From Deltaproteobacteria bacterium (GTDB lineage Bacteria; Myxococcota_A; UBA9160; UBA6930), in NCBI GenBank assembly GCA_016875395.1, contig VGRF01000030.1, positions 1 to 53,046 on the forward strand: DNA of 53,046 bases, in the 5' to 3' direction. The position numbers were made by a program, and so were the translations under genes. This document shows, piece after piece, positions 1-53,046 of this stretch. The notes below the pieces were generated by a model, which saw only the letters and a program-made list of their open reading frames with translations, did no database searches and had not been told where the DNA came from. How positions within the stretch are numbered: the stretch's first letter is position 1; the number at the start of each line of letters is the position of its first letter.

Positions 1-126
1 CGTGGATGAACCGATTCCGCCGGCTCCTCGTCCGCTGGGAGAAGCGCGAGCAGAACTACGAGGCAATGCTCCATCTCGCCTGTGCCTGGATCACGATGAA
101 ACTGGCTGGGGTTTTCGGATAGGCTC
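1..126 (+). mobile_element. Right end of an IS5-like insertion sequence
   Basis: The window opens inside an insertion sequence. A transposase 3' end is followed directly by GGTTTTCGGATAGGCTC, whose reverse complement (GAGCCTATCCGAAAACC) resembles IS5-family terminal inverted repeats. The trinucleotide TAA at 127-129 is a plausible target-site duplication, and the sequence after it is the remaining part of a palindrome found complete at 6010-6068. The element therefore appears to have inserted into that repeat. The exact boundary is inferred because the left end lies outside the window. Confidence 0.7.
3..122 (+). CDS. IS5-family DDE transposase, C-terminal fragment (cut by window edge)
   Basis: This is the last 39 codons of a transposase reading into the window and ending at TAG. 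The peptide begins WMNRFRRLLVRWEKR and continues with NYEAMLHLACAWI. This is the typical tail of IS5-family (IS427-like) transposases, in which a conserved Arg/Trp/Glu-rich helix after the last catalytic acidic residue precedes a hydrophobic LHLACA helix. The catalytic DDE residues lie upstream of the window, so activity cannot be judged. The family assignment rests on this tail alone but the pattern is characteristic. Confidence 0.8.
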   Translation, partial: WMNRFRRLLVRWEKREQNYEAMLHLACAWITMKLAGVFG

Positions 127-169
127 TAAGTAAAGCTGCGTTCTTCTTTACTTACTTGCGGAACGTCCC
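127..169. repeat. Palindromic repeat of the RAYT-linked family, left arm cut by the IS5-like insertion
   Basis: The right arm at 146-169 (CTTTACTTACTTGCGGAACG followed by TCCC) is identical to the right arm at 6045-6068. Only the inner nine bases of the left arm survive (TAAGTAAAG, 127-135). The missing outer left arm would join at the IS end, so the palindrome has been split at the TAA inside its GCAAGTAAGTAAAG segment. This is one of three copies of the same family in the first 7.2 kb. Confidence 0.85.
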
Positions 170-221
170 TGGTTTCTCGTGCCCGATTTCTTGTTCCGCT
201 CCAGCCTTCGTGGGCCGCCGA

Positions 222-1391
222 CTACGCGCGCCCCAGGATCAATGCGCCGGTAGGCACGCCCACGCCGCTCGTGACGAGCACGTGATTCGCGCGCGCAGGC
301 TGATTCACGCTCTGGCCGCGCACGAGCCGCGCGCCTTCGGCGATGCCGTTCACGCCGTGGATGTAGGCCTCGCTCAGCAGGCCGCCGTGCGTGTTGTTGG
401 GGAGGCGCCCGCCGACTTCGAGCGCGCCGCCGCGGATGAAGTCCTTCGCCTCGCCCTTCTTGCAGAAGCCGAACGATTCGAGCTGGATCAACACCTCGGG
501 CGTGAAGGCGTCGTAGAGCACGGTCGCGTCGATGTCCTGCGGGCCGAGCTTCGACATCGCGTAGACCTGCTTCGCCGCGAGCTCCATCTCCGGCAGCGCG
601 GCCATGTCCGGGCGGTAGAAGCTCGTCATCTGCTCCTGGCCCGCGGCGCTCGCCTGCGCCACGCCGCGGATCATCGCCGGCGGCTGCTTCAGGTCGCGCG
701 CGCGCTCCGGCGTCGTGATCAGCAGCGCACAGCCGCCGTCGGTCTCCTGGCAGCAGTCGTAGAGGCGCAGCGGCTCGGTCACCCAGCGCGAGGCGAAGTA
801 CTGCTCCCTCGTCAGTGGCTGCTGATAGAACGCGGCGTTCGGATTCGTGACCGCGTGCTTGCGCGTCGCGATCGCGATCGTGGCGAGGTCGTCGCACGTC
901 GCGCCGTACTCGTGCATGTAGCGCTGCGCGCACAGCGCCACCCACGACGCGGGCGTGAGCATTCCGAACGGCATGTACCAGGACCAATGGATCAGGTCGC
1001 TCGTGATGATGTTTCCGCTGACGCCCTGCCCCATGCGCTGGCCCGAGCGGCCGTTCAGCGCGCGGTAGACGACGACGTACTTCGCGGCGCCCGTCGCGAC
1101 GGCCATCGCGGCCTGGTGCACGAGGCCTACGCACGCGCCGCCGCCGTAGGCGATGCGGCTGAACAGCGTCAGCTCGCCGATGCCGACCGTGCGAGCGACC
1201 TCGACCTCGTCGCTCGAGTCCATCAGGAACGTGACGAGCCCGTCGACGTCACTCGGTTTCAGCCCCGCGTCGTCGATCGCGTTGCGAACCGCCTGCGAGG
1301 CGAGGCTCAGCTCGGAGACGCCCGAGTTCTTCGTGTACTTCGTCTGCCCGATGCCTGCGATGGCGGCCTCGTCGTTCAGCGTGATGGGCAT
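222..1391 (-). CDS. ltp2: Thiolase-fold steroid side-chain aldolase, Ltp2-like
   Basis: This 389-residue protein is of the SCP-x/lipid-transfer thiolase type, close to the length of mycobacterial Ltp2 (Rv3540c). Ltp2 is the retro-aldolase that removes the last propionyl unit of the steroid side chain, working with the DUF35 domain of ChsH2. The N-terminal segment AIAGIGQTKYTK, the GGGACVG loop (Cys87) and the glycine-rich end SGVGVPTGALILG fit the family. Tyrosines in VLYDAF (about 293) and SEAYIHG (about 343) are candidate aldolase residues; this is inference. It is the last gene of the five-gene minus-strand operon that also carries ChsH1-, FadE28-, ChsH2- and FadE29-like genes, which supports Ltp2 over an ordinary acetyl-CoA acetyltransferase. 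The 9-bp gap to the upstream gene suggests co-transcription. Confidence 0.8.
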   Translation of the reverse strand: MPITLNDEAAIAGIGQTKYTKNSGVSELSLASQAVRNAIDDAGLKPSDVDGLVTFLMDSSDEVEVARTVGIGELTLFSRIAYGGGACVGLVHQAAMAVATGAAKYVVVYRALNGRSGQRMGQGVSGNIITSDLIHWSWYMPFGMLTPASWVALCAQRYMHEYGATCDDLATIAIATRKHAVTNPNAAFYQQPLTREQYFASRWVTEPLRLYDCCQETDGGCALLITTPERARDLKQPPAMIRGVAQASAAGQEQMTSFYRPDMAALPEMELAAKQVYAMSKLGPQDIDATVLYDAFTPEVLIQLESFGFCKKGEAKDFIRGGALEVGGRLPNNTHGGLLSEAYIHGVNGIAEGARLVRGQSVNQPARANHVLVTSGVGVPTGALILGRA

Positions 1392-1400
1392 GCGAATTCC

Positions 1401-1814
1401 CTAATTGCTCGGCAGCTGCACGCGCACCTTGGCGGTGACATGGCTGCCCCAGGAGTTGTTGCCCGCGACCTCGACCTCGACGAGCTCCGGCGTCGCCGAG
1501 AGCACCTTGCCGCGCAGCTTCAGCGTGTCGCCCGGCATGCACGGGCCGCCGAGCTTCAGCCACACGCCCTTCACCACCGCGTTCGGCCCCGTCCAGTCCG
1601 TCACGTAGCGACCCACGAGGCCCTTCGTGGTGAGGATGTTCATGAACATGTTCGGCATGCCCTGCGCCTGCGCGGCCGCGGGGTCGTGATGCACGGGCGT
1701 GTAGTCGCGCGACGCGAGCGCGCCTCCCATGACGAGTGTCGCGGTCACCGCGATGTCGAGCGGCGGCAGCGCGTCGCCCGCCTTCACGTCTGCGAGGCGC
1801 AGCGTGGGCTTCAT
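1401..1814 (-). CDS. chsH1: MaoC-like enoyl-CoA hydratase, ChsH1-like
   Basis: This 137-residue single hot-dog protein matches ChsH1 (Rv3541c, 129 residues), the catalytic half of the ChsH1-ChsH2 hydratase acting on the shortened steroid side-chain enoyl-CoA. The (R)-hydratase signature is visible as SRDYTPVHHDPAAA, giving catalytic Asp37 and His42. The ATG start is chosen because it overlaps the stop of the upstream FadE28-like gene by 4 bp (ATGA). A longer reading into that gene is possible but would be out of frame with it and begins at no conserved residue. The adjacent ChsH2-like partner has lost the equivalent His, as expected for the non-catalytic subunit. A general MaoC hydratase is the alternative, but the gene order makes ChsH1 more likely. 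Confidence 0.8.
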   Translation of the reverse strand: MKPTLRLADVKAGDALPPLDIAVTATLVMGGALASRDYTPVHHDPAAAQAQGMPNMFMNILTTKGLVGRYVTDWTGPNAVVKGVWLKLGGPCMPGDTLKLRGKVLSATPELVEVEVAGNNSWGSHVTAKVRVQLPSN

Positions 1815-2947
1815 GCTGAAACCTCGAGGCCGCGCGACGCGATGTCGGCGCCGAGCGCGGCGAGCTGGGCCGAGGCGCCGCCGAGCGCGAGCTCGAGGCC
1901 CTTCGACCACAGGAAGTAGCGGTGGATCGGGTAGTCCATGTCGGAGCCGATGCCGCCGTGGAGATGCAGCGCGGCGTTCACGATGCGCGCGCCGCCCTCG
2001 CACGCCCAGATCTTCGCGACGCGCGCTTCGCGCTCGGCGGGGAGCTCGTCCGCGAGCCGGCACACCGCGCGCCAAAGGGTCCAGCGCATCGCCTCGAGAT
2101 CGATGAAGGCGTCGGCCTCGCGGTGCTGCACCGCCTGAAACGAGCCGATCGCGACGCCGAACTGCTTGCGCTCGCGGGTGTAGTCCGCGGTGATCGCGAG
2201 CGCGCGGTCGCACACGCCGACGTGCAGCGCGGCGAGCGCGACGAGCGCGCGCGCATGGACCCAGCGCAGGATCTCGCCGCCGCCGGCGGGCAGCCGCGCG
2301 TCCTCGCTCACGCGCAGGCCGCGAAGTGTCAGGGAGAACAGCGGCTCGCCACTCGATGTCGTACTCGCCTCCAGCGTGAGTCCCGAGGCGCCGCGCTCGA
2401 CCACGAACACCGCGACGCCGTCGCCCGTGCTCGCGGGCACGAGGATCGCGTCCGCGCGCCGCGCGTGCGGAACGAAGCGCTTTGCGCCGTCGAGCACCCA
2501 GCCCGCGCCGTCTCGGCGCGCGCGTGTCGCGGGTGCGAGCGCGTCAGCGCTGCCCGCGTCGTCGAGCGCGGCGCTGAGGACCGCGTCGCCGCTCGCGATG
2601 CGTGGGAGCCACGCACGCTGCTGCTCGGCGCTGCCGAAGCGCGCGATCGGCAGCGCGCCGAGCGCGAGCGATGCGAACGCGGCGCTCGGCAGTGCCGCGC
2701 GGCCAAGCTCTTCGAACAGCACGCACAGCTCGCGCAGGCCCATGCCCATGCCGCCGTGCGCTTCGGGAATCGCGATCCCTGACAGATTCGCCTGCGCGAG
2801 CTGCCTCCACGCAGCTTCGTCGCTCCAATCCGCCGTGCGCTCCGCCGCGCGCAGCCGCTCCTGCGTCGCTTCGGCATCGAGGATTCCGCGCGCGAGCTCG
2901 CGGATCGAGAGCTGCTCTTCCGAGAAGGCGAAGTCCATGCTTGTCAT
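1811..2947 (-). CDS. fadE28: Acyl-CoA dehydrogenase subunit, FadE28/ChsE1-like
   Basis: This 378-residue acyl-CoA dehydrogenase fold starts FAFSEEQLSIRELARG and ends with the flavoprotein signatures TRERKQFGVAIGSFQAVQH and LHLHGGIGSDMDYPIHRYF. In the igr operon FadE28 and FadE29 form a heterotetramer that oxidises the three-carbon side chain of steroid CoA esters. This gene would be the FadE28-like half, since a second dehydrogenase with a different C-terminus is encoded two genes upstream. The middle region (around 110-160) is less conserved than in fatty-acid dehydrogenases, as in other FadE28-type chains. The start overlaps the ChsH2-like stop by 4 bp (ATGA); a second ATG three codons later is also possible. 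Confidence 0.78.
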   Translation of the reverse strand: MTSMDFAFSEEQLSIRELARGILDAEATQERLRAAERTADWSDEAAWRQLAQANLSGIAIPEAHGGMGMGLRELCVLFEELGRAALPSAAFASLALGALPIARFGSAEQQRAWLPRIASGDAVLSAALDDAGSADALAPATRARRDGAGWVLDGAKRFVPHARRADAILVPASTGDGVAVFVVERGASGLTLEASTTSSGEPLFSLTLRGLRVSEDARLPAGGGEILRWVHARALVALAALHVGVCDRALAITADYTRERKQFGVAIGSFQAVQHREADAFIDLEAMRWTLWRAVCRLADELPAEREARVAKIWACEGGARIVNAALHLHGGIGSDMDYPIHRYFLWSKGLELALGGASAQLAALGADIASRGLEVSA

Positions 2948-3927
2948 TCCGCCGGCTTGAAGAGCGGCAGCTTGAAGCCGTCTTCGTCGCTGTGGATGAA
3001 CGACTGCACCCGCATGCCGATGCGCACGCCCGTGGGGTCGCAGCCGACCAGGTTCGAGAGGATGCGCTCGCCTTCCTCGAGATCGACGAGCGCGGCGACG
3101 ATCGGGAAGTCGTAGCCGGGGAACTGCGGGTAGTGGATCACCGTGAAGCTGTGCAGCGTGCCGCGGCCGCTCGCGGCGATGTGATCCCACGCGAGCGAGC
3201 CGCACGCGTCGCACATCGGGCGCGGCGGATGGCGCAGCTTCTTGCACTCGCAGCAGCGCTGGATCGGCAGCACGCCGTCCTTCGCGACCGTGGTCCACCA
3301 CCACCCGTTGTCGTGGCCCATCGGCGGCTTGAGTCGCGACGGCTTCGCGGGCTGCGCACCCGTGCTCGCCGGCGCTGCAGCGCGCGGCGCGTCCTTCGGA
3401 ATGAACTTCAGCACGCGGAACGTCTGCCAGCCGACCTCGGCGTCGTTCTGATCCGTGAAGCGCGTGCGCGTGGTGATGAAGTAGCCGACGCCCGCGCCGG
3501 TCGATTTCTCTTCGCTGATGTGCTCGATCACCGTTTCGGCGGTGACGGTGTCGCCGGGCACGAGGTAACGATGGAACGCCTGCTCGGTGTCGGTCCCCAA
3601 CACCCCCGTGTAGCCCGCGTCGGTGAGAATCTTGTGCAGGCGGTGCTCTTCGTTCTGTGGCGTGTCGTAGCCCTTGTGCATCTCCCAGCCCTGCATCGTC
3701 CACGCGTCGAGCATCATCGGAGGCGCGACGATCCCGCCGAACGGGCTCTGCTTCGCCGCGCTGGGATCGAGGTACACCGCGTTCGCGTCGCCCATCGCGT
3801 CGCACCACTGGCGGATCATCGGCTCGTTCACGGCGTCGCGGCCGGTGAACTTCGGGCCGATGGGCTTGCCGACGAACGCGCGGATGCTCGCCTCGAGCTC
3901 CGCTTTTTGTTCCGCGTTGAGCGCCAT
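2944..3927 (-). CDS. chsH2: ChsH2-like protein: MaoC hot-dog domain fused to a DUF35 zinc-ribbon/OB domain
   Basis: At 327 residues it matches ChsH2 (Rv3542c, about 311). Residues 1-160 form a MaoC/FAS1-type hot-dog domain in which the hydratase motif reads GDANAVYLDP: the Asp is kept but the His is replaced by Tyr, fitting the non-catalytic half of a ChsH1-ChsH2 pair. After a Pro/Ala linker (around 165-180), the C-terminal part is DUF35, with a zinc-ribbon QRCCECKKL...MCDACG and an OB-like half ending DGFKLPLFKPAE. In known systems the DUF35 domain binds the Ltp2 aldolase and couples hydration to carbon-carbon cleavage. The domain order and the neighbours on both sides make this one of the safer assignments in the operon. 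Confidence 0.85.
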   Translation of the reverse strand: MALNAEQKAELEASIRAFVGKPIGPKFTGRDAVNEPMIRQWCDAMGDANAVYLDPSAAKQSPFGGIVAPPMMLDAWTMQGWEMHKGYDTPQNEEHRLHKILTDAGYTGVLGTDTEQAFHRYLVPGDTVTAETVIEHISEEKSTGAGVGYFITTRTRFTDQNDAEVGWQTFRVLKFIPKDAPRAAAPASTGAQPAKPSRLKPPMGHDNGWWWTTVAKDGVLPIQRCCECKKLRHPPRPMCDACGSLAWDHIAASGRGTLHSFTVIHYPQFPGYDFPIVAALVDLEEGERILSNLVGCDPTGVRIGMRVQSFIHSDEDGFKLPLFKPAE

Positions 3928-3953
3928 CGCGCAAACCTCGACTTGTTACGGAA

Positions 3954-5138
3954 TCATCGACGGGAGCGCGGCTGCCCGAGGCCGGCCTGCGCGATGATGT
4001 CGCGCTGCACTTCGTTCACGCCGCCGCCGAAGGTGTTCACCATCGCGAGGCGATAGGCGCCTTCCATGAGGCCGTCGGTGACCGAGCCCGGCTCCCCCGT
4101 GCGCGCGATGCCGAATTGCTCGGTTATCTCGAGCAGCTGCCGGTAGCACTCGATCACCATCTCGGTGCCGAACACCTTCACCGCCGACGCGTCGGCCATG
4201 CCCGGAGTGCCTTGGTCGATCAGCCACGCGCTGCGCCAGTTCAGCACCTTCAGCGCCTCGAGCTTGGCGTACACGCGAGCGAGGCTCGCCTGCGCCCACG
4301 GCACCTCGGCGACGCGCCCGCCGCCTGGCCGCTCCGTCCCGCGCGCCCACGCGACGACGTCCTCGTACACCTTCTCGAGCGAGGCCGGCATCGCCATCGT
4401 GATGCGCTCGAGGTTCAGCTGCCCAGTGATTAGGGTCCAGCCGCCGTCGACCGGCCCCACCGTGTTCGCGAGCGGCACGCGCACGTCCTGGAAGTACGTC
4501 ACGTTCGTGCGCTCGCCGCCGATCGTGCGGATCGGCGTCACGCTGAAGCCCTTCGCCGTCGTGGGCACGAGGATGATCGAGATGCCCTTGTGCTTGGGCG
4601 CGGCCTCGTCCGTGCGCGCGGCGAGCCAGATGTAGTCCGACGCCTGAGCGTGCGTCGTGAACACCTTCTGCCCGTTGATCACCCACTCGTCGCCGTCGCG
4701 GACGGCGCGCGTCTGCAGCGACGCGAGGTCGGTGCCCGCGCTCGGCTCCGAGTAGCCGATGCCGAACAGCATCTCGCCCGCGCGAATGCGCCCGAGGAAG
4801 TGCGCCTTCTGCTCCTCGGTCCCGTACTTCATCAGCATCGGACCGACCGTGTTCACCGTGATCAGCGGCAGCGGCGCGCGAGCGCGCCAGGTCTCGTCCC
4901 AAAAGATGAACTGCTCGAGGTGGCTACGGCCTTGGCCGCCCCACTCGCGCGGCCAGCCGACGGTGAGCCAGCCGTCCCGCCCCATTCGTCCCATCGCCTC
5001 GCGGAACGCCGGGCCACCGAGCTCGTCCCACTCCGCGTCGAGGCGCGCGCGCAAATCCCCGTGCGCGAACAGCTCGCGGTAGTAGGCGCGAATCTGGGCG
5101 CGTAGGGCTTCCTGCTCGGGGGAGAGATCGATCCGCAT
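3954..5138 (-). CDS. fadE29: Acyl-CoA dehydrogenase subunit, FadE29/ChsE2-like
   Basis: This 394-residue acyl-CoA dehydrogenase is close in length to FadE29 (Rv3543c, about 387). It begins MRIDLSPEQEALRAQIRAYY. It has the central FAD/substrate loop GIGYSEPSAGTDLASLQTRA and finishes with NTFGGGVNEVQRDIIAQAG, the C-terminus typical of FadE29-type subunits. It is the first gene of the operon after the TetR gene and is preceded by a KstR-type operator 23 bases upstream of its ATG, so operon transcription probably starts just there. The short gap to the downstream ChsH2-like gene (26 bp) contains one copy of the recurrent word TTGTTACGG. Confidence 0.82.
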   Translation of the reverse strand: MRIDLSPEQEALRAQIRAYYRELFAHGDLRARLDAEWDELGGPAFREAMGRMGRDGWLTVGWPREWGGQGRSHLEQFIFWDETWRARAPLPLITVNTVGPMLMKYGTEEQKAHFLGRIRAGEMLFGIGYSEPSAGTDLASLQTRAVRDGDEWVINGQKVFTTHAQASDYIWLAARTDEAAPKHKGISIILVPTTAKGFSVTPIRTIGGERTNVTYFQDVRVPLANTVGPVDGGWTLITGQLNLERITMAMPASLEKVYEDVVAWARGTERPGGGRVAEVPWAQASLARVYAKLEALKVLNWRSAWLIDQGTPGMADASAVKVFGTEMVIECYRQLLEITEQFGIARTGEPGSVTDGLMEGAYRLAMVNTFGGGVNEVQRDIIAQAGLGQPRSRR

Positions 5139-5160
5139 TCGGAGCCTCGGGTTGCGGATT

Positions 5161-5174
5161 TGAAACGTGTTCTA
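5161..5174 (-). promoter_or_regulatory. KstR-type operator in front of the side-chain operon
   Basis: The 14-mer TGAAACGTGTTCTA fits the palindromic KstR consensus TNNAACNNGTTNNA at all eight fixed positions. It lies between the TetR stop and the FadE29-like start, 23 bases upstream of that start, the place expected for a repressor blocking operon transcription. It is seen directly in the sequence; its use as an operator is inferred from the consensus of the mycobacterial regulon and from the matching second site in front of the TetR gene. Confidence 0.75.
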
Positions 5175-5248
5175 GGTCCGCAGTATGGCCTGCGCGCTTG
5201 TGCTCTGTCCAGTGCGCAGGAGGCTCCCGACTCTCGTCGATGCGAGCG

Positions 5249-5902
5249 CTACTCGCGCGGCGAGAGGGCGAGCTCCACCGCTTCTTCGACGCGCTGCGTG
5301 ACGGTGCCGATCGGATGCAGCCCGCTCGCCCAACCGACGAGCGACGCGAACCAAACGTTCTGCAGGACGAGCGCGATGCGCCGCTCGCGCTCGGTGCCGA
5401 CCGCCTCGGAGAGCGGCGCCGCGACATCGGCCGCTTCGCCGCGCAGCGCGGCGACGACCATGCGCGTCATGCGCAGATGGAACGCGGCTTGCTGAGCGGT
5501 GCTGCTCGCGTCTGCGGTGGCGATCGCGCGCACGACCGCGCGCGCGAAGTTCGGGCGCCGCGTGAGGCCGCGCGTCGCGCGCGCGAACAGCTCGGCGACG
5601 CGCTCGTGCGCGTTGCGCGCGCGCGGCGGGCGCTCGGCCATCACCCGTAACAACTCCGCGGTGTCCTCGTTCACCGCGAACAGCAGCACGTCCTCTTTGC
5701 TGCGGAAGTACTTGTAGAGCGTGCCGAGCGCGACCCCGGACGCCTCGGCCACGTCGCGCAGCCGCACACCGTCGAAGCCGCCCGCCTCCGCGAGCTCGAT
5801 CGCGGCGTCGACGATGCGCCGCACGCGCCCCAGCTGCGACAGCGCGAGCCGCGGCGCCGAGAAGTCATCGGCAACAGCGGGATCGCGCGCGTCCGAGGGC
5901 AT
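5249..5902 (-). CDS. kstR: TetR-family repressor, KstR-like
   Basis: This 217-residue TetR protein has an N-terminal helix-turn-helix (about 27-72) reading VRLRDVAEASGVALGTLYKY followed by FRSKEDVL. The ligand domain contains LTRRPNFARAVVRAIATAD, similar in pattern to the region that KstR proteins carry after the HTH. KstR represses steroid catabolism and is released by steroid-CoA intermediates. The gene lies directly upstream of and co-directional with the igr-like operon. A KstR-type site begins nine bases upstream of its own start (5911-5924) and another precedes the operon, so autoregulation and control of the operon are likely. The TetR assignment is certain. The KstR identity is inferred from operators and context. 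Confidence 0.8.
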   Translation of the reverse strand: MPSDARDPAVADDFSAPRLALSQLGRVRRIVDAAIELAEAGGFDGVRLRDVAEASGVALGTLYKYFRSKEDVLLFAVNEDTAELLRVMAERPPRARNAHERVAELFARATRGLTRRPNFARAVVRAIATADASSTAQQAAFHLRMTRMVVAALRGEAADVAAPLSEAVGTERERRIALVLQNVWFASLVGWASGLHPIGTVTQRVEEAVELALSPRE

Positions 5903-5910
5903 CGAGGAAT

Positions 5911-5924
5911 TAGAACAGGTTGCA
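5911..5924 (-). promoter_or_regulatory. KstR-type operator upstream of the TetR gene
   Basis: TAGAACAGGTTGCA fits TNNAACNNGTTNNA at all eight fixed positions and lies immediately upstream of the TetR start codon (8 bases between). Together with 5161-5174 this gives two full matches within 750 bp, one at each of the two expected promoters, and none that I noticed elsewhere in the window with both outer T and A. Confidence 0.75.
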
Positions 5925-6009
5925 GAAAGAGAGGGAAGGAGAAAGTGCGGGGTCGGGACGATCGGGCGAGGAGTTGGGGGCGGACGCGGTGTGCGGTGGC
6001 GGCCGAGTC

Positions 6010-6068
6010 GGGGACGTTCCGCAAGTAAGTAAAGGAACCCACGGCTTTACTTACTTGCGGAACGTCCC
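6010..6068. repeat. Complete RAYT-linked palindrome, copy downstream of the transposase
   Basis: The left arm at 6010-6034 starts GGGGACGTTCCGCAAGTAAG and the right arm at 6045-6068 ends CTTGCGGAACGTCCC, with a ten-base loop (GAACCCACGG). The arms pair perfectly over 24 bases, with one unpaired G at the outer end. In RNA or single-stranded DNA this would be a very stable hairpin. It is the best-preserved copy and shows what the truncated copy at 127-169 looked like. Confidence 0.9.
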
Positions 6069-6110
6069 AGGTCGGTGGTCGCCGCGACTGCGGTCTCGCT
6101 GCTCGACCTC

Positions 6111-6947
6111 TCAGCCGCCTCGTGACAGCTCAGCCTCGACGATCTGGCCCACGGCCTGGCGGGAGATCCTGAGCCTTCGCGCGACATCGCTCACCCTCAT
6201 CCCGAACACGAGGACGGCGCGAATCACGACTCTTCGCCGAGCAGCGACGACCGCCGGCAGGCGGCTCCCCGTCAGAAGCGCGGCGGGGTCAACAGATCGC
6301 GCCGCGCACACCTCCTTGACCAACACTTCGAACTCGAGGGCGCCGGTGACGACGCGCTCCAGCCGCGGCTTCACATCGAACTCGCGCCACTGCGATGGAT
6401 CGCGCGCGGGCTCCGCGCGCTCGATCGCCGCGACAAGCGTCCGCGCGTCGCCGCCGAATACCGCAAGCGTCTTCCCTACCGATTCGAACGCGCGCGCCTC
6501 GCGCACACCAAGCACTGCACCGAGGCTGCACCAGCGCGAGGCGATGACTTCGTCGAGCGTCAAGCCAATCTCGATCTGGTTGCGGAACACGTACGCGATC
6601 GACGTCTTGCGATACGCGTCGTCGTGGATCAACTCCGAGAGAAAGCGGTTCTGGAAGAGGTGACCGTCGCGGTCGTGGCGCAAGTTGAAGCGCATCGCGT
6701 AGCCCGTAAGCACACGCGCCATCAGCTGCGAGAGGCCGCCGATGCCACTCTCGAGAATGAAGTGCGCGTGATTCGACATGAACGTCGACGCGAGGCAGTA
6801 GGCGCCGAGCGCAGGCACCCAGCGATCGAGGCGGCTGGCGAGGTCTTCTCGGTCGTGGTCGTCGCGGAAGATGTCGCATCCGTCGACGCCGCGAATCATG
6901 ACGTGGTGCGTGACGCCGGGGGCGTCGAGACGGGGGCCGCGAGGCAT
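6111..6947 (-). CDS. REP-associated tyrosine transposase (IS200/Y1-type, RAYT)
   Basis: This 278-residue protein begins MPRGPRLDAPGVTHHVMIRG, the usual RAYT start. The HUH motif is SNHAHFIL (His60 and His62) and a conserved tyrosine lies in TGYAMRFN (about 83), followed by HLFQNRF and a conserved VFRNQ segment. The C-terminal 60 residues carry a helix-turn-helix (MRVSDVARRLRISRQAV), as in several RAYTs. These enzymes are single-strand endonucleases that recognise and spread REP palindromes. The start at 6947 is preferred over an upstream in-frame one because of the conserved N-terminus and a GAGAG ribosome site. All catalytic residues visible to me are intact. Matching palindromes occur on both sides. 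Confidence 0.88.
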   Translation of the reverse strand: MPRGPRLDAPGVTHHVMIRGVDGCDIFRDDHDREDLASRLDRWVPALGAYCLASTFMSNHAHFILESGIGGLSQLMARVLTGYAMRFNLRHDRDGHLFQNRFLSELIHDDAYRKTSIAYVFRNQIEIGLTLDEVIASRWCSLGAVLGVREARAFESVGKTLAVFGGDARTLVAAIERAEPARDPSQWREFDVKPRLERVVTGALEFEVLVKEVCAARSVDPAALLTGSRLPAVVAARRRVVIRAVLVFGMRVSDVARRLRISRQAVGQIVEAELSRGG

Positions 6948-7069
6948 GGGGCTCTCTCGCGGGACCTGCGGGGTGGAAGGCGGCAGCTTCGTCGTTGCGA
7001 GGAACGCGCGCAACGAGAACGCGCGTTCACGCGCGAGCCGGGCCGGGGGCGGTGGAGGTGGCCCGCCTC

Positions 7070-7129
7070 GGGGACGTTCCGCAAGAAAGTAAAGCTGGGA
7101 CTTTCTTTACTTGCTTGCGGAACGTCCCC
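7070..7129. repeat. Complete RAYT-linked palindrome, copy upstream of the transposase
   Basis: The left arm (7070-7094) reads GGGGACGTTCCGCAAGAAAG then TAAAG. The right arm ends CTTGCGGAACGTCCCC at 7129. The stem is imperfect in the middle, where AAGAAAGTAAAG faces CTTTCTTTACTTGCTTG, so this copy differs from the 6010 copy by small changes in the inner stem while keeping the outer 14 bases. Confidence 0.9.
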
Positions 7130-7189
7130 GGTCTTCCCGTCCCCGCGCTTCTCTACTTACCCCGCGCCGATCGCCCCCGTCCCCGCCCT

Positions 7190-8389
7190 CTACTTCACCC
7201 ACTTCGCGATCACGCTCTTCGCCGCCAGCGTGAGCACGCTGCGCGGGAGCAGGCGCATCCCTGCGTTCGCGCGCGCCCAGTTGAACCAGCCGCTGATCAC
7301 CGACGGCTGCTGGCCGAGCGCGACGATCGCGTCGTCCACGACCTCGGCGGCGCTCGCGCCTTCGTGCGGCAGCTCGTCCGCGGCGGCGGCGAAGCGCGTG
7401 TCCGTCGAGCCGGGCAGCAGTGACAGCACGTCAACGCTGGTGCCCTGCAGCTCGCCCCAGAGCGCCTCACCGAGGAAGTTGTCGAAGGCCTTGCTCGCGC
7501 TGTAGAGCGCGTGCAGCGGCAGCGGCTGCGATCCCGACACGCTGCCTGTGAAGATCAGCGCGCCGCGTTTGCGCGCGACGAGCTTCGGCAGCAGTGCTGC
7601 AGTGATCGCCACCGGCGCGGCGCAGTTCAGTCGCACGAGCGCCGCGAGCCGCGCGGGATCCTGCTCGTGGAAGCGGCCGACGTAGCCCACGCCCGCGTTG
7701 TTGATGACGATCGCCACGTCGAGGTCGCTCGTCGCGGCGAGTAGCGCCGAGACGCCGCCGTCGGTTGCGAGGTCGCACGCGACGCAGCGCACGCGCACAC
7801 CGTTCTTCTCGCGCAGCTCGCTCGCGAGCGCCTCGAGCTTCTCCGCGCCGCGCGCCGCGAGCACGAGCGAGACGCCGTCGGCGGCGAGCCGCCGCGCGAA
7901 CTCCTCGCCGATTCCGGACGACGCGCCCGTAACGACTGCCCAGTCTCCGTATCGATCGCGCAGCGAGCGCTGCGGCGGTTGGAAGAGCTCGCGCGCGCGC
8001 CAGAGCTCGCGCGTGATCAGCGCGAACACCACGGCCGCGACGAAGCCCGCCGCGATCGCGCCGCTCTTGTCGCGCGCATAGAGCAGCGGCCACACGGCCA
8101 TCGAGAACGCGACCTGTGCGGCGTACAGCGCTGCCCACGGCCACATCCACGAGCGCATGCGCCAGAAGCCGAGCACGCCCGCGCCGTACACGAACCAATG
8201 CGGCGGCTCGAGCAGCTTCGCCCACACGCCGTCGAAGCGGATGCCGAACCAGACTTCCTCGTCGAAGCGGGTGGGCTTCATCATGAAGTCCCACGGCACG
8301 TAGATGAACGCCATGTACGCGCAGAAGAACATCAGTGCGTTCATCCACCACGGCCTGCGCCCGAGCTGGTGCCGGATCCAGGTGCGCAT
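7190..8389 (-). CDS. Membrane-anchored short-chain dehydrogenase (N-terminal membrane domain fused to SDR)
   Basis: This is a 399-residue protein in two parts. Residues 1-130 are hydrophobic, with about four membrane segments (MNALMFFCAYMAFIYV at 16-31, WFVYGAGVLGF near 65-75, ALYAAQVAFSMAVW near 87-100, AAGFVAAVVFALI near 113-125). Residues 148-390 are a classical SDR with the nucleotide motif TGASSGIG (154-161), NNAG and the catalytic YSASK. The C-terminal tail resembles the hydrophobic end of 3-ketoacyl/17-beta-hydroxysteroid type SDRs. Its substrate is unknown; a lipid or steroid ketone is a reasonable guess given the membrane anchor. It follows the aminotransferase gene with a 3-bp gap, so the two are probably co-transcribed. 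Confidence 0.8.
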   Translation of the reverse strand: MRTWIRHQLGRRPWWMNALMFFCAYMAFIYVPWDFMMKPTRFDEEVWFGIRFDGVWAKLLEPPHWFVYGAGVLGFWRMRSWMWPWAALYAAQVAFSMAVWPLLYARDKSGAIAAGFVAAVVFALITRELWRARELFQPPQRSLRDRYGDWAVVTGASSGIGEEFARRLAADGVSLVLAARGAEKLEALASELREKNGVRVRCVACDLATDGGVSALLAATSDLDVAIVINNAGVGYVGRFHEQDPARLAALVRLNCAAPVAITAALLPKLVARKRGALIFTGSVSGSQPLPLHALYSASKAFDNFLGEALWGELQGTSVDVLSLLPGSTDTRFAAAADELPHEGASAAEVVDDAIVALGQQPSVISGWFNWARANAGMRLLPRSVLTLAAKSVIAKWVK

Positions 8390-8392
8390 GTC

Positions 8393-9688
8393 TCAGCCCT
8401 TCGCCGCGATCCGCGAGAGTGCGGCGTCGAGCGACTTCCGTAACAACCCAGCGCAAGCGTCGAGCTCGTCGTCGCTCGCGTTGAGCGGCGGGCCGAGCAC
8501 TACGACGTCCTGCGCTGGCGGACAGCCCCCTGGATAGAAGAAAGCGCCGTGCGCGAGGCCGGCGCCGACGACGGCGCTCGTGAGCTTCACTTCTGCCGGG
8601 AACGGCTCGCGCGTCGCGCGGTCGCGCACGAGCTCGATCGCGAGCAACAACCCGCGCCCGCGAATCTCCGCCACGTTCGGGTGATCGCCGAGCTCGGCGG
8701 CGAGCCCGTCGCGCTCCATGATCTCGAGCACCTTGTCGGCGATCGCGCACGACGCAGGATGCGCCGAGTACGTGTAGTACATGACCTCCATGCCCGCGGC
8801 GCCGATCGGCGCGGCGACTTCCTCCGTCGCGTACACGCCGCTCATCGGCGCGTAGCCCGCGGCGAGGCCCTTGCCCGCAATCATCAGGTCGGGCGTCACG
8901 CCGAAGTGGTCCACCGCGAACTTCGCGCCGGTACGCCCGAAGCCGCACATCACCTCGTCGGCGATCAGCAGCACGCCGCGGCGGCGGCAGATCTCGGCGA
9001 CGCGCGGCAGGTAGCCGTCCGGCGGCACGAGGGCGCCTGCGGTCGAGCCGCCGATCGGCTCGAGGATCACTGCGGCGACGCTGTCTGCGCCCGCGCGCTC
9101 GATCACCTCCTCGACGCCATCGGCGCAGGCGAGGTTGCATGCACCCGCGGCGCGACACGACTCGCAGCGCAGCGCATAACAAGCGGGCGCCTTCGGCCAA
9201 TCGTGCAGCCACGGCTCGAAGCCCCTGCGCCGCTTCGCGTGTCCGCCGACGTCGAGCGTGGAAAAGGTCGTACCGTGATAACTGAGCGCCCGGCCGATCA
9301 CCTTGAAGCGCCCCGGCTCACCCTTCGCGACGAAGTGCTGGCGCGCGATGCGCAGCGCGAGGTCGACCGCCTCGGATCCGCCGCTCGCGAAGATGCACCG
9401 CGTGAGCCCCGCCGGCAGCCACGCGCGGCGCAGCCGCTCGACGAGCCGCGCGCGGTGCTCCGTAACAAATGGCGGTACGACGTAGCTCACCTCGCGCAGC
9501 GCACGCGCCGCGGCATCGATCACCTCGGGATGCCAGTGGCCGACGTTCGCGGCGATCGCGCCCGCCGCGGCGTCGAGAATGCGGCGCCCGTCGGCGGTGG
9601 TGAAGTAGGAGCCCTGCGCGCTCGCGACCTTCAGCGAGAGGCCGCCGAAGGGGAGGAACGCGTACTGCTGCGCTTGCTCGTGAGTCAT
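8393..9688 (-). CDS. PLP-dependent class III aminotransferase
   Basis: This 431-residue protein has the class III (omega-type) signatures GGSEAVDLALRIAR, SYHGTTFSTLD, IADEVMCGFGRTG and the lysine motif IAGKGLAAGY that carries pyridoxal phosphate. It probably transfers an amino group between an omega-amine or amino acid and a keto acid. The cysteine-containing insert CESCRAAGACNLAC (around 160-175) occurs in a subset of these enzymes and may bind a metal or merely form disulphides. The start at ATG 9688 removes an upstream in-frame extension that overlaps the divergent lipoprotein gene and lacks family resemblance. It is followed directly by the membrane SDR gene. Confidence 0.85.
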   Translation of the reverse strand: MTHEQAQQYAFLPFGGLSLKVASAQGSYFTTADGRRILDAAAGAIAANVGHWHPEVIDAAARALREVSYVVPPFVTEHRARLVERLRRAWLPAGLTRCIFASGGSEAVDLALRIARQHFVAKGEPGRFKVIGRALSYHGTTFSTLDVGGHAKRRRGFEPWLHDWPKAPACYALRCESCRAAGACNLACADGVEEVIERAGADSVAAVILEPIGGSTAGALVPPDGYLPRVAEICRRRGVLLIADEVMCGFGRTGAKFAVDHFGVTPDLMIAGKGLAAGYAPMSGVYATEEVAAPIGAAGMEVMYYTYSAHPASCAIADKVLEIMERDGLAAELGDHPNVAEIRGRGLLLAIELVRDRATREPFPAEVKLTSAVVGAGLAHGAFFYPGGCPPAQDVVVLGPPLNASDDELDACAGLLRKSLDAALSRIAAKG

Positions 9689-9745
9689 GGCTTTGATTCT
9701 GCGCCCGCGCTGCCGATGGAGCCAGCACCATTCGGAGGCGGAGCG

Positions 9746-10204
9746 GTGCGTCGAGCGGGACAGCGCGTGCGCGCGGCGGCAGCTCTGCTCGCGTGGGTAC
9801 TCGCGTGCGGCGGCGAGCCCGAGACGCCGGAGTCGCGCGTGCGCGCTGCGCTCGCCGCGCTCGAGAGCGCAGTCGAGGCCGGCGACGTCGGCGCTTTCTC
9901 CGAAGGCATCTCGCCGAGCTACCGCGACGAGCTCGGTCACGATGCGCAGGCGGTTCAGAGCTACCTCCGCTTTCACGTGCTGCGAAACCCGAACGGGCGC
10001 GAACTGGTGCTGCGCATCCGCGACGTTCAGCTCACCAGCGCTGCGAGCGCGAGCGTGATGCTGCACGCGGGGCTCGCCGGCGCCGGCGAGAGTCAGCTGC
10101 GCGCGAATGCCTACGCGCTCGACCTCGACCTCGCGCTCGAAGACGGCGAGTGGCGCGTGGTGTGGGCGCAGTGGAAGCCGGCGGCGCCAGCGGAGCTGCT
10201 CTGA
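9746..10204 (+). CDS. Small lipoprotein, NTF2/SnoaL-like fold suspected
   Basis: This 152-residue protein begins at a GTG preceded by GGAGG seven bases upstream. The N-terminus has a positively charged start, a hydrophobic stretch and a lipobox ending LAWVLAC, giving a lipidated Cys followed by GGEPETPES. The mature part starts with a helix (SRVRAALAALESAVEAGDVGAF) and alternates with beta-like segments (ELVLRIRDVQL, SASVMLHAGL, WRVVWAQWKP), the layout of an NTF2/SnoaL-like cone fold. No catalytic residues are recognisable. It is divergent from the aminotransferase gene. Function unknown. Confidence 0.65.
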   Translation: MRRAGQRVRAAAALLAWVLACGGEPETPESRVRAALAALESAVEAGDVGAFSEGISPSYRDELGHDAQAVQSYLRFHVLRNPNGRELVLRIRDVQLTSAASASVMLHAGLAGAGESQLRANAYALDLDLALEDGEWRVVWAQWKPAAPAELL

Positions 10205-10220
10205 CCAGCGCGGTGCGGAC

Positions 10221-10260
10221 AAAACGCTCCATGCAAACCCCCGCACGCGCAGCGCGTTTT
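10221..10260. terminator. Weak hairpin between convergent genes
   Basis: AAAACGC at 10221-10227 pairs with GCGTTTT at 10254-10260, giving a short stem ending in a run of four T on the plus strand. It sits 16 bases after the lipoprotein stop, between convergent genes, so a terminator role is plausible. The long loop makes it weak. Confidence 0.3.
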
Positions 10261-10310
10261 CACAACTCCTTCACAGAGAGTGACCTGCGACACGCCGTGC
10301 GCTGTCTACC

Positions 10311-10354
10311 CTCGGCGAGTCTGACCCCGATCTCAGGGGTTGGACTTCGCCGAG
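10311..10354. repeat. Imperfect palindrome next to the rluE truncation point
   Basis: CTCGGCGA (10311-10318) pairs perfectly with TCGCCGAG (10347-10354), GTC with GAC, and ACCCC with GGGGT around the loop GATCTCA. The right arm runs into GAGGAGG, a good ribosome site for a GTG at 10365. The CTGACCCC/GGGGT core resembles palindromic repeats of other REP-type families, but I cannot confirm a family from a single copy. Confidence 0.6.
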
Positions 10355-10364
10355 GAGGATCCGC

Positions 10365-10440
10365 GTGCACTTCTGGGAGGAAGCCGAGTACCTGCCGATC
10401 CCTGAGTTGTCGCCTTACGTCACACACGATCGCTACGAGC
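10365..10440 (+). pseudogene. Start of an unrecognised gene cut off at the rluE junction
   Basis: A GTG with a strong upstream GAGGAGG opens a reading frame whose first 25 residues (MHFWEEAEYLPIPELSPYVT then HDRYE) look protein-like. From about 10436 onward the frame runs antisense through rluE and becomes arginine/serine-rich shadow sequence. The simplest reading is a gene start whose remainder was lost where it was joined to the truncated rluE. I do not recognise the peptide. It could also be chance. Confidence 0.3.
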
Positions 10441-10855
10441 GCCGGCCCTCGCGCAGCGTGAGTGCGAGCCAGCGCGTGGGGATGTGCTTGCGGAAGCGGA
10501 TCGGCGGTGTGCGCTCCCAGAGCGCGGGCGCTGCGATCTCCTCCACTCGTGCAGGCTTCGTCGGGCCGTCGTTCAGCGTCACGCCGCGGCGCAGCTGCGC
10601 GAGCGCGCCCCGCCCGGGCTCGCCCTCCACCTGCACCCAGTAGGTCTTCGGCAGCTTGTGCTTCGGATCCGCGATGCGCGCCTGCAGCGCGCCGTCGTCC
10701 GTCAACAACAACAGCCCCTCGCTGTCGTAGTCGAGCCGGCCCGCGGCGTAGACCCCCGGCACGCGCACGAAGTCGGCGAGCGTCGCGCGGCCCGATTCGT
10801 CCGTGAACTGCGAGAGCACGCGATAGGGCTTGTTGAAGAGAATCAGCCGCGCCAC
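10433..10855 (-). pseudogene. rluE: Truncated 23S rRNA pseudouridine synthase, RluE-like
   Basis: The 140-residue product aligns well in pattern with RluE (RsuA/RluE family): [19 protein letters not shown], the catalytic aspartate in [15 protein letters not shown], then [11 protein letters not shown] and GVTLNDGPT. Where the family continues with the RNA-binding signature EGRNRQVRRM, this one reads LREGRRS and stops. Roughly 45 C-terminal residues, including the NRQVRRM motif and the last strand, are missing. The catalytic Asp is present but the active-site wall would not form, so loss of function is likely. Start is GTG with GAGG upstream. The break coincides with unrelated sequence carrying a palindrome at 10311-10354. 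Confidence 0.75.
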
Positions 10856-10886
10856 GTGCGCCTCGGCTCCGCCGTGCGGCGCGCCT

Positions 10887-11858
10887 TCAGTGGACGCGCT
10901 TCAAGAAGTCGAGCAGCAGCGCGTTCGTCTGTTCGGGGCGCTCTTGCTGGATCCAGTGGCCGCAACCGTCGAGGATGTGCGAACCGAGCAGGCCCGGCAG
11001 CGTTTGCGGGAACGCCGCGATCGCGGGTGCGCTCATGATCGTGGGGCCGTCCTTCGCGCCGCCGATGAAGAGCGACGGCAGCGTGATCGGGCGGCCTGCG
11101 AAGCCCGCGAGATCTTCGAAGTCGCGGTCCATGTTGCGGTAGCGCGAGAGTGGGCCGAAGAAGCCCGAGTACTCGAACTCGCGCGTGTACGCGTCCAAGT
11201 CGGCGTCCGAGAGCCAGCGCGGCATCTTCTCGGGGTAGACGAACTTGTTACGGAGCTTCGTGCCGCGCTCGACGAGGCCGATGTTCGGGCCGTTCACGAC
11301 GTCTCCCGACGCGCACCAGTAGAAGCCGAGCAGCCAGCTGCGCACGTCCTCTTCGATCTCTGCCTCGGCGCGGCCCGGGATCTGGAAGTAGTCGGCGTAG
11401 ATCTCGTCGTTGCCCGACATCGCGCGCATGCGCTGCGTCGGAGTTGGCCCGTTGAACGGCGCAGGCGGGACGTAGGGAACCGAGAGCCCCGCGACGCCGC
11501 GAAACAAGTCCGGCCGCAAGAGCGCGCTGTTCCACACGATCGGCGCGCCCCAGTCGTGGCCGACGAGCGTGACCTTGTCCGCGCCGAGGTTCTGTGCGAC
11601 GCCGACCACGTCCGCGACGTTCTTCAGCATGCGGTAGTCCTCGACGCGCGTCGGCTTCGAAGAGCGCCCGTAGCCGCGCACGTCGATCGCGACGGCGCGA
11701 TAGCCCGCCGCCGCGAGCGCGGGCAGCTGATAGCGCCACGAGTACCAGCTCTCCGGGAAACCGTGTACGAGCACGACCGCAGGCCCGGTGCCGCACTCCG
11801 CGACGTGAATGCGCGAGCTGTTGTTGGTGGCGATAGAGCGGTGCGTGATCGCGGCCAT
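10887..11858 (-). CDS. Alpha/beta-hydrolase, soluble epoxide hydrolase type
   Basis: This 323-residue hydrolase has the epoxide-hydrolase hallmarks: oxyanion motif [11 protein letters not shown] (32 onward), the nucleophile elbow VGHDWG with Asp102, YFQIPGRAE in the cap domain with a candidate catalytic Tyr, and a late HWIQQERP with the catalytic His. It would open epoxides to diols through an alkyl-enzyme ester. The start at 11858 is chosen because GGAGGG lies four bases before the ATG; an upstream in-frame ATG runs into a palindromic repeat. It lies directly downstream of a P450 gene, a natural pairing for epoxidation followed by hydrolysis, though a palindrome separates them. Confidence 0.85.
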
Positions 11859-11876
11859 GGTTCCCTCCGGGACGTG

Positions 11877-11930
11877 CAACGGGGACGTACGTGCAACTCA
11901 ACGCGTTCACTTGCACGTACGTCCCCGTTG
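11877..11930. repeat. Perfect 20-bp inverted repeat, second palindrome family
   Basis: CAACGGGGACGTACGTGCAA (11877-11896) is repeated in perfect inverse orientation at 11911-11930, with a 14-base centre that itself contains AACGCGTT. Outer copies of CGTCCCCGTTGC (11920-11931 and 11931-11942) extend the structure to about 11945. It shares the GGGGACG/CGTCCCC ends of the RAYT palindromes but has a different stem interior. It lies between the P450 stop and the epoxide hydrolase start. Confidence 0.85.
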
Positions 11931-11947
11931 CGTCCCCGTTGCACGTG

Positions 11948-13183
11948 TTAGCCGAGCGTCGCCGGAATCGCGCTGAACCCGCGGAAGCGCGCGCGGCCGC
12001 CACGCGTCGGCGCGCCGGCGAGCGCGAACTTCGGGAAGCGCGCGAGGAAGCGGCCGATCGCGATGCGGCCTTCGAGGCGCGCGACGTTCATGCCGACGCA
12101 TTGGTGCGGGCCCGTGCCGAACGCGAGGTGGCGGTTCGGCGTGCGCGTGAGGTCGAGCACGTCGGGGCGCTCGAAGCGCGCGGGGTCGCGGTTCGCGGCG
12201 CCGATGCAGAGCGTGAGCGAGGCGCCCGCCGCGAGCGCGACGCCTCCGATCTCGGCCGCGCGCGTGGTGCGCCGGTTGCCGAGCTGGTTCGAGCTCTCGA
12301 AGCGCAGGAACTCCTCGACCGCGCTCGCGAGCAGCGCCGGCTCTCCTAACAACCGCGCGCGCTCGCTGGGCCACTCGCACAGCAGCACGAGCGCGTTGCC
12401 GATCAGGTTCGTCGTCGTCTCGTGGCCGGCGTTCAGGATGAACACGCAGTTTTGGACGAGCTCGTGCTCCGTGAGCCGCGCGCCATCGGCCTCGCCTGCG
12501 ATGAGGCGCGTGAGCACGTCGTGCGCGGGGTCGCCGGGATGTGCACGCCGCTCGGCGACGAGGCGCTCGAGGTACGCCGTGAACTCGCGCACTGCGGCGT
12601 TGCCGCGCGCGAGCTGATCGGCGCTCGGCGCCGGCTCGAGCGCGCCGAGGATCGCGAGCGACCACGCGCGCAGCGGGCCGCGCTCGTCGCGCGGCACCGC
12701 GAGCAGGTTGCCGATCACCTCCACCGGGATCGCCGCCGCGAAGTCCTCGATCAGGTCCGCGTGTCCGCCGCGCTCCATGTCGCCCAACAAGCGGTCCACG
12801 AGCGCCGTCACTTGCGGCTCTAACTCCGCGATCGCGCGCGGCGTGAGCGCTCCAGCGAGGATCTTGCGCACGCGCGTGTGCTGGGCGCCGTCGTTGAAGA
12901 CGAGGCTCGCCGTGTGATGTGCGTAGAGCGGCGAGTCGGCGCCGAACTTTGGCGCGAACTCCGCACGCTTGTCGGAGCAGAACGTCGCGGCGTCGCGATA
13001 GACGGCGTCGAGATCCGCCCAGCGCGTGAGCAGCACGCTGCCCGACGCCATGCGATGCACCGGCGCGAACGTGCGCAGCGCGTGGTAGGTGGGAACCGGG
13101 TCGTCGAGGAAGCCCGGTGCGAGTGCCGTCAGGTCGAAGCGCGAAGCCACCTCGCGAGCTTGCGCGTCGGGCAGACGCCGCAT
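11948..13183 (-). CDS. Cytochrome P450
   Basis: This 411-residue soluble bacterial P450 has the I-helix oxygen-activation motif AGHETT (252-257), the ExxR pair in EEFLRF (Glu291, Arg294), the meander segment NRDPARFERPDVLDLTR, and the heme loop FGTGPHQCVG with the thiolate ligand Cys362. It should hydroxylate or epoxidise a hydrophobic substrate using an external ferredoxin and reductase, neither of which is encoded nearby. In the igr operon a P450 (CYP125) accompanies the side-chain genes. Whether this distant gene, lacking a KstR-type box, plays that part is unknown. ATG 13183 is used; a GTG at 13207 overlapping the upstream stop (GTGA) is an equally possible start. Confidence 0.9.
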   Translation of the reverse strand: MRRLPDAQAREVASRFDLTALAPGFLDDPVPTYHALRTFAPVHRMASGSVLLTRWADLDAVYRDAATFCSDKRAEFAPKFGADSPLYAHHTASLVFNDGAQHTRVRKILAGALTPRAIAELEPQVTALVDRLLGDMERGGHADLIEDFAAAIPVEVIGNLLAVPRDERGPLRAWSLAILGALEPAPSADQLARGNAAVREFTAYLERLVAERRAHPGDPAHDVLTRLIAGEADGARLTEHELVQNCVFILNAGHETTTNLIGNALVLLCEWPSERARLLGEPALLASAVEEFLRFESSNQLGNRRTTRAAEIGGVALAAGASLTLCIGAANRDPARFERPDVLDLTRTPNRHLAFGTGPHQCVGMNVARLEGRIAIGRFLARFPKFALAGAPTRGGRARFRGFSAIPATLG

Positions 13184-13203
13184 CCCGTGCGAGTCGAGCT
13201 CCG

Positions 13204-13746
13204 TCACTCTGGGGCGGACTCCGCGCGCACCGCGCACGCGGGGCACGGCAGTCGCTCGGCGTCCCGCAGCGAGTAGCAGTGAAGCGCGGGCGCAGCTTGC
13301 TGCTCGAGCATGAAGGCGGCGCCGCTCAGGTACTCGGGAAGCGGGAGCTGCGTGCAGAAGCGATCGCGCACGATCGGATGCGCCTCGGCGACGACGAAGC
13401 TCGCGCGGAAAGATTCGCCGCGGGCGCGCTGCAGCACGAAGAAGTGGCGCCCGTCGGGCGAAGCGGGCGCGTTCTCTCCGATGAAGAAGTGATCGCCGAG
13501 CGCCGCCGCCACGACTCGGCTGCCGAGGCGCTCGCCCTGCAGCACCGCGACCTGCTCCAGCGTGACGCGCCAAAGCTCCGCGCCCTCGTCGCGGCAGCCC
13601 TCGCAGCGCTGAAGCAGCGCGCCCGTGCGCACGCGCGCCGTCGGGATCGCGGTCGCGAGGATGACTTGGTTGCCGGTCGTCGTGGGCGTTTGCGGCGCAG
13701 CGCACGCCGCGGCGATCAGGGCGACGAAGAGAGCGCTGCGCTGCAT
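13204..13746 (-). CDS. Hypothetical exported protein with paired cysteines
   Basis: This 180-residue protein has an N-terminal signal peptide (MQRSALFVALIAAACAAP); the Cys at position 15 might be a lipidation site, though the -3 residue is not ideal. The mature region carries two Cys pairs, QRCEGC (around 48-51) and CPAC near the C-terminus, plus further single Cys, suggesting disulphides or metal binding in the periplasm. I recognise no family. Its stop overlaps a possible GTG start of the P450 gene, so the two may be co-transcribed. Confidence 0.65.
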   Translation of the reverse strand: MQRSALFVALIAAACAAPQTPTTTGNQVILATAIPTARVRTGALLQRCEGCRDEGAELWRVTLEQVAVLQGERLGSRVVAAALGDHFFIGENAPASPDGRHFFVLQRARGESFRASFVVAEAHPIVRDRFCTQLPLPEYLSGAAFMLEQQAAPALHCYSLRDAERLPCPACAVRAESAPE

Positions 13747-13762
13747 CGGCTCTCGCCTGCCG

Positions 13763-14326
13763 CTACCCGTTCAGCAGCTTGCACGCCTCGTTCATGAACT
13801 CGATCGTCGAGCGCTCGTCCTGCGCGATCGTGCGCAGCAGCGACTGCGTCTCGGGGTCGTGGCCGAGGCGCGCTGCGATCTCGTAGATCGGCGCGAGCGC
13901 ATTCTCGGCGTCGCCGTTCGCCTTCACGAACTCGAGCACCTTCGCGGCGTCGCCCTTCGCGCGATCCCCTAATGACCGCAGCGCCTTCTCCTGCACGTCC
14001 TGCGGCACCTCGCGCCGGCACTCGCCGCCGAGCTGCTTGATGCGCTCGGCGAGCAGGCGCGCGTGCATGCCCTCGCGCTGCTGCACCACGCGCAGGCCGC
14101 CCTTCACGCACGCGACATCGCTCGCGTCGATCCACACGCCGGTCGAGATCTCGCCGAAGGCTTCGCCGGCGCGGAACGCATCGAGGAAGCGGATCGTCTA
14201 CTCGCGGCTCGCGGGCGCGCCCGCGCGCGCGGCCATCGCGTCCACGCGCTTGCCCAGCGAGGAGACCTCGCGGCGCAGCGTGGCGAGGGTGTGCTCGATG
14301 CGGGCCAGGGCGTCGGCGTCGGACAT
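13763..14326 (-). pseudogene. Ferritin-like helical protein interrupted by an in-frame TAG codon
   Basis: Reading from ATG 14326 (GGGAG ribosome site), the product runs 42 residues (MSDADALARIEHTLATLRRE to PASRE), meets TAG at 14198-14200, and continues in the same frame as TIRFLDAFRAGEAFGEISTG and on for about 145 residues to the stop at 13763. The second part is a helical protein with an ExxH-type segment (QREGMHARLLAERIKQLGG) and a late helix AQDERSTIEFMNEACKLL, the look of a ferritin/rubrerythrin-like domain. The codon before the stop is GAG, and one G-to-T change would turn a GAG codon into this TAG. It may be a nonsense mutation, a sequencing error or read-through. A restart at GTG 14137 would give 124 residues. 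Confidence 0.65.
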
Positions 14327-14541
14327 GGCGGCTCCCATTCATAGACGTGCATGGAGATGGGTACGGGCTCGAGCGGACGACTCTATCACGCGCGCTTTCG
14401 TGACTTTCGTCACGGCTCGCGTGCGACGCGCAGCACACGATCTGCCGTCGCGTTGCCGATCGCGAATATCGTGCGGAGCGGCGAAGTCCGTAACGAACAG
14501 CGACGATCAGGGTTCTGCTCCACAGGCTGAGGAGAAAGCCG

Positions 14542-14901
14542 ATGCCGATTCTCGAAAGCAAGAAGCTCCGCAGCGCAGCGCTCGCGGCCTGGGCCGCATG
14601 CGCCGTGCTGCTCGCCTCCCTCCCCGCGAGCGCCGACCACGGCCGCCGCTACCGCGGCCATCGCGGGCCGAAGGTCTCCGTGATCGTCGGGCTCCCGCCG
14701 TTCGTGATCGCCGCGGGCCGCCCTGCTTACGGTTACTACGACCCGTACGACCGCCCCTATCGCGGCGGCCGGCGCTACGAGCGCGGCTACGAAGATGGCT
14801 ACGAGGATGGCTACGACGACCGCGCGCGCGAAGAGTGGCGCCGGCGCGAGCGCGCTCGGCACCACCATCACCACGACGACTGCGACGACGGTTGGTACTA
14901 G
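14542..14901 (+). CDS. Small exported Gly/Tyr/Arg/His-rich protein
   Basis: This 119-residue protein has a clear signal peptide (about 1-31, ending LLASLPASA) and an AGGAG ribosome site seven bases upstream. The mature part has a short hydrophobic strand (KVSVIVGLPPFVIAAG), then a tyrosine/glycine-rich stretch with the internal repeat YEDGYEDGYDD, and a terminal HHHHHDDCDDGWY. The His/Asp cluster could bind metal. It resembles small YXWGXW-like or glycine-tyrosine-rich periplasmic proteins, but I cannot name a family. The 215 bp upstream hold no other gene. Confidence 0.7.
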   Translation: MPILESKKLRSAALAAWAACAVLLASLPASADHGRRYRGHRGPKVSVIVGLPPFVIAAGRPAYGYYDPYDRPYRGGRRYERGYEDGYEDGYDDRAREEWRRRERARHHHHHDDCDDGWY

Positions 14902-14932
14902 GCAGGGCGGCGCGCGTCCGTGCTCCTCGCGC

Positions 14933-15301
14933 CTACGCCATCGCGCGGGTGTAGGTCGCCATGTCGAAGTAGTCGCGCCAGATCTTGATCTTGCCGTTCT
15001 GCATCTCGAACACGCCGGTGCACGGGAGATCGACGCCCTTGGCGCCGGCTTTCGTCCTGTCGACGCGCTCGGCGATCACGACGTCGCCCGTGCATAACAA
15101 GTGCACGATCTCCCAGCGCGTCTCCGTCCAGGTCGAGACGAAGCCGCGAATCAGCTTCTCGACGTTCGCGCGCCCGCCGACCGGCGGGCCCGGCATGTTG
15201 TGGTAGACGCCGTCCTCGGTGAAGTAGGCGGCCAGCTCGCTCGGGTCGAGCCGTGACCAGGCGGCGATGAACTCGCGGATGATTTTCTCGTTCTGCTGCA
15301 T
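14933..15301 (-). CDS. Limonene-1,2-epoxide hydrolase family protein (SnoaL-like)
   Basis: This 122-residue protein has the limonene-epoxide-hydrolase fold pattern: helix NEKIIREFIAAWSRLD, YFTEDGVYHNMPGPPVGG, and the strands carrying ERVDR (Arg79, Asp81) and IWRDYFD (Asp110). These match the Asp-Arg-Asp catalytic triad of that family, which opens epoxides in one step without a covalent intermediate. Related actinobacterial enzymes act on steroid or terpene epoxides; the substrate here is unknown. It is the last gene of a three-gene minus-strand set with an alpha/beta hydrolase and a VOC protein, with only 11 bp to its upstream neighbour. Confidence 0.82.
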   Translation of the reverse strand: MQQNEKIIREFIAAWSRLDPSELAAYFTEDGVYHNMPGPPVGGRANVEKLIRGFVSTWTETRWEIVHLLCTGDVVIAERVDRTKAGAKGVDLPCTGVFEMQNGKIKIWRDYFDMATYTRAMA

Positions 15302-15312
15302 CGTGTGCTCCT

Positions 15313-16428
15313 TCAGTGTGCGGCCACAAAGGCCGCGATCAGATCGGCGACGTCGCGGCGCGCCGTCGCCGGCGTCTCGAGGTAGTGGTCGCCCGTGACC
15401 AGCTCGAGGCGTTTGTCGGCGGCGGCGAGGCCGTCGTGAATCGCGCGCGCGTCGCTCGGGAATACGCCCGTGTCGCCGAGGCTCTGCACTACGAGCGAGG
15501 GTACGCGGATGCGCGCGAGGTGCTTTTCCCCGCGGCACTGCGAGAAGCGCAGGCTCCACATGGAGAGCCACGTGCGCAGCGTGTTGGTGAGGCCGATGCC
15601 GCGCGGCGAGAAGTTCGCGGCCTTGGGGTCGCCGGCATAACAAGTCCCGACTTCGCGCTCGCTCGGGTCGATCGCGCCGTCCAGCAGCCGCAGGTCCGCC
15701 CAGGTGCGCGTCATGGTGAAGGCGCGCTCGCGCAGGCCGTGCTTGCGCAGGCGTTCGAGCTCGGCGAGCACCCAATCCGTGATGCGCTCGTTCCGCGCGA
15801 CCTGCGCCGCGCGATAGCGCGCCTGGAACTCGGCGCTGTAGGGCGGCCCGTTCGCGGGGTCGTACATGTTCAGCGCGGGATCGACCGCGCTCGGGTCGTT
15901 CTCGTCCGTCACCGAGGGGTCCATCCACGCGCTGAGCACCTCGGGCCGCCCCGCGTGCGCGCACAGCGAGACATAGAGATCAGCGGGCGTGAGCGAGAGC
16001 ACCGCATCGGGCAACGTGAGGCCGGGCGTCGGCGTGATGTTGGGCTCGGTGGCCTGCGATTGATAGGCCCCCATCAGCGAGCCGCCGCCGGAGTTGCCGA
16101 GGATCACGACGCGCTCGGCGCCGGCTGCTCTGCGCAGCCACTCGACGCCCGCGCCGATGTCGACGAGCGCATGCTCGAGAATGAAGAACGCCTCGTTACC
16201 GCGGAAGCGCGTGTTCCAGCCGAGAAATCCGAAGCCGCGCTCGGCGATGAGCTCGCCGAGATAGTGCTCCGAGAAGTCGACGTTGTAGTGCGTGGCGATG
16301 AACGCCGTCTTCGGGCGCGCGCCGCGCGGCGTGAAGTAGAGACCCTGACACGGGTTGAAGCCGGCGCCGTTGCGCACGGAGGTCGCCGAGGCGAGCGAGA
16401 CGAACTCGCGCTGGACTCGCGGGTTCAT
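15313..16428 (-). CDS. Alpha/beta-hydrolase
   Basis: This 371-residue hydrolase has the nucleophile elbow VILGNSGGGSLMG (serine around 121), a strand HYNVDFSEHY near the front and a catalytic-acid/His region LGDTGVFPSDAR ... TGDHYLETPA at the end. An extended lid of about 150 residues lies between elbow and C-terminal part, typical of larger ester or carbon-carbon bond hydrolases. The substrate is unknown. The position between a VOC-type protein (7-bp gap upstream) and a limonene-epoxide-hydrolase-like protein suggests breakdown of a cyclic or terpenoid compound, but nothing in the sequence fixes this. Confidence 0.8.
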   Translation of the reverse strand: MNPRVQREFVSLASATSVRNGAGFNPCQGLYFTPRGARPKTAFIATHYNVDFSEHYLGELIAERGFGFLGWNTRFRGNEAFFILEHALVDIGAGVEWLRRAAGAERVVILGNSGGGSLMGAYQSQATEPNITPTPGLTLPDAVLSLTPADLYVSLCAHAGRPEVLSAWMDPSVTDENDPSAVDPALNMYDPANGPPYSAEFQARYRAAQVARNERITDWVLAELERLRKHGLRERAFTMTRTWADLRLLDGAIDPSEREVGTCYAGDPKAANFSPRGIGLTNTLRTWLSMWSLRFSQCRGEKHLARIRVPSLVVQSLGDTGVFPSDARAIHDGLAAADKRLELVTGDHYLETPATARRDVADLIAAFVAAH

Positions 16429-16435
16429 CGCGCGC

Positions 16436-17005
16436 TCACAGCGGGTGCCCGTTGGCCTTGACGCCCTGCGCGTTCACCGGCGACTCGACGCTCGGGCTGC
16501 CCGCCTTCAGCGTGGCGCAGAACTCGAGCATGATGCCGTCGGGATCGAAGAAGTAGAACGAGCGCAGCCACGTCTTGTCCGTCAGCGCGCTCGCGGTGCG
16601 CTCGTCCTCTCCCGTGACGACGTCGTCGTGGTTCACGACCGGCGAGCAGTCGACGCCCTTCGCGACGAGCCGCTCGCGATACGCGTCGATCTCCTCGGGC
16701 GGAACGTCGAAGGCGACGTGGTTCATCGAGCCGTGCGCGGAGGAGATGTCGCCGCGGCCCGTGAGGGCGCCCGCCGACGCGACGCCGGGCGCGTGCGCTT
16801 TCGCGCCGCGGAACCAGAAGAACGCGAGCTCGTTGCCGCCGCCCATGTCGAAGAAGAAGTGCTGACCGAAGCCGCGCTCGAGATCGAAACCCTTCTTCAG
16901 CTTCATGCCGAGCACGGTCGTATAGAACTCGACCGTGCGCCGCATGTCGCTGCACACGAGTGCGAGGTGGTGCAGGCCGCCGTAACGAATGGGTCGCTCG
17001 CTCAT
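16436..17005 (-). CDS. VOC-superfamily protein (glyoxalase/extradiol dioxygenase fold)
   Basis: This 189-residue protein has two beta-alpha-beta-beta-beta modules. The first begins GGLHHLALVCSDMRRTVEFYTTVLG, with a metal-ligand His in HHLAL. The second contains GSMNHVAFDVPPEEIDAYRERL with another His, and the end has SFYFFDPDGIMLEFC with a metal-ligand Glu. This His/His/Glu set fits a divalent-metal VOC enzyme such as a dioxygenase or isomerase. The specific reaction cannot be told. It is the first gene of a minus-strand operon and is divergent from the amidohydrolase gene across a 75-bp promoter gap. Confidence 0.8.
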   Translation of the reverse strand: MSERPIRYGGLHHLALVCSDMRRTVEFYTTVLGMKLKKGFDLERGFGQHFFFDMGGGNELAFFWFRGAKAHAPGVASAGALTGRGDISSAHGSMNHVAFDVPPEEIDAYRERLVAKGVDCSPVVNHDDVVTGEDERTASALTDKTWLRSFYFFDPDGIMLEFCATLKAGSPSVESPVNAQGVKANGHPL

Positions 17006-17080
17006 CGCGCGCCTCCTCCGCTGCGCGAAGGCTACGCCGGCGCGCGATAGAGTTCGCGTCTTCGATCGAGGAAAACGCCG

Positions 17081-18250
17081 ATGCCTTACGCCACAGGCCG
17101 AGTCATCCACGACGCCGACGCCCACGTGATGGAGACGCCGGATTGGCTGATCCCGCACGCCGATCCCGAAATCCGCCCGCGCGTCCCGATGCTCTACCTC
17201 GCGACGACGAAGCCCGGCGAGGACCGCCTGATCGACAAGCTCGCGCGCGAGCACCGCGACCCCGCGTATCGCGCGCGCGACGCGGAAGAGATCATGCTGC
17301 GCAAGAACTGGGCGGCGACTGGCTCGTTCATCAAGGAGGACCGCCCCGCGGCGCTCGACCTGCTCGGCTTCAAGAGCCAGCTGATGTTCAACACGTTCCA
17401 GAACTCGTACCTCAGCAACCTCGAGCAGGCGGCAGACCTCGACTTCGCGTACGGCGTCGCGCGCGCGCACAACCGCGCGATGGCGAGCTTCTGCAGCGTC
17501 GACGCGCGCCTGCTCGCCACCGCCTACGTGCCGCTCGCGGATTTTGCGCGCGCCCGCGCGATGGCGGAGGAAGCGCTCGCGCTCGGCGCGAAGGCGCTGC
17601 TGATCGCGTCGCGCTGTCCGCGCGATCACTCGCCGAGCCACGTCGGGCTCGACCCGCTCTGGGCCGTCGCCCAGGAAGCGCGGGTCCCCATTCTCTTCCA
17701 CGTGGGCGGCGGCGCGCCGCTGTGCTCGCCGAAGTATTTCGAGAACGGGCTTCCACGCGAGAAAGACTTCCACGGCGGCGAGGAGAACTTCCAGAGCATC
17801 GACCACATGGCGATTCCGTATCCGCCGATGCAGCAGCTCTCGACGCTCATCCTCGACGGCGTGTTCGAGCGCTTCCCGCGCCTGATGTGGGGTGTGATCG
17901 AGCAAGGCGCGCTGTGGCTGCCCGGCTGGATGCGCGCGATGGACGCCGCGATCGACGCCTACGGGCGCCACGAGAATCGCCTGAAGCGCCTCACGCTGAA
18001 ACCGAGTGAGTACGTGCGGCGGCAGCTGCGCGTGACGCCGTATCCGACCGAGGACGTGGGCTGGATCGCGCGCGAGGCGGGCGAGGAGACGGTGCTGTTC
18101 AGCAGCGACTACCCGCACGTCGAGGGCGGGCGCAATCCGCTGCGCCGCTTCGCTTCGACGACGCAGGGCCTCAGCGAGGCCGCGCTCGACCGCTTCTACC
18201 GCAAGAACTTCGCGGAGCTGCTGGGGCCGCACACGCCGAGCGAGGCTTGA
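17081..18250 (+). CDS. Amidohydrolase-2 family metal-dependent hydrolase
   Basis: This 389-residue TIM-barrel protein has VIHDADAHVMETPDWLI at the start (a D-x-H variant of the metal motif on strand 1), VPILFHVGGGAP in the middle and VLFSSDYPHVEGG near the end with the barrel-mouth Asp. These are hallmarks of the amidohydrolase_2 family (ACMSD-like decarboxylases and hydrolases). Many members in degradative bacteria act on aromatic or cyclic acids; the substrate here is unknown. A GAGGAAAA sequence precedes the ATG. It is divergent from the VOC operon and could share its promoter region. Confidence 0.82.
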   Translation: MPYATGRVIHDADAHVMETPDWLIPHADPEIRPRVPMLYLATTKPGEDRLIDKLAREHRDPAYRARDAEEIMLRKNWAATGSFIKEDRPAALDLLGFKSQLMFNTFQNSYLSNLEQAADLDFAYGVARAHNRAMASFCSVDARLLATAYVPLADFARARAMAEEALALGAKALLIASRCPRDHSPSHVGLDPLWAVAQEARVPILFHVGGGAPLCSPKYFENGLPREKDFHGGEENFQSIDHMAIPYPPMQQLSTLILDGVFERFPRLMWGVIEQGALWLPGWMRAMDAAIDAYGRHENRLKRLTLKPSEYVRRQLRVTPYPTEDVGWIAREAGEETVLFSSDYPHVEGGRNPLRRFASTTQGLSEAALDRFYRKNFAELLGPHTPSEA

Positions 18251-18420
18251 TCGCAAGCGCAGCGCGCAGCGAGCCCGAAGGCGAGCGGAGTCGTCGAGGA
18301 AAGAGATCGTGCGCTTCTGTCTCCCGCCGGGCGCCTAAGTAGCCGCCGCTCGAGAGATCCGTAGAACTGCGTCTCTCCGTGGGCGAATCCCAGGACGATT
18401 CAGCTGCCACATTCGGGCGT

Positions 18421-18439
18421 CCGGGGCTCTCTGCCCCGG
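18421..18439 (+). promoter_or_regulatory. GC-rich hairpin in the leader of the GGDEF gene
   Basis: CCGGGGC TCTCT GCCCCGG forms a seven-base-pair hairpin 31 bases before the GTG start of the PAS-GGDEF gene. The 220-bp gap upstream holds additional complementary pieces (GAGAG ... CTCTC). I looked for a cyclic-di-GMP riboswitch consensus and did not find it. The hairpin may affect translation or be incidental. Confidence 0.35.
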
Positions 18440-18470
18440 AGGCGTCGGTAAGGCAGAAGGGCGCAGCGCG

Positions 18471-19619
18471 GTGAACGAAGCAGCCATTCCCCTCGCACTC
18501 GCCACAGGGGTCCTCGCGCTATTCGGTCTCGCCGCCTGGCGGCGCGCCCGAGGCGAGATCCACGAGCGGACGAACCAGCTCCTTTCGGTGGTGAACCATT
18601 CGCTCGATGGACTCCTCGTCGTGGGTCAGCGGAACTCGATCGAGTTCGTGAACGCGGGGCTCCTCCGACTCAGCGGTTTCAGCGAGGCGGAGTTGATCGG
18701 GCAACCCCTCGAGGCTCTCGTTCCGATCGGCGCACGAGACCCCCACGTGTACAAGGTCTCCGAGTTCCTCGCGCGTCCACACGTACGCCGCATGGGAGAA
18801 GGAAACGACGTCGTTTTGCGGCGCAAAGACGGCTCCGAGGTTCCGGTTCAGATCTCCCTTACCCCCGCCCGCGTACGAAACACGACTCAGGTCGTGGCGA
18901 TCGTCCGGGACATCTCGAAAGAGCGGGCTCTCGAGGAGAAACTGCGCCGGCTCGCTTATTACGACACGCTGACCGGTCTTCCGAATCGCGCTCACTTTCA
19001 GCGCAAGCTGCAGCGGAGCATCGAGTCGACTCGCAGCCGGGGCCTCGAGATCGCCGTCCTGTTCATCGACCTCGACGGGTTCAAGACGATCAACGACTCG
19101 CTGGGGCACGAAGCCGGCGACCTCGTGCTGTGCACGGCGGCGGATCGGATGACGGCGAGCCTGCGATTGAACGACGCGCTGTCACGAGCCGAGTTCGGCG
19201 ACGCGACGGAATCGTGCGTTTCCCGTCTCGGAGGAGACGAGTTCATCGTCCTCTTGGGTGGTATCCGCCGCGCGCAGGACGTTGCGTCCGTCGCCGACCG
19301 CCTCGTGAAGCGGCTCGGGGAGCCGATCTTGATCGACGGTCGGGAGGTGCGCATCGGCGCGAGCGTCGGAATTGCGCTGTACCCCAACGACGCCACCGAC
19401 GCCGAGACGCTCCTCGTACGCGCCGACGAAGCGATGTATCAGGCGAAGGCGACCACCAGCGGGCTGCGATACCGGTTCGTCTGCGCCGAGGCGGACGATG
19501 GCAAGGCGACGGTCGATCGGCGCACGACGCGAGAAGGCGATCACAGGGAAGACTCTCAGGGTTCCACCGGCCGCTCGAGAACGCGCGAGCGGGTGAGATT
19601 GCTGGCGCCGAAGCGCTGA
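18471..19619 (+). CDS. Membrane-anchored PAS-GGDEF diguanylate cyclase
   Basis: This is a 382-residue signalling protein. An N-terminal membrane helix (IPLALATGVLALFGLAAW, about 6-23) is followed by a PAS domain (about 35-150, with IEFVNAGLLRLSGFSEAELI and the PAC end VVAIVRDISKERALEEKL), then a GGDEF domain starting DTLTGLPNR (165-173). The active-site loop RLGGDEF (254-258) is intact, so cyclic-di-GMP synthesis is likely. I see no RxxD inhibitory site in the usual place five residues before the loop. The C-terminal 50 residues are polar and probably disordered. The codon mix (more CGG, GTC, CTT) is a little different from neighbouring genes. The start is GTG. Confidence 0.88.
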   Translation: MNEAAIPLALATGVLALFGLAAWRRARGEIHERTNQLLSVVNHSLDGLLVVGQRNSIEFVNAGLLRLSGFSEAELIGQPLEALVPIGARDPHVYKVSEFLARPHVRRMGEGNDVVLRRKDGSEVPVQISLTPARVRNTTQVVAIVRDISKERALEEKLRRLAYYDTLTGLPNRAHFQRKLQRSIESTRSRGLEIAVLFIDLDGFKTINDSLGHEAGDLVLCTAADRMTASLRLNDALSRAEFGDATESCVSRLGGDEFIVLLGGIRRAQDVASVADRLVKRLGEPILIDGREVRIGASVGIALYPNDATDAETLLVRADEAMYQAKATTSGLRYRFVCAEADDGKATVDRRTTREGDHREDSQGSTGRSRTRERVRLLAPKR

Positions 19620-19716
19620 CGTGCGGCGCACCGGAGTGCCTGAGTAGCTCGCTCCGGGGCACGACCCTCTCCAGGCCGGTCTAGCCCCCTCCTTCGAATC
19701 CCGCGCCGCGGATTCT

Positions 19717-20847
19717 GTGGTGGCACGTGTACTCGCGATACCGTCGCACCTCGTGTCCCCCCTCATCTCGAAGCTCACGCCCGCACTTCTCTCCCTAACA
19801 ATTCTCGCCTGCGGCGAAGGCCCCGCCGGACCGCCCCAGTTCCCTCCGGTGCCCGTGCAGGTGATCGAGGCCGAGGCGCGCGTACTGCCGCGCACCGTGA
19901 CGGCGGTGGGCTCGCTCGAGAGCCCGGAGATGACGACGGTGGCGAGCGAGATCGCGGGCACGGTGGAGGCGCTCACTGTGCCCGAGGGCAAAGAGATCGC
20001 CCCCGGCGTCGTGCTCGCGCGACTCGACGCGAAGACCGCGGCGGCGGCGCTCTCGGTGGCGCGGGCGCGGCTGAAGAACGCCGAGGATCGGCTCGCGCGG
20101 CTCGAGCCGCTGCGCGCGCAAGGTGTGGCCTCGCAGCAAGCCTACGACGACGCAAAGTCCGAGGCGGATGGCGCGATGGGTGCCTACACGGAGGCCGCGA
20201 CGCGGCTCGCGAAACACACGATCCGCGCGCCGTTCGCGGGCACGGTCGGGCTCAAGCAGGCGAACGTGGGGCAGTACGTGCAGGCCGGCGCGCCGATCGT
20301 GGAGATCACCCCCGCGCACGCGCTCGAGCTTCACTTCGCGGTGCCGCAGCGCCACGTGTCCGAGCTCGCGGTAGGGCAGCGCGTCGAGGGCGTCGTCGGG
20401 CGCTGCGAGCTGCGCTTCGAGGGAGTTGTTACGGCGGTCGACCCGCGCGTCGACCCGCGCACGCGCATGGTCGGCCTACGCGCGGGCGTCACGAAGGCGC
20501 AGGGCGAGCTCGTGCCCGGCATGGCGGTGCGCGTGCGCCTCGTCGTCGCGGAGCTCGCGGGCGCGATCGTGCTGCCGCAGGAGGCGATCGTGCGGCAAGG
20601 CTCGAAGCACATCGTCTACGTGCTGAACGCGAAGAACGAGGCCGAGCAGCGCGAGGTCACGCTCGGCGAGTTCTTCCTCGATGGCGTGCACGTGGCGGCG
20701 GGCGTCGCCGCGGGCGACACGGTCGTGGTCGCGGGCCAGCAGAAGCTGCGCCCGGGAGCACCGGCGGCGCCAGGTCCGTGGGCGCCGGTCGTGAATCACA
20801 ACGTCGAGATCGGGCGCTACGGCCCCGCGGACTGCGAGACACCGTGA
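19717..20847 (+). CDS. RND efflux periplasmic adaptor (membrane fusion lipoprotein)
   Basis: This 376-residue HlyD/AcrA-type adaptor has a lipoprotein signal ending LSLTILAC, which anchors it in the inner membrane. The half-motifs of the lipoyl domain (VASEIAGTVEALTVPEGKEI and HTIRAPFAGTVGLKQANVGQ) surround a coiled-coil hairpin (about 100-165). The beta-barrel and membrane-proximal domains follow (VPGMAVRVRLV, IVLPQEAIVRQG). It should connect the RND pump encoded immediately downstream to an outer-membrane channel; no TolC gene is in the window. The start could also be GTG 19753, giving a shorter signal sequence. No strong ribosome site is visible for either. Confidence 0.88.
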   Translation: MVARVLAIPSHLVSPLISKLTPALLSLTILACGEGPAGPPQFPPVPVQVIEAEARVLPRTVTAVGSLESPEMTTVASEIAGTVEALTVPEGKEIAPGVVLARLDAKTAAAALSVARARLKNAEDRLARLEPLRAQGVASQQAYDDAKSEADGAMGAYTEAATRLAKHTIRAPFAGTVGLKQANVGQYVQAGAPIVEITPAHALELHFAVPQRHVSELAVGQRVEGVVGRCELRFEGVVTAVDPRVDPRTRMVGLRAGVTKAQGELVPGMAVRVRLVVAELAGAIVLPQEAIVRQGSKHIVYVLNAKNEAEQREVTLGEFFLDGVHVAAGVAAGDTVVVAGQQKLRPGAPAAPGPWAPVVNHNVEIGRYGPADCETP

Positions 20848-20867
20848 GCGCGCTGATGGCGCGGCGA

Positions 20868-20923
20868 TGTGCCCGCACGTCCCCGGTGCGCGCTCTCGTG
20901 CACGTGCGTCCCAGGTGCACGTC
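20868..20923. repeat. Repeat of the GGGACG/CGTCCC class between the efflux genes
   Basis: Two direct copies of a unit close to CGTCCC(C/A)GGTGC-CG (ACGTCCCCGGTGCGCG and GCGTCCCAGGTGCACG) lie 26 bases apart, with GTGCACGTGC between them able to form local stems. The unit recalls CGTCCCCGTTGC next to the 11877 palindrome. It occupies the gap between adaptor and pump and includes an ATG at 20867 that would falsely lengthen the pump gene. Confidence 0.6.
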
Positions 20924-23900
20924 GTGAGGCTCTCCGACGTCAGCATCGAGCGGCCCGTCTTCGCGACGGTAATGAGCCTCCTGATCCTCGTCGCCGGCGC
21001 TGCCGCGTTCTTCTCGCTCCCGATCCGCGAGCTGCCCGACGTCGACAGCCCCGTCATCTCGATCACGACGCTCTACGTCGGCGCGAGCCCGGAGACGGTC
21101 GAAGCGAGCGTGACCGAGCCGCTCGAAGAGGTGCTCAACGGCATCGAGGGCATCCGCAACATCGACTCGCTCTCGGCGTTCGGGGTGTCCTCGATCAACG
21201 TGCACTTCACCGCCGACAAAGACGTCGACATCGCCGCGACCGACGTCTCGAACGCGATCCAGCGCGGCCTCGGCGATCTCCCGCAAGAAGCGGAGCGCCC
21301 GATCGTGCGCAAGTCGGGCGCGAACATGATGCCGATCATGTTCCTGAATGTGTTAGGCGAGAAGCAGTCGGCGGTGGATCGCACCGACGTCGCCGACCGG
21401 CTCGTGCAGACGCCGATGCAGCTCCTTCCCGGCGTCTCGCAGGCGATCCTCAGCGGCGAGCGCCGCTACGCGATGCGCATCTGGCTCGATCCCGCGCGCA
21501 TGGCTGCGCTGCGCGTCGACCCGAGCGATGTCCGCCGCGCGCTGCAGGAGAGCAACCTGCAGCTGCCGGCCGGCGAGGTCGAGGCGGCGACGCGCAAGTT
21601 CATCATCAACGCCGATGCCAGGCTCGTGGAGCCGCGCGACTTCGAGGCGATCGTGATTCGCGAGGAGGGCGGCAACCCCGTCCGCATCCGCGACGTCGGC
21701 TGGGTCGAGCTCGGCAGCGAGAACTACCAGATGGTCACGCGCCACACCGCGCGCGACACGGTGGGCGTCGGCATCGTGCGCCACTCCAAGGCGAACGAGC
21801 TCGAAGTCTCGGCAGCGGTGCGCGCGAAGATCGAAGAGATCAGGCCGACGCTGCCCGAAGGCTTCGTGACCGAAGTCGCCGCCGACTGGACGACCTACGT
21901 GCGCGACTCGCTGCGCGAGGTCTCCTTCACGCTCTTCATCTCGTTCTGTGTCGTCGTGCTCGTGAACTTGATCTTCTTGCAGTCGAAGACGGCGACCTTC
22001 GTCGCGAGCGTCGCGATCCCGATCTCGCTGATCGGCACGTTCGCCGGCATGGCCGTGCTCGGCTTCTCGCTCAACATGCTCACCTTGTTGGGGCTCGTGC
22101 TCGCGATCGGGCTGGTCGTGGACGACGCGATCGTCGTGCTCGAGAACGTCTATCGCCGCCAAGAGCTGGGCGAGCCGATGCTGCTCGCCGCGCGGAACGG
22201 CGCGCGCGAGGTGGGCTTCCCGGTGCTCGCTACCACGGCCGCGCTCGTGGCGGTGATGGTTTCGCTCGCGTTCATGTCGGGCGACACGGGGCGTCTGTTC
22301 CGCGAGTTCGCGCTCGCCGTCGCGGTCGCGATCGTGATCTCCGCGTTCGTCGCGCTCTCGATCGTGCCGATGGTGTGCTCGCGCTGGCTGCGCGTGAAGC
22401 ACCGCAGCGACGCCGTCTCGACCGCGATCAACTCGCGCATCGACGCCGTGCGCGACGCCTACGACCGCGTGCTCGGCTTCGCGCTCGCGCACCGCCACGG
22501 CGTCGCGATCGCGTTCGTGCTGCTGATCGCCGGCACCGGCGTGCTCTTCCGCCTGCTCCCGCAGACCTTCCTGCCCGTCGAGGATCGCGGCCGCTTCATC
22601 ACCATGATCCGCGCACCCGAGGGCTCGACCGTCGCCTACACGCGCTCGGTGCTCGACAAGGTCGAGCAGGCGCTGCTCGCCGTGCCCGAGGTCGACACTT
22701 TCTTCGCGGCGATCGGCATCGGCTTCGGGACGCCGTCGTCGTCCGCGACCGGCATGGTCTTCACCTCGATGGACGAGTGGGACGAGCGCGAGCGCTCGCA
22801 GCAAGAAGTCGTGGCCGAGCTGTTCCCGAAGTTCATGTCGATTCCCGAAGCGCTCGTGTTCGTGTTCAGCCCGTCCTCGCTGCAGCGCCAGAGCAACGCC
22901 GATGTCGAGATCGCGATCACGAGCAGCGCGGCTTCGCTCGAAGAGTTCGCGCAGGTGATGGGCGGCATCGTCGGCCGAGCGCGGCAGGTGCCGGGCCTGA
23001 TCAACGTCGACAGCGACCTGCGCCTCGCGAATCCACAGCTCGACATCGCGTTCGACCGCGACCGCGCCGCCGACCTCGGCGTGCCGATCGCGTCCGTGTC
23101 GCAGGCGCTCGCGCTGCTCGTCTCGCAGGGAAAGGCCGACGACTTCATCTTGCGCAACGAGCAGTACGACGTGGTCATGGCGCTCGAGTCGCCGTTCCGC
23201 AGCGTGCCCGAGCAATTAGGGCAGATTCACGTGCGCACGCGCGAGGGCGAGATGGTGCCGCTCAGCGCGATGATCGAGACGAAGCCGCACATCGGGCCGA
23301 CGTTCCTCAATCACTACGACCTCCAGCGCTCCGCGACGGTGAGCGCGAACCTCGCGCCCGGCGCCGCGCTCGGCCCCGCGCTCAGCGCGGTGCAGCAGAT
23401 CGTGCGCGAAGAGCTGCCGCAGGGCTTCGCGATGAAGCTGCGCGGCACCTCGCGCGAGTTCGCGGAGTCGGGCGCGGCGGTCTACGCCACCTTCGCGCTC
23501 GCGCTGCTCGTCATCTACCTCGTGCTCGCCGCGCAGCTCGAGAGCTTCCTGCACCCGTTCACCGTGCTGCTCTCGGTCCCGCTCGCGACGCTCGGCGCGC
23601 TCCTCTCGCTCTTCGCCACGGGCAACACGATCAACCTCTACAGCCAGATCGGGATCATCCTGCTGGTCGGCCTCGTCACGAAGAACGCGATCCTGCTCGT
23701 CGACTTCGCCAACCAAGAGCGCGCCCGCGGCGCCGAGCTGATCGAAGCGCTGCGCCGCGCCGGCCACACGCGCTTCCGTCCCATCGTGATGACGAGCGCC
23801 ACCTCGATCCTCGGCGCCGTGCCGCTCGTGGTCCCACTCGGCCCCGGCCACGAGAGCCGCGCCGCGATCGGCACCGCCGTGATCGGCGGCCTGCTCTTCA

Positions 23901-24034
23901 GCACGCTCTTCACGCTCGTGATGATTCCCGTCTTCCACTTCGGCGTCGTGACGATCGCCGAGAAGCTCGGGCTGAAGACGATCCCGCCGAAGGTGGAGTT
24001 CGACGCGGAGCCGGTGGTCGTGCCGGGGGCGTGA
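20924..24034 (+). CDS. RND-family efflux pump inner-membrane subunit
   Basis: This 1036-residue AcrB/MexB-type pump has a first transmembrane helix from SIERPVFATVMSLLILVAGA and periplasmic porter domains on either side of the central helix bundle. TM4 carries the proton-relay pair (LAIGLVVDDAIVVLENVYRR, Asp-Asp). The second half repeats the fold (LIYLVLAAQLESFLHPFTVL, LLVGLVTKNAILLVDFANQE) and the protein ends after the last helix. It would export hydrophobic compounds or drugs by proton exchange, with the adaptor upstream. The GTG at 20924 is preferred because the family starts just before the first helix and the earlier ATG lies in a repeat. Confidence 0.93.
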   Translation: MRLSDVSIERPVFATVMSLLILVAGAAAFFSLPIRELPDVDSPVISITTLYVGASPETVEASVTEPLEEVLNGIEGIRNIDSLSAFGVSSINVHFTADKDVDIAATDVSNAIQRGLGDLPQEAERPIVRKSGANMMPIMFLNVLGEKQSAVDRTDVADRLVQTPMQLLPGVSQAILSGERRYAMRIWLDPARMAALRVDPSDVRRALQESNLQLPAGEVEAATRKFIINADARLVEPRDFEAIVIREEGGNPVRIRDVGWVELGSENYQMVTRHTARDTVGVGIVRHSKANELEVSAAVRAKIEEIRPTLPEGFVTEVAADWTTYVRDSLREVSFTLFISFCVVVLVNLIFLQSKTATFVASVAIPISLIGTFAGMAVLGFSLNMLTLLGLVLAIGLVVDDAIVVLENVYRRQELGEPMLLAARNGAREVGFPVLATTAALVAVMVSLAFMSGDTGRLFREFALAVAVAIVISAFVALSIVPMVCSRWLRVKHRSDAVSTAINSRIDAVRDAYDRVLGFALAHRHGVAIAFVLLIAGTGVLFRLLPQTFLPVEDRGRFITMIRAPEGSTVAYTRSVLDKVEQALLAVPEVDTFFAAIGIGFGTPSSSATGMVFTSMDEWDERERSQQEVVAELFPKFMSIPEALVFVFSPSSLQRQSNADVEIAITSSAASLEEFAQVMGGIVGRARQVPGLINVDSDLRLANPQLDIAFDRDRAADLGVPIASVSQALALLVSQGKADDFILRNEQYDVVMALESPFRSVPEQLGQIHVRTREGEMVPLSAMIETKPHIGPTFLNHYDLQRSATVSANLAPGAALGPALSAVQQIVREELPQGFAMKLRGTSREFAESGAAVYATFALALLVIYLVLAAQLESFLHPFTVLLSVPLATLGALLSLFATGNTINLYSQIGIILLVGLVTKNAILLVDFANQERARGAELIEALRRAGHTRFRPIVMTSATSILGAVPLVVPLGPGHESRAAIGTAVIGGLLFSTLFTLVMIPVFHFGVVTIAEKLGLKTIPPKVEFDAEPVVVPGA

Positions 24035-24290
24035 GCGGGCGGCGTCTCGCGCTCGCCGCGCATGAACGTCACCAAGGAGACTCCGTGGACAAGGATCGCA
24101 CGATCGCCGGCGCGGTCGGGAGTTCCGCAGCGCAGTCGACTACCAGCTTTCGATTTCGTTGGATCGAAAGAGCTTCATGCTCCTCATGCTCGATGATGGG
24201 GGCTTCGGGGGTTGGGCGGGCACGTGCGAGCCGGTAAAGCCCGATGCCGAGCCAGCGCCCTCGAAGGACTCACACCGCACCCGGCCCTAA
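24035..24290 (+). other. Gap with possible remains of a small gene
   Basis: These 256 bp follow the pump gene. A GTG at 24085 with AAGGAG upstream opens a 50-codon frame (MDKDRTIAGAVGSSAA...) ending at 24237. In another frame, sequence reading EFRSAVDYQLSISLDRKSF and continuing to a TAA at 24288 looks more protein-like but has no good start. A frameshifted small gene is one explanation. CTTTCGAT (24147-24154) and ATCGAAAG (24163-24170) form a hairpin without a T-run. I do not recognise any family here. Confidence 0.25.
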
Positions 24291-25079
24291 TCACTCCCCC
24301 CGCAGCAGCTCCGCCTCCACCCACGTCGCGAGCAGGCTCGCCGCGAACGCTGCGCCGGCTTCGTCGCTGCGCGCCTGCGCGGCGAGCGCGCACAGCTCGC
24401 CGAAGCGCACACCGCTCGCGGCGCGAGTGAGCAGCGCAAACTCTTCGGCGTCGCAGGCGCGGTGCAGCACGCGCTCGCTCTTGCGCCACACGAGCACGCT
24501 CTCGCGCGCGGGCGCGATCGCCTCGGTCGCGAGCGGCTGCTCCGCGTCATACGCAGCGCGCACTGCACGCGCCGGCCACGCGAGCTCGAGGAGCTGCGCG
24601 CCGGGCGTCAGCGCGAGCGCGAGCTCGGCCCACGCCTCGGGCGCGAGGTGCGCGAGATCGCTGCGCAGGAGCGGACGCGCGTCGGCGGCGTCGAAGGCGT
24701 CGGTCACCGCGAGCTCGAAGCGAGCGAGATCGGGCGCCCACGGCGCGCGCTCGCGCGTCTCGCGCGCGGCTTCGTGCTGCGCGAGGAACGCGGGGAAGCG
24801 CGCGCCGAGGTGGCGCAGCGAGAAGTGCTGCGACGGGTTCGCGCGCAGGTAGGCGGCGGCGAGCGGGTCGAGTGCTGCGCGGCCGAGGGCGCGTTCGAGC
24901 GCGGGGTAGTCGTCGCGCAGGACGCCCACGAGGCGCGACATGTAGGCGTAGCGGTAGACGTGGAGGCGCTCGGCGGCGCTCGCGCGAGCGTCGCCTAACA
25001 AGCGCGGCGTCTCGGCGGGCGCTTCGCGCTCGAGGAGCCAGCGCGCGAAGTCGCCCTGCAGCTGCGCGAGCGCGCTCAC
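24291..25079 (-). CDS. bufC: DUF2063 protein, bufferin maturation partner (BufC/HvfC-like)
   Basis: This 262-residue DUF2063 protein begins MSALAQLQGDFARWLLERE. It has the N-terminal DNA-binding-like domain of this family (RLHVYRYAYMSRLVGVLRDDYP, NPSQHFSLRHLGARFPAFL) followed by a second alpha/beta domain (WRKSERVLHRACDAEEFALL). In bufferin and methanobactin-like pathways the DUF692 enzyme works with a partner of this type that delivers the precursor peptide. The GTG start overlaps the stop of the DUF692 gene by 4 bp (GTGA), so the two proteins are probably made in fixed ratio. The gene order precursor-DUF692-DUF2063 is complete. Confidence 0.85.
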   Translation of the reverse strand: MSALAQLQGDFARWLLEREAPAETPRLLGDARASAAERLHVYRYAYMSRLVGVLRDDYPALERALGRAALDPLAAAYLRANPSQHFSLRHLGARFPAFLAQHEAARETRERAPWAPDLARFELAVTDAFDAADARPLLRSDLAHLAPEAWAELALALTPGAQLLELAWPARAVRAAYDAEQPLATEAIAPARESVLVWRKSERVLHRACDAEEFALLTRAASGVRFGELCALAAQARSDEAGAAFAASLLATWVEAELLRGE

Positions 25080-25993
25080 GCGGCCCTGCGCTGCGCGCGC
25101 TCGCCGCACACGCGCGCAACGATCTCTCGCGCGCGGTCGGCTTCGGAGACGACGCGCTCCCACGCGGGAATCTGCTCGTCCCACTCGATCAGCGTCGAGA
25201 CGGGGCCGAGCTTCGCGAGGGCGCGTTCGTAGAGCGCCCACACCTCGTCGCGCACGGGGTGGTCGTGGGTGTCGATCAGCAGCGCGCCGTTCTCGCTCGG
25301 GCCCGCGAGGTGGATCTGGAAGACGCGCGCGGGATCGAGCGCGGCGACCGCGCGGTCCGCGTCGTCGCCGTGGTTGTGCGCGTTCACGTAGAAGTTGTTG
25401 AGGTCGAGCAGGATTCCGCAGTCGGCCTCGCGCGAGATCGCGGCGATGAACTCGCCTTCGCTCAGCGTGTCGCCGGTGAAGCGCACGTAGCTCGACACGT
25501 TCTCGATCGCGATGCGGCGGCCGAGGCGGTCTTGCACGGTGCGAATGCGCGCCGCGACGTGCCGCACCGCTTCCTCGGTGTGCGGAAGCGGGAGCAAGTC
25601 GTGCAGGTGCGCGTTGCCGTGCGCGGTCCAGCACGAGTGATCCGAGAGCCACGCGGGCTGGAAGCGCTCGGCGAGCGCGGCGAGCGCATCGAGATAGTCG
25701 CGGCGCAAGGGATCGCTCGCGCCGAGGTCGAGCGAGACGCCGTGCAGCACGAGCGGCCGGCGCTCGCGCATCTCGCCGAGGATTCGCAGCGGGCGTCCGC
25801 CAGGAATCATGAAGTTCTCGGAGATCGCCTCGAAGAAGTCCGCGCCCGAGGCGTCGCACGCCGCGATCTCCGGGTAGTGCTTCGGGCGCAGGCCGATGCC
25901 GACGCCCAGGTACGGCGCTTCGGGCGGGCGAGGCGGAAACGCGCCTCGCCCGCCGTCGGCGGGATTCGCAGCCGAGCGGGCTTGCTCAGGCAC
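25076..25993 (-). CDS. bufB: DUF692 multinuclear iron oxidase, bufferin maturase (BufB-like)
   Basis: This 305-residue DUF692 TIM-barrel protein (MbnB/TglH/BufB superfamily) has the metal-binding residues typical of the family: LVLHGVSLDLG, LSDHSCW, HDLLPLPHTEEA, the acidic IENVSSY, LLDLNNFYVNAHNHGDD, IHLAG and IDTHDHPV. Such enzymes use a two- or three-iron centre to modify cysteines of a precursor peptide; bufferin maturases form thiooxazole-like groups that bind copper. The precursor gene lies 51 bp upstream and the DUF2063 partner overlaps downstream. The first 25 residues are low-complexity and may not all be translated. Confidence 0.88.
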   Translation of the reverse strand: MPEQARSAANPADGGRGAFPPRPPEAPYLGVGIGLRPKHYPEIAACDASGADFFEAISENFMIPGGRPLRILGEMRERRPLVLHGVSLDLGASDPLRRDYLDALAALAERFQPAWLSDHSCWTAHGNAHLHDLLPLPHTEEAVRHVAARIRTVQDRLGRRIAIENVSSYVRFTGDTLSEGEFIAAISREADCGILLDLNNFYVNAHNHGDDADRAVAALDPARVFQIHLAGPSENGALLIDTHDHPVRDEVWALYERALAKLGPVSTLIEWDEQIPAWERVVSEADRAREIVARVCGERAQRRAA

Positions 25994-26044
25994 GCACGCC
26001 TCGATTGTTAGGTCGCGCGCGCAGAGCGCTGCCCGCTCGCGGCA

Positions 26045-26296
26045 TCACTTCTTCTCGGCGGCCTTCGCCTTCGCGGCGTCGCACTCGGCCTGGGTCAGCT
26101 CGAGGAAGCCCTGGCCCGCGCAGGCGTTCTTGCCTCCGCAGTCGTGGCCAACGCCCGAGCATGCGCCCTGGCCCTTGCACGCGTTCACGCCTTCGCACTT
26201 CACCTTCGCCTCGCCCTCGTGGTGCGAGGCGAGCGCCGGCGCGCCGGAGAGGAAGAGCGCGGCCGCAGCCGCCGCGATCGCAGTGGTCTTGTTCAC
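26045..26296 (-). CDS. bufA2: Bufferin-like precursor peptide (BufA2 type), six cysteines
   Basis: This 83-residue precursor has a signal peptide (MNKTTAIAAAAAALFLSGAP then ALA, about 1-23) and a mature part with six cysteines at 34, 40, 46, 53, 59 and 72, arranged as EGVNACKGQGAC and GGKNACAGQGFLEL with the last Cys in QAECDAAK. The EG-N-ACKGQG repeat is the hallmark of the BufA2-type bufferin precursors, exported copper-chelating RiPPs. The GTG start at 26296 follows AAAGGAG by seven bases; starting at the ATG 24 bases earlier would put the ribosome site inside the gene. An ECF-type promoter is suspected upstream (26337-26365). The signal sequence implies export of the matured peptide to the periplasm. 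Confidence 0.85.
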   Translation of the reverse strand: MNKTTAIAAAAAALFLSGAPALASHHEGEAKVKCEGVNACKGQGACSGVGHDCGGKNACAGQGFLELTQAECDAAKAKAAEKK

Positions 26297-26336
26297 GACG
26301 AGATCTCCTTTGTGGCGCATCGCGCGCCTGCACCAC

Positions 26337-26365
26337 GATACGAAACGACCGTGGCCGTCGGTTTC
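26337..26365 (-). promoter_or_regulatory. Possible ECF-sigma promoter of the bufferin operon
   Basis: On the minus strand GAAACC (complement of 26360-26365) and CGTATC (complement of 26337-26342) are separated by 17 bases, with the start codon 40 bases downstream. The GAAAC/CGT pattern fits ECF-type promoters, which control bufferin operons in some bacteria. The same region also forms an imperfect palindrome (GAAACGAC ... GTCGGTTTC), so an operator is an alternative reading. No sigma-factor gene is in the window. Confidence 0.3.
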
Positions 26366-26411
26366 ATGTCATCGCTCGTGATGCGCTTCCGCGATGGGCG
26401 TCACGCTTTGC

Positions 26412-26762
26412 TCAGTGCCCGTGATCCCAGCCCGGTGGCCGCGCCGCCAGCGCTCGCGTGCGCTCCTCGATCGCGTCGTGCGCGAGGAGGCCCTTCGCCT
26501 CGGCCAGCTCCTCGAACGCCTCCAGCCAACGCTCCCAGTAGCGGTAGCCCTCGCCGCTCGTGCCGTGGCTTCGCTCCCAGGCCGCGATCGACGCGATCAG
26601 TGCGGCCTGGAACTCGCTCCACGCAAACGCGCCCGCCTCGTGCAGCGACATCGTGAGCCCGAAGACGCGGCTCTCCCACGCCTCGTCGAACTGCAGCTCG
26701 CCGTTCTTGCGCGGCGGCGCGAGCGCACCCTCGCGCGGGAGAGCGCCGTCGCGCGCGCTCAC
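26412..26762 (-). CDS. Nitrile hydratase accessory/activator protein
   Basis: This 116-residue protein resembles the N-terminal half of a nitrile hydratase beta chain, as the cobalt-escort activators (P14K-like) do: NGELQFDEAWESRVFGLTMSL, AFAWSEFQAALIASIAAWE and YRYWERWLEAFEELAEAKGLL. These proteins carry the metal-loaded alpha subunit into the apoenzyme (self-subunit swapping). The GTG start overlaps the alpha-subunit stop (GTGA). It is the last gene of the operon, after beta and alpha. The C-terminus ends PPGWDHGH, with His that could touch the metal. Confidence 0.82.
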   Translation of the reverse strand: MSARDGALPREGALAPPRKNGELQFDEAWESRVFGLTMSLHEAGAFAWSEFQAALIASIAAWERSHGTSGEGYRYWERWLEAFEELAEAKGLLAHDAIEERTRALAARPPGWDHGH

Positions 26763-27367
26763 TTCGGTGCGCCCGCGAGCGCGACGCCGATCAGGGCATC
26801 GCGCGAGATCAGCGGCACGAGCTCCTCTTCGCTCGCGCGCTCGGCGCCGGGCGGCGGCTCGGGCAGCACCATGTACCGGAGCTCGGCGCTCGAGTCCCAC
26901 ACGCGCACCTCTGTGCTCGCAGGCAGCTCGAGCCCGAGCTCGCGCAGCACCGCGCGCGGCTCGCGCACCACGCGCGCGCGATAGGGCGGGCTCTTGTACC
27001 AGCCTGGCGGCAGGCCCAACAACGACGACGGGTAACACGAGCAGAGCGTGCACACGACGACGTTGTGCACGCCCGGGGTGTTCTCCACGACCACGATCGG
27101 CGTGCTCTCGCCGCCCGTCGGCAGCTCGAGCTCGCAGATAGCGCTCCAGCCGTCGGCGAGAAGCCGCTGCTTGAACGCCGGATCGCGCCACGCGCGCGCG
27201 ACGACCCGGGCGCCGTTCAGCGGCCCGATCTCCTGCTCGTAACGCGCCACGATCGCGTCGATGCCTTCGCGCGTGACGAGACCGCGCTCGACGAGCAGCG
27301 CCTCCGCGCGCAGCGCGAGCTGCGTGGGGCCGTGATCGTGGCCGTGATCGTCGTGGTCATGCGACAT
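26759..27367 (-). CDS. nthA: Nitrile hydratase alpha subunit, cobalt type
   Basis: This 202-residue catalytic subunit has the metal-claw motif VVCTLCSCYP (Cys106, Cys109, Ser110, Cys111). The Thr after the first Cys is the form usual for cobalt rather than iron enzymes. Other conserved parts are the N-terminal helix RAEALLVERGLV, the central VVVENTPGVHNVV and LGLPPGWYKSPPYRARVVREP. The enzyme hydrates nitriles to amides in the cytoplasm. The N-terminus is unusually His/Asp-rich (MSHDHDDHGHDHG), perhaps helping metal capture. It overlaps the beta gene by 11 bp and the activator by 4 bp. No amidase gene is adjacent, so the fate of the amide is not encoded here. Confidence 0.9.
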   Translation of the reverse strand: MSHDHDDHGHDHGPTQLALRAEALLVERGLVTREGIDAIVARYEQEIGPLNGARVVARAWRDPAFKQRLLADGWSAICELELPTGGESTPIVVVENTPGVHNVVVCTLCSCYPSSLLGLPPGWYKSPPYRARVVREPRAVLRELGLELPASTEVRVWDSSAELRYMVLPEPPPGAERASEEELVPLISRDALIGVALAGAPK

Positions 27368-27980
27368 GGCGCGCGCTCTCCGTAACAACTTCCAGGTACG
27401 GCTCGAACAAGTCGACGTACACGCTCGCGCCGGGCTCGGCGCTCTCGCCCCACAGCTCGCGCGCGTCGAAGCGCACGGTGTAGAGGTGCTGCGGCTGCTC
27501 CCCTTCGCCGTGGGCATTTGTGTCGGGGAAGACGAAGCCGCCGCAAAGCTTCGCGACCACACCGCGTCGCGCGGCCACGTAGCCGGGGATGCGGCAGTGG
27601 CGATGCGGCGTGCGCTCGTTCACGCGCACGGGAGCGCCCACCGTGAAGCGCGGCGGCTGCGGGAGACTGCGCTGAAACGGGTGCGCCGCGCCGCTCGCGG
27701 GCGGTGGCGCGTAGCCGCGCGCGAGTACGCCGGCTTCGGGCAGCACCGTCTCGAGCGAGGTGAGCCAGCGCTCGTAATAACTCGCGAGGAGGTAGCGCCG
27801 CGGATCCATGCGCTCGACGCCGTGGCGAAAGGCATCGACGTTGATCCAGCGCAAACCAACTGCGCTGTAGACCAGGCCGAGCACGCGGCCCTCCCAGCGC
27901 GCGTGAAACACGGGCTCGCGGACTTCGTGCGGGATGCGCCCGAAACCTCGCCGGCCGCCGAGGTCGTGGATGTCGGTCAC
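27357..27980 (-). CDS. nthB: Nitrile hydratase beta subunit
   Basis: This 207-residue beta chain starts MTDIHDLGGRRGFGRIPHEV, the standard beta N-terminus, continues with RHGVERMDPRRYLLASYYERWL and ends with the SH3-like barrel (GAPVRVNERTPHRHCRIPGYV, HLYTVRFDARELWG, VYVDLFEPYLEVV). It wraps around the alpha subunit and contributes Arg residues to the claw setting. The GTG start has GGAGGAG upstream and overlaps the stop of the preceding gene by 4 bp. The beta-alpha-activator order is that of cobalt-type operons. Confidence 0.9.
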   Translation of the reverse strand: MTDIHDLGGRRGFGRIPHEVREPVFHARWEGRVLGLVYSAVGLRWINVDAFRHGVERMDPRRYLLASYYERWLTSLETVLPEAGVLARGYAPPPASGAAHPFQRSLPQPPRFTVGAPVRVNERTPHRHCRIPGYVAARRGVVAKLCGGFVFPDTNAHGEGEQPQHLYTVRFDARELWGESAEPGASVYVDLFEPYLEVVTESARHVA

Positions 27981-28684
27981 GCGCTCCTCCTTCGCTTCGG
28001 CTGCGAGACGATCACGACGAGTGCGATCGCAACCCCTGCGCCGAGCCCGTACGGGATCCAGCGAACGTAGGCACGCATCATCCGCAACCACCGCGGCGCC
28101 GTGTAGGTCTTGTAGGCGTCCGACTCCTCGCCCTGCGCGCGCAGCACGAGCGCGACCAACGGCGGTGACTCCGCGCGAGGCAGGCGCGCGCGCAGCCGGG
28201 TCGGACTGAGCTGGCGCGTCTCGAGCGTGCGCTCGAAGTTGAGGCCCATGACGACCAGCTCGGCGTGGCTGTCTGTGTTGAGCGGTGCCTCCAGCTCGAG
28301 CTCGAGGTACTCACCGGGCTCGAGCTGCGCGGGCTCGATCGCCAGGATGGAGGGCACACGCAGCGGGGCAACCGCGGACACCTCGAAATGTTGCTCGCCC
28401 ACGCGGTACTCGATCTCGATGAGCCAGGAGCCCGGCGTGAGAGTGGTCGGAAGCGGGCACGTCGCTCGCTTCCCATCCTGAGCAAGCTCGCATGCGAGGG
28501 GGATCCGGCCCGTTTCGGCGTGTATCCAGTCGATCGCCGACTCGAAAGCGAGGGTGATCTCTCCGCCCGCCACGGTCCGCGGGAGCCGCCGGCTGTCCAG
28601 GCGCATCCCGGGCGGCGCGACCTGAGCGGCGGCGGGAAGGCTCAGCGAAACGGCCAGCAGCGTGGAGAGAAGGAGTTGCTTCAC
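27977..28684 (-). CDS. Hypothetical exported membrane-anchored protein within the nitrile hydratase operon
   Basis: This 235-residue protein has a signal peptide (MKQLLLSTLLAVSLSLPAAA, 1-20), a beta-rich extracytoplasmic region with Ig-like features (GGEITLAFESAIDWI, GSWLIEIEYRVGEQHFEV, GEYLELELEAPLNT) and a C-terminal membrane helix (WIPYGLGAGVAIALVVIV) followed by a basic tail, so it should sit in the inner membrane facing the periplasm. I do not recognise a family. It overlaps both the upstream saccharopine-dehydrogenase-like gene and the downstream beta-subunit gene by 4 bp, so it is tied to nitrile hydratase expression, an unusual partner for a cytoplasmic enzyme. Confidence 0.7.
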   Translation of the reverse strand: MKQLLLSTLLAVSLSLPAAAQVAPPGMRLDSRRLPRTVAGGEITLAFESAIDWIHAETGRIPLACELAQDGKRATCPLPTTLTPGSWLIEIEYRVGEQHFEVSAVAPLRVPSILAIEPAQLEPGEYLELELEAPLNTDSHAELVVMGLNFERTLETRQLSPTRLRARLPRAESPPLVALVLRAQGEESDAYKTYTAPRWLRMMRAYVRWIPYGLGAGVAIALVVIVSQPKRRRSA

Positions 28685-29751
28685 AGCTCGAGCCCTCTCG
28701 CGCGCAGCGTGTAGGCGGCATCTGCGCTCACCCATCTCACCACATCCGCGAACGGGACGAGCTCGGAAAGCTCGCGCACACCGGCGGGCAGCGAGTCGCC
28801 ACGCGCGAGGCGCGCCGCGATCCAGGCAGGCGGCGCCGCCGGAATGTCGAGCCCACGAGCGCTCGCCGAGAGCTCGATGCGCGCGATCTCTTCTCCCAGC
28901 GCGCTCTCGGCCACGACCGCGAGCACGCCGTGCGGCGTCCCGAAGACGCCGAGCGCGCGCGCGAAGGGAAGCAGTGCGCGCGCGAAGTGAAGGAGCGCCT
29001 CCCGTGGCGCGAGCGCGAGCAGGGGTGATGCGAGGTGCAGCAGCGCGACGAGCGCCGCCCGATCGAAGCCGAAGAAGAAGCGCGCGGGGACCGGCTCCGC
29101 CCCGACAGCAACGCGCCCATGCGCGAACGCCGCCGGATACGAGCCGAACCGGAGCGTGCGGCCGCTGCTCGTGCGCAGCGCGCGCAGCTCGTCGAACCAC
29201 GGCGCACCCTCTGCGGCCTGGCGCCCGAGCGGCGCGAGCATGCTCGCGAGGAGTCCCGCGCTCACCGGATTCGCCGAGCCCACGCTCAGGTAGACGGCGA
29301 CACTCGCGATCTCGCTCGCACGCGGCGCGCGCGCGAGCTCCCGCGCGAAAAGCCCGGCAAGGCCCGGCACCGTCGAGGCGCTCGTGCACACGCACACACC
29401 CGCGAGGAGCGCCCCCGCCTCCCGCGCCGCCGTGCGCACGCGCTCCGCGAAGTCCGCGTCGTCCGCGAGATCGCAGTAGTGCGCCCCCGCCGCGACACAC
29501 GCTCGCACCAGCGACCCCGGGTCATAGTGAAACGGCCCAACGCAGTTCACGACGAGATCCCCAGCCCCTAACAACCGCGCGATCGACGCAGCATCTCCAA
29601 CGTCGCCGCGCTCCATCGCAACGCCTACGGGCCCGCGCGCGCTGCGCGACACCCCGAGCACCGAAGCGCCGCCCACGCCAGCAAGCGCGCGACAAACCCG
29701 CGCGCCCATCTCCCCACCCGCGCCAATCACGACGACGCGCAAGCCATTCAC
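28681..29751 (-). CDS. Saccharopine-dehydrogenase-like NAD(P)-binding oxidoreductase
   Basis: This 356-residue protein opens with a Rossmann motif (RVVVIGAGGEMGARVCRALAG) followed by LVVNCVGPFHYDPGSLVRAC and AGAHYCDLADDADF, the pattern of the saccharopine dehydrogenase/trans-acting enoyl reductase-like family. The C-terminal half is hydrophobic around 215-260 (LVALLHLASPLLALAPREAL), suggesting membrane or lipid contact. Members often act on lipids or polyketides, but the reaction here is unknown. It is the first gene of the overlapping run that ends with the nitrile hydratase genes. About 220 bp with no recognisable gene separate it from the desaturase gene. Confidence 0.75.
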   Translation of the reverse strand: MNGLRVVVIGAGGEMGARVCRALAGVGGASVLGVSRSARGPVGVAMERGDVGDAASIARLLGAGDLVVNCVGPFHYDPGSLVRACVAAGAHYCDLADDADFAERVRTAAREAGALLAGVCVCTSASTVPGLAGLFARELARAPRASEIASVAVYLSVGSANPVSAGLLASMLAPLGRQAAEGAPWFDELRALRTSSGRTLRFGSYPAAFAHGRVAVGAEPVPARFFFGFDRAALVALLHLASPLLALAPREALLHFARALLPFARALGVFGTPHGVLAVVAESALGEEIARIELSASARGLDIPAAPPAWIAARLARGDSLPAGVRELSELVPFADVVRWVSADAAYTLRARGLEL

Positions 29752-29971
29752 CTCAACAGCCCCAAAGCGAGGCCGCGCGCGACCGGGAGCAAGCGCCCGG
29801 CACGTTCACCACCACCGCCAGAACACGCTCGAAGTCGAACGCTCCACCCAAGCATGTCGGCCGAGGCCGCAAGCGAAGCGCGCAGCATCGGCCGAGTCTT
29901 CGAGGCCGATGCGAAGTAAACAAGGAAAAACGCGCACCTCGACGCAACGTGCGCGCGCCGCCCTTGCGCCT

Positions 29972-30787
29972 CTACCAAACTCCCTTGCTGCGTAGCTCGG
30001 GCGCAGCGACGTCGAGACGCGACGCGAGCCGATGCAAGTGACAAGTCGGCACCGCCGGAAAGAGGTGGTGCTCGACGTGATAGAACATGTCGTACGAGAC
30101 GAACGACTTGGCCGAATTGCGCAGCGTGCGCGCGATGAAGTGCGTGCGGTCGCAGTCGTGATGCACGGTCCACACCGCGAAGAACGCGGAGAAGCATTGG
30201 CCCACCGTCATCGCGATCACGTGGTATTGGAGCCAGCCGTAGTCGAGCACGCCGAACGCGAGCACGACCATCGCCGCCATGGCCGCGAGCTCGAGATAGA
30301 TCCAGTTCTTGATGCGCGGCTTCGCCAGCGTGAGCGCTGCGTGATGGAGGCGCACGGGAAACTGCGGCCCGGTGATTAGGGCCTTCCAGCCCGGCATGCG
30401 CGCGCTCATCGCCTCGACGTCGTCGTCGTCCATGCAGTGGCGGTGGTGGCGCAGGTGATTCCACTGCACCGCGTGCATCGCGCTCATCATCAGCGGCGAG
30501 AGGATGAACATGAGCAGCTCGTGGGCGCGCGGCGCGACGCCCACCGCGTAGTGGAAGGCGTTGTGCACCTGGCGCAGGCCGCACAGGAAGAACATGAACG
30601 AGCTGGCGAGCGCAGGGACGAACCAGAGCCAGCTGCCATGCGTGCCGAGCCACGCGAACGCGCAGGAAGCGACGAGCCACGGCACGTAGATCACGACCTC
30701 GTACGCGACTTCGAGGCGCGAGAGGTCGCAGAGATCGCGCCACTCCACCTGATCGAGGCGCGGGTCGCGAAGAATCTCGAGGGCCAT
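29972..30787 (-). CDS. Membrane fatty acid desaturase
   Basis: This 271-residue di-iron desaturase has the three histidine boxes HNAFH (75-79), HLRHHRH (from 111) and HVEHH (about 237), between four or so membrane helices (YVPWLVASCAFAWL, LWFVPALASSFMFFLCG, LAAMAAMVVLAFGVL). It would introduce a double bond or hydroxyl group into acyl chains in the inner membrane; the short length and MDDDDVEAMSARMPGW insert fit the bacterial FADS-like family. The ATG at 30787 is preferred because longer readings lack similarity and run antisense through the neighbouring leader. The upstream 211 bp are shared with the divergent PEP-CTERM gene. Confidence 0.85.
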   Translation of the reverse strand: MALEILRDPRLDQVEWRDLCDLSRLEVAYEVVIYVPWLVASCAFAWLGTHGSWLWFVPALASSFMFFLCGLRQVHNAFHYAVGVAPRAHELLMFILSPLMMSAMHAVQWNHLRHHRHCMDDDDVEAMSARMPGWKALITGPQFPVRLHHAALTLAKPRIKNWIYLELAAMAAMVVLAFGVLDYGWLQYHVIAMTVGQCFSAFFAVWTVHHDCDRTHFIARTLRNSAKSFVSYDMFYHVEHHLFPAVPTCHLHRLASRLDVAAPELRSKGVW

Positions 30788-30998
30788 CGGGCGTGCTCCA
30801 CTCTGCTTTTCGAGAACGGGAGGACTGGAAGAAAGCAAGGCGGCCGCGCGGGTGCCAGCTCGAGTTGCGCACCGCGGAGGTCGCCGCGCCGAGGCTGCGT
30901 GTCCGCTGCCGGTCTTTCCCCAAATGCGAATGCGACCTTTTCCAGATCGCGGCCACTTCCTTTCGACGGCCCATCCGTGGCCGACCAGAGGAAACCCG

Positions 30999-31646
30999 AT
31001 GCTCGCTCGCGCTGTTCTCGCTGCCGCTCTGCTCTGCCTCTCAGCCGCCGCCTCCGCAGTCACGATCGACTCGGTCGGCGACGCCTTCACCGTCGACTTC
31101 GCGGGTAGCGTGGGGGACGACACGCTGCCGGGTCTGACCGCGCGTGCCAGCTTCGTCGTCACCGAGTTCGACGCGGCGACCGGGCATGTCGTGCTCGAGA
31201 TCACCCTCACCAACACCACTGACGCTTCGATCTGGGAGAGCTCCCGCGTTTCGGCGATCGGATTCAACGCCGATCACCCGATCGTGAGCGCCTCCTCGAG
31301 CGGGCTCTTCTCGGAGGCCGTGACGGACGGCCGCTTCCCAGGAATCCGCGGTCTGATCGATGTTTGCGCGATCGACAACCCGAACAACTGCTCAGGCGGT
31401 GGAAACGGCGGCGTCACGCTCGGCCAGAGCGGCGTCGTCACCATGACGCTGGAGTTCGGCGGCCCGATCACGTCGCTCGACCTGTCGCGCTTCGTCGTGC
31501 GGTACCAGTCGCTCAACTCCGAGCAGCTCGACATCTGCGACGACTCCGGCGTCGGCGAAGGCGTGGTCGTTCCCGAGCCGCGCGTACTCGCGCTCCTCGG
31601 CATCGCCGGCCTCGCGCTCGTGGGCTCGCGCAGGCGCGCGGCCTGA
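30999..31646 (+). CDS. PEP-CTERM surface protein, cistern-like (copy 1)
   Basis: This 215-residue exported protein has a signal peptide (MLARAVLAAALLCLSAAASA) and a C-terminal PEP-CTERM sorting tail: VVPEPRVLALLGIAGLALVG then SRRRAA (VPEP motif, hydrophobic helix, Arg cluster). The middle is a beta-rich domain with the cysteine pair CAIDNPNNC and another Cys in DICDDSG. Its overall pattern (TIDSVGDAFTVDF, TNTTDASIWESS, SAIGFNADHP) closely matches the protein at 38569-39252, so the two are paralogues of the cistern type. An exosortase (EpsH/XrtA) would cleave the tail at the envelope; none is in the window. AGAGGAAA precedes the ATG. Confidence 0.85.
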   Translation: MLARAVLAAALLCLSAAASAVTIDSVGDAFTVDFAGSVGDDTLPGLTARASFVVTEFDAATGHVVLEITLTNTTDASIWESSRVSAIGFNADHPIVSASSSGLFSEAVTDGRFPGIRGLIDVCAIDNPNNCSGGGNGGVTLGQSGVVTMTLEFGGPITSLDLSRFVVRYQSLNSEQLDICDDSGVGEGVVVPEPRVLALLGIAGLALVGSRRRAA

Positions 31647-31656
31647 CCGGCGGCGC

Positions 31657-32061
31657 TCAGCTGCCGGGCGGCGGCGCCTCCGGCTTCGTCGCCCACCACG
31701 TCCACGCGAACGCGACGAACTGCAGCGGGAGCCGGAAGTAGAACGCCGCGGGCGTGCCGATGTCCGCGTAGTCCTGCGGGTACAGCGCCATGTGGATGTT
31801 CGCGGGATAGACCGCGACGAGCAGCGCGAGCAGCCCGATGCCGGCAGCCCAACGCAGCTGCGGGATCAGGATGCCGATGCCCCCCGCGATCTCGGCGACG
31901 CCGCTGATCTGCACCATGAGCAGCGGCGCCGGTAGCCACGGCGGCACGATGCGGAGGAAGAACGCCTCGTTCGTGAAGTGCGAGATGCCGGCGTTCACGA
32001 AGAACGCGGCGAGCACGAACAGCGAGATGCGCTTCGGCCAGGACGCGGGCAGCCAGGGCAT
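31657..32061 (-). CDS. DoxX-family membrane protein
   Basis: This 134-residue protein has four hydrophobic helices (ISLFVLAAFFVNAGISHF, LLMVQISGVAEIAGGIGILI, WAAGIGLLALLVAVYPANIH and LPLQFVAFAWTWWA). The pattern GISHF in helix 1 and GVAEIAGGIGIL in helix 2 is typical of the DoxX/DoxD-like family. These are small inner-membrane proteins linked to quinone or thiol redox; a specific role cannot be given. The ATG at 32061 is preferred because GGAGG lies eight bases before it. It is convergent with the PEP-CTERM gene and follows the flavin-binding protein gene with a 48-bp gap. Confidence 0.8.
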   Translation of the reverse strand: MPWLPASWPKRISLFVLAAFFVNAGISHFTNEAFFLRIVPPWLPAPLLMVQISGVAEIAGGIGILIPQLRWAAGIGLLALLVAVYPANIHMALYPQDYADIGTPAAFYFRLPLQFVAFAWTWWATKPEAPPPGS

Positions 32062-32109
32062 GCGGTTCCTCCCCGCGCATCTTGTCACGCGCAACCAGCC
32101 CGCGGCGGC

Positions 32110-32574
32110 CTAATCAGCGCGAGTGAGCACGCTCGCGAGGCTCGAGTAATCGACCGTCAGCCAGCGCTCGGGCTTGATGCGCACGAGCACGTTCGGGTCT
32201 TCTTCGTAGCTGCGCCAAGTCGCCGCCACATAGGCGTCGCCGCCCTTCTCGCCGAGGTAGCGCCGCGCGAGCGCGCGCACGACCTCGCGGTCGCGCACGG
32301 GCTCGACTGCCGTCACTGGACCCTCGACGCTCACGTACTGGTACGGCGACGTCTCGGTCTGCGCGACGAACGAGACGCGCACGCCGACGCGCAGCAGCTT
32401 GCCCTTGCGCGAGTCGGCGCCCGTAACAACTTCGATCTCGCCGCCGGGCCGGTAGCCGTACCAGATCGGCGCCGTGAGCGGCCCGCGCGCGCCGTCGGGA
32501 ATCGCGAGCACGCCGACGTGCAGGCCCGCGAGAAACTGCTCGCGCTGGGCGGGGGACATGGAGAGCGAGGACAT
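32110..32574 (-). CDS. PNPOx-like flavin/F420-binding split-barrel protein
   Basis: This 154-residue protein has the split-barrel pattern of the pyridoxamine-phosphate-oxidase-like superfamily: EQFLAGLHVGVLAIPDG, GPLTAPIWYGYRPGGEIEVV, the substrate/cofactor strand RKGKLLRVGVRVSFVAQTE and YVSVEGPVTAVEPVRD. Many of these bind FMN or F420 and reduce or oxidise small molecules, but the actual substrate cannot be told. The ATG follows GGAG. One copy of the recurrent TTGTTACGG word lies inside the gene at 32421-32429, where it encodes Val-Val-Thr in IEVVTGADS. Confidence 0.78.
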   Translation of the reverse strand: MSSLSMSPAQREQFLAGLHVGVLAIPDGARGPLTAPIWYGYRPGGEIEVVTGADSRKGKLLRVGVRVSFVAQTETSPYQYVSVEGPVTAVEPVRDREVVRALARRYLGEKGGDAYVAATWRSYEEDPNVLVRIKPERWLTVDYSSLASVLTRAD

Positions 32575-32681
32575 GTGCGCGGACTCCTTCTGGCGCGAGT
32601 CGATCGGCGGGCGTCTGACGCTGGACCATCGATTCTGCACGAGTTTCGCGCCGCGAGCGGCCGCTTCCGTCCGCTCGTGGC

Positions 32682-33515
32682 CTAAAACGCCAGCTTCCAC
32701 TGGCGCGTTTCGGGCAGCTGGACGACGGGCTCGTAGCTCTCGGGCGCGGGCTTGCTCACGTCGCCGCGCCAGTAGACGGCGCGCTCTTCGCAGCACTGCA
32801 CGACGTACGCCTTGCGCACGTCCGGTGTGTCGTTGGGGCCGGTGCGGTGCGGGAGCAGCGAGGACATCGCGACGATCGTGCCCGCGGACACGGGCAGCGC
32901 GACGGGCGAGGGCAGCCCCGGCGGCAGCGGCTCGGGCAGCGGGAGGAAGATCCCGCTCGCGCCGGTGTCGTGCGCGAAGGTGCCGTGCCTGTGCATCCCG
33001 GGCAGCACTTCGAGGCAGCCGTTCTCGAGCGTCGCGTCGGTGAGGGCGACCCAGAACGTGAGGTAGCCCTGCGGCTCGATGAAGCCGTAGCCGTTGTCCT
33101 GGTGCCAGCCGAACGTGCGCGGCTTCTCGCTCTTCTTGTACACGGCTTGGTCCCAGTAGAGGCGCACCTCGGTCCCCAACAAGTCGTGCGCGAGCTCGGC
33201 GAATGGGCGCGACGAGATCAGCTCGCGGAGGCGCGCGTCGCGGCCCGCGGGATTCACGGTGAACGTGATCGCGCCCGCATCGGCGATGAAGAAGCGCTGC
33301 TCCGGCTGCGCGCGCAGGAACGCGTCGGTCTTCGCCTCGAGCGGATCGAGGTGCGCGACGAGCTCCGCCACGACCTCGGGCGCAAGCGCGCCCTCGAGCG
33401 CGACGTAACCGAGCGCGTCGTACTGCTCCGCCTGCGCGCGGGTGATGCGCACGAACGGCCCCGTGCGCGGGGTCCAAGCGAAACCGCGCGACCACGGATG
33501 CGGCGTGAGGCTCAT
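32682..33515 (-). CDS. Phytanoyl-CoA dioxygenase (PhyH) family protein
   Basis: This 277-residue Fe(II)/2-oxoglutarate oxygenase shows the iron-binding HxD in FGWHQDNGYG (His138, Asp140) and the distal His in LPHRTGPNDT (His223), followed by the DVRKAYVVQ strand. Conserved WVALTDATLENGCLEVLPGM and HRHG lie between. It probably hydroxylates a lipid-like or small hydrophobic substrate. The ATG overlaps the stop of the molybdopterin oxidoreductase gene (ATGA), so the two are coupled, which may mean a shared pathway. The 107 bp after the next downstream start hold no other gene. Confidence 0.85.
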   Translation of the reverse strand: MSLTPHPWSRGFAWTPRTGPFVRITRAQAEQYDALGYVALEGALAPEVVAELVAHLDPLEAKTDAFLRAQPEQRFFIADAGAITFTVNPAGRDARLRELISSRPFAELAHDLLGTEVRLYWDQAVYKKSEKPRTFGWHQDNGYGFIEPQGYLTFWVALTDATLENGCLEVLPGMHRHGTFAHDTGASGIFLPLPEPLPPGLPSPVALPVSAGTIVAMSSLLPHRTGPNDTPDVRKAYVVQCCEERAVYWRGDVSKPAPESYEPVVQLPETRQWKLAF

Positions 33516-35623
33516 GCGCTCGCCGCGCTCACCTCCACGGGAATGCCCGTCATGTGCGCCATGTTGCTGAGCGGCTCGAAGCTTCCCACGCCGATCGGCA
33601 GCAGCTCGTTCGCGTTCACGCCGGGATTCTTCCGCGCGACGCGCATGCCCGTCTTCGCGTGGCCCCAGCCGTGCGTCATCGAGACGACGCCGGGCATCAG
33701 GTCCGCGTCGTAGGCGAGCGTCGCTTCGAGCGCGCCGTGCGCGCTGCGGCAGGTGACGCGCGCGCCCTCGGCGAGGCCCAATCGCTGCGCGTCCTCGGGG
33801 TTCATGTGCAGCGGATTCTCGAGTCGGCCCGGGCGCTTCATGCGCTCGACGTTGTGATACCAGCTGTTGTGCATCCAGGAATCGCGGCGCGTGATCAGCT
33901 TCAGCTGATCCGCGCGCTCCGCTTCGAGCTCGCGGCAGATGGCTTCGCAGCGCTCGAGCGCTTCGGCGAACAGCGGCGGGCAGCAGTCCACTTTTTGATC
34001 GGGGGTCTGCAGCCACTCCTCGTAGAAGCGCCCCGTCTCGAGCTCGCCGAACGCGATGCCGTGCGGGCTCGCGCGCAGCTCGTCCAGCGAGTGCCCGCGG
34101 CTCTTCAGCATGTGGCCGATGCGCCCGAACAAGTCCGGGCTCTCGCCGGCATCGAGCACGCTCTTGAATCCCAATTCCTGCTCGATGCGCCCGAGGATCC
34201 ACCACTCGGGCTTGCGCTCGTCGCGCGGCGCAACCACGGCGTCCGTGTACTGCACGTACGGCCGGTACTGCATGCCGAGCCCCGTGATGTTGATGTCGGG
34301 GCGCTCGAACATGTCGGTCGCTGGCAGCACGTAGTGCGCGAGCTCGCCCGTGGCGCTCCTGTAGAGATCGATCACGACGAGCAGGTCGAGCTGCTCGAAC
34401 GCCTTGCGCAGGTGCTCGCCGCCGCCCACCGAGAGCAGCGGGTTGCCCGCGACGCACACGAGCGCGCGCACGCGCGGCTGGCCGCTGAGAATCTCGTCGG
34501 CGAGCAAGTTGCCCGGCAACGAGCCGCGGATGCGGCGCATCTTTCCGTAGGGCGAGTCGAAGAAGACCTCGCGCTTCGGGTCGACGCGGCCCGCCTTCGC
34601 CGCGGGGTAGAAGCCGAACGAGTAGAGGTTCCCGCCGCGGCGATCGAGATTTCCCGTAACAAACGAGAGCATCTGCACGAGCCAGTACGCGAGCGTGCCC
34701 TGGCGTCCCATGTTGAGGCCGGTGCTCGCGTGCACCGCGGCCGCCGGCGCCGTCGCGAAGTCGCGTGCGATCGCGCGCAGCTCGTCCGCGGAGATCCCCG
34801 TGACGCGCGCCGCGCGCTCGGCGGAGTACTTCGCGACGAACGCGCGCAGGCCTTCGACGTGCTTGCCGTGCGCGGCAAGCACGTCCTGCTTCGCGAGGCC
34901 CGCGACGAAGATCTCGTGGATCAGCGCGGCGAGGAAGTACGTGTCGGTGTCGGGCTTGATCCAGGTGACTTCGCCCGTGCCCGCCTCGGGCTTCTCGATG
35001 CGGCGCGGATTCACGTAGCGCACCGCCGCGCCGCGCTTCACCGCGGCCTTCAGCTCGGCGATCGGGTCCGCGATGCCGAGGAAGCTCATGTGCGAGACGC
35101 GCGGGTTCTCGCCGATCACGAGTAGGTAGTGCGTGTTCCCGATGTCGGGCACGGGATGCAGCGTCGCAGTGCCGAACACCTGCTCGCTCGCGGCGAACTT
35201 GTTGGTGCAGTCCTGCGTGCCCGAGCTGAACGAGCGCCGCGTGCCGAGCTGACCGAAGAACGAGCCGATCGCGGGGCCGGCGAGCGTGTTGAACGCGCTC
35301 GGGTTGCCGATGTACGCCGCCACCGCATCGGGGCCGCTCTCATCGACGATCGCCCGCAGCCGCTGCGCGATCTCGCGCGGCGCATCGTCCCACGAGATCT
35401 CAGCGAACGAGCCGTCCGGTTGCTTCTTCAGCGGCCGCGCGAGGCGATCGGGGTCGCGGTGGATGTCGAGGCCCGCGATGCCCTTGTTGCACGCGAACCC
35501 CTGCGTGATCGGGTGCGCCTTGTCCGGCGCCAGCGCGACGAGCTCGCCGTTCTCGACGCTCGCCACGAGGCCGCACGCCGGCTCACACACGCGGCAGAAG
35601 GTGGTCTTCTTCGTGATCGCCAT
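33512..35623 (-). CDS. Molybdopterin-dependent oxidoreductase (DMSO-reductase family)
   Basis: This 703-residue protein has the N-terminal [4Fe-4S] site CRVCEPAC ... ACNKG (Cys10, 13, 17, 45), a bis-MGD binding body (GNPLLSVGGGEHLRKAFEQL, YVLPATDMFERPDIN) and the C-terminal molydopterin-binding barrel (LHMNPEDAQRLGLAEGARVT, THGWGHAKTGMR). A Cys in SGTQDCTNKFAAS (about 139) is a candidate molybdenum ligand, as in formate-dehydrogenase-like members. No signal peptide is visible, so it is likely cytoplasmic. It may hydroxylate or reduce an organic substrate; nothing fixes which. The ATG at 35623 follows GGGGA. A PhyH gene overlaps it downstream. Confidence 0.88.
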   Translation of the reverse strand: MAITKKTTFCRVCEPACGLVASVENGELVALAPDKAHPITQGFACNKGIAGLDIHRDPDRLARPLKKQPDGSFAEISWDDAPREIAQRLRAIVDESGPDAVAAYIGNPSAFNTLAGPAIGSFFGQLGTRRSFSSGTQDCTNKFAASEQVFGTATLHPVPDIGNTHYLLVIGENPRVSHMSFLGIADPIAELKAAVKRGAAVRYVNPRRIEKPEAGTGEVTWIKPDTDTYFLAALIHEIFVAGLAKQDVLAAHGKHVEGLRAFVAKYSAERAARVTGISADELRAIARDFATAPAAAVHASTGLNMGRQGTLAYWLVQMLSFVTGNLDRRGGNLYSFGFYPAAKAGRVDPKREVFFDSPYGKMRRIRGSLPGNLLADEILSGQPRVRALVCVAGNPLLSVGGGEHLRKAFEQLDLLVVIDLYRSATGELAHYVLPATDMFERPDINITGLGMQYRPYVQYTDAVVAPRDERKPEWWILGRIEQELGFKSVLDAGESPDLFGRIGHMLKSRGHSLDELRASPHGIAFGELETGRFYEEWLQTPDQKVDCCPPLFAEALERCEAICRELEAERADQLKLITRRDSWMHNSWYHNVERMKRPGRLENPLHMNPEDAQRLGLAEGARVTCRSAHGALEATLAYDADLMPGVVSMTHGWGHAKTGMRVARKNPGVNANELLPIGVGSFEPLSNMAHMTGIPVEVSAASA

Positions 35624-35660
35624 GGTGTCCCCTAGCTTCGACGGAGAGGAGGCATGTTGC

Positions 35661-36146
35661 ATGTCTTCGACTAAACCTGCGAGCGAGCTTCGCGGAGCGG
35701 ACGCCAAGAATCTCGCGGAGCTCTACAACCGGATCGGCTCCGACCTGCTCGACTACGAAGCGCGGACTGGATGGGACGTTCGAGCGCTGAAGGAGAAGCT
35801 CAGCTTTCTCAACGACTGCATGTGCCACAACCAGGACACCGGCGACTACGAGACCGGGATGCGCAACGAACAGCACTTCAACGAGGTGTATCGAGTGCTC
35901 CAGGGGGTCGAGGCGGAGCGCGTCCACGCCGATGCCCTTCTGGCGGACGCCGCGCGCTTCTTCCGGATGTCCGCAGAGCTCGGGGATCCAGAAGGCATGT
36001 GGAACTGGGGCTGGCGGCTCTGGCTCGGACAAGGCGTGCCTCGCGAACGAGCGACCGGCGAGTCTTGGTGGGCACGAGCGGCGATGCTGGGACACAGCGC
36101 GGCTCGCGAGCGAGTTCGCGAGCTCCGGGCGGGCACGGCGCGCTGA
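35661..36146 (+). CDS. Small Sel1-repeat protein
   Basis: This 161-residue helical protein has a C-terminal Sel1-like (TPR-type) pair: ADAARFFRMSAELGDPEGMW then WGWRLWLGQGVPRERA and SWWARAAMLGHSAARERV. Such repeats serve protein-protein interaction. The N-terminal half (NLAELYNRIGSDLLDYEART, LNDCMCHNQDTGDYE) is a helical region with no known motif. The ATG follows GAGGAGG by nine bases. It is divergent from the molybdopterin gene across a 37-bp gap, and convergent with the epoxide hydrolase. Base composition is slightly lower in GC than its neighbours, which may mean a more recent arrival. Confidence 0.7.
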   Translation: MSSTKPASELRGADAKNLAELYNRIGSDLLDYEARTGWDVRALKEKLSFLNDCMCHNQDTGDYETGMRNEQHFNEVYRVLQGVEAERVHADALLADAARFFRMSAELGDPEGMWNWGWRLWLGQGVPRERATGESWWARAAMLGHSAARERVRELRAGTAR

Positions 36147-36154
36147 GGCGCGCT

Positions 36155-37315
36155 TCAGCGAACCGTCGCGAAGAACTTCCGCAGATCCCCCGCCAGCTCG
36201 CGCGGGCGCTCCATCGCCGCGAAGTGGCCGCCGCTCTCGAACGTGGACCAGTGCGTGATGTGGTAGGCGCGCTCGGCCCACGCGCGCGGCGCGTTGTAGA
36301 GCTCCTTCGGGAAGACGGCGCAGCCGGTCGGCGTCGCGATCTTGCCGTCCATGATCGCGAGGCGGCCGCTCTTGCGTTGTTCGTAGTAGAGCCGCGTCGA
36401 GGAATTGATCGTGCCGGTAAACCAGTACACGGAGATGTTCGTGAGCAGCTCGTCCTTCGTGAACGCGCGCTCGATGTCGCCGCCGGGGCAGTCGCCCCAG
36501 GCGCGAAACTTCTCGCTGATCCAGCCCGCGAGCCCCGCCGGTGAATCTGTTAGGCCGTAGGCGAGGGTCTGCGGCTTCGTGCCTTGGATCGCCTGATAAC
36601 CCGTGCCGGTCGCGTTGAAGTCGTTCGAGTAGGCGAGGCGCTTCTGCTCGGCTTCGCTCAGCGCATCCGGCTTCGCATCGGGCGGCTGCAGCACGAGCAG
36701 CATGTTCAGGTGAATGCCCGCGCAGTGCGCAGGATCGAGCTTCGCGATCCACGGCGTCACGATCGCGCCCCAGTCGCCGCCCTGTGCGCCGTACTTCACG
36801 TAGCCGAGGCGGTGCATGATCTCGATCTCGGCGCGCGCGATGCGCTCGGGATCCCAGCCGCGCGAGTGCGTCGGCCCCGAGAAGCCGTAGCCCGGCATCG
36901 ACGGACAGATCACGTGGAACGCATCTTCGGCGCGGCCGCCGTGCGCAGTCGGGTCGGTGAGTAGCGGCAGGATCTTCTGGAACTCGACCACCGAGCCCGG
37001 CCAGCCGTGCGTGATGAGCAGCGGAAACGCGTCCGCGTGCTTCGATTTCGCGTGGATGAAGTGAAGGCGCTCGCCGTCGACGTCGGTGGTGAACTGCGGC
37101 CAGCGATTCAGCGCCGCTTCCTGCGCGCGCCAGTCGTACTCGCTGCGCCAGTAATCACAGAGGCTCCGCAGGTAGGCGAGCTCGGTGCCGTAGTCCCAGC
37201 CCGTGCCGGCGATCTGATCGGGCCAGCGCGTGCGCGCGAGGCGATCGCGCAGATCCGCGAGCGCGGCATCGGGCACTTCGATCTTGAACGGACGAATCGC
37301 GGCGGGGTCGGACAT
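36155..37315 (-). CDS. Epoxide hydrolase with EHN domain
   Basis: This 386-residue protein starts with the EHN (epoxide hydrolase N-terminal) module: RPFKIEVPDAALADLRDRLA, RTRWPDQ and LCDYWRSEYDWR. An alpha/beta hydrolase core follows with the oxyanion motif THGWPGSVVEFQK and the nucleophile elbow AQGGDWGAIV. The catalytic His is expected in the FESGGHFAAMERP region near the C-terminus. It hydrolyses bulky epoxides by way of an ester intermediate. It is the second large epoxide hydrolase of this window (with 10887-11858), plus a third unrelated type at 14933-15301. It stands alone between convergent and co-directional genes. Confidence 0.85.
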   Translation of the reverse strand: MSDPAAIRPFKIEVPDAALADLRDRLARTRWPDQIAGTGWDYGTELAYLRSLCDYWRSEYDWRAQEAALNRWPQFTTDVDGERLHFIHAKSKHADAFPLLITHGWPGSVVEFQKILPLLTDPTAHGGRAEDAFHVICPSMPGYGFSGPTHSRGWDPERIARAEIEIMHRLGYVKYGAQGGDWGAIVTPWIAKLDPAHCAGIHLNMLLVLQPPDAKPDALSEAEQKRLAYSNDFNATGTGYQAIQGTKPQTLAYGLTDSPAGLAGWISEKFRAWGDCPGGDIERAFTKDELLTNISVYWFTGTINSSTRLYYEQRKSGRLAIMDGKIATPTGCAVFPKELYNAPRAWAERAYHITHWSTFESGGHFAAMERPRELAGDLRKFFATVR

Positions 37316-37459
37316 GGCGCGCCTCCAGCGGCGCGACAGAGTGTGGCGGCGCGAAAGCGCGCGCCATCGCCGCCGCGCTGCCGTCTAGAAACCGCCGTGG
37401 CGGCGGCTTCGAGCCCGCGAGTCGACCTGTGCGCTTCGACTCGCTCCCCGGGCGCCGGT

Positions 37460-38568
<1,109 letters not shown>

Positions 38569-39252
38569 ATGCGGAAACTGCTCGTTCTTCTCGCGGCAAC
38601 CCTGTTCTCGTTCGCCGCCAACGCTGCGACGGTCGCCACCGTCGACTCGGTCGGTGACACCTTCACCATCAGCTTCAACGGAATCGTCGACAACCCGGGT
38701 CCGACCGTGATGCCGGGCCTCACCGCGGACGCGCAGTTCACGGTGACCGGTTGGAGCACGAGCTCCGGCGTCACGACGGTGAAGTTCGACATCTTCATCA
38801 CGAACACATCGGATGCGTCGATCTGGCAGAGCGCCGTCGTGACCGCGATCGGGTTCGACACCGATCCGAACGCGACGAGCGGCTCCTCGACGGGCGTGTT
38901 CGGCAAGTTCGTGACCGGCGGGAGCTTCCCGACCGGTGCCGGCTTCAGTGTCGAGTACTGCGTCAGCGGCAACAAGAACAACTGCAACGGCAAGGGCAAC
39001 ACGCCGCTGAACGTCGGCCAGAGCGGCACCGCGTCGGTGACGATGACGTTCGCCGGCAGCGTCGGAAAACTCGACTTCTCGAACTTCGGCATCCGCTGGC
39101 AGGCGCTCGACTCGAAGCAGCTCGGCATCGATGATGGCTCGGGCATCGGCAAGGAGACATCGACGCCGCCGATTCCGGAGCCGGCCTCGATGGCGGTGTT
39201 CGGCCTCGGCGCGCTGCTCGTCGGTGCGACCCTCCGCCGCCGCGCGGCCTAA
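38569..39252 (+). CDS. PEP-CTERM surface protein, cistern-like (copy 2)
   Basis: This 227-residue exported protein has a signal peptide (MRKLLVLLAATLFSFAANA) and the C-terminal sorting tail IPEPASMAVFGLGALLVGAT then LRRRAA. The body is beta-rich with the Cys pair CVSGNKNNC, the same spacing as CAIDNPNNC in copy 1. Parallel segments (VDSVGDTFTISF, TNTSDASIWQSAVVTAIGF, VGQSGTASVTMTF) show that the two genes are paralogues. The tail would be removed by an exosortase and the protein delivered to the cell surface or an exopolysaccharide matrix. A strong terminator follows at 39273-39312. The stop codon lies in a copy of the word TTGTTAGG on the opposite strand. Confidence 0.87.
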   Translation: MRKLLVLLAATLFSFAANAATVATVDSVGDTFTISFNGIVDNPGPTVMPGLTADAQFTVTGWSTSSGVTTVKFDIFITNTSDASIWQSAVVTAIGFDTDPNATSGSSTGVFGKFVTGGSFPTGAGFSVEYCVSGNKNNCNGKGNTPLNVGQSGTASVTMTFAGSVGKLDFSNFGIRWQALDSKQLGIDDGSGIGKETSTPPIPEPASMAVFGLGALLVGATLRRRAA

Positions 39253-39272
39253 CAAGCTATCGTAACCTTCTG

Positions 39273-39312
39273 ACGGACGGCAGCCTTCGGGTTGCCGTCC
39301 GTTAGTGTTTTT
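39273..39312 (+). terminator. Rho-independent terminator after the PEP-CTERM gene
   Basis: ACGGACGGCA (39273-39282) pairs perfectly with TGCCGTCCGT (39293-39302) around a short TTCGG-containing loop, then TAGTGTTTTT. The ten-pair GC-rich stem and T run are a classical intrinsic terminator, placed 20 bases after the stop and nine bases before rimO, which it separates from the PEP-CTERM gene. Confidence 0.85.
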
Positions 39313-39320
39313 GGCTCCCG

Positions 39321-40739
39321 ATGTCTGACGCGCCGAAAGCCTCGGTCCACTTCCGCAGCCTGGGCTGCGCGAAGAACCTGCTCGACACCGAGGTGATGCT
39401 CGGCTCGCTCGCGACGCGCGGATACGCGATCGCCGAGAGTCTCGAAGACGCGGACGTCGCGGTCGTGAACACGTGCTCGTTCATCGACAGCGCGCGCGAG
39501 GAGTCGGTGCAGGCGATCCTCGAGGTCGCGGACCTGCGCGAGAGCGGGCGGCTGCGCGGTCTCGTCGTCGCGGGCTGCATGCCGCAGCGCTACGGCGCGG
39601 CGCTCGCGAAGGAGCTGCCCGAAGTCGACGCGTTCGTCGGCACCGGCGCGTTCCAGGACATCGCGGACATCCTCGACGATGCGCTCGCGGGCCGGGGCCG
39701 CGGTGTCTACGTCGAGGCCGGCCGCACCCACCTCTACGACGATCGCGCGCCGCGCATCCTCACCGGCGCGGGCCACAGCGCGTACGTGAAGATCGCCGAG
39801 GGCTGCGACCGAGTGTGCGCGTTCTGCGCGATTCCCGGCATCCGCGGCAAGTTCCAGAGCCGGCGCCTCGAGAGCGTCGTGAGCGAGGTGCAGCAGCTTG
39901 CGAGCCTCGGCGTGCGCGAGATCAACCTCGTGGCGCAGGACTCGACGAGCTACGGGAAGGATCTCGCGCCGCGTGAAGGCGCGGGGCGCCCCAAGCTCGC
40001 GGATCTCGTGCGCGCTCTCGATGCGAGCGGCGCAGAGGCGTGGATCCGCCTGCTCTACCTCTACCCGAGCGCGGTGACCGCGGACCTGATCGGCGCGATC
40101 TCCGGCGCGAAGCGCGTGCTCCCTTACGTCGACGTGCCGCTGCAGCACGCGAGCGACTCGGTGCTCGCCGCGATGAAACGCGGCACCACGGGTGACCGCC
40201 AGCGGCGCCTCGTCGAGAAGCTGCGCGCACAGATTCCGCAGCTCACGCTGCGTACGACCTTCGTCGTGGGCTTCCCCGGCGAGACCGACGACGACTTCAC
40301 CGAGCTGCTCGAGTTCGTGCGCTGGGCGCGCTTCGACCGCGTCGGTGTGTTCCGCTACTCGGACGAAGAAGGCACCGCGGGCGCCGATCTCCCGAACAAG
40401 GTGCCGCGCAAGCTCGCGCGCGAGCGCTACCGCGCGCTGACGAAGCTGCAGGCGAGCATCCTCGCCGAGAAGCTCACGGCGCGCGTGGGCGAAACGGATC
40501 TCGCGCTGGTCGACGCAGCGATCGGGCGCGACAAGGCGCAGGCGCGGCTCGCGAGCCAGGCGCCCGAGATCGACGGCGTCACGTTCGTGCGCGGCAAGAA
40601 CCTGCGCGCGGGCGACCTCGTGCGCGTGCGCATCACGGGCGCGAAGCAAGGCGTCGACCTCGAGGCGGACGCGATCGAGATCGTGCGCGCCGCAGAGAGC
40701 CACGCGGGCCCCGCGGTGGGCGGCGTCGCGGCGCGTTAG
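39321..40739 (+). CDS. rimO: Ribosomal protein S12 methylthiotransferase RimO
   Basis: This 472-residue radical-SAM methylthiotransferase has the N-terminal UPF0004 domain with the three auxiliary-cluster cysteines (Cys16 in SLGCAKN, Cys52 in NTCSF, Cys86 in AGCMPQR), the radical-SAM motif CDRVCAFC (162, 166, 169) and the C-terminal TRAM domain. RimO adds a methylthio group to Asp88 of ribosomal protein S12. The RimO subtype, not MiaB, is supported by SLGCAKNLLDTEVMLG and GCDRVCAFCAIPGIRGKFQSR. It is convergent with rlmE, the stop codons of the two genes overlapping. Confidence 0.93.
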   Translation: MSDAPKASVHFRSLGCAKNLLDTEVMLGSLATRGYAIAESLEDADVAVVNTCSFIDSAREESVQAILEVADLRESGRLRGLVVAGCMPQRYGAALAKELPEVDAFVGTGAFQDIADILDDALAGRGRGVYVEAGRTHLYDDRAPRILTGAGHSAYVKIAEGCDRVCAFCAIPGIRGKFQSRRLESVVSEVQQLASLGVREINLVAQDSTSYGKDLAPREGAGRPKLADLVRALDASGAEAWIRLLYLYPSAVTADLIGAISGAKRVLPYVDVPLQHASDSVLAAMKRGTTGDRQRRLVEKLRAQIPQLTLRTTFVVGFPGETDDDFTELLEFVRWARFDRVGVFRYSDEEGTAGADLPNKVPRKLARERYRALTKLQASILAEKLTARVGETDLALVDAAIGRDKAQARLASQAPEIDGVTFVRGKNLRAGDLVRVRITGAKQGVDLEADAIEIVRAAESHAGPAVGGVAAR

Positions 40740-41335
40740 CCGCGGAACCCGCGCGCGAGCAGGTAGCGCTCGGTCGTGCCCTTCCGGCTCGCCTTGGGCT
40801 TCACGACCTTGGTCGCCTCGAAGCGCTTCCGCACGGCGAGCTCGAACGCGTGCGCTTCGGGGCACTCGAGCAGCTTCACGAGCAGCGTGCCGCCCGCGCC
40901 GAGAAGGTGCGGGTAGGCGTGAGCGATCGCGTCGAGCAGCGCCTCTTCCCGGGCACGATCCGTGGCGCGGATGCCGGTGAGCTTCGGCGCAGCATCGGAG
41001 AGCACCGCGTCGAAGCGGGCACCGGCCTCGGATCGCAGCGCCGCGATCACGCTCGGTTCGGCGAGATCCCCCGAAAGTGCGAACACGTTCGCGAGTGAGA
41101 GTGGCGGTTCGATCGCAGCGATGTCGACGCCCACGACGCGGCCCTCGAGTCCCACGCGCTCCGCGGCCACCTGTAGCCAGCCGCCCGGCCAGCAGCCGAG
41201 ATCCGCGACGCGCATGCCGCGCCGCAGAATGCGCTGCGCGTCGTCGATCTCGATCAGCTTGTACGCCGCGCGCGAGCGATAGCCCTCGGCCTTCGCGCGC
41301 TGGTGGTAGTGGTCTTTGCGGTCGTAGGTCGCCAT
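40736..41335 (-). CDS. rlmE: 23S rRNA (uridine-2'-O-) methyltransferase RlmE/FtsJ
   Basis: This 199-residue FtsJ-type methyltransferase begins RSRAAYKLIEIDD, giving the first Lys of the catalytic K-D-K-E set, followed by the SAM motif VADLGCWPGGWLQVAAE, VLSDAAPKLTGI with the Asp and GTLLVKLLEC with the second Lys. It methylates the 2'-O of U2552 in the A loop of 23S rRNA and helps late 50S assembly. Its length is typical. It lies after rplC on the same strand with a 34-bp gap, a ribosome-related pair. Confidence 0.93.
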   Translation of the reverse strand: MATYDRKDHYHQRAKAEGYRSRAAYKLIEIDDAQRILRRGMRVADLGCWPGGWLQVAAERVGLEGRVVGVDIAAIEPPLSLANVFALSGDLAEPSVIAALRSEAGARFDAVLSDAAPKLTGIRATDRAREEALLDAIAHAYPHLLGAGGTLLVKLLECPEAHAFELAVRKRFEATKVVKPKASRKGTTERYLLARGFRG

Positions 41336-41369
41336 CGCGCGAACTCGTTAGCGCGCGGCGAACCCTCGC

Positions 41370-42005
41370 CTAGACCGCGCTGCGCACCTTCACCACGGCG
41401 TTGTTGTGGCCGGGAACCGCGCCGCGAACCAGCAGCAGATTCTTGTCCGAGTCCACACGCACGAGCAGCACGTTTCGCGTCGTGACGCGCTCGTTGCCCA
41501 TGCGGCCGTACATGCGCTTGCCCTTGTGCACGGTACCGGGGTAGGAGCGCTGGCCGATCGAGCCCGGCCGGCGGTTGCCCTCGTGCGAGCCGTGCGTCCA
41601 CTTCTTGATGTGGAAGTGGTGGCGCTTCACGACGCCCTGCGTGCCGCGGCCCTTCGAGGTGCCGATCACGTCGACGCGCTGGCCGGGCTTGAAGAGATCG
41701 CTCGCGCTGATCTTCGCGCCGACCTCGTGCTTGCCGGCCTCGTCCGCGTCGACGCGGCTCTCGGCGAGCACGCGCTGCGTCTCGACGCCGGCCTTCTTGA
41801 AGTGCCCGACCTCGGCCTTCGACAGCGTCTTGTCGCGGCGGCTGCCCGCGCCCAGCTGCAGCGCGCTGTAGCCGTCGCGCTCCGCGGTGCGCTTCAGCAC
41901 GACGGTGTTGGGGGCGGCGTCGAGCACGGTCACGGGGACGCACTCGCCAGACTCAGTGAAGATGCGGCTCATGCCGATCTTGCGGCACAAGAGTTCGATG
42001 GCCAC
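41370..42005 (-). CDS. rplC: Ribosomal protein uL3 (stand-alone rplC)
   Basis: This 211-residue protein has the L3 signatures: an N-terminal LLCRKIGMSRIFTESGE, the central TSKGRGTQGVVKRHHFHIKK, RRPGSIGQRSYPGTVHKGKR and MGNERVTTRNVLLVRVDSDK to LLVRGAVPGHNNAVVKV. L3 binds near the 3' end of 23S rRNA and shapes the peptidyl transferase centre. The GTG start follows GGAGAG by six bases. It is unusual that it is not in an S10 operon: the neighbours are rlmE on one side and a divergent isocitrate dehydrogenase on the other. It may be the only copy, relocated, or an extra copy. Confidence 0.9.
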   Translation of the reverse strand: MAIELLCRKIGMSRIFTESGECVPVTVLDAAPNTVVLKRTAERDGYSALQLGAGSRRDKTLSKAEVGHFKKAGVETQRVLAESRVDADEAGKHEVGAKISASDLFKPGQRVDVIGTSKGRGTQGVVKRHHFHIKKWTHGSHEGNRRPGSIGQRSYPGTVHKGKRMYGRMGNERVTTRNVLLVRVDSDKNLLLVRGAVPGHNNAVVKVRSAV

Positions 42006-42289
42006 GATCGCTCTCCAAAACAGACGTGAGAAGTAAAGGCGCGGCGGAGAAGGTGAATTGGGTCCGGCCGCGTCCGAGGGGAGCCCGGCTGGGCTGAAAG
42101 GCCGCGCATCATAAGAGGGGGCCCAAACGGTGTCGAGAACCCATCTCAGAATTCCGGACCGAGCCCGGCGCGCGGATTTGGCCGGCCGGCGAGGCGCGCG
42201 AGCGAAGGCGTATCCGTCGATACGTCGAGCGAAGCGCAACGATGCCGGCCGGGCAAAGACGCGTGCTGGGCGACGGGAGGAAGTTTGAG

Positions 42290-43318
42290 ATGGGTTCTAG
42301 GGATGGGACCGCAGGAAAGCGGCACGCGGCGGTGTTGATCCCGGGCGACGGGATCGGGCCGGAGGTGACCGAGGCCGCCTGCGCCGTGATCGCGGCGGCA
42401 GGCGTGCGGATCGACTGGGAGATGGCCGAGGCCGGGGCGGAGGTCGTCGCGAAGTACGGCACCCCGGTGCCGGAAGCCGTGCTGCACGCGATCCGCAAGA
42501 CCGGGCTCGCGCTGAAGGGCCCGATCGGGACGCCGGTCGGCGGCGGCTTCAAGAGCGCGAACGTGACGATGCGGCAGTCGCTCGACCTGTTCGCCTCCGT
42601 GCGCCCCGTGAAGACGCTGCCCGGCGTGCCTTCGCGTTACACCGGGATCGACCTCGTGATGGTCCGCGAGAACACCGAGGACCTCTACGCCGGCCTCGAG
42701 CACCGCGTGGCGCCCGGCATCGTGGAGAGCCTCAAGGTCGTGACCGAGGCCGCCTCGCTGCGCATCGCGGAGTACGCGTTCGCACTGGCCGAGCGCGAGG
42801 GACGCCGCGAAGTCGCCGCGGTGCACAAGGCGAACATCATGAAGCTGAGCGACGGGCTCTTTATCGAGTGCGCCCGCCGCGTCGCGAAGCGGCACCCGAG
42901 CGTCGGCTTCCGCGAGATCATCGTCGACAACTGCGCGATGCAGCTCGTGAAGGACCCGACGCAGTTCGACGTGTTGCTGCTCGGGAACCTCTACGGCGAC
43001 ATCCTCTCGGACCTCGGCGCGGGCCTCGTCGGCGGCCTCGGCGTCGTGCCGGGCGCGAACGTGGGCGAGTCGTGCGCGATCTTCGAGGCGGTTCATGGCA
43101 GCGCGCCCGACATCGCGGGCAAGCGCTTCGCGAACCCGACCGCCGTGATTCTCTCGAGCGTGATGTTGTTACGGCACTTGGGCGAGACGGAAGCTGCCGC
43201 GCGCGTCGAGCGCGCGGTCGCGGCGACGCTCGCGGACGCCGCGAACCACACGCGCGACCTCGGCGGCAGCGCCGGCACCGACGCCTTCACGCGCGCCGTC
43301 ACCTCGCGCCTGCAGTAG
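42290..43318 (+). CDS. NAD-dependent isocitrate dehydrogenase (isocitrate/isopropylmalate family)
   Basis: This 342-residue beta-decarboxylating dehydrogenase has LIPGDGIGPEVTEA at the start, the substrate loop ANVTMRQSLDLFASVRPVKT, VMVRENTEDLYAG with the phosphorylation/substrate Tyr, the metal-site LLLGNLYGDILSDLGAGLVG, and the cofactor loop VHGSAPDIAGKRFANP. The Asp-Ile in GSAPDIAGK suggests NAD use. The Ser/Asn pattern of ANVTMRQSLDLF fits isocitrate rather than isopropylmalate. The ATG at 42290 is chosen for GGGAGG nine bases upstream; an in-frame start at 42242 is less likely. It is probably a TCA-cycle enzyme. The upstream gap to rplC carries the divergent promoters. Confidence 0.85.
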   Translation: MGSRDGTAGKRHAAVLIPGDGIGPEVTEAACAVIAAAGVRIDWEMAEAGAEVVAKYGTPVPEAVLHAIRKTGLALKGPIGTPVGGGFKSANVTMRQSLDLFASVRPVKTLPGVPSRYTGIDLVMVRENTEDLYAGLEHRVAPGIVESLKVVTEAASLRIAEYAFALAEREGRREVAAVHKANIMKLSDGLFIECARRVAKRHPSVGFREIIVDNCAMQLVKDPTQFDVLLLGNLYGDILSDLGAGLVGGLGVVPGANVGESCAIFEAVHGSAPDIAGKRFANPTAVILSSVMLLRHLGETEAAARVERAVAATLADAANHTRDLGGSAGTDAFTRAVTSRLQ

Positions 43319-43322
43319 TCCC

Positions 43323-44960
43323 TTGTTGCGCCCCGCGCTCGTGCTCGGCCTCGACGGCGCCACCTTCGCCGTGCTGCGCCCGCTCGCCGAGGCGGGCCGG
43401 CTGCCGAACCTCGCGCGCCTCCTGGCCGAAGGCGCGTTCGCGCCGCTCGCGAGCACGACCCCCGCGATGACGTTCCCGGCCTGGACGAGCTTTTGGACGG
43501 GGCTCGCCCCAGGTCGCCATGGGCTCTTCGACTTCACGCAGAAGGTCCCCGGCGCCTACGCGCTGCGCTTCGCGAACGCCGCGGATCGCGACGGCACCTC
43601 GCTCGCACGGCGCGTGTGCGACGCCGGCGGCAGCGCGCTCGTGCTCGGTCTGCCCGCGACGTTCCCTCCGGAACCCGTGCGCGGCCTGCTCGTCTCGGGC
43701 TGGGACGCGCCCGTCTCTGCCGGGAGCGACGCCTCGCGCGCGTCGGACCCCGCGCTCTACCGGGCGATCGAAGCGCGCGTCGGCCCGTGGATGACGCCCG
43801 ACCTCGACGAGGGCGCGCATGGCGAAGGCTGGCACGATGCGGCGATCGACTCGTTACTGACGCGCATCGCGCGCAAGACGAAGTTCGCGCTCGAAGCGCT
43901 CGCGCAGCTGCGCGCGCGCGGCGACGCGCCCGACCTCGCGTGCGTCGTCTTCTCGGAGAGCGACACCGTCTGCCACCACTATTGGCGCGATCACGACGCG
44001 CACTCGCCGCGCCACGAACCGGCCGCGAGCGCGAAGCGGCGCGGCGCAGTCGCGGCGGTGTACGAGGCGCTCGATGCCGCCTGCGGCGAGCTGCGCCGCG
44101 CGTTCGGCGAGAGCGCGGCGTGCTTCGTGCTCTCGGATCACGGCGCGGGCGGCGCGGCGCGCGAGGTCGTGCACCTCGGGCGGCGCCTCGCGGAGTGCGG
44201 GCTGCTCGCGCGCAAGCGGGGCAGCGCGCTCGACTCCGCGGCCCGCTTCGCACGCGACGTCGCGGTGCGCGCACTGCCGCCGCGCGCGAGAGAGCGCGTG
44301 TTCCGCCAGCTGCGCGGCGCCGCGGCGCGCGTCGAGAGCGCGGCGCGCTTCGCCGGCGTCGATTGGGCGCGCAGCGTCGCCTTCAGCGAGGACGTGAACA
44401 CACAGCCCGGCGTCTGGATCAACCTCGCGGGGCGCGAGGCGGAGGGCTGCGTCGCGCCCGGCGACTACGAGCGCGTGCGCGACGACGTGATGGCCGCACT
44501 GCGCGACTGGAAGCTGCCGGACTCGAGTGCGCGCGTCGTCGCGCGCGCCGCGAGGCGCGAGGAGATTTATCAGGGACCGCACACGGACCGCGCACCCGAT
44601 GTCGTGGTCGAGCTCGCGCAGCACGAAGGCTACGGCCTCGCGCTGGTGCCGACGCCGTGGGCAGAGGGCGCGGGCCCGAGCGTGCGGCGGCTCGAGTCCC
44701 ACGAGCTCGCGGGCGGCAAGGGCCGCGGCATGAACGGCGTGCACACGACGCACGGCATCTGGATCCAAGCCGGCGCGAGCGAGGCGCGCGGCGCGCTCGC
44801 GCCCGCATCGATCGTCGACACCGCGCCCACGATTCTGCGCGCGATGGAACTCTCGTTCGACGCACTCGACGGTCACGCGCTCGGCAGAGCGCGCGCGTAC
44901 TCCGCGGCGGAGGAAGCGCTCGTCGCGGAGCAGCTGCGCAAGCTCGGGTATCTCGAGTGA
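43323..44960 (+). CDS. Alkaline-phosphatase-fold phosphodiesterase/nucleotide pyrophosphatase-like protein
   Basis: This 545-residue protein opens ALVLGLDGATFAVLRPLAEA, with the metal Asp of the alkaline phosphatase superfamily, then TPAMTFPAWTSFWTGLAPGR with the Thr nucleophile candidates and GRHGLFDF. Later metal ligands are in FSESDTVCHHYWRDHD and VLSDHGAGGAAREVV, and the C-terminal HTTHGIWIQAG completes the site. These type I phosphodiesterase/pyrophosphatase proteins often act in surface polysaccharide or lipid metabolism. The glycosyltransferase downstream fits that. The start is a TTG and uncertain; a GTG at 43341 is an alternative. It follows the isocitrate dehydrogenase by four bases. 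Confidence 0.82.
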   Translation: MLRPALVLGLDGATFAVLRPLAEAGRLPNLARLLAEGAFAPLASTTPAMTFPAWTSFWTGLAPGRHGLFDFTQKVPGAYALRFANAADRDGTSLARRVCDAGGSALVLGLPATFPPEPVRGLLVSGWDAPVSAGSDASRASDPALYRAIEARVGPWMTPDLDEGAHGEGWHDAAIDSLLTRIARKTKFALEALAQLRARGDAPDLACVVFSESDTVCHHYWRDHDAHSPRHEPAASAKRRGAVAAVYEALDAACGELRRAFGESAACFVLSDHGAGGAAREVVHLGRRLAECGLLARKRGSALDSAARFARDVAVRALPPRARERVFRQLRGAAARVESAARFAGVDWARSVAFSEDVNTQPGVWINLAGREAEGCVAPGDYERVRDDVMAALRDWKLPDSSARVVARAARREEIYQGPHTDRAPDVVVELAQHEGYGLALVPTPWAEGAGPSVRRLESHELAGGKGRGMNGVHTTHGIWIQAGASEARGALAPASIVDTAPTILRAMELSFDALDGHALGRARAYSAAEEALVAEQLRKLGYLE

Positions 44961-45124
44961 GCGCGCAGCGCGAACGCACGGCGCGCCACGCCGTACGCGA
45001 CATCGGCGCCGGCTTGTTGTGGAAGCAACGGCATCGCTTCTCCGAGCGTGCTCGGCTGGCGCCTCGCGCGGAGCCCGCGACGAACGTCGCGCTGCGCAAG
45101 CTCGCGCCGCGGCTCGCGGAGTAG
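44957..45124 (+). CDS. Possible 55-residue basic small protein between the phosphatase-like gene and the glycosyltransferase
   Basis: A GTG overlapping the stop of the previous gene (GTGA) opens a 55-codon frame reading MSAQRERTARHAVRDIGAGL and ending KLAPRLAE, with its stop six bases before the glycosyltransferase ATG. The position and coupling suggest a real small gene; the sequence is basic and helical with no family I know. In so GC-rich a genome such frames also arise by chance. Confidence 0.35.
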   Translation: MSAQRERTARHAVRDIGAGLLWKQRHRFSERARLAPRAEPATNVALRKLAPRLAE

Positions 45125-45129
45125 GCGCG

Positions 45130-46269
45130 ATGCGACTCGCGCTGCTCGCTGCGTTTCGCTTCCCCGCGCCGCAAGGCTCGCAGCGCTATGCGGACGAGCA
45201 GGCGCGCGCGCTCGCCGCGGCCGGCGCCGACGTCACGCTGTTTTGTTATGGGCGCGGCGACGGGCGCGACACCGGCGCGCTCCAGCTCGTGCGCAGCGCG
45301 CCGTGGCTCGCGCCGGCAAAACCGTCCGCACGGCTCGACTTGCGCAAACTGCCGAGCGACGCGTCGCTGATGCGCGCGCTCGTTCGTGCGCACCGCGAGC
45401 GCGCGTTCGATGCCGTGCTCGCGCACAACGCCGAGGCCGCGCTGCTCGCCCTCGCGCTGCGCCCGCTGCTGCGGGCGCCGGTCGTCTACGTCGCGCACAC
45501 GCTGTGGGAGATCGAGCTCTCGGCGTACCTCCCGAGCGCGCGCGCGGTCGCTCGCCTCACGCGCGCGCCTGGCGCTGCGCTCGATCGGGCGCTCGCGAGT
45601 CGCGCCGACGCAACGCTCGTGCTCTCGCGCGCAGCGGAGGCTGCGCTGCGCCCCCACGTGCGCGCGCCCCTGCTGCGGGTTCCGCCGGGCTGGACGCGCG
45701 AGCGCGCTCCGGACGCGGATGAAGTCGAGGACGTGTGCCGGCGCCACGAGCTCACGCCGGGGGACTACGCGATCTACACGGGCAACCTCGACGCTTATCA
45801 GGATCTGCCCGAGCTCGACGCCGCTGTCGGCGAGCTCGCGCCGCGCAAGATCGTCGTCGCCACGCACGACTCGCGGCGCGCGAGCTTCCGGCATCTCACC
45901 GTGCTGCGCGTCGCCTCGCCCGAGGAATCGCGGCTGCTCGTGTACGGCGCACGCTGCGCGGTCGTGCCGCGCCGCCACGTGGGCGGCTTCCCGATCAAGC
46001 TGCTGCAATACCTCGAGGCGAGCCGAGCCGTCGTCGCGCGCGCGCCGCTCGCCGACACGCTCGCGCACGGCGAATCGGCGTGGTTGTTGGGCCGGGATGC
46101 CGCCGCAGGCGAGCTCGCGACCGCGATCGCGCGCGTCTACGACGACTCCGCGCTCGCGGCGCAGCTCGGAGCGGGTGGTCAGCGCGCGTTGCTGAAGGCG
46201 CACGACTGGCCCGCGCTCGCGACCGACACGCTCGATCTCGCGCGCGAGGCGATCGCGCGCGGGCGCTAG
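45130..46269 (+). CDS. Glycosyltransferase family 4-like protein
   Basis: This 379-residue GT-B protein has the N-terminal acceptor domain RLALLAAFRFPAPQGSQRYA and YADEQARALAAAGADVTLFC, then VVYVAHTLWEIELSAYLP, and the donor domain with DYAIYTGNLDAYQDLPELD and the donor-site region PRRHVGGFPIKLLQYLEASR ending in AVVARAPLADTLAHGESAWL. This fits GT4-type retaining transferases. It would add a sugar to a lipid or polysaccharide; the acceptor is unknown. It shares a strand and close spacing with the alkaline-phosphatase-like gene. The stop overlaps that of the convergent gene downstream (shared CTAG). Confidence 0.8.
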   Translation: MRLALLAAFRFPAPQGSQRYADEQARALAAAGADVTLFCYGRGDGRDTGALQLVRSAPWLAPAKPSARLDLRKLPSDASLMRALVRAHRERAFDAVLAHNAEAALLALALRPLLRAPVVYVAHTLWEIELSAYLPSARAVARLTRAPGAALDRALASRADATLVLSRAAEAALRPHVRAPLLRVPPGWTRERAPDADEVEDVCRRHELTPGDYAIYTGNLDAYQDLPELDAAVGELAPRKIVVATHDSRRASFRHLTVLRVASPEESRLLVYGARCAVVPRRHVGGFPIKLLQYLEASRAVVARAPLADTLAHGESAWLLGRDAAAGELATAIARVYDDSALAAQLGAGGQRALLKAHDWPALATDTLDLAREAIARGR

Positions 46270-46634
46270 CCGCGCGGCTTCAGCGCGATCGTCGCGATCA
46301 TCCCGAAGATCGAGGTCGCGTAGGCGACGCCGATCAGCGCGGTGAGCAGCCCGCCTGGAATGTTGGTGTGAAAGTCGCCGCCAGGTTCGAGCAGCTTTCC
46401 GAAGAAGCTCCCGTAGAGGCCACCCATCGTCGCCGCCCACGCCGCCGCGAAGGCGGCGCGGCGGCGCAGATCGTCCGCACGGAACCAGAGCGCGCCCGCG
46501 ATCAGGCCGCCGCCGATCAAGTAGTCGTCGAGCACGAACGGCAGCGGCCGCCCTTGGCCCCAGCTGCGGAGCGTCTCGCCGAGAATCAGCGAAGCGCCGA
46601 GCGTGATCGCGAGGCCCTTCAGCAGCTTCTCCAC
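46266..46634 (-). CDS. Hypothetical inner-membrane protein
   Basis: This 122-residue protein has about four hydrophobic segments: GLAITLGASLILGETL, FVLDDYLIGGGLIAGALWF, AAFAAAWAATMGGLYGSFFG and LLTALIGVAYATSIFGMIATIAL. The arrangement is like small four-helix membrane proteins of unknown function; no motif identifies a family. It is convergent with the glycosyltransferase gene, the two sharing a CTAG stop. It follows the SDR gene by 14 bp on the same strand and may be co-transcribed with it. Confidence 0.7.
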   Translation of the reverse strand: MEKLLKGLAITLGASLILGETLRSWGQGRPLPFVLDDYLIGGGLIAGALWFRADDLRRRAAFAAAWAATMGGLYGSFFGKLLEPGGDFHTNIPGGLLTALIGVAYATSIFGMIATIALKPRG

Positions 46635-46648
46635 GCGCGCGCCTCCGG

Positions 46649-47479
46649 TTACTTCTCGCGCTTGCCCGCCTCGCGGATCACCTCGTTCGGTGCGTCGTGG
46701 AACACGGTGCGCCCGATCGCGCTGGTCTGGCCCGCGTCGACCACGAGGGTGTGCGCAGTGACGTAACGCGCTTCCTCACTCGCGAGGTAGAGCAGCGCGT
46801 TCGCGATGTCGCTCGGCATGCCCGCGATCCCGAGCGCCGAGCCCGCCTTGATCTGCTGCTCGGTCTTCGCCGTCGCGTTCGGATCACCCGTAATGACTGA
46901 GCTCGTCATCGCCGTGACGGTGTTGCCCGGCGCGACCGCGTTCACGCGAATGCCGAGCGGCGCGAGCTCCGACGCAACGGACTTGGTGAGGCCGACGACC
47001 GCATGCTTCGCCGCGGTGTAGGCGTGCGGGCCGAGACCACCGACGACGCCCGCGGTGCTCGCGATCGAGAGAATCGCGCCCGTCTTGCGCGGGCTCATCA
47101 CGCGCGAAGCGTGCTTCATGCCGAGGAACACGCCGCGCAGCAGCACCGCGATCGTCTTGTCCCACTGCTCGGCGCTGGTGTTCGCGATCGGCCCCACCGC
47201 GCCCACGATGCCGGCGTTGTTCACCATCACGTCGAGCTGACCGAACGCGCTCACCGCGAGGTCCACCGCCGCGGCGACGTCCGCCTCCTTCGTCACGTCG
47301 CAGCGGATGAATCGCGCGCGCTCGCCGAGCTGCGCGGCGACCTTCGCGCCCGCTTCCTCCTGGAAGTCCGCGACGACGACGCGCGCACCGTTCGCCACGA
47401 ACACGCGCGCGGTCTCGGCGCCGATGCCCGACGCCGCGCCCGTAACAACCACCACCTTGCCTTCGAGTCGCCCTGCCAT
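46649..47479 (-). CDS. Classical short-chain dehydrogenase/reductase
   Basis: This 276-residue SDR has the cofactor motif VVVTGAASGIG near the start, DVTKEADVAAAVD, VMVNNAGIVG, the catalytic Ser region ILSIASTAGVVGG and YTAAKHAV with Tyr and Lys, then IRVNAVAPGNT. The Asp in VVADFQEE after the second strand suggests NAD rather than NADP. Enzymes of this form include 3-alpha(20-beta)-hydroxysteroid and other secondary alcohol dehydrogenases, but the substrate is unknown. The ATG follows GGAGG. One TTGTTACGG word (47440-47448) lies inside the gene. Confidence 0.87.
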   Translation of the reverse strand: MAGRLEGKVVVVTGAASGIGAETARVFVANGARVVVADFQEEAGAKVAAQLGERARFIRCDVTKEADVAAAVDLAVSAFGQLDVMVNNAGIVGAVGPIANTSAEQWDKTIAVLLRGVFLGMKHASRVMSPRKTGAILSIASTAGVVGGLGPHAYTAAKHAVVGLTKSVASELAPLGIRVNAVAPGNTVTAMTSSVITGDPNATAKTEQQIKAGSALGIAGMPSDIANALLYLASEEARYVTAHTLVVDAGQTSAIGRTVFHDAPNEVIREAGKREK

Positions 47480-47508
47480 CTCGTCCTCCTTTGCGCGCCG
47501 CGCGCGCG

Positions 47509-48009
47509 TCAGTCGTTCCAACGCTCCAGCAGCTGCTCGAGCCGCTTCGCGTTCTCTTCTTCCGTCTTGGCCAGCTCGGCGAGCGCATCCTGCGCCGCCT
47601 TCGCGAGCGCGAGGGCCGCAGCGAGTGCGCGCCACACGTCGGCGCCCTGGCGCTCCGCGGCCGCTTGCAGCGCGATCTGCTCGCGCAGCGCGAGGCCGAC
47701 GAACAGCGAGTCGTAGATCCGGCGCGCTTCTTCTTGCAGCGCATCGAGCTTCGCGTGCCGTGCCGGCGTCAGCGGGAACAGCGCATCCGCGCGCCGTGCG
47801 ATCTCTTCTTCGCCGCGAGCGCACGCGAGCAGAGCGCCCGCATGTTGGGGCGCTTGCTTCGCCCACGCTTCGTAGCGCTGTCCCGCGAGCCGCTCGAGGC
47901 GCGCCATGAACACAGGCCGCTCGTCGCCGTCGAGCCTGCGCGTGAGCGGCGCGAGCAGCAGCCTGAGGCTCGGCGCTGCCTTGCGCGCAGCCTCGAGGCT
48001 CGCGCTCAC
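47509..48009 (-). CDS. Hypothetical helical protein
   Basis: This 166-residue alanine-rich, strongly helical protein has segments MSASLEAARKAAPSLRLLLA, EEIARRADALFPLTPARHAK and KAAQDALAELAKTEEENAKR near the end that look like coiled coil. No family is recognised. The GTG start overlaps the GST stop (GTGA), so it is probably translated with it. No signal peptide is seen. Confidence 0.6.
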   Translation of the reverse strand: MSASLEAARKAAPSLRLLLAPLTRRLDGDERPVFMARLERLAGQRYEAWAKQAPQHAGALLACARGEEEIARRADALFPLTPARHAKLDALQEEARRIYDSLFVGLALREQIALQAAAERQGADVWRALAAALALAKAAQDALAELAKTEEENAKRLEQLLERWND

Positions 48010-48740
48010 AGCAGGCCGCCCTCCGGCGCGGCGATCGCGCGCTGGTTGTAGAGCATCTTGCGCAGCGCCTCTTGCTCTGGCTTCGAGAGCGAGCCGGGGT
48101 CCATGCGCAGGTCGCTGCCGACGGCCATGCCGCGCTGCACGCCCGGTCGCCCTGATAACTCGGCGTGCCAGCGCTTGAAGTACTTGAAGTCGTCGAGGTT
48201 CTGCCCGTGAAGCTGCGGGTTCGCCGCCCACGGGAAGCAGATCATGTCGGCGACCGTGTACTCGTCGCCCGCGAGGTAGCGGCGGTCGTAGAGGCGGTTG
48301 TTGAGCACGCCGTAAAGCCGGTTCGCTTCGTCCGAGAAGCGGCGCTTCGCGTAGCTCTGATCGCCGGCGGCGTCACCGAGGCGGTGGAAGTGTCCGTACT
48401 CGCCGAGCTTCGGGCCCTGATTCGCCATTTGCCAAATCAGCCACTGCTGCACTTCCGTTCGGCCGCGCAGATCGCGCGGGTAGAAGCGGCCCGTCTTCTC
48501 CGCGAGGTAGAGCAGGATCGCGCCCGACTCGAACACCGAGAGCGGGGCGCCAGCGTCGGCCGGCGCGTGATCGACGATCACGGGCATGCGGTGGTTCGGG
48601 TTCCACTTCAGGAACTCCGCCTTGAACTGATCGCCGCGCCCGATGTTGCACGGGACGACGCGGTAGGGAACGCCCGCCTCCTCGAGGAAGATCGTGACCT
48701 TCTTGCCGTTCGGCGTCGGCCAGTAGTGCACGTCGATCAT
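48006..48740 (-). CDS. Glutathione S-transferase, Nu-class (YfcG/YghU-like)
   Basis: This 244-residue GST has the N-terminal thioredoxin domain WPTPNGKKVTIFLEEAGVPY, in which TPNG is the Nu-class signature, then NPNHRMPVIVDH and VFESGAILLYLAEKTGRFYP with the Ser-Glu glutathione contact. The helical C-terminal domain contains RRYLAGDEYTVADMICFPW. Nu-class enzymes have disulphide reductase activity and may protect against oxidative or electrophile stress. The ATG at 48740 has GGAGG five bases upstream. It is divergent from mfd across a 135-bp gap that holds a hairpin. Confidence 0.87.
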   Translation of the reverse strand: MIDVHYWPTPNGKKVTIFLEEAGVPYRVVPCNIGRGDQFKAEFLKWNPNHRMPVIVDHAPADAGAPLSVFESGAILLYLAEKTGRFYPRDLRGRTEVQQWLIWQMANQGPKLGEYGHFHRLGDAAGDQSYAKRRFSDEANRLYGVLNNRLYDRRYLAGDEYTVADMICFPWAANPQLHGQNLDDFKYFKRWHAELSGRPGVQRGMAVGSDLRMDPGSLSKPEQEALRKMLYNQRAIAAPEGGLL

Positions 48741-48817
48741 GGGGTCCTCCGCGGGCGCGACGCCCACTCTATCGCGATCGCCGCGTCTCCTTCCGATAAG
48801 CTGCGCGCCACTTCAGA

Positions 48818-48857
48818 ACGACCACCCCACCCTGCGCATGCGGGGCGGGGCCGTCGT
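48818..48857. repeat. Long GC-rich imperfect hairpin in front of mfd
   Basis: ACGACCACCCCACCCTGC (from 48818) faces GCGGGGCGGGGCCGTCGT (to 48857) around a GCAT loop; most positions pair, with a few mismatches. It lies about 20 bases before the mfd GTG and could act on mfd expression or end transcription from upstream. No T run follows on either strand, so a simple terminator is unlikely. Confidence 0.55.
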
Positions 48858-48875
48858 GCATTTCGGAAACGCATC

Positions 48876-51800
48876 GTGAACGCCACGCCCACGCGCCTAA
48901 CAGATCTCGCCGCACGCCTGGCCGCGCGCACGGCGCCGGCTCGGCTCGTGGGCCTGCGCGGGGCCGCGCGCGCCATCGCGATCGCGCGGCTCGCCGATGC
49001 GCACGCGTATGCGCCGGTGCTCGTCGTCGCGACCGGCGCGAAGGCCGCGGATGCGCTGATCGAAGATCTGCGCCTCGTGCTCGGCGAGCTGCCGCCCGAG
49101 CAGGGCGGTCGCGTGCGCATGTTCCCCGCGCCCGACACGACGCCGTACGACCGCTTCTCGCCGCAGCCGTTCGTGGTGGCGCAGCGCATGGACGTGCTGC
49201 ACCGCCTCGCGGTGTTCGGCCAGGGCGGTGCGAACGGCAGCGCGCCGCCGATCTTCGTCGCGCCGTGGACCGCGCTCGCGCCGCGAGTTCCCTCGCGCGA
49301 GGCGGTGCTGCGCGCGTCGCTCGGCGTCGTGAAGGGGAAGCCGCTCGATCGCGACGCGTTCGTCGCCGCGCTGCTCGCCGCGGGCTATGCGCGGCAATCG
49401 GTCGTGGAGGAGCGCGGCGAAGTCGCCGTACGCGGCGGCGTGGTCGACTTTTTCCCGCCGCACCTCGCGAAGCCCGTGCGCATCGAGCTGTTCGGCGACG
49501 AGGTCGAGTCGCTGCGCGAGTTCGACCCCGCGAGCCAGCGCTCGCAGGCCGAGCTCGAGCGCGTGGTCGCGCCGCCGCCGCGCGAGCTGCTCGTGACGCG
49601 CGACCTCGCCATCGAGCGCGGCGACGCGATCCGCGCCGCGGCGCTCGCGCAGGGCGTCGCCGCGCGCGACATCGACTTGCTCCTCGACTCGCTGCTGCGC
49701 GGCAGCATTCCCGCCGGCGCCGAGTCGATCGCGCCCCTGCTCCAGCCCGCGCTCGAGACGATCTTCGAGTTCCTTCCCGAGAGCGCGCTCATCGTCATCG
49801 ACGAGCCCGAGCTCGGGCACGATCGCCTGCTGCGCTTCTCGGGCGAGGTGATCGAGAACCACGACGGCGCGCGCCAAGCGGGCCGCCTCGTGTGCGAGCC
49901 CGACGCGCTCTACGTCGGCGCAGACGCGCTGCTCGCCGAGGTCTCGCGGCGGCGCGCGATCTCGCTGGAGCGCCTCGAGGTCGTGTCGCCGGGCGCCGAA
50001 GCGGTGAAGGCGTTCGGGCACGACGAGCTCGCGGCTTCGCTGCGCGCGGCGCGGGGCGAGCCGGAGCCGCTCGCTCCGCTGGTCCGCGCGCTCGCCGGCT
50101 TTGCGCGCGAGGAGATGCGCATCGTGATCGCCGCACACGCGCTCTCGGGCGCCGAGCGCACGCGCGTGCTGCTCGGCGAGTACGGAGTGGAGGCGTCGCT
50201 CGCGCGCGAGCTCGCGCCGCACACGGCGTGGTCCGCGCCGGGCGCGATCGAGGTGCGCATCGCCGATCTCAGCGAGGGCTTCGTGCTCGCGGACGAGCGC
50301 CTCGTCGTGCTCACCGAGGAAGAGTGCTTCGGGCCGCGCGAGAAGCGTCGCGCCGCTGGCAGCGCGGCCGAGGGCTTCGCGATCGAGTCATTGGGGCAGC
50401 TCAGCCCGGGCGACTACCTCGTGCACGCCGAGCACGGCATCGGCATCTACCGCGGCCTCGTCCTGCTCGACGTTGGGCGCACGCGCGACGAGTTCCTGCG
50501 CATCGAGTACGCGGGCGGCGACAAGCTCTTCGTGCCCGTGCACCGCCTCAGCCTCGTCACGCGCTTCGTCGGCAACGAAGGCGCACTGCCGCCCGTCGAC
50601 AAGCTCGGCGGCGCGACGTGGGAGAAGACCAAGAGCGGCGTGCGCCGCAAAGTGCGCGACATGGCGAAGCAGCTGCTGGCCGTGCACGCCGCCCGCGAGC
50701 TCGCGGCGGGCTTCGCGTTTCCGCCGCGCGACCGCTCGCTCGAAGAGTTCGAGGCGCGCTTCCCATACGAGGAGACGCCGGACCAGCTCGCGGCCATCGA
50801 CGACGTGCTCGCCGATCTCGCGCAGGCGCGGCCGACGGATCGCCTCGTGTGCGGCGACGTGGGTTACGGCAAGACCGAGGTCGCGATCCGCGCCGCGCAT
50901 CAAGTCATCATGGCCGGCAAGCAAGTCGCCGTGCTCGTGCCCACGACCGTGCTCTGCCAGCAGCACATCGAGACGTTCCAGAAGCGCTTCGAGGGCCTCC
51001 CCGCCACGATCGAGTCGCTCTCGCGCTTCGACCCGCCGAAGGACGCGGCGAAGACACTCGAGGGCCTTGCGAGCGGGCGCGTCGACATCGTCGTCGGCAC
51101 GCATCGCCTGCTCCAGAAGAACATCGCGTTCCACGATCTCGGCTTGCTCGTGATCGACGAGGAGCACCGCTTCGGTGTGGCGCACAAGGAGCGCATCAAG
51201 GAGCTGAAGCAGACGGTGGACGTGCTCACGCTCACCGCGACGCCTATCCCGCGCACGCTGCAGATGGCGTTCAGCGGCCTGCGCGACATGTCCGTGATCC
51301 AGACGCCGCCGCCGAATCGCATCGCGATCCGCACGCAGGTGTGCCGCTTCGACGAGTCGCTGATTCGCGAGGCGATCCTGCGCGAGACGCGGCGCGGCGG
51401 GCAGGTGTTCTTCGTGCACAACCGCGTGCAGACGATCGGCAACGTGGCCGAGCTGCTCGCGCGCATCGTGCCCGAGGCGCGCGTGATCGTCGCGCACGGC
51501 CAGATGCCCGAGCGCGAGCTCGAGCAGAAGACCTACGACTTCTTCCACGGCAAAGCCGACGTGCTGCTCTCCACCACGATCATCGAGAGCGGCGTCGACG
51601 TGCCGCGCGCGAACACGATCCTGATCGACCGCGCCGACGCGCTCGGCCTCGCGCAGCTCTATCAGCTGCGCGGCCGCGTGGGCCGCGGCAGCCAGCGCGC
51701 CTACGCCTACCTGCTGATTCCCGGCGAGGCGGCCCTGACGAGCGACGCGCGGCGCCGCCTCGAAGCGATTCAGGACCTCTCCGCGCTCGGCTCCGGCTTC

Positions 51801-52394
51801 CGCCTCGCGAACATGGACCTCGAGATTCGCGGCGCGGGCAATCTGTTAGGGGCCGAGCAGTCGGGCAACCTCGGCGCGGTCGGCTACGAGACCTACATGG
51901 AGCTGCTCGGCGAGGCGGTGGACGAGCTGCGCGGCAAGCAGCGGGAAGTGCAGGTCGACCCGGAGATCCGCCTCGGCGTCGCGGCGCGCCTGCCCGAGGC
52001 CTACGTCGCCGACGTGCAGCAGCGCCTCGTGCTCTACAAGCGCCTCGCGAGCGCGCCCGACGACGCCGAAGCGGATCGCCTGCGCGACGAGCTGCTCGAC
52101 CGCTTCGGCCCGCTGCCGAAAGAGGCCGAGAACCTGCTCGCCGTGATCCGCCTCAAGATCGCCGCACGCACGCTCGGCATCGCCCAGGTGATGCTCGACG
52201 GCCCCGAGCTCGTCTTCACCGCCGCGTCGTCCACGCGCGTCGACCCCGCGAAGCTGCACAAGCTCGTCACGCGCCGAAGCAAAGATCTGCGCGTGATGCC
52301 GGATCAGCGCATCCGCGCGCAGCTCGCCGCGCGCGATCCCGAGGCGGTGTTCGCGCGGGCGCGCGAGGTGCTCAGCGAGCTGGGGGCGGTGTGA
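48876..52394 (+). CDS. mfd: Transcription-repair coupling factor Mfd
   Basis: This 1172-residue protein has the full Mfd layout. A UvrB-like N-terminal region (VVDFFPPHLAKPVRIELFGD, PDTTPYDRFSPQPFVV) comes first, then the CarD-like RNA-polymerase-interaction domain (LSPGDYLVHAEHGIGIYRGL, about 505-580). The helicase core follows, with Walker A GDVGYGKTEVAIRA (about 660), the DEEH box LVIDEEHRFGV (about 759) and SF2 motifs such as TATPIPRTLQMA, and then the C-terminal TRCF domain. Mfd removes stalled RNA polymerase from DNA lesions and recruits UvrA. The GTG start is chosen because the family begins there; earlier frames are antisense to the GST gene. Confidence 0.95.
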   Translation: MNATPTRLTDLAARLAARTAPARLVGLRGAARAIAIARLADAHAYAPVLVVATGAKAADALIEDLRLVLGELPPEQGGRVRMFPAPDTTPYDRFSPQPFVVAQRMDVLHRLAVFGQGGANGSAPPIFVAPWTALAPRVPSREAVLRASLGVVKGKPLDRDAFVAALLAAGYARQSVVEERGEVAVRGGVVDFFPPHLAKPVRIELFGDEVESLREFDPASQRSQAELERVVAPPPRELLVTRDLAIERGDAIRAAALAQGVAARDIDLLLDSLLRGSIPAGAESIAPLLQPALETIFEFLPESALIVIDEPELGHDRLLRFSGEVIENHDGARQAGRLVCEPDALYVGADALLAEVSRRRAISLERLEVVSPGAEAVKAFGHDELAASLRAARGEPEPLAPLVRALAGFAREEMRIVIAAHALSGAERTRVLLGEYGVEASLARELAPHTAWSAPGAIEVRIADLSEGFVLADERLVVLTEEECFGPREKRRAAGSAAEGFAIESLGQLSPGDYLVHAEHGIGIYRGLVLLDVGRTRDEFLRIEYAGGDKLFVPVHRLSLVTRFVGNEGALPPVDKLGGATWEKTKSGVRRKVRDMAKQLLAVHAARELAAGFAFPPRDRSLEEFEARFPYEETPDQLAAIDDVLADLAQARPTDRLVCGDVGYGKTEVAIRAAHQVIMAGKQVAVLVPTTVLCQQHIETFQKRFEGLPATIESLSRFDPPKDAAKTLEGLASGRVDIVVGTHRLLQKNIAFHDLGLLVIDEEHRFGVAHKERIKELKQTVDVLTLTATPIPRTLQMAFSGLRDMSVIQTPPPNRIAIRTQVCRFDESLIREAILRETRRGGQVFFVHNRVQTIGNVAELLARIVPEARVIVAHGQMPERELEQKTYDFFHGKADVLLSTTIIESGVDVPRANTILIDRADALGLAQLYQLRGRVGRGSQRAYAYLLIPGEAALTSDARRRLEAIQDLSALGSGFRLANMDLEIRGAGNLLGAEQSGNLGAVGYETYMELLGEAVDELRGKQREVQVDPEIRLGVAARLPEAYVADVQQRLVLYKRLASAPDDAEADRLRDELLDRFGPLPKEAENLLAVIRLKIAARTLGIAQVMLDGPELVFTAASSTRVDPAKLHKLVTRRSKDLRVMPDQRIRAQLAARDPEAVFARAREVLSELGAV

Positions 52395-52476
52395 GAAATC
52401 GCCAATTCCCGCCAGATTGCGCCAGAGCCTACTGGTCGAACTTTCCTTGCCTCACGTACTTGTGTACCTCCCGCTC

Positions 52477-53013
52477 ATGGTGATCAGAAGGGATCCATCG
52501 AGCCGGTTCGACACGAGGGGCGTTAAATGCCGCCTCGTTCGCGATCCAGTCGGGTCACTCGCAGACTACCTTGCACTCCTCTCGCCTTTCCTCCGACTGC
52601 CGGGCTCCTACTGGTTCCGCGGTCACGCATCGAAGGACTGGCGACTTGTCCCTTCCGCTTTGCGCTTCTCAACGCTTCGTGAGCGCGAGCGGGCGCTGGC
52701 GCTTCTCGTAGAGTTCAAGCGAGTCGCAGAGATCAAGCTCCCAGCAAGTCGCGTTCCGGCGGTCGACGAGGAATTGCGGTGGCTTCAGGTGGCACAGCAC
52801 TTCGGTGTGCCTACGCGCTTGCTAGATTGGACGGCTAATCCTCTCGTGGGCCTCTACTTCGCCTGCTGCGAGCTTCCGGACGAGGATGCTCTCGTCTTCA
52901 TGGTCGAAAGCAACGGTCTTGACCTGCTGGCATTTCTCGGACCAACGGTCTCTAGAGAACGGCCCCTGGTTGCTCTGTTGATCGACCTCGCGCGGCAAAC
53001 TCTGCCGGCGTGA
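52477..53013 (+). pseudogene. FRG-domain protein truncated by an IS3-like element
   Basis: The frame of 178 codons begins MVIRRDPSSRFDTRGVKCRL and carries the FRG signature: YWFRGHASKDWRLVPSALRF (about 45-64), and later WLQVAQHFGVPTRLLDWTAN then PLVGLYFACCELPDEDALVF. FRG-domain proteins are linked to phage defence and toxin-like functions in other bacteria, but their activity is not settled. From about 52920 the reading frame enters the end of an IS3-like element, so the last 31 codons are not original and the protein lacks its natural C-terminus. The codon mix is less GC-rich than in mfd, hinting at horizontal origin. A TTG 60 bases upstream is an alternative start. Confidence 0.7.
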
Positions 53014-53046
53014 GATTGCCGAGGCTCGAGTGCGGACGGACGGTGT
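52920..53046. mobile_element. End of an IS3-like insertion sequence
   Basis: A terminal sequence TGACCTGCTGGCATTTCTCG (52920-52939) resembles IS3-family inverted repeats (TG at the tip, a TTTCT-GGACC interior). Inside it, on the minus strand, runs the C-terminus of an IS3 transposase up to the window edge. The element continues to the right. The tip position is inferred from the start of non-FRG sequence and similarity of the repeat pattern, not from a second end. Confidence 0.65.
52952..53046 (-). CDS. IS3-family transposase, C-terminal fragment (cut by window edge)
   Basis: On the minus strand the frame entering from the window edge reads TVRPHSSLGNLTPAEFAARG then RSTEQPGAVL and stops at TAG (complement of 52952-52954). 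VRPHSSLG-LTPAEFAA is the well-known C-terminus of IS3-family (IS407/IS51-like) OrfB transposases, just after the catalytic Glu. It shows which way the element lies, with its transposase pointing into the FRG gene. Confidence 0.85.
   Translation of the reverse strand, partial: TVRPHSSLGNLTPAEFAARGRSTEQPGAVL

Follow-up and report, generated by a model that had tools for sequence, protein, structure and literature searches.

A TIRYT-like Y1 transposase flanked by palindromes of a dispersed, probably cognate repeat family

Here, we describe a TIR-associated tyrosine (HUH/Y1) transposase (TIRYT) that is likely to have a cognate repeat family spread in trans as hairpins. Its gene lies in the window, i.e., the whole 53,046-nt stretch of DNA analysed, which is contig C30 of a 4.51-Mb genome in 96 contigs. 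The association between enzyme and repeats is proposed because both flanks of this gene, and of both its paralogues in the same genome, carry their own repeat families.

Transposase gene and flanking palindromes

The gene and the two palindromes beside it are located as follows (window positions):

6114–6947, minus strand: TIRYT/RAYT-like Y1 transposase gene, 278 amino acids from the ATG at 6947
6011–6068, plus strand: downstream palindrome with an unbroken 24-bp stem and a 10-nt loop
7069–7130 (core 7071–7128), minus strand: palindrome upstream of the gene, 17-bp outer stem, C·T mismatch and 8-bp inner stem

The frame of the transposase is also open upstream to a TTG at 7013, and the ATG at 6947 is the start conserved among its relatives. 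Numbered from this ATG, the protein has the HUH motif H60-A-H62 and the catalytic tyrosine Y119, with a spacing of 57 residues between H62 and Y119. H60, H62, and Y119 are invariant in 24 of 24 aligned sequences from this genome and relatives of the same order, which bears out the initial annotation of a Y1 transposase with intact HUH and Tyr residues. With these residues in a Y1 core, the protein belongs to the HUH/Y1 superfamily (TnpAY1). Pfam Y1_Tnp is matched by all 24 sequences, with the window protein at 17.5 under the curated cut-off of 23, and its score against the RAYT model NCBIfam NF047646 (29.2 bits) is below the curated cut-off of 80. A C-terminal helix-turn-helix (HTH) spans about residues 234–272 and reaches 19.8 bits against HTH_23 (cut-off 24.6); among the aligned sequences, Bac_DnaA_C is matched by 10/24 and HTH_23 by 8/24. 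The profile of the 24-sequence alignment weakly matches E. coli TnpAREP (PDB 4er8; E 5e-4) over the core, where HUH and Tyr of the two line up, and its C-terminus matches DnaA chains (DnaA C-termini).

Both flanking palindromes have 15-bp GGGACGTTCCGCAAG arms, so that the gene does lie between two palindromes with a matching outer stem, as first noticed. The copy at 7071 has two further paired bases and the layout CGGGGACGTTCCGCAAG-C-AAGTAAAG-loop-CTTTACTT-T-CTTGCGGAACGTCCCCG. Position 16 of the arm is mismatched in the palindrome at 7071–7128 and paired in that at 6011–6068. The window holds five exact 15-mer arms, all of them palindrome arms. With 35 loci in the genome, a given gene would have family members within 150 bp on both of its sides by chance with a probability of about 1e-6 (per family).

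A third family member lies at the start of the window, next to an insertion sequence (IS):

1–126, plus strand: right end of a presumed IS5-like element, inverted repeat end TTTTCGGATAGGCTC at 112–126
127–169, minus strand: right part of a third family palindrome split by the IS, TAA target duplication at 127–129

We take the element to be IS5-like, judged from its ends. The initial annotation listed 127–169 as a third copy; it belongs to the family but is not whole, being the right-hand portion of a palindrome that this element interrupts. Contig C23 starts with the other end of an IS copy, followed by TTACTTGCGGAACGTCCC, and carries the left part of the palindrome at C23:128–145. The flanks on C23 and C30, with the TAA counted once, make a complete family palindrome, hence the third copy is a palindrome split by insertion; the two contigs are probably neighbours. 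Elsewhere, nearly all IS ends are at TTA/TAA-type sites. The insertion into one copy, and the resemblance of closed terminal inverted repeats to MITEs, would suit the explanation that the palindromes are miniature elements moved by another (DDE-type) transposase, for example that of the IS5-like element. We nevertheless consider this very improbable, given that the ends of the IS (TTTTCGGATAGGCTC) bear no relation to GGGACGTTCC, that the other 18 of the 20 IS ends found (L119–L138, at contig borders) lie outside the palindromes, and that no target duplication flanks the palindromes, which share only C(G/A)..(C)G as outer bases.

Palindrome family across the genome

Exact 15-mer arms occur 62 times in the genome versus 0 times for the reversed control. 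Pairing of these arms yielded 35 full palindromes of about 57 nt, in which one copy on overlapping contig ends is counted twice (L050/L057), leaving 34 distinct palindromes plus the one split by the IS. The count disposes of the possibility, raised by the initial annotation, that the genome holds only the three copies seen in the window. A few half copies are also present, at C2:46661 and C31:1080 and as two direct copies at C53:8437/8477.

Arm positions 1–15 are paired in 32–35 of the 35 copies and positions 17–24 in 29–35. Position 16 is paired in just eight copies and mismatched in 27, the mismatch in oriented copies being T·T in 19 and C·T in 6; when the right-hand base was permuted among copies, 13.9 paired copies were expected on average versus the 8 observed (p 0.02). 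The stem is extended by two bases, C(G/A) and (C)G, outside which conservation largely ends. Nearly all copies start the stem with GGGAC, with C(G/A) before it in every copy except two, and no GT[AG]G tetranucleotide was found at the hairpin foot in this family. The predicted hairpin stability is about -29 kcal/mol (DNA parameters).

According to a rough GC-frame gene model, 29 of the 34 palindromes are intergenic: 18 between co-directional, 5 between convergent, and 5 between divergent genes, and one at a contig end. Three of the five palindromes called inside genes are near probable over-long gene starts. The initial annotation suggested mapping the copies between convergent genes or after genes; the palindromes placed by this model have no bias toward gene 3' ends.

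At six loci, two palindromes of the same orientation are 131–284 bp apart, and where the case is clear, the DNA beside the palindromes is co-duplicated with them. In the four alignable pairs, the outer arms differ in 3/120 versus 49/425 for the flanks (p 0.001), and in 1/90 versus 31/359 (p 0.01) if pair L053, with the least certain flank alignment, is left out. This suggests, for a few loci, that selection or conversion acts on the palindrome arms. We rejected the tandem pairs as insertion footprints, as the duplicated units take in flank and their borders do not coincide with the palindrome; ordinary duplication can be the source of the tandem clusters.

Paralogues and their repeat families

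The window transposase gene is present as one copy in its genome. Several copies of a gene-bearing element, as in IS200/IS605, were not found in this genome, where the only paralogues, on contigs C6 and C25, are 34–36% identical; a plasmid search returned partial, distant matches only. Each of the three paralogous genes is flanked on both sides by a dispersed family of its own. For the C6 paralogue, this is GGGACGTACGTGCA (71 exact copies, 99 with at most one mismatch, control 0), and for the C25 paralogue GAGACRTTTCGGCC (19 exact, 52 with at most one mismatch, control 5). Two loci of the GGGACGTACGTGCA family lie in the window:

11876–11931, no strand assigned: inverted pair from the second family (GGGACGTACGTGCA), whose cognate gene is the C6 paralogue and not the window gene
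20899–20912, minus strand: single degenerate copy of the second family (GGGACGTACGTGCA), one mismatch

The GGGACGTACGTGCA family is mostly arranged head-to-tail, with an exact 29-bp period in 33 of 35 same-strand neighbour spacings. Such arrays are unlike the organisation of the palindrome family of the window gene. At the locus of the third paralogue (L037, C25:59600–64600), GAGACRTTTCGGCC hairpins are present on both sides, with the foot GAGAC instead of GGGAC. We did not call the C25 paralogue a pseudogene: an open frame of 261 codons runs from the conserved Met, and so the one TAG reported for it is probably before the start.

Relatives and other genomes

With a threshold of E 1e-20, TIRYTs were detected in 19 of the 80 order genomes searched, which hold 1–3 each. 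Matching inverted arms enclose most of these genes (GGGGACGTTGTTGAATAGTTGA, GGGGACGTTCTTTCCGCTGTTTCCG, GGGGACGGTCCTTAACG, GGGGCCGGTTCC, and others); the arms usually start with GGGAC, followed by a gene-specific tail. Upstream arms scored 24.6 on average against the reverse complement of the downstream flank of the same gene versus 9.7 for mismatched gene pairs, and 16 of 25 loci (own genome and order relatives) were above the 99th percentile for arm match. Arm similarity tracks protein similarity (Mantel r 0.42, p 0.0002), a correlation that is weak without near-orthologues (r 0.23, p 0.06); near-orthologues with common arms and flanks are L075/L090, L081/L082, and L092/L093. The TIRYTs L072, L092, and L093, from two genera, are located between TetR-like and acyl-CoA dehydrogenase-like genes, apparently at the same locus, and their arms differ between the genera (GGGGACGGTCC versus GGGACAGTCCC), as if changed in place. 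As relatives have such arms around the gene in the form of terminal inverted repeats, the best reading of the palindrome of the window's genome is a miniature derivative made of two terminal repeats with a short loop between them.

The exact arm of the window family is nearly absent from order relatives, with one isolated arm in each of 2 of 60 genomes, and the palindrome family was not found in the order relatives searched. These relatives carry TIRYTs with other arms, so the absence of the family fits fast arm turnover rather than a lack of association. Excision, empty sites, or polymorphism were not seen in the genomes compared, all relatives being from other genera. For the active or recently active REP system initially suggested, we therefore replace "active" by "amplified in this lineage".

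One copy of each gene, and one to three TIRYTs in each of the 19 TIRYT-bearing genomes out of 80, are also compatible with domestication, in which the transposase would no longer be mobile and would serve as a housekeeping single-strand DNA editor, while the palindromes would no longer spread and would have become fixed between genes as binding or processing sites (with roles in replication, supercoiling, or mRNA stability). Near-orthologues keep arms and flanks in common, so that the genes look vertically kept, and arms are more conserved than flanks. However, the near absence of the exact arm from order relatives indicates that the family probably spread after divergence, and the arms of its copies are still nearly identical, which suits a spread not very long ago. 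We regard domestication as conceivable but lean against it.

Closed palindromes with a GGGACGTT core were rare in genomes of the order (0–2 each) except for 35 in genome G036, in a scan whose limit on the gap leaves out 57-nt palindromes such as those of the window's genome and which is blind to longer forms. The G036 palindromes (loci L101, L109, L111–L113) have the form GGGACGTTCCTG..CAGGAACGTCCC, several of them flanked by GTTGACTTG..CAAGTCAAC. We rejected G036 as a second case of palindromes with a cognate enzyme, as both TIRYTs detected there have other arms. A palindrome family thus need not show its enzyme. A perfect 30-bp palindrome, GGGACGTTGGTGAATATTCACCAACGTCCC, occurs in different surroundings in three genomes of one genus (L103, L104, L105, L110), only one of which has a TIRYT that was found.

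Among 84,980 species genomes, a set that may lack the genome of the window itself or others very close to it, a scan for the palindrome found hairpins only in Kineococcus (2) and Actinomadura (1). No TIRYT was detected in these Kineococcus and Actinomadura genomes, two actinobacteria, which contain 18 and 22 exact GGGACGTTCCGC 12-mers, respectively. The hairpins, in Kineococcus xinjiangensis (L096, L098) and Actinomadura (L097), are intergenic and have the same GGGACGTTCCGC stem. We take them as look-alikes, probably terminators or an unrelated repeat. Such look-alikes without a detected TIRYT, together with the stability and mostly intergenic position of the window family's hairpins, would agree with the palindromes being ordinary bidirectional terminators or RNA hairpins amplified by selection, whose place beside the transposase is secondary. 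This explanation is improbable in view of the three transposases that are each flanked on both sides by a different family, and of the distribution relative to genes described above; moreover, the palindromes have conserved 15-mer arms with no U tract.

Classification and comparison with known systems

We class the window enzyme as a TIRYT (TnpAY1 subclass 2.1-like) and not as a REP-type RAYT with GTAG/GTGG REPs, because it has an HTH/DnaA-IV-like domain at its C-terminus, its hairpins show no GT[AG]G foot, and its relatives have a TIR architecture. The initial annotation as a RAYT with cognate palindromes stands in that a Y1 transposase of the RAYT superfamily occurs with about 35 cognate palindromes; its class had to be changed. 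As in the TIRYT/TIRtron elements of Di Nocera et al. (2013, PMC3733652), an HUH/Y1 transposase is flanked by inverted repeats from a repeated family, the repeats occur in dimers or clusters and are at times self-complementary, and a genome can have several TIRYTs with differing arms. The gene-specific flanking inverted repeats of this class are whole palindromes at the window gene: closed 57-nt forms in about 35 copies, not single arms. A further difference is the start of the arm, GGGGACGT, which fits 6 of the 8 positions of GGGGWSAS and is thus two positions off this motif, described for many, not all, TIRs (PMC3733652).

The aligned family combines a Y1 core with a C-terminal Bac_DnaA_C/HTH_23-like domain (HTH_23 scoring under its cut-off in the window protein), a domain pattern shared with TnpAY1 subclass 2.1.2 (Quentin et al. 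2018, PMC6006769), which its authors consider a probable counterpart of the TIRYTs described by Di Nocera et al. (PMC3733652). The 57-residue HUH-Tyr spacing is near the 58–67 median range of most TnpAY1 subclasses (PMC6006769). While REP-like sequences were reported as not found near subclass 2.1 genes (PMC6006769), dispersed hairpins flank all three genes here.

With REPINs and their RAYTs (Bertels and Rainey 2011, PMC3116915), the window family shares inverted doublets that form hairpins, an extragenic and dispersed distribution, one enzyme per family, tandem clusters taking in flanking DNA, and isolated half copies. It differs from them (PMC3116915) by the lack of GT[AG]G, a 9–10 nt loop between the arms, and an enzyme with an extra HTH domain. 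E. coli TnpAREP (4er8), with its aligned HUH and Tyr, likewise has a hairpin substrate with an imperfect stem, but the profile match to it is weak and confined to the core, it has no HTH domain, and its substrate has a GTAG foot, other than the foot here.

Proposed mechanism and significance

By analogy with established HUH/Y1 biochemistry, we infer hairpin recognition, cleavage at the hairpin foot by Tyr119, and copying in trans for the proposed TIRYT with its cognate repeats. Briefly, a palindrome that becomes single-stranded, in the lagging-strand template or by extrusion, would fold into a long hairpin. The enzyme would recognise the GGGAC-footed stem, and perhaps also the mismatch at position 16, while the HTH domain might add double-strand binding. 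Tyr119 would then cut at the hairpin foot and rejoin the DNA, and palindromes without a gene would be copied in trans into positions between genes, in line with what has been proposed for REPINs.

More tentatively, and with somewhat more doubt than belief on our part, we propose that TIRYT elements with a gene between two single inverted arms became REPIN-producing in this order: in the lineage of the window, the arms would have joined up as short palindromes, with separate amplification for each of the three paralogues. The GRGAC foot would have remained fixed and the remainder of the arm would have changed; this foot may be a general recognition or cleavage guide of subclass 2.1 and the tail a family-specific address, possibly read by the DnaA-IV-like domain.

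The system in the window is a well-formed new example of a known, little-studied class, the TIRYTs. Three enzyme-repeat pairs in one genome and about 20 gene-arm pairs from the order are ready substrates that could show what a Y1 transposase gains from the DnaA-like HTH and in what way such enzymes change their target sequence.
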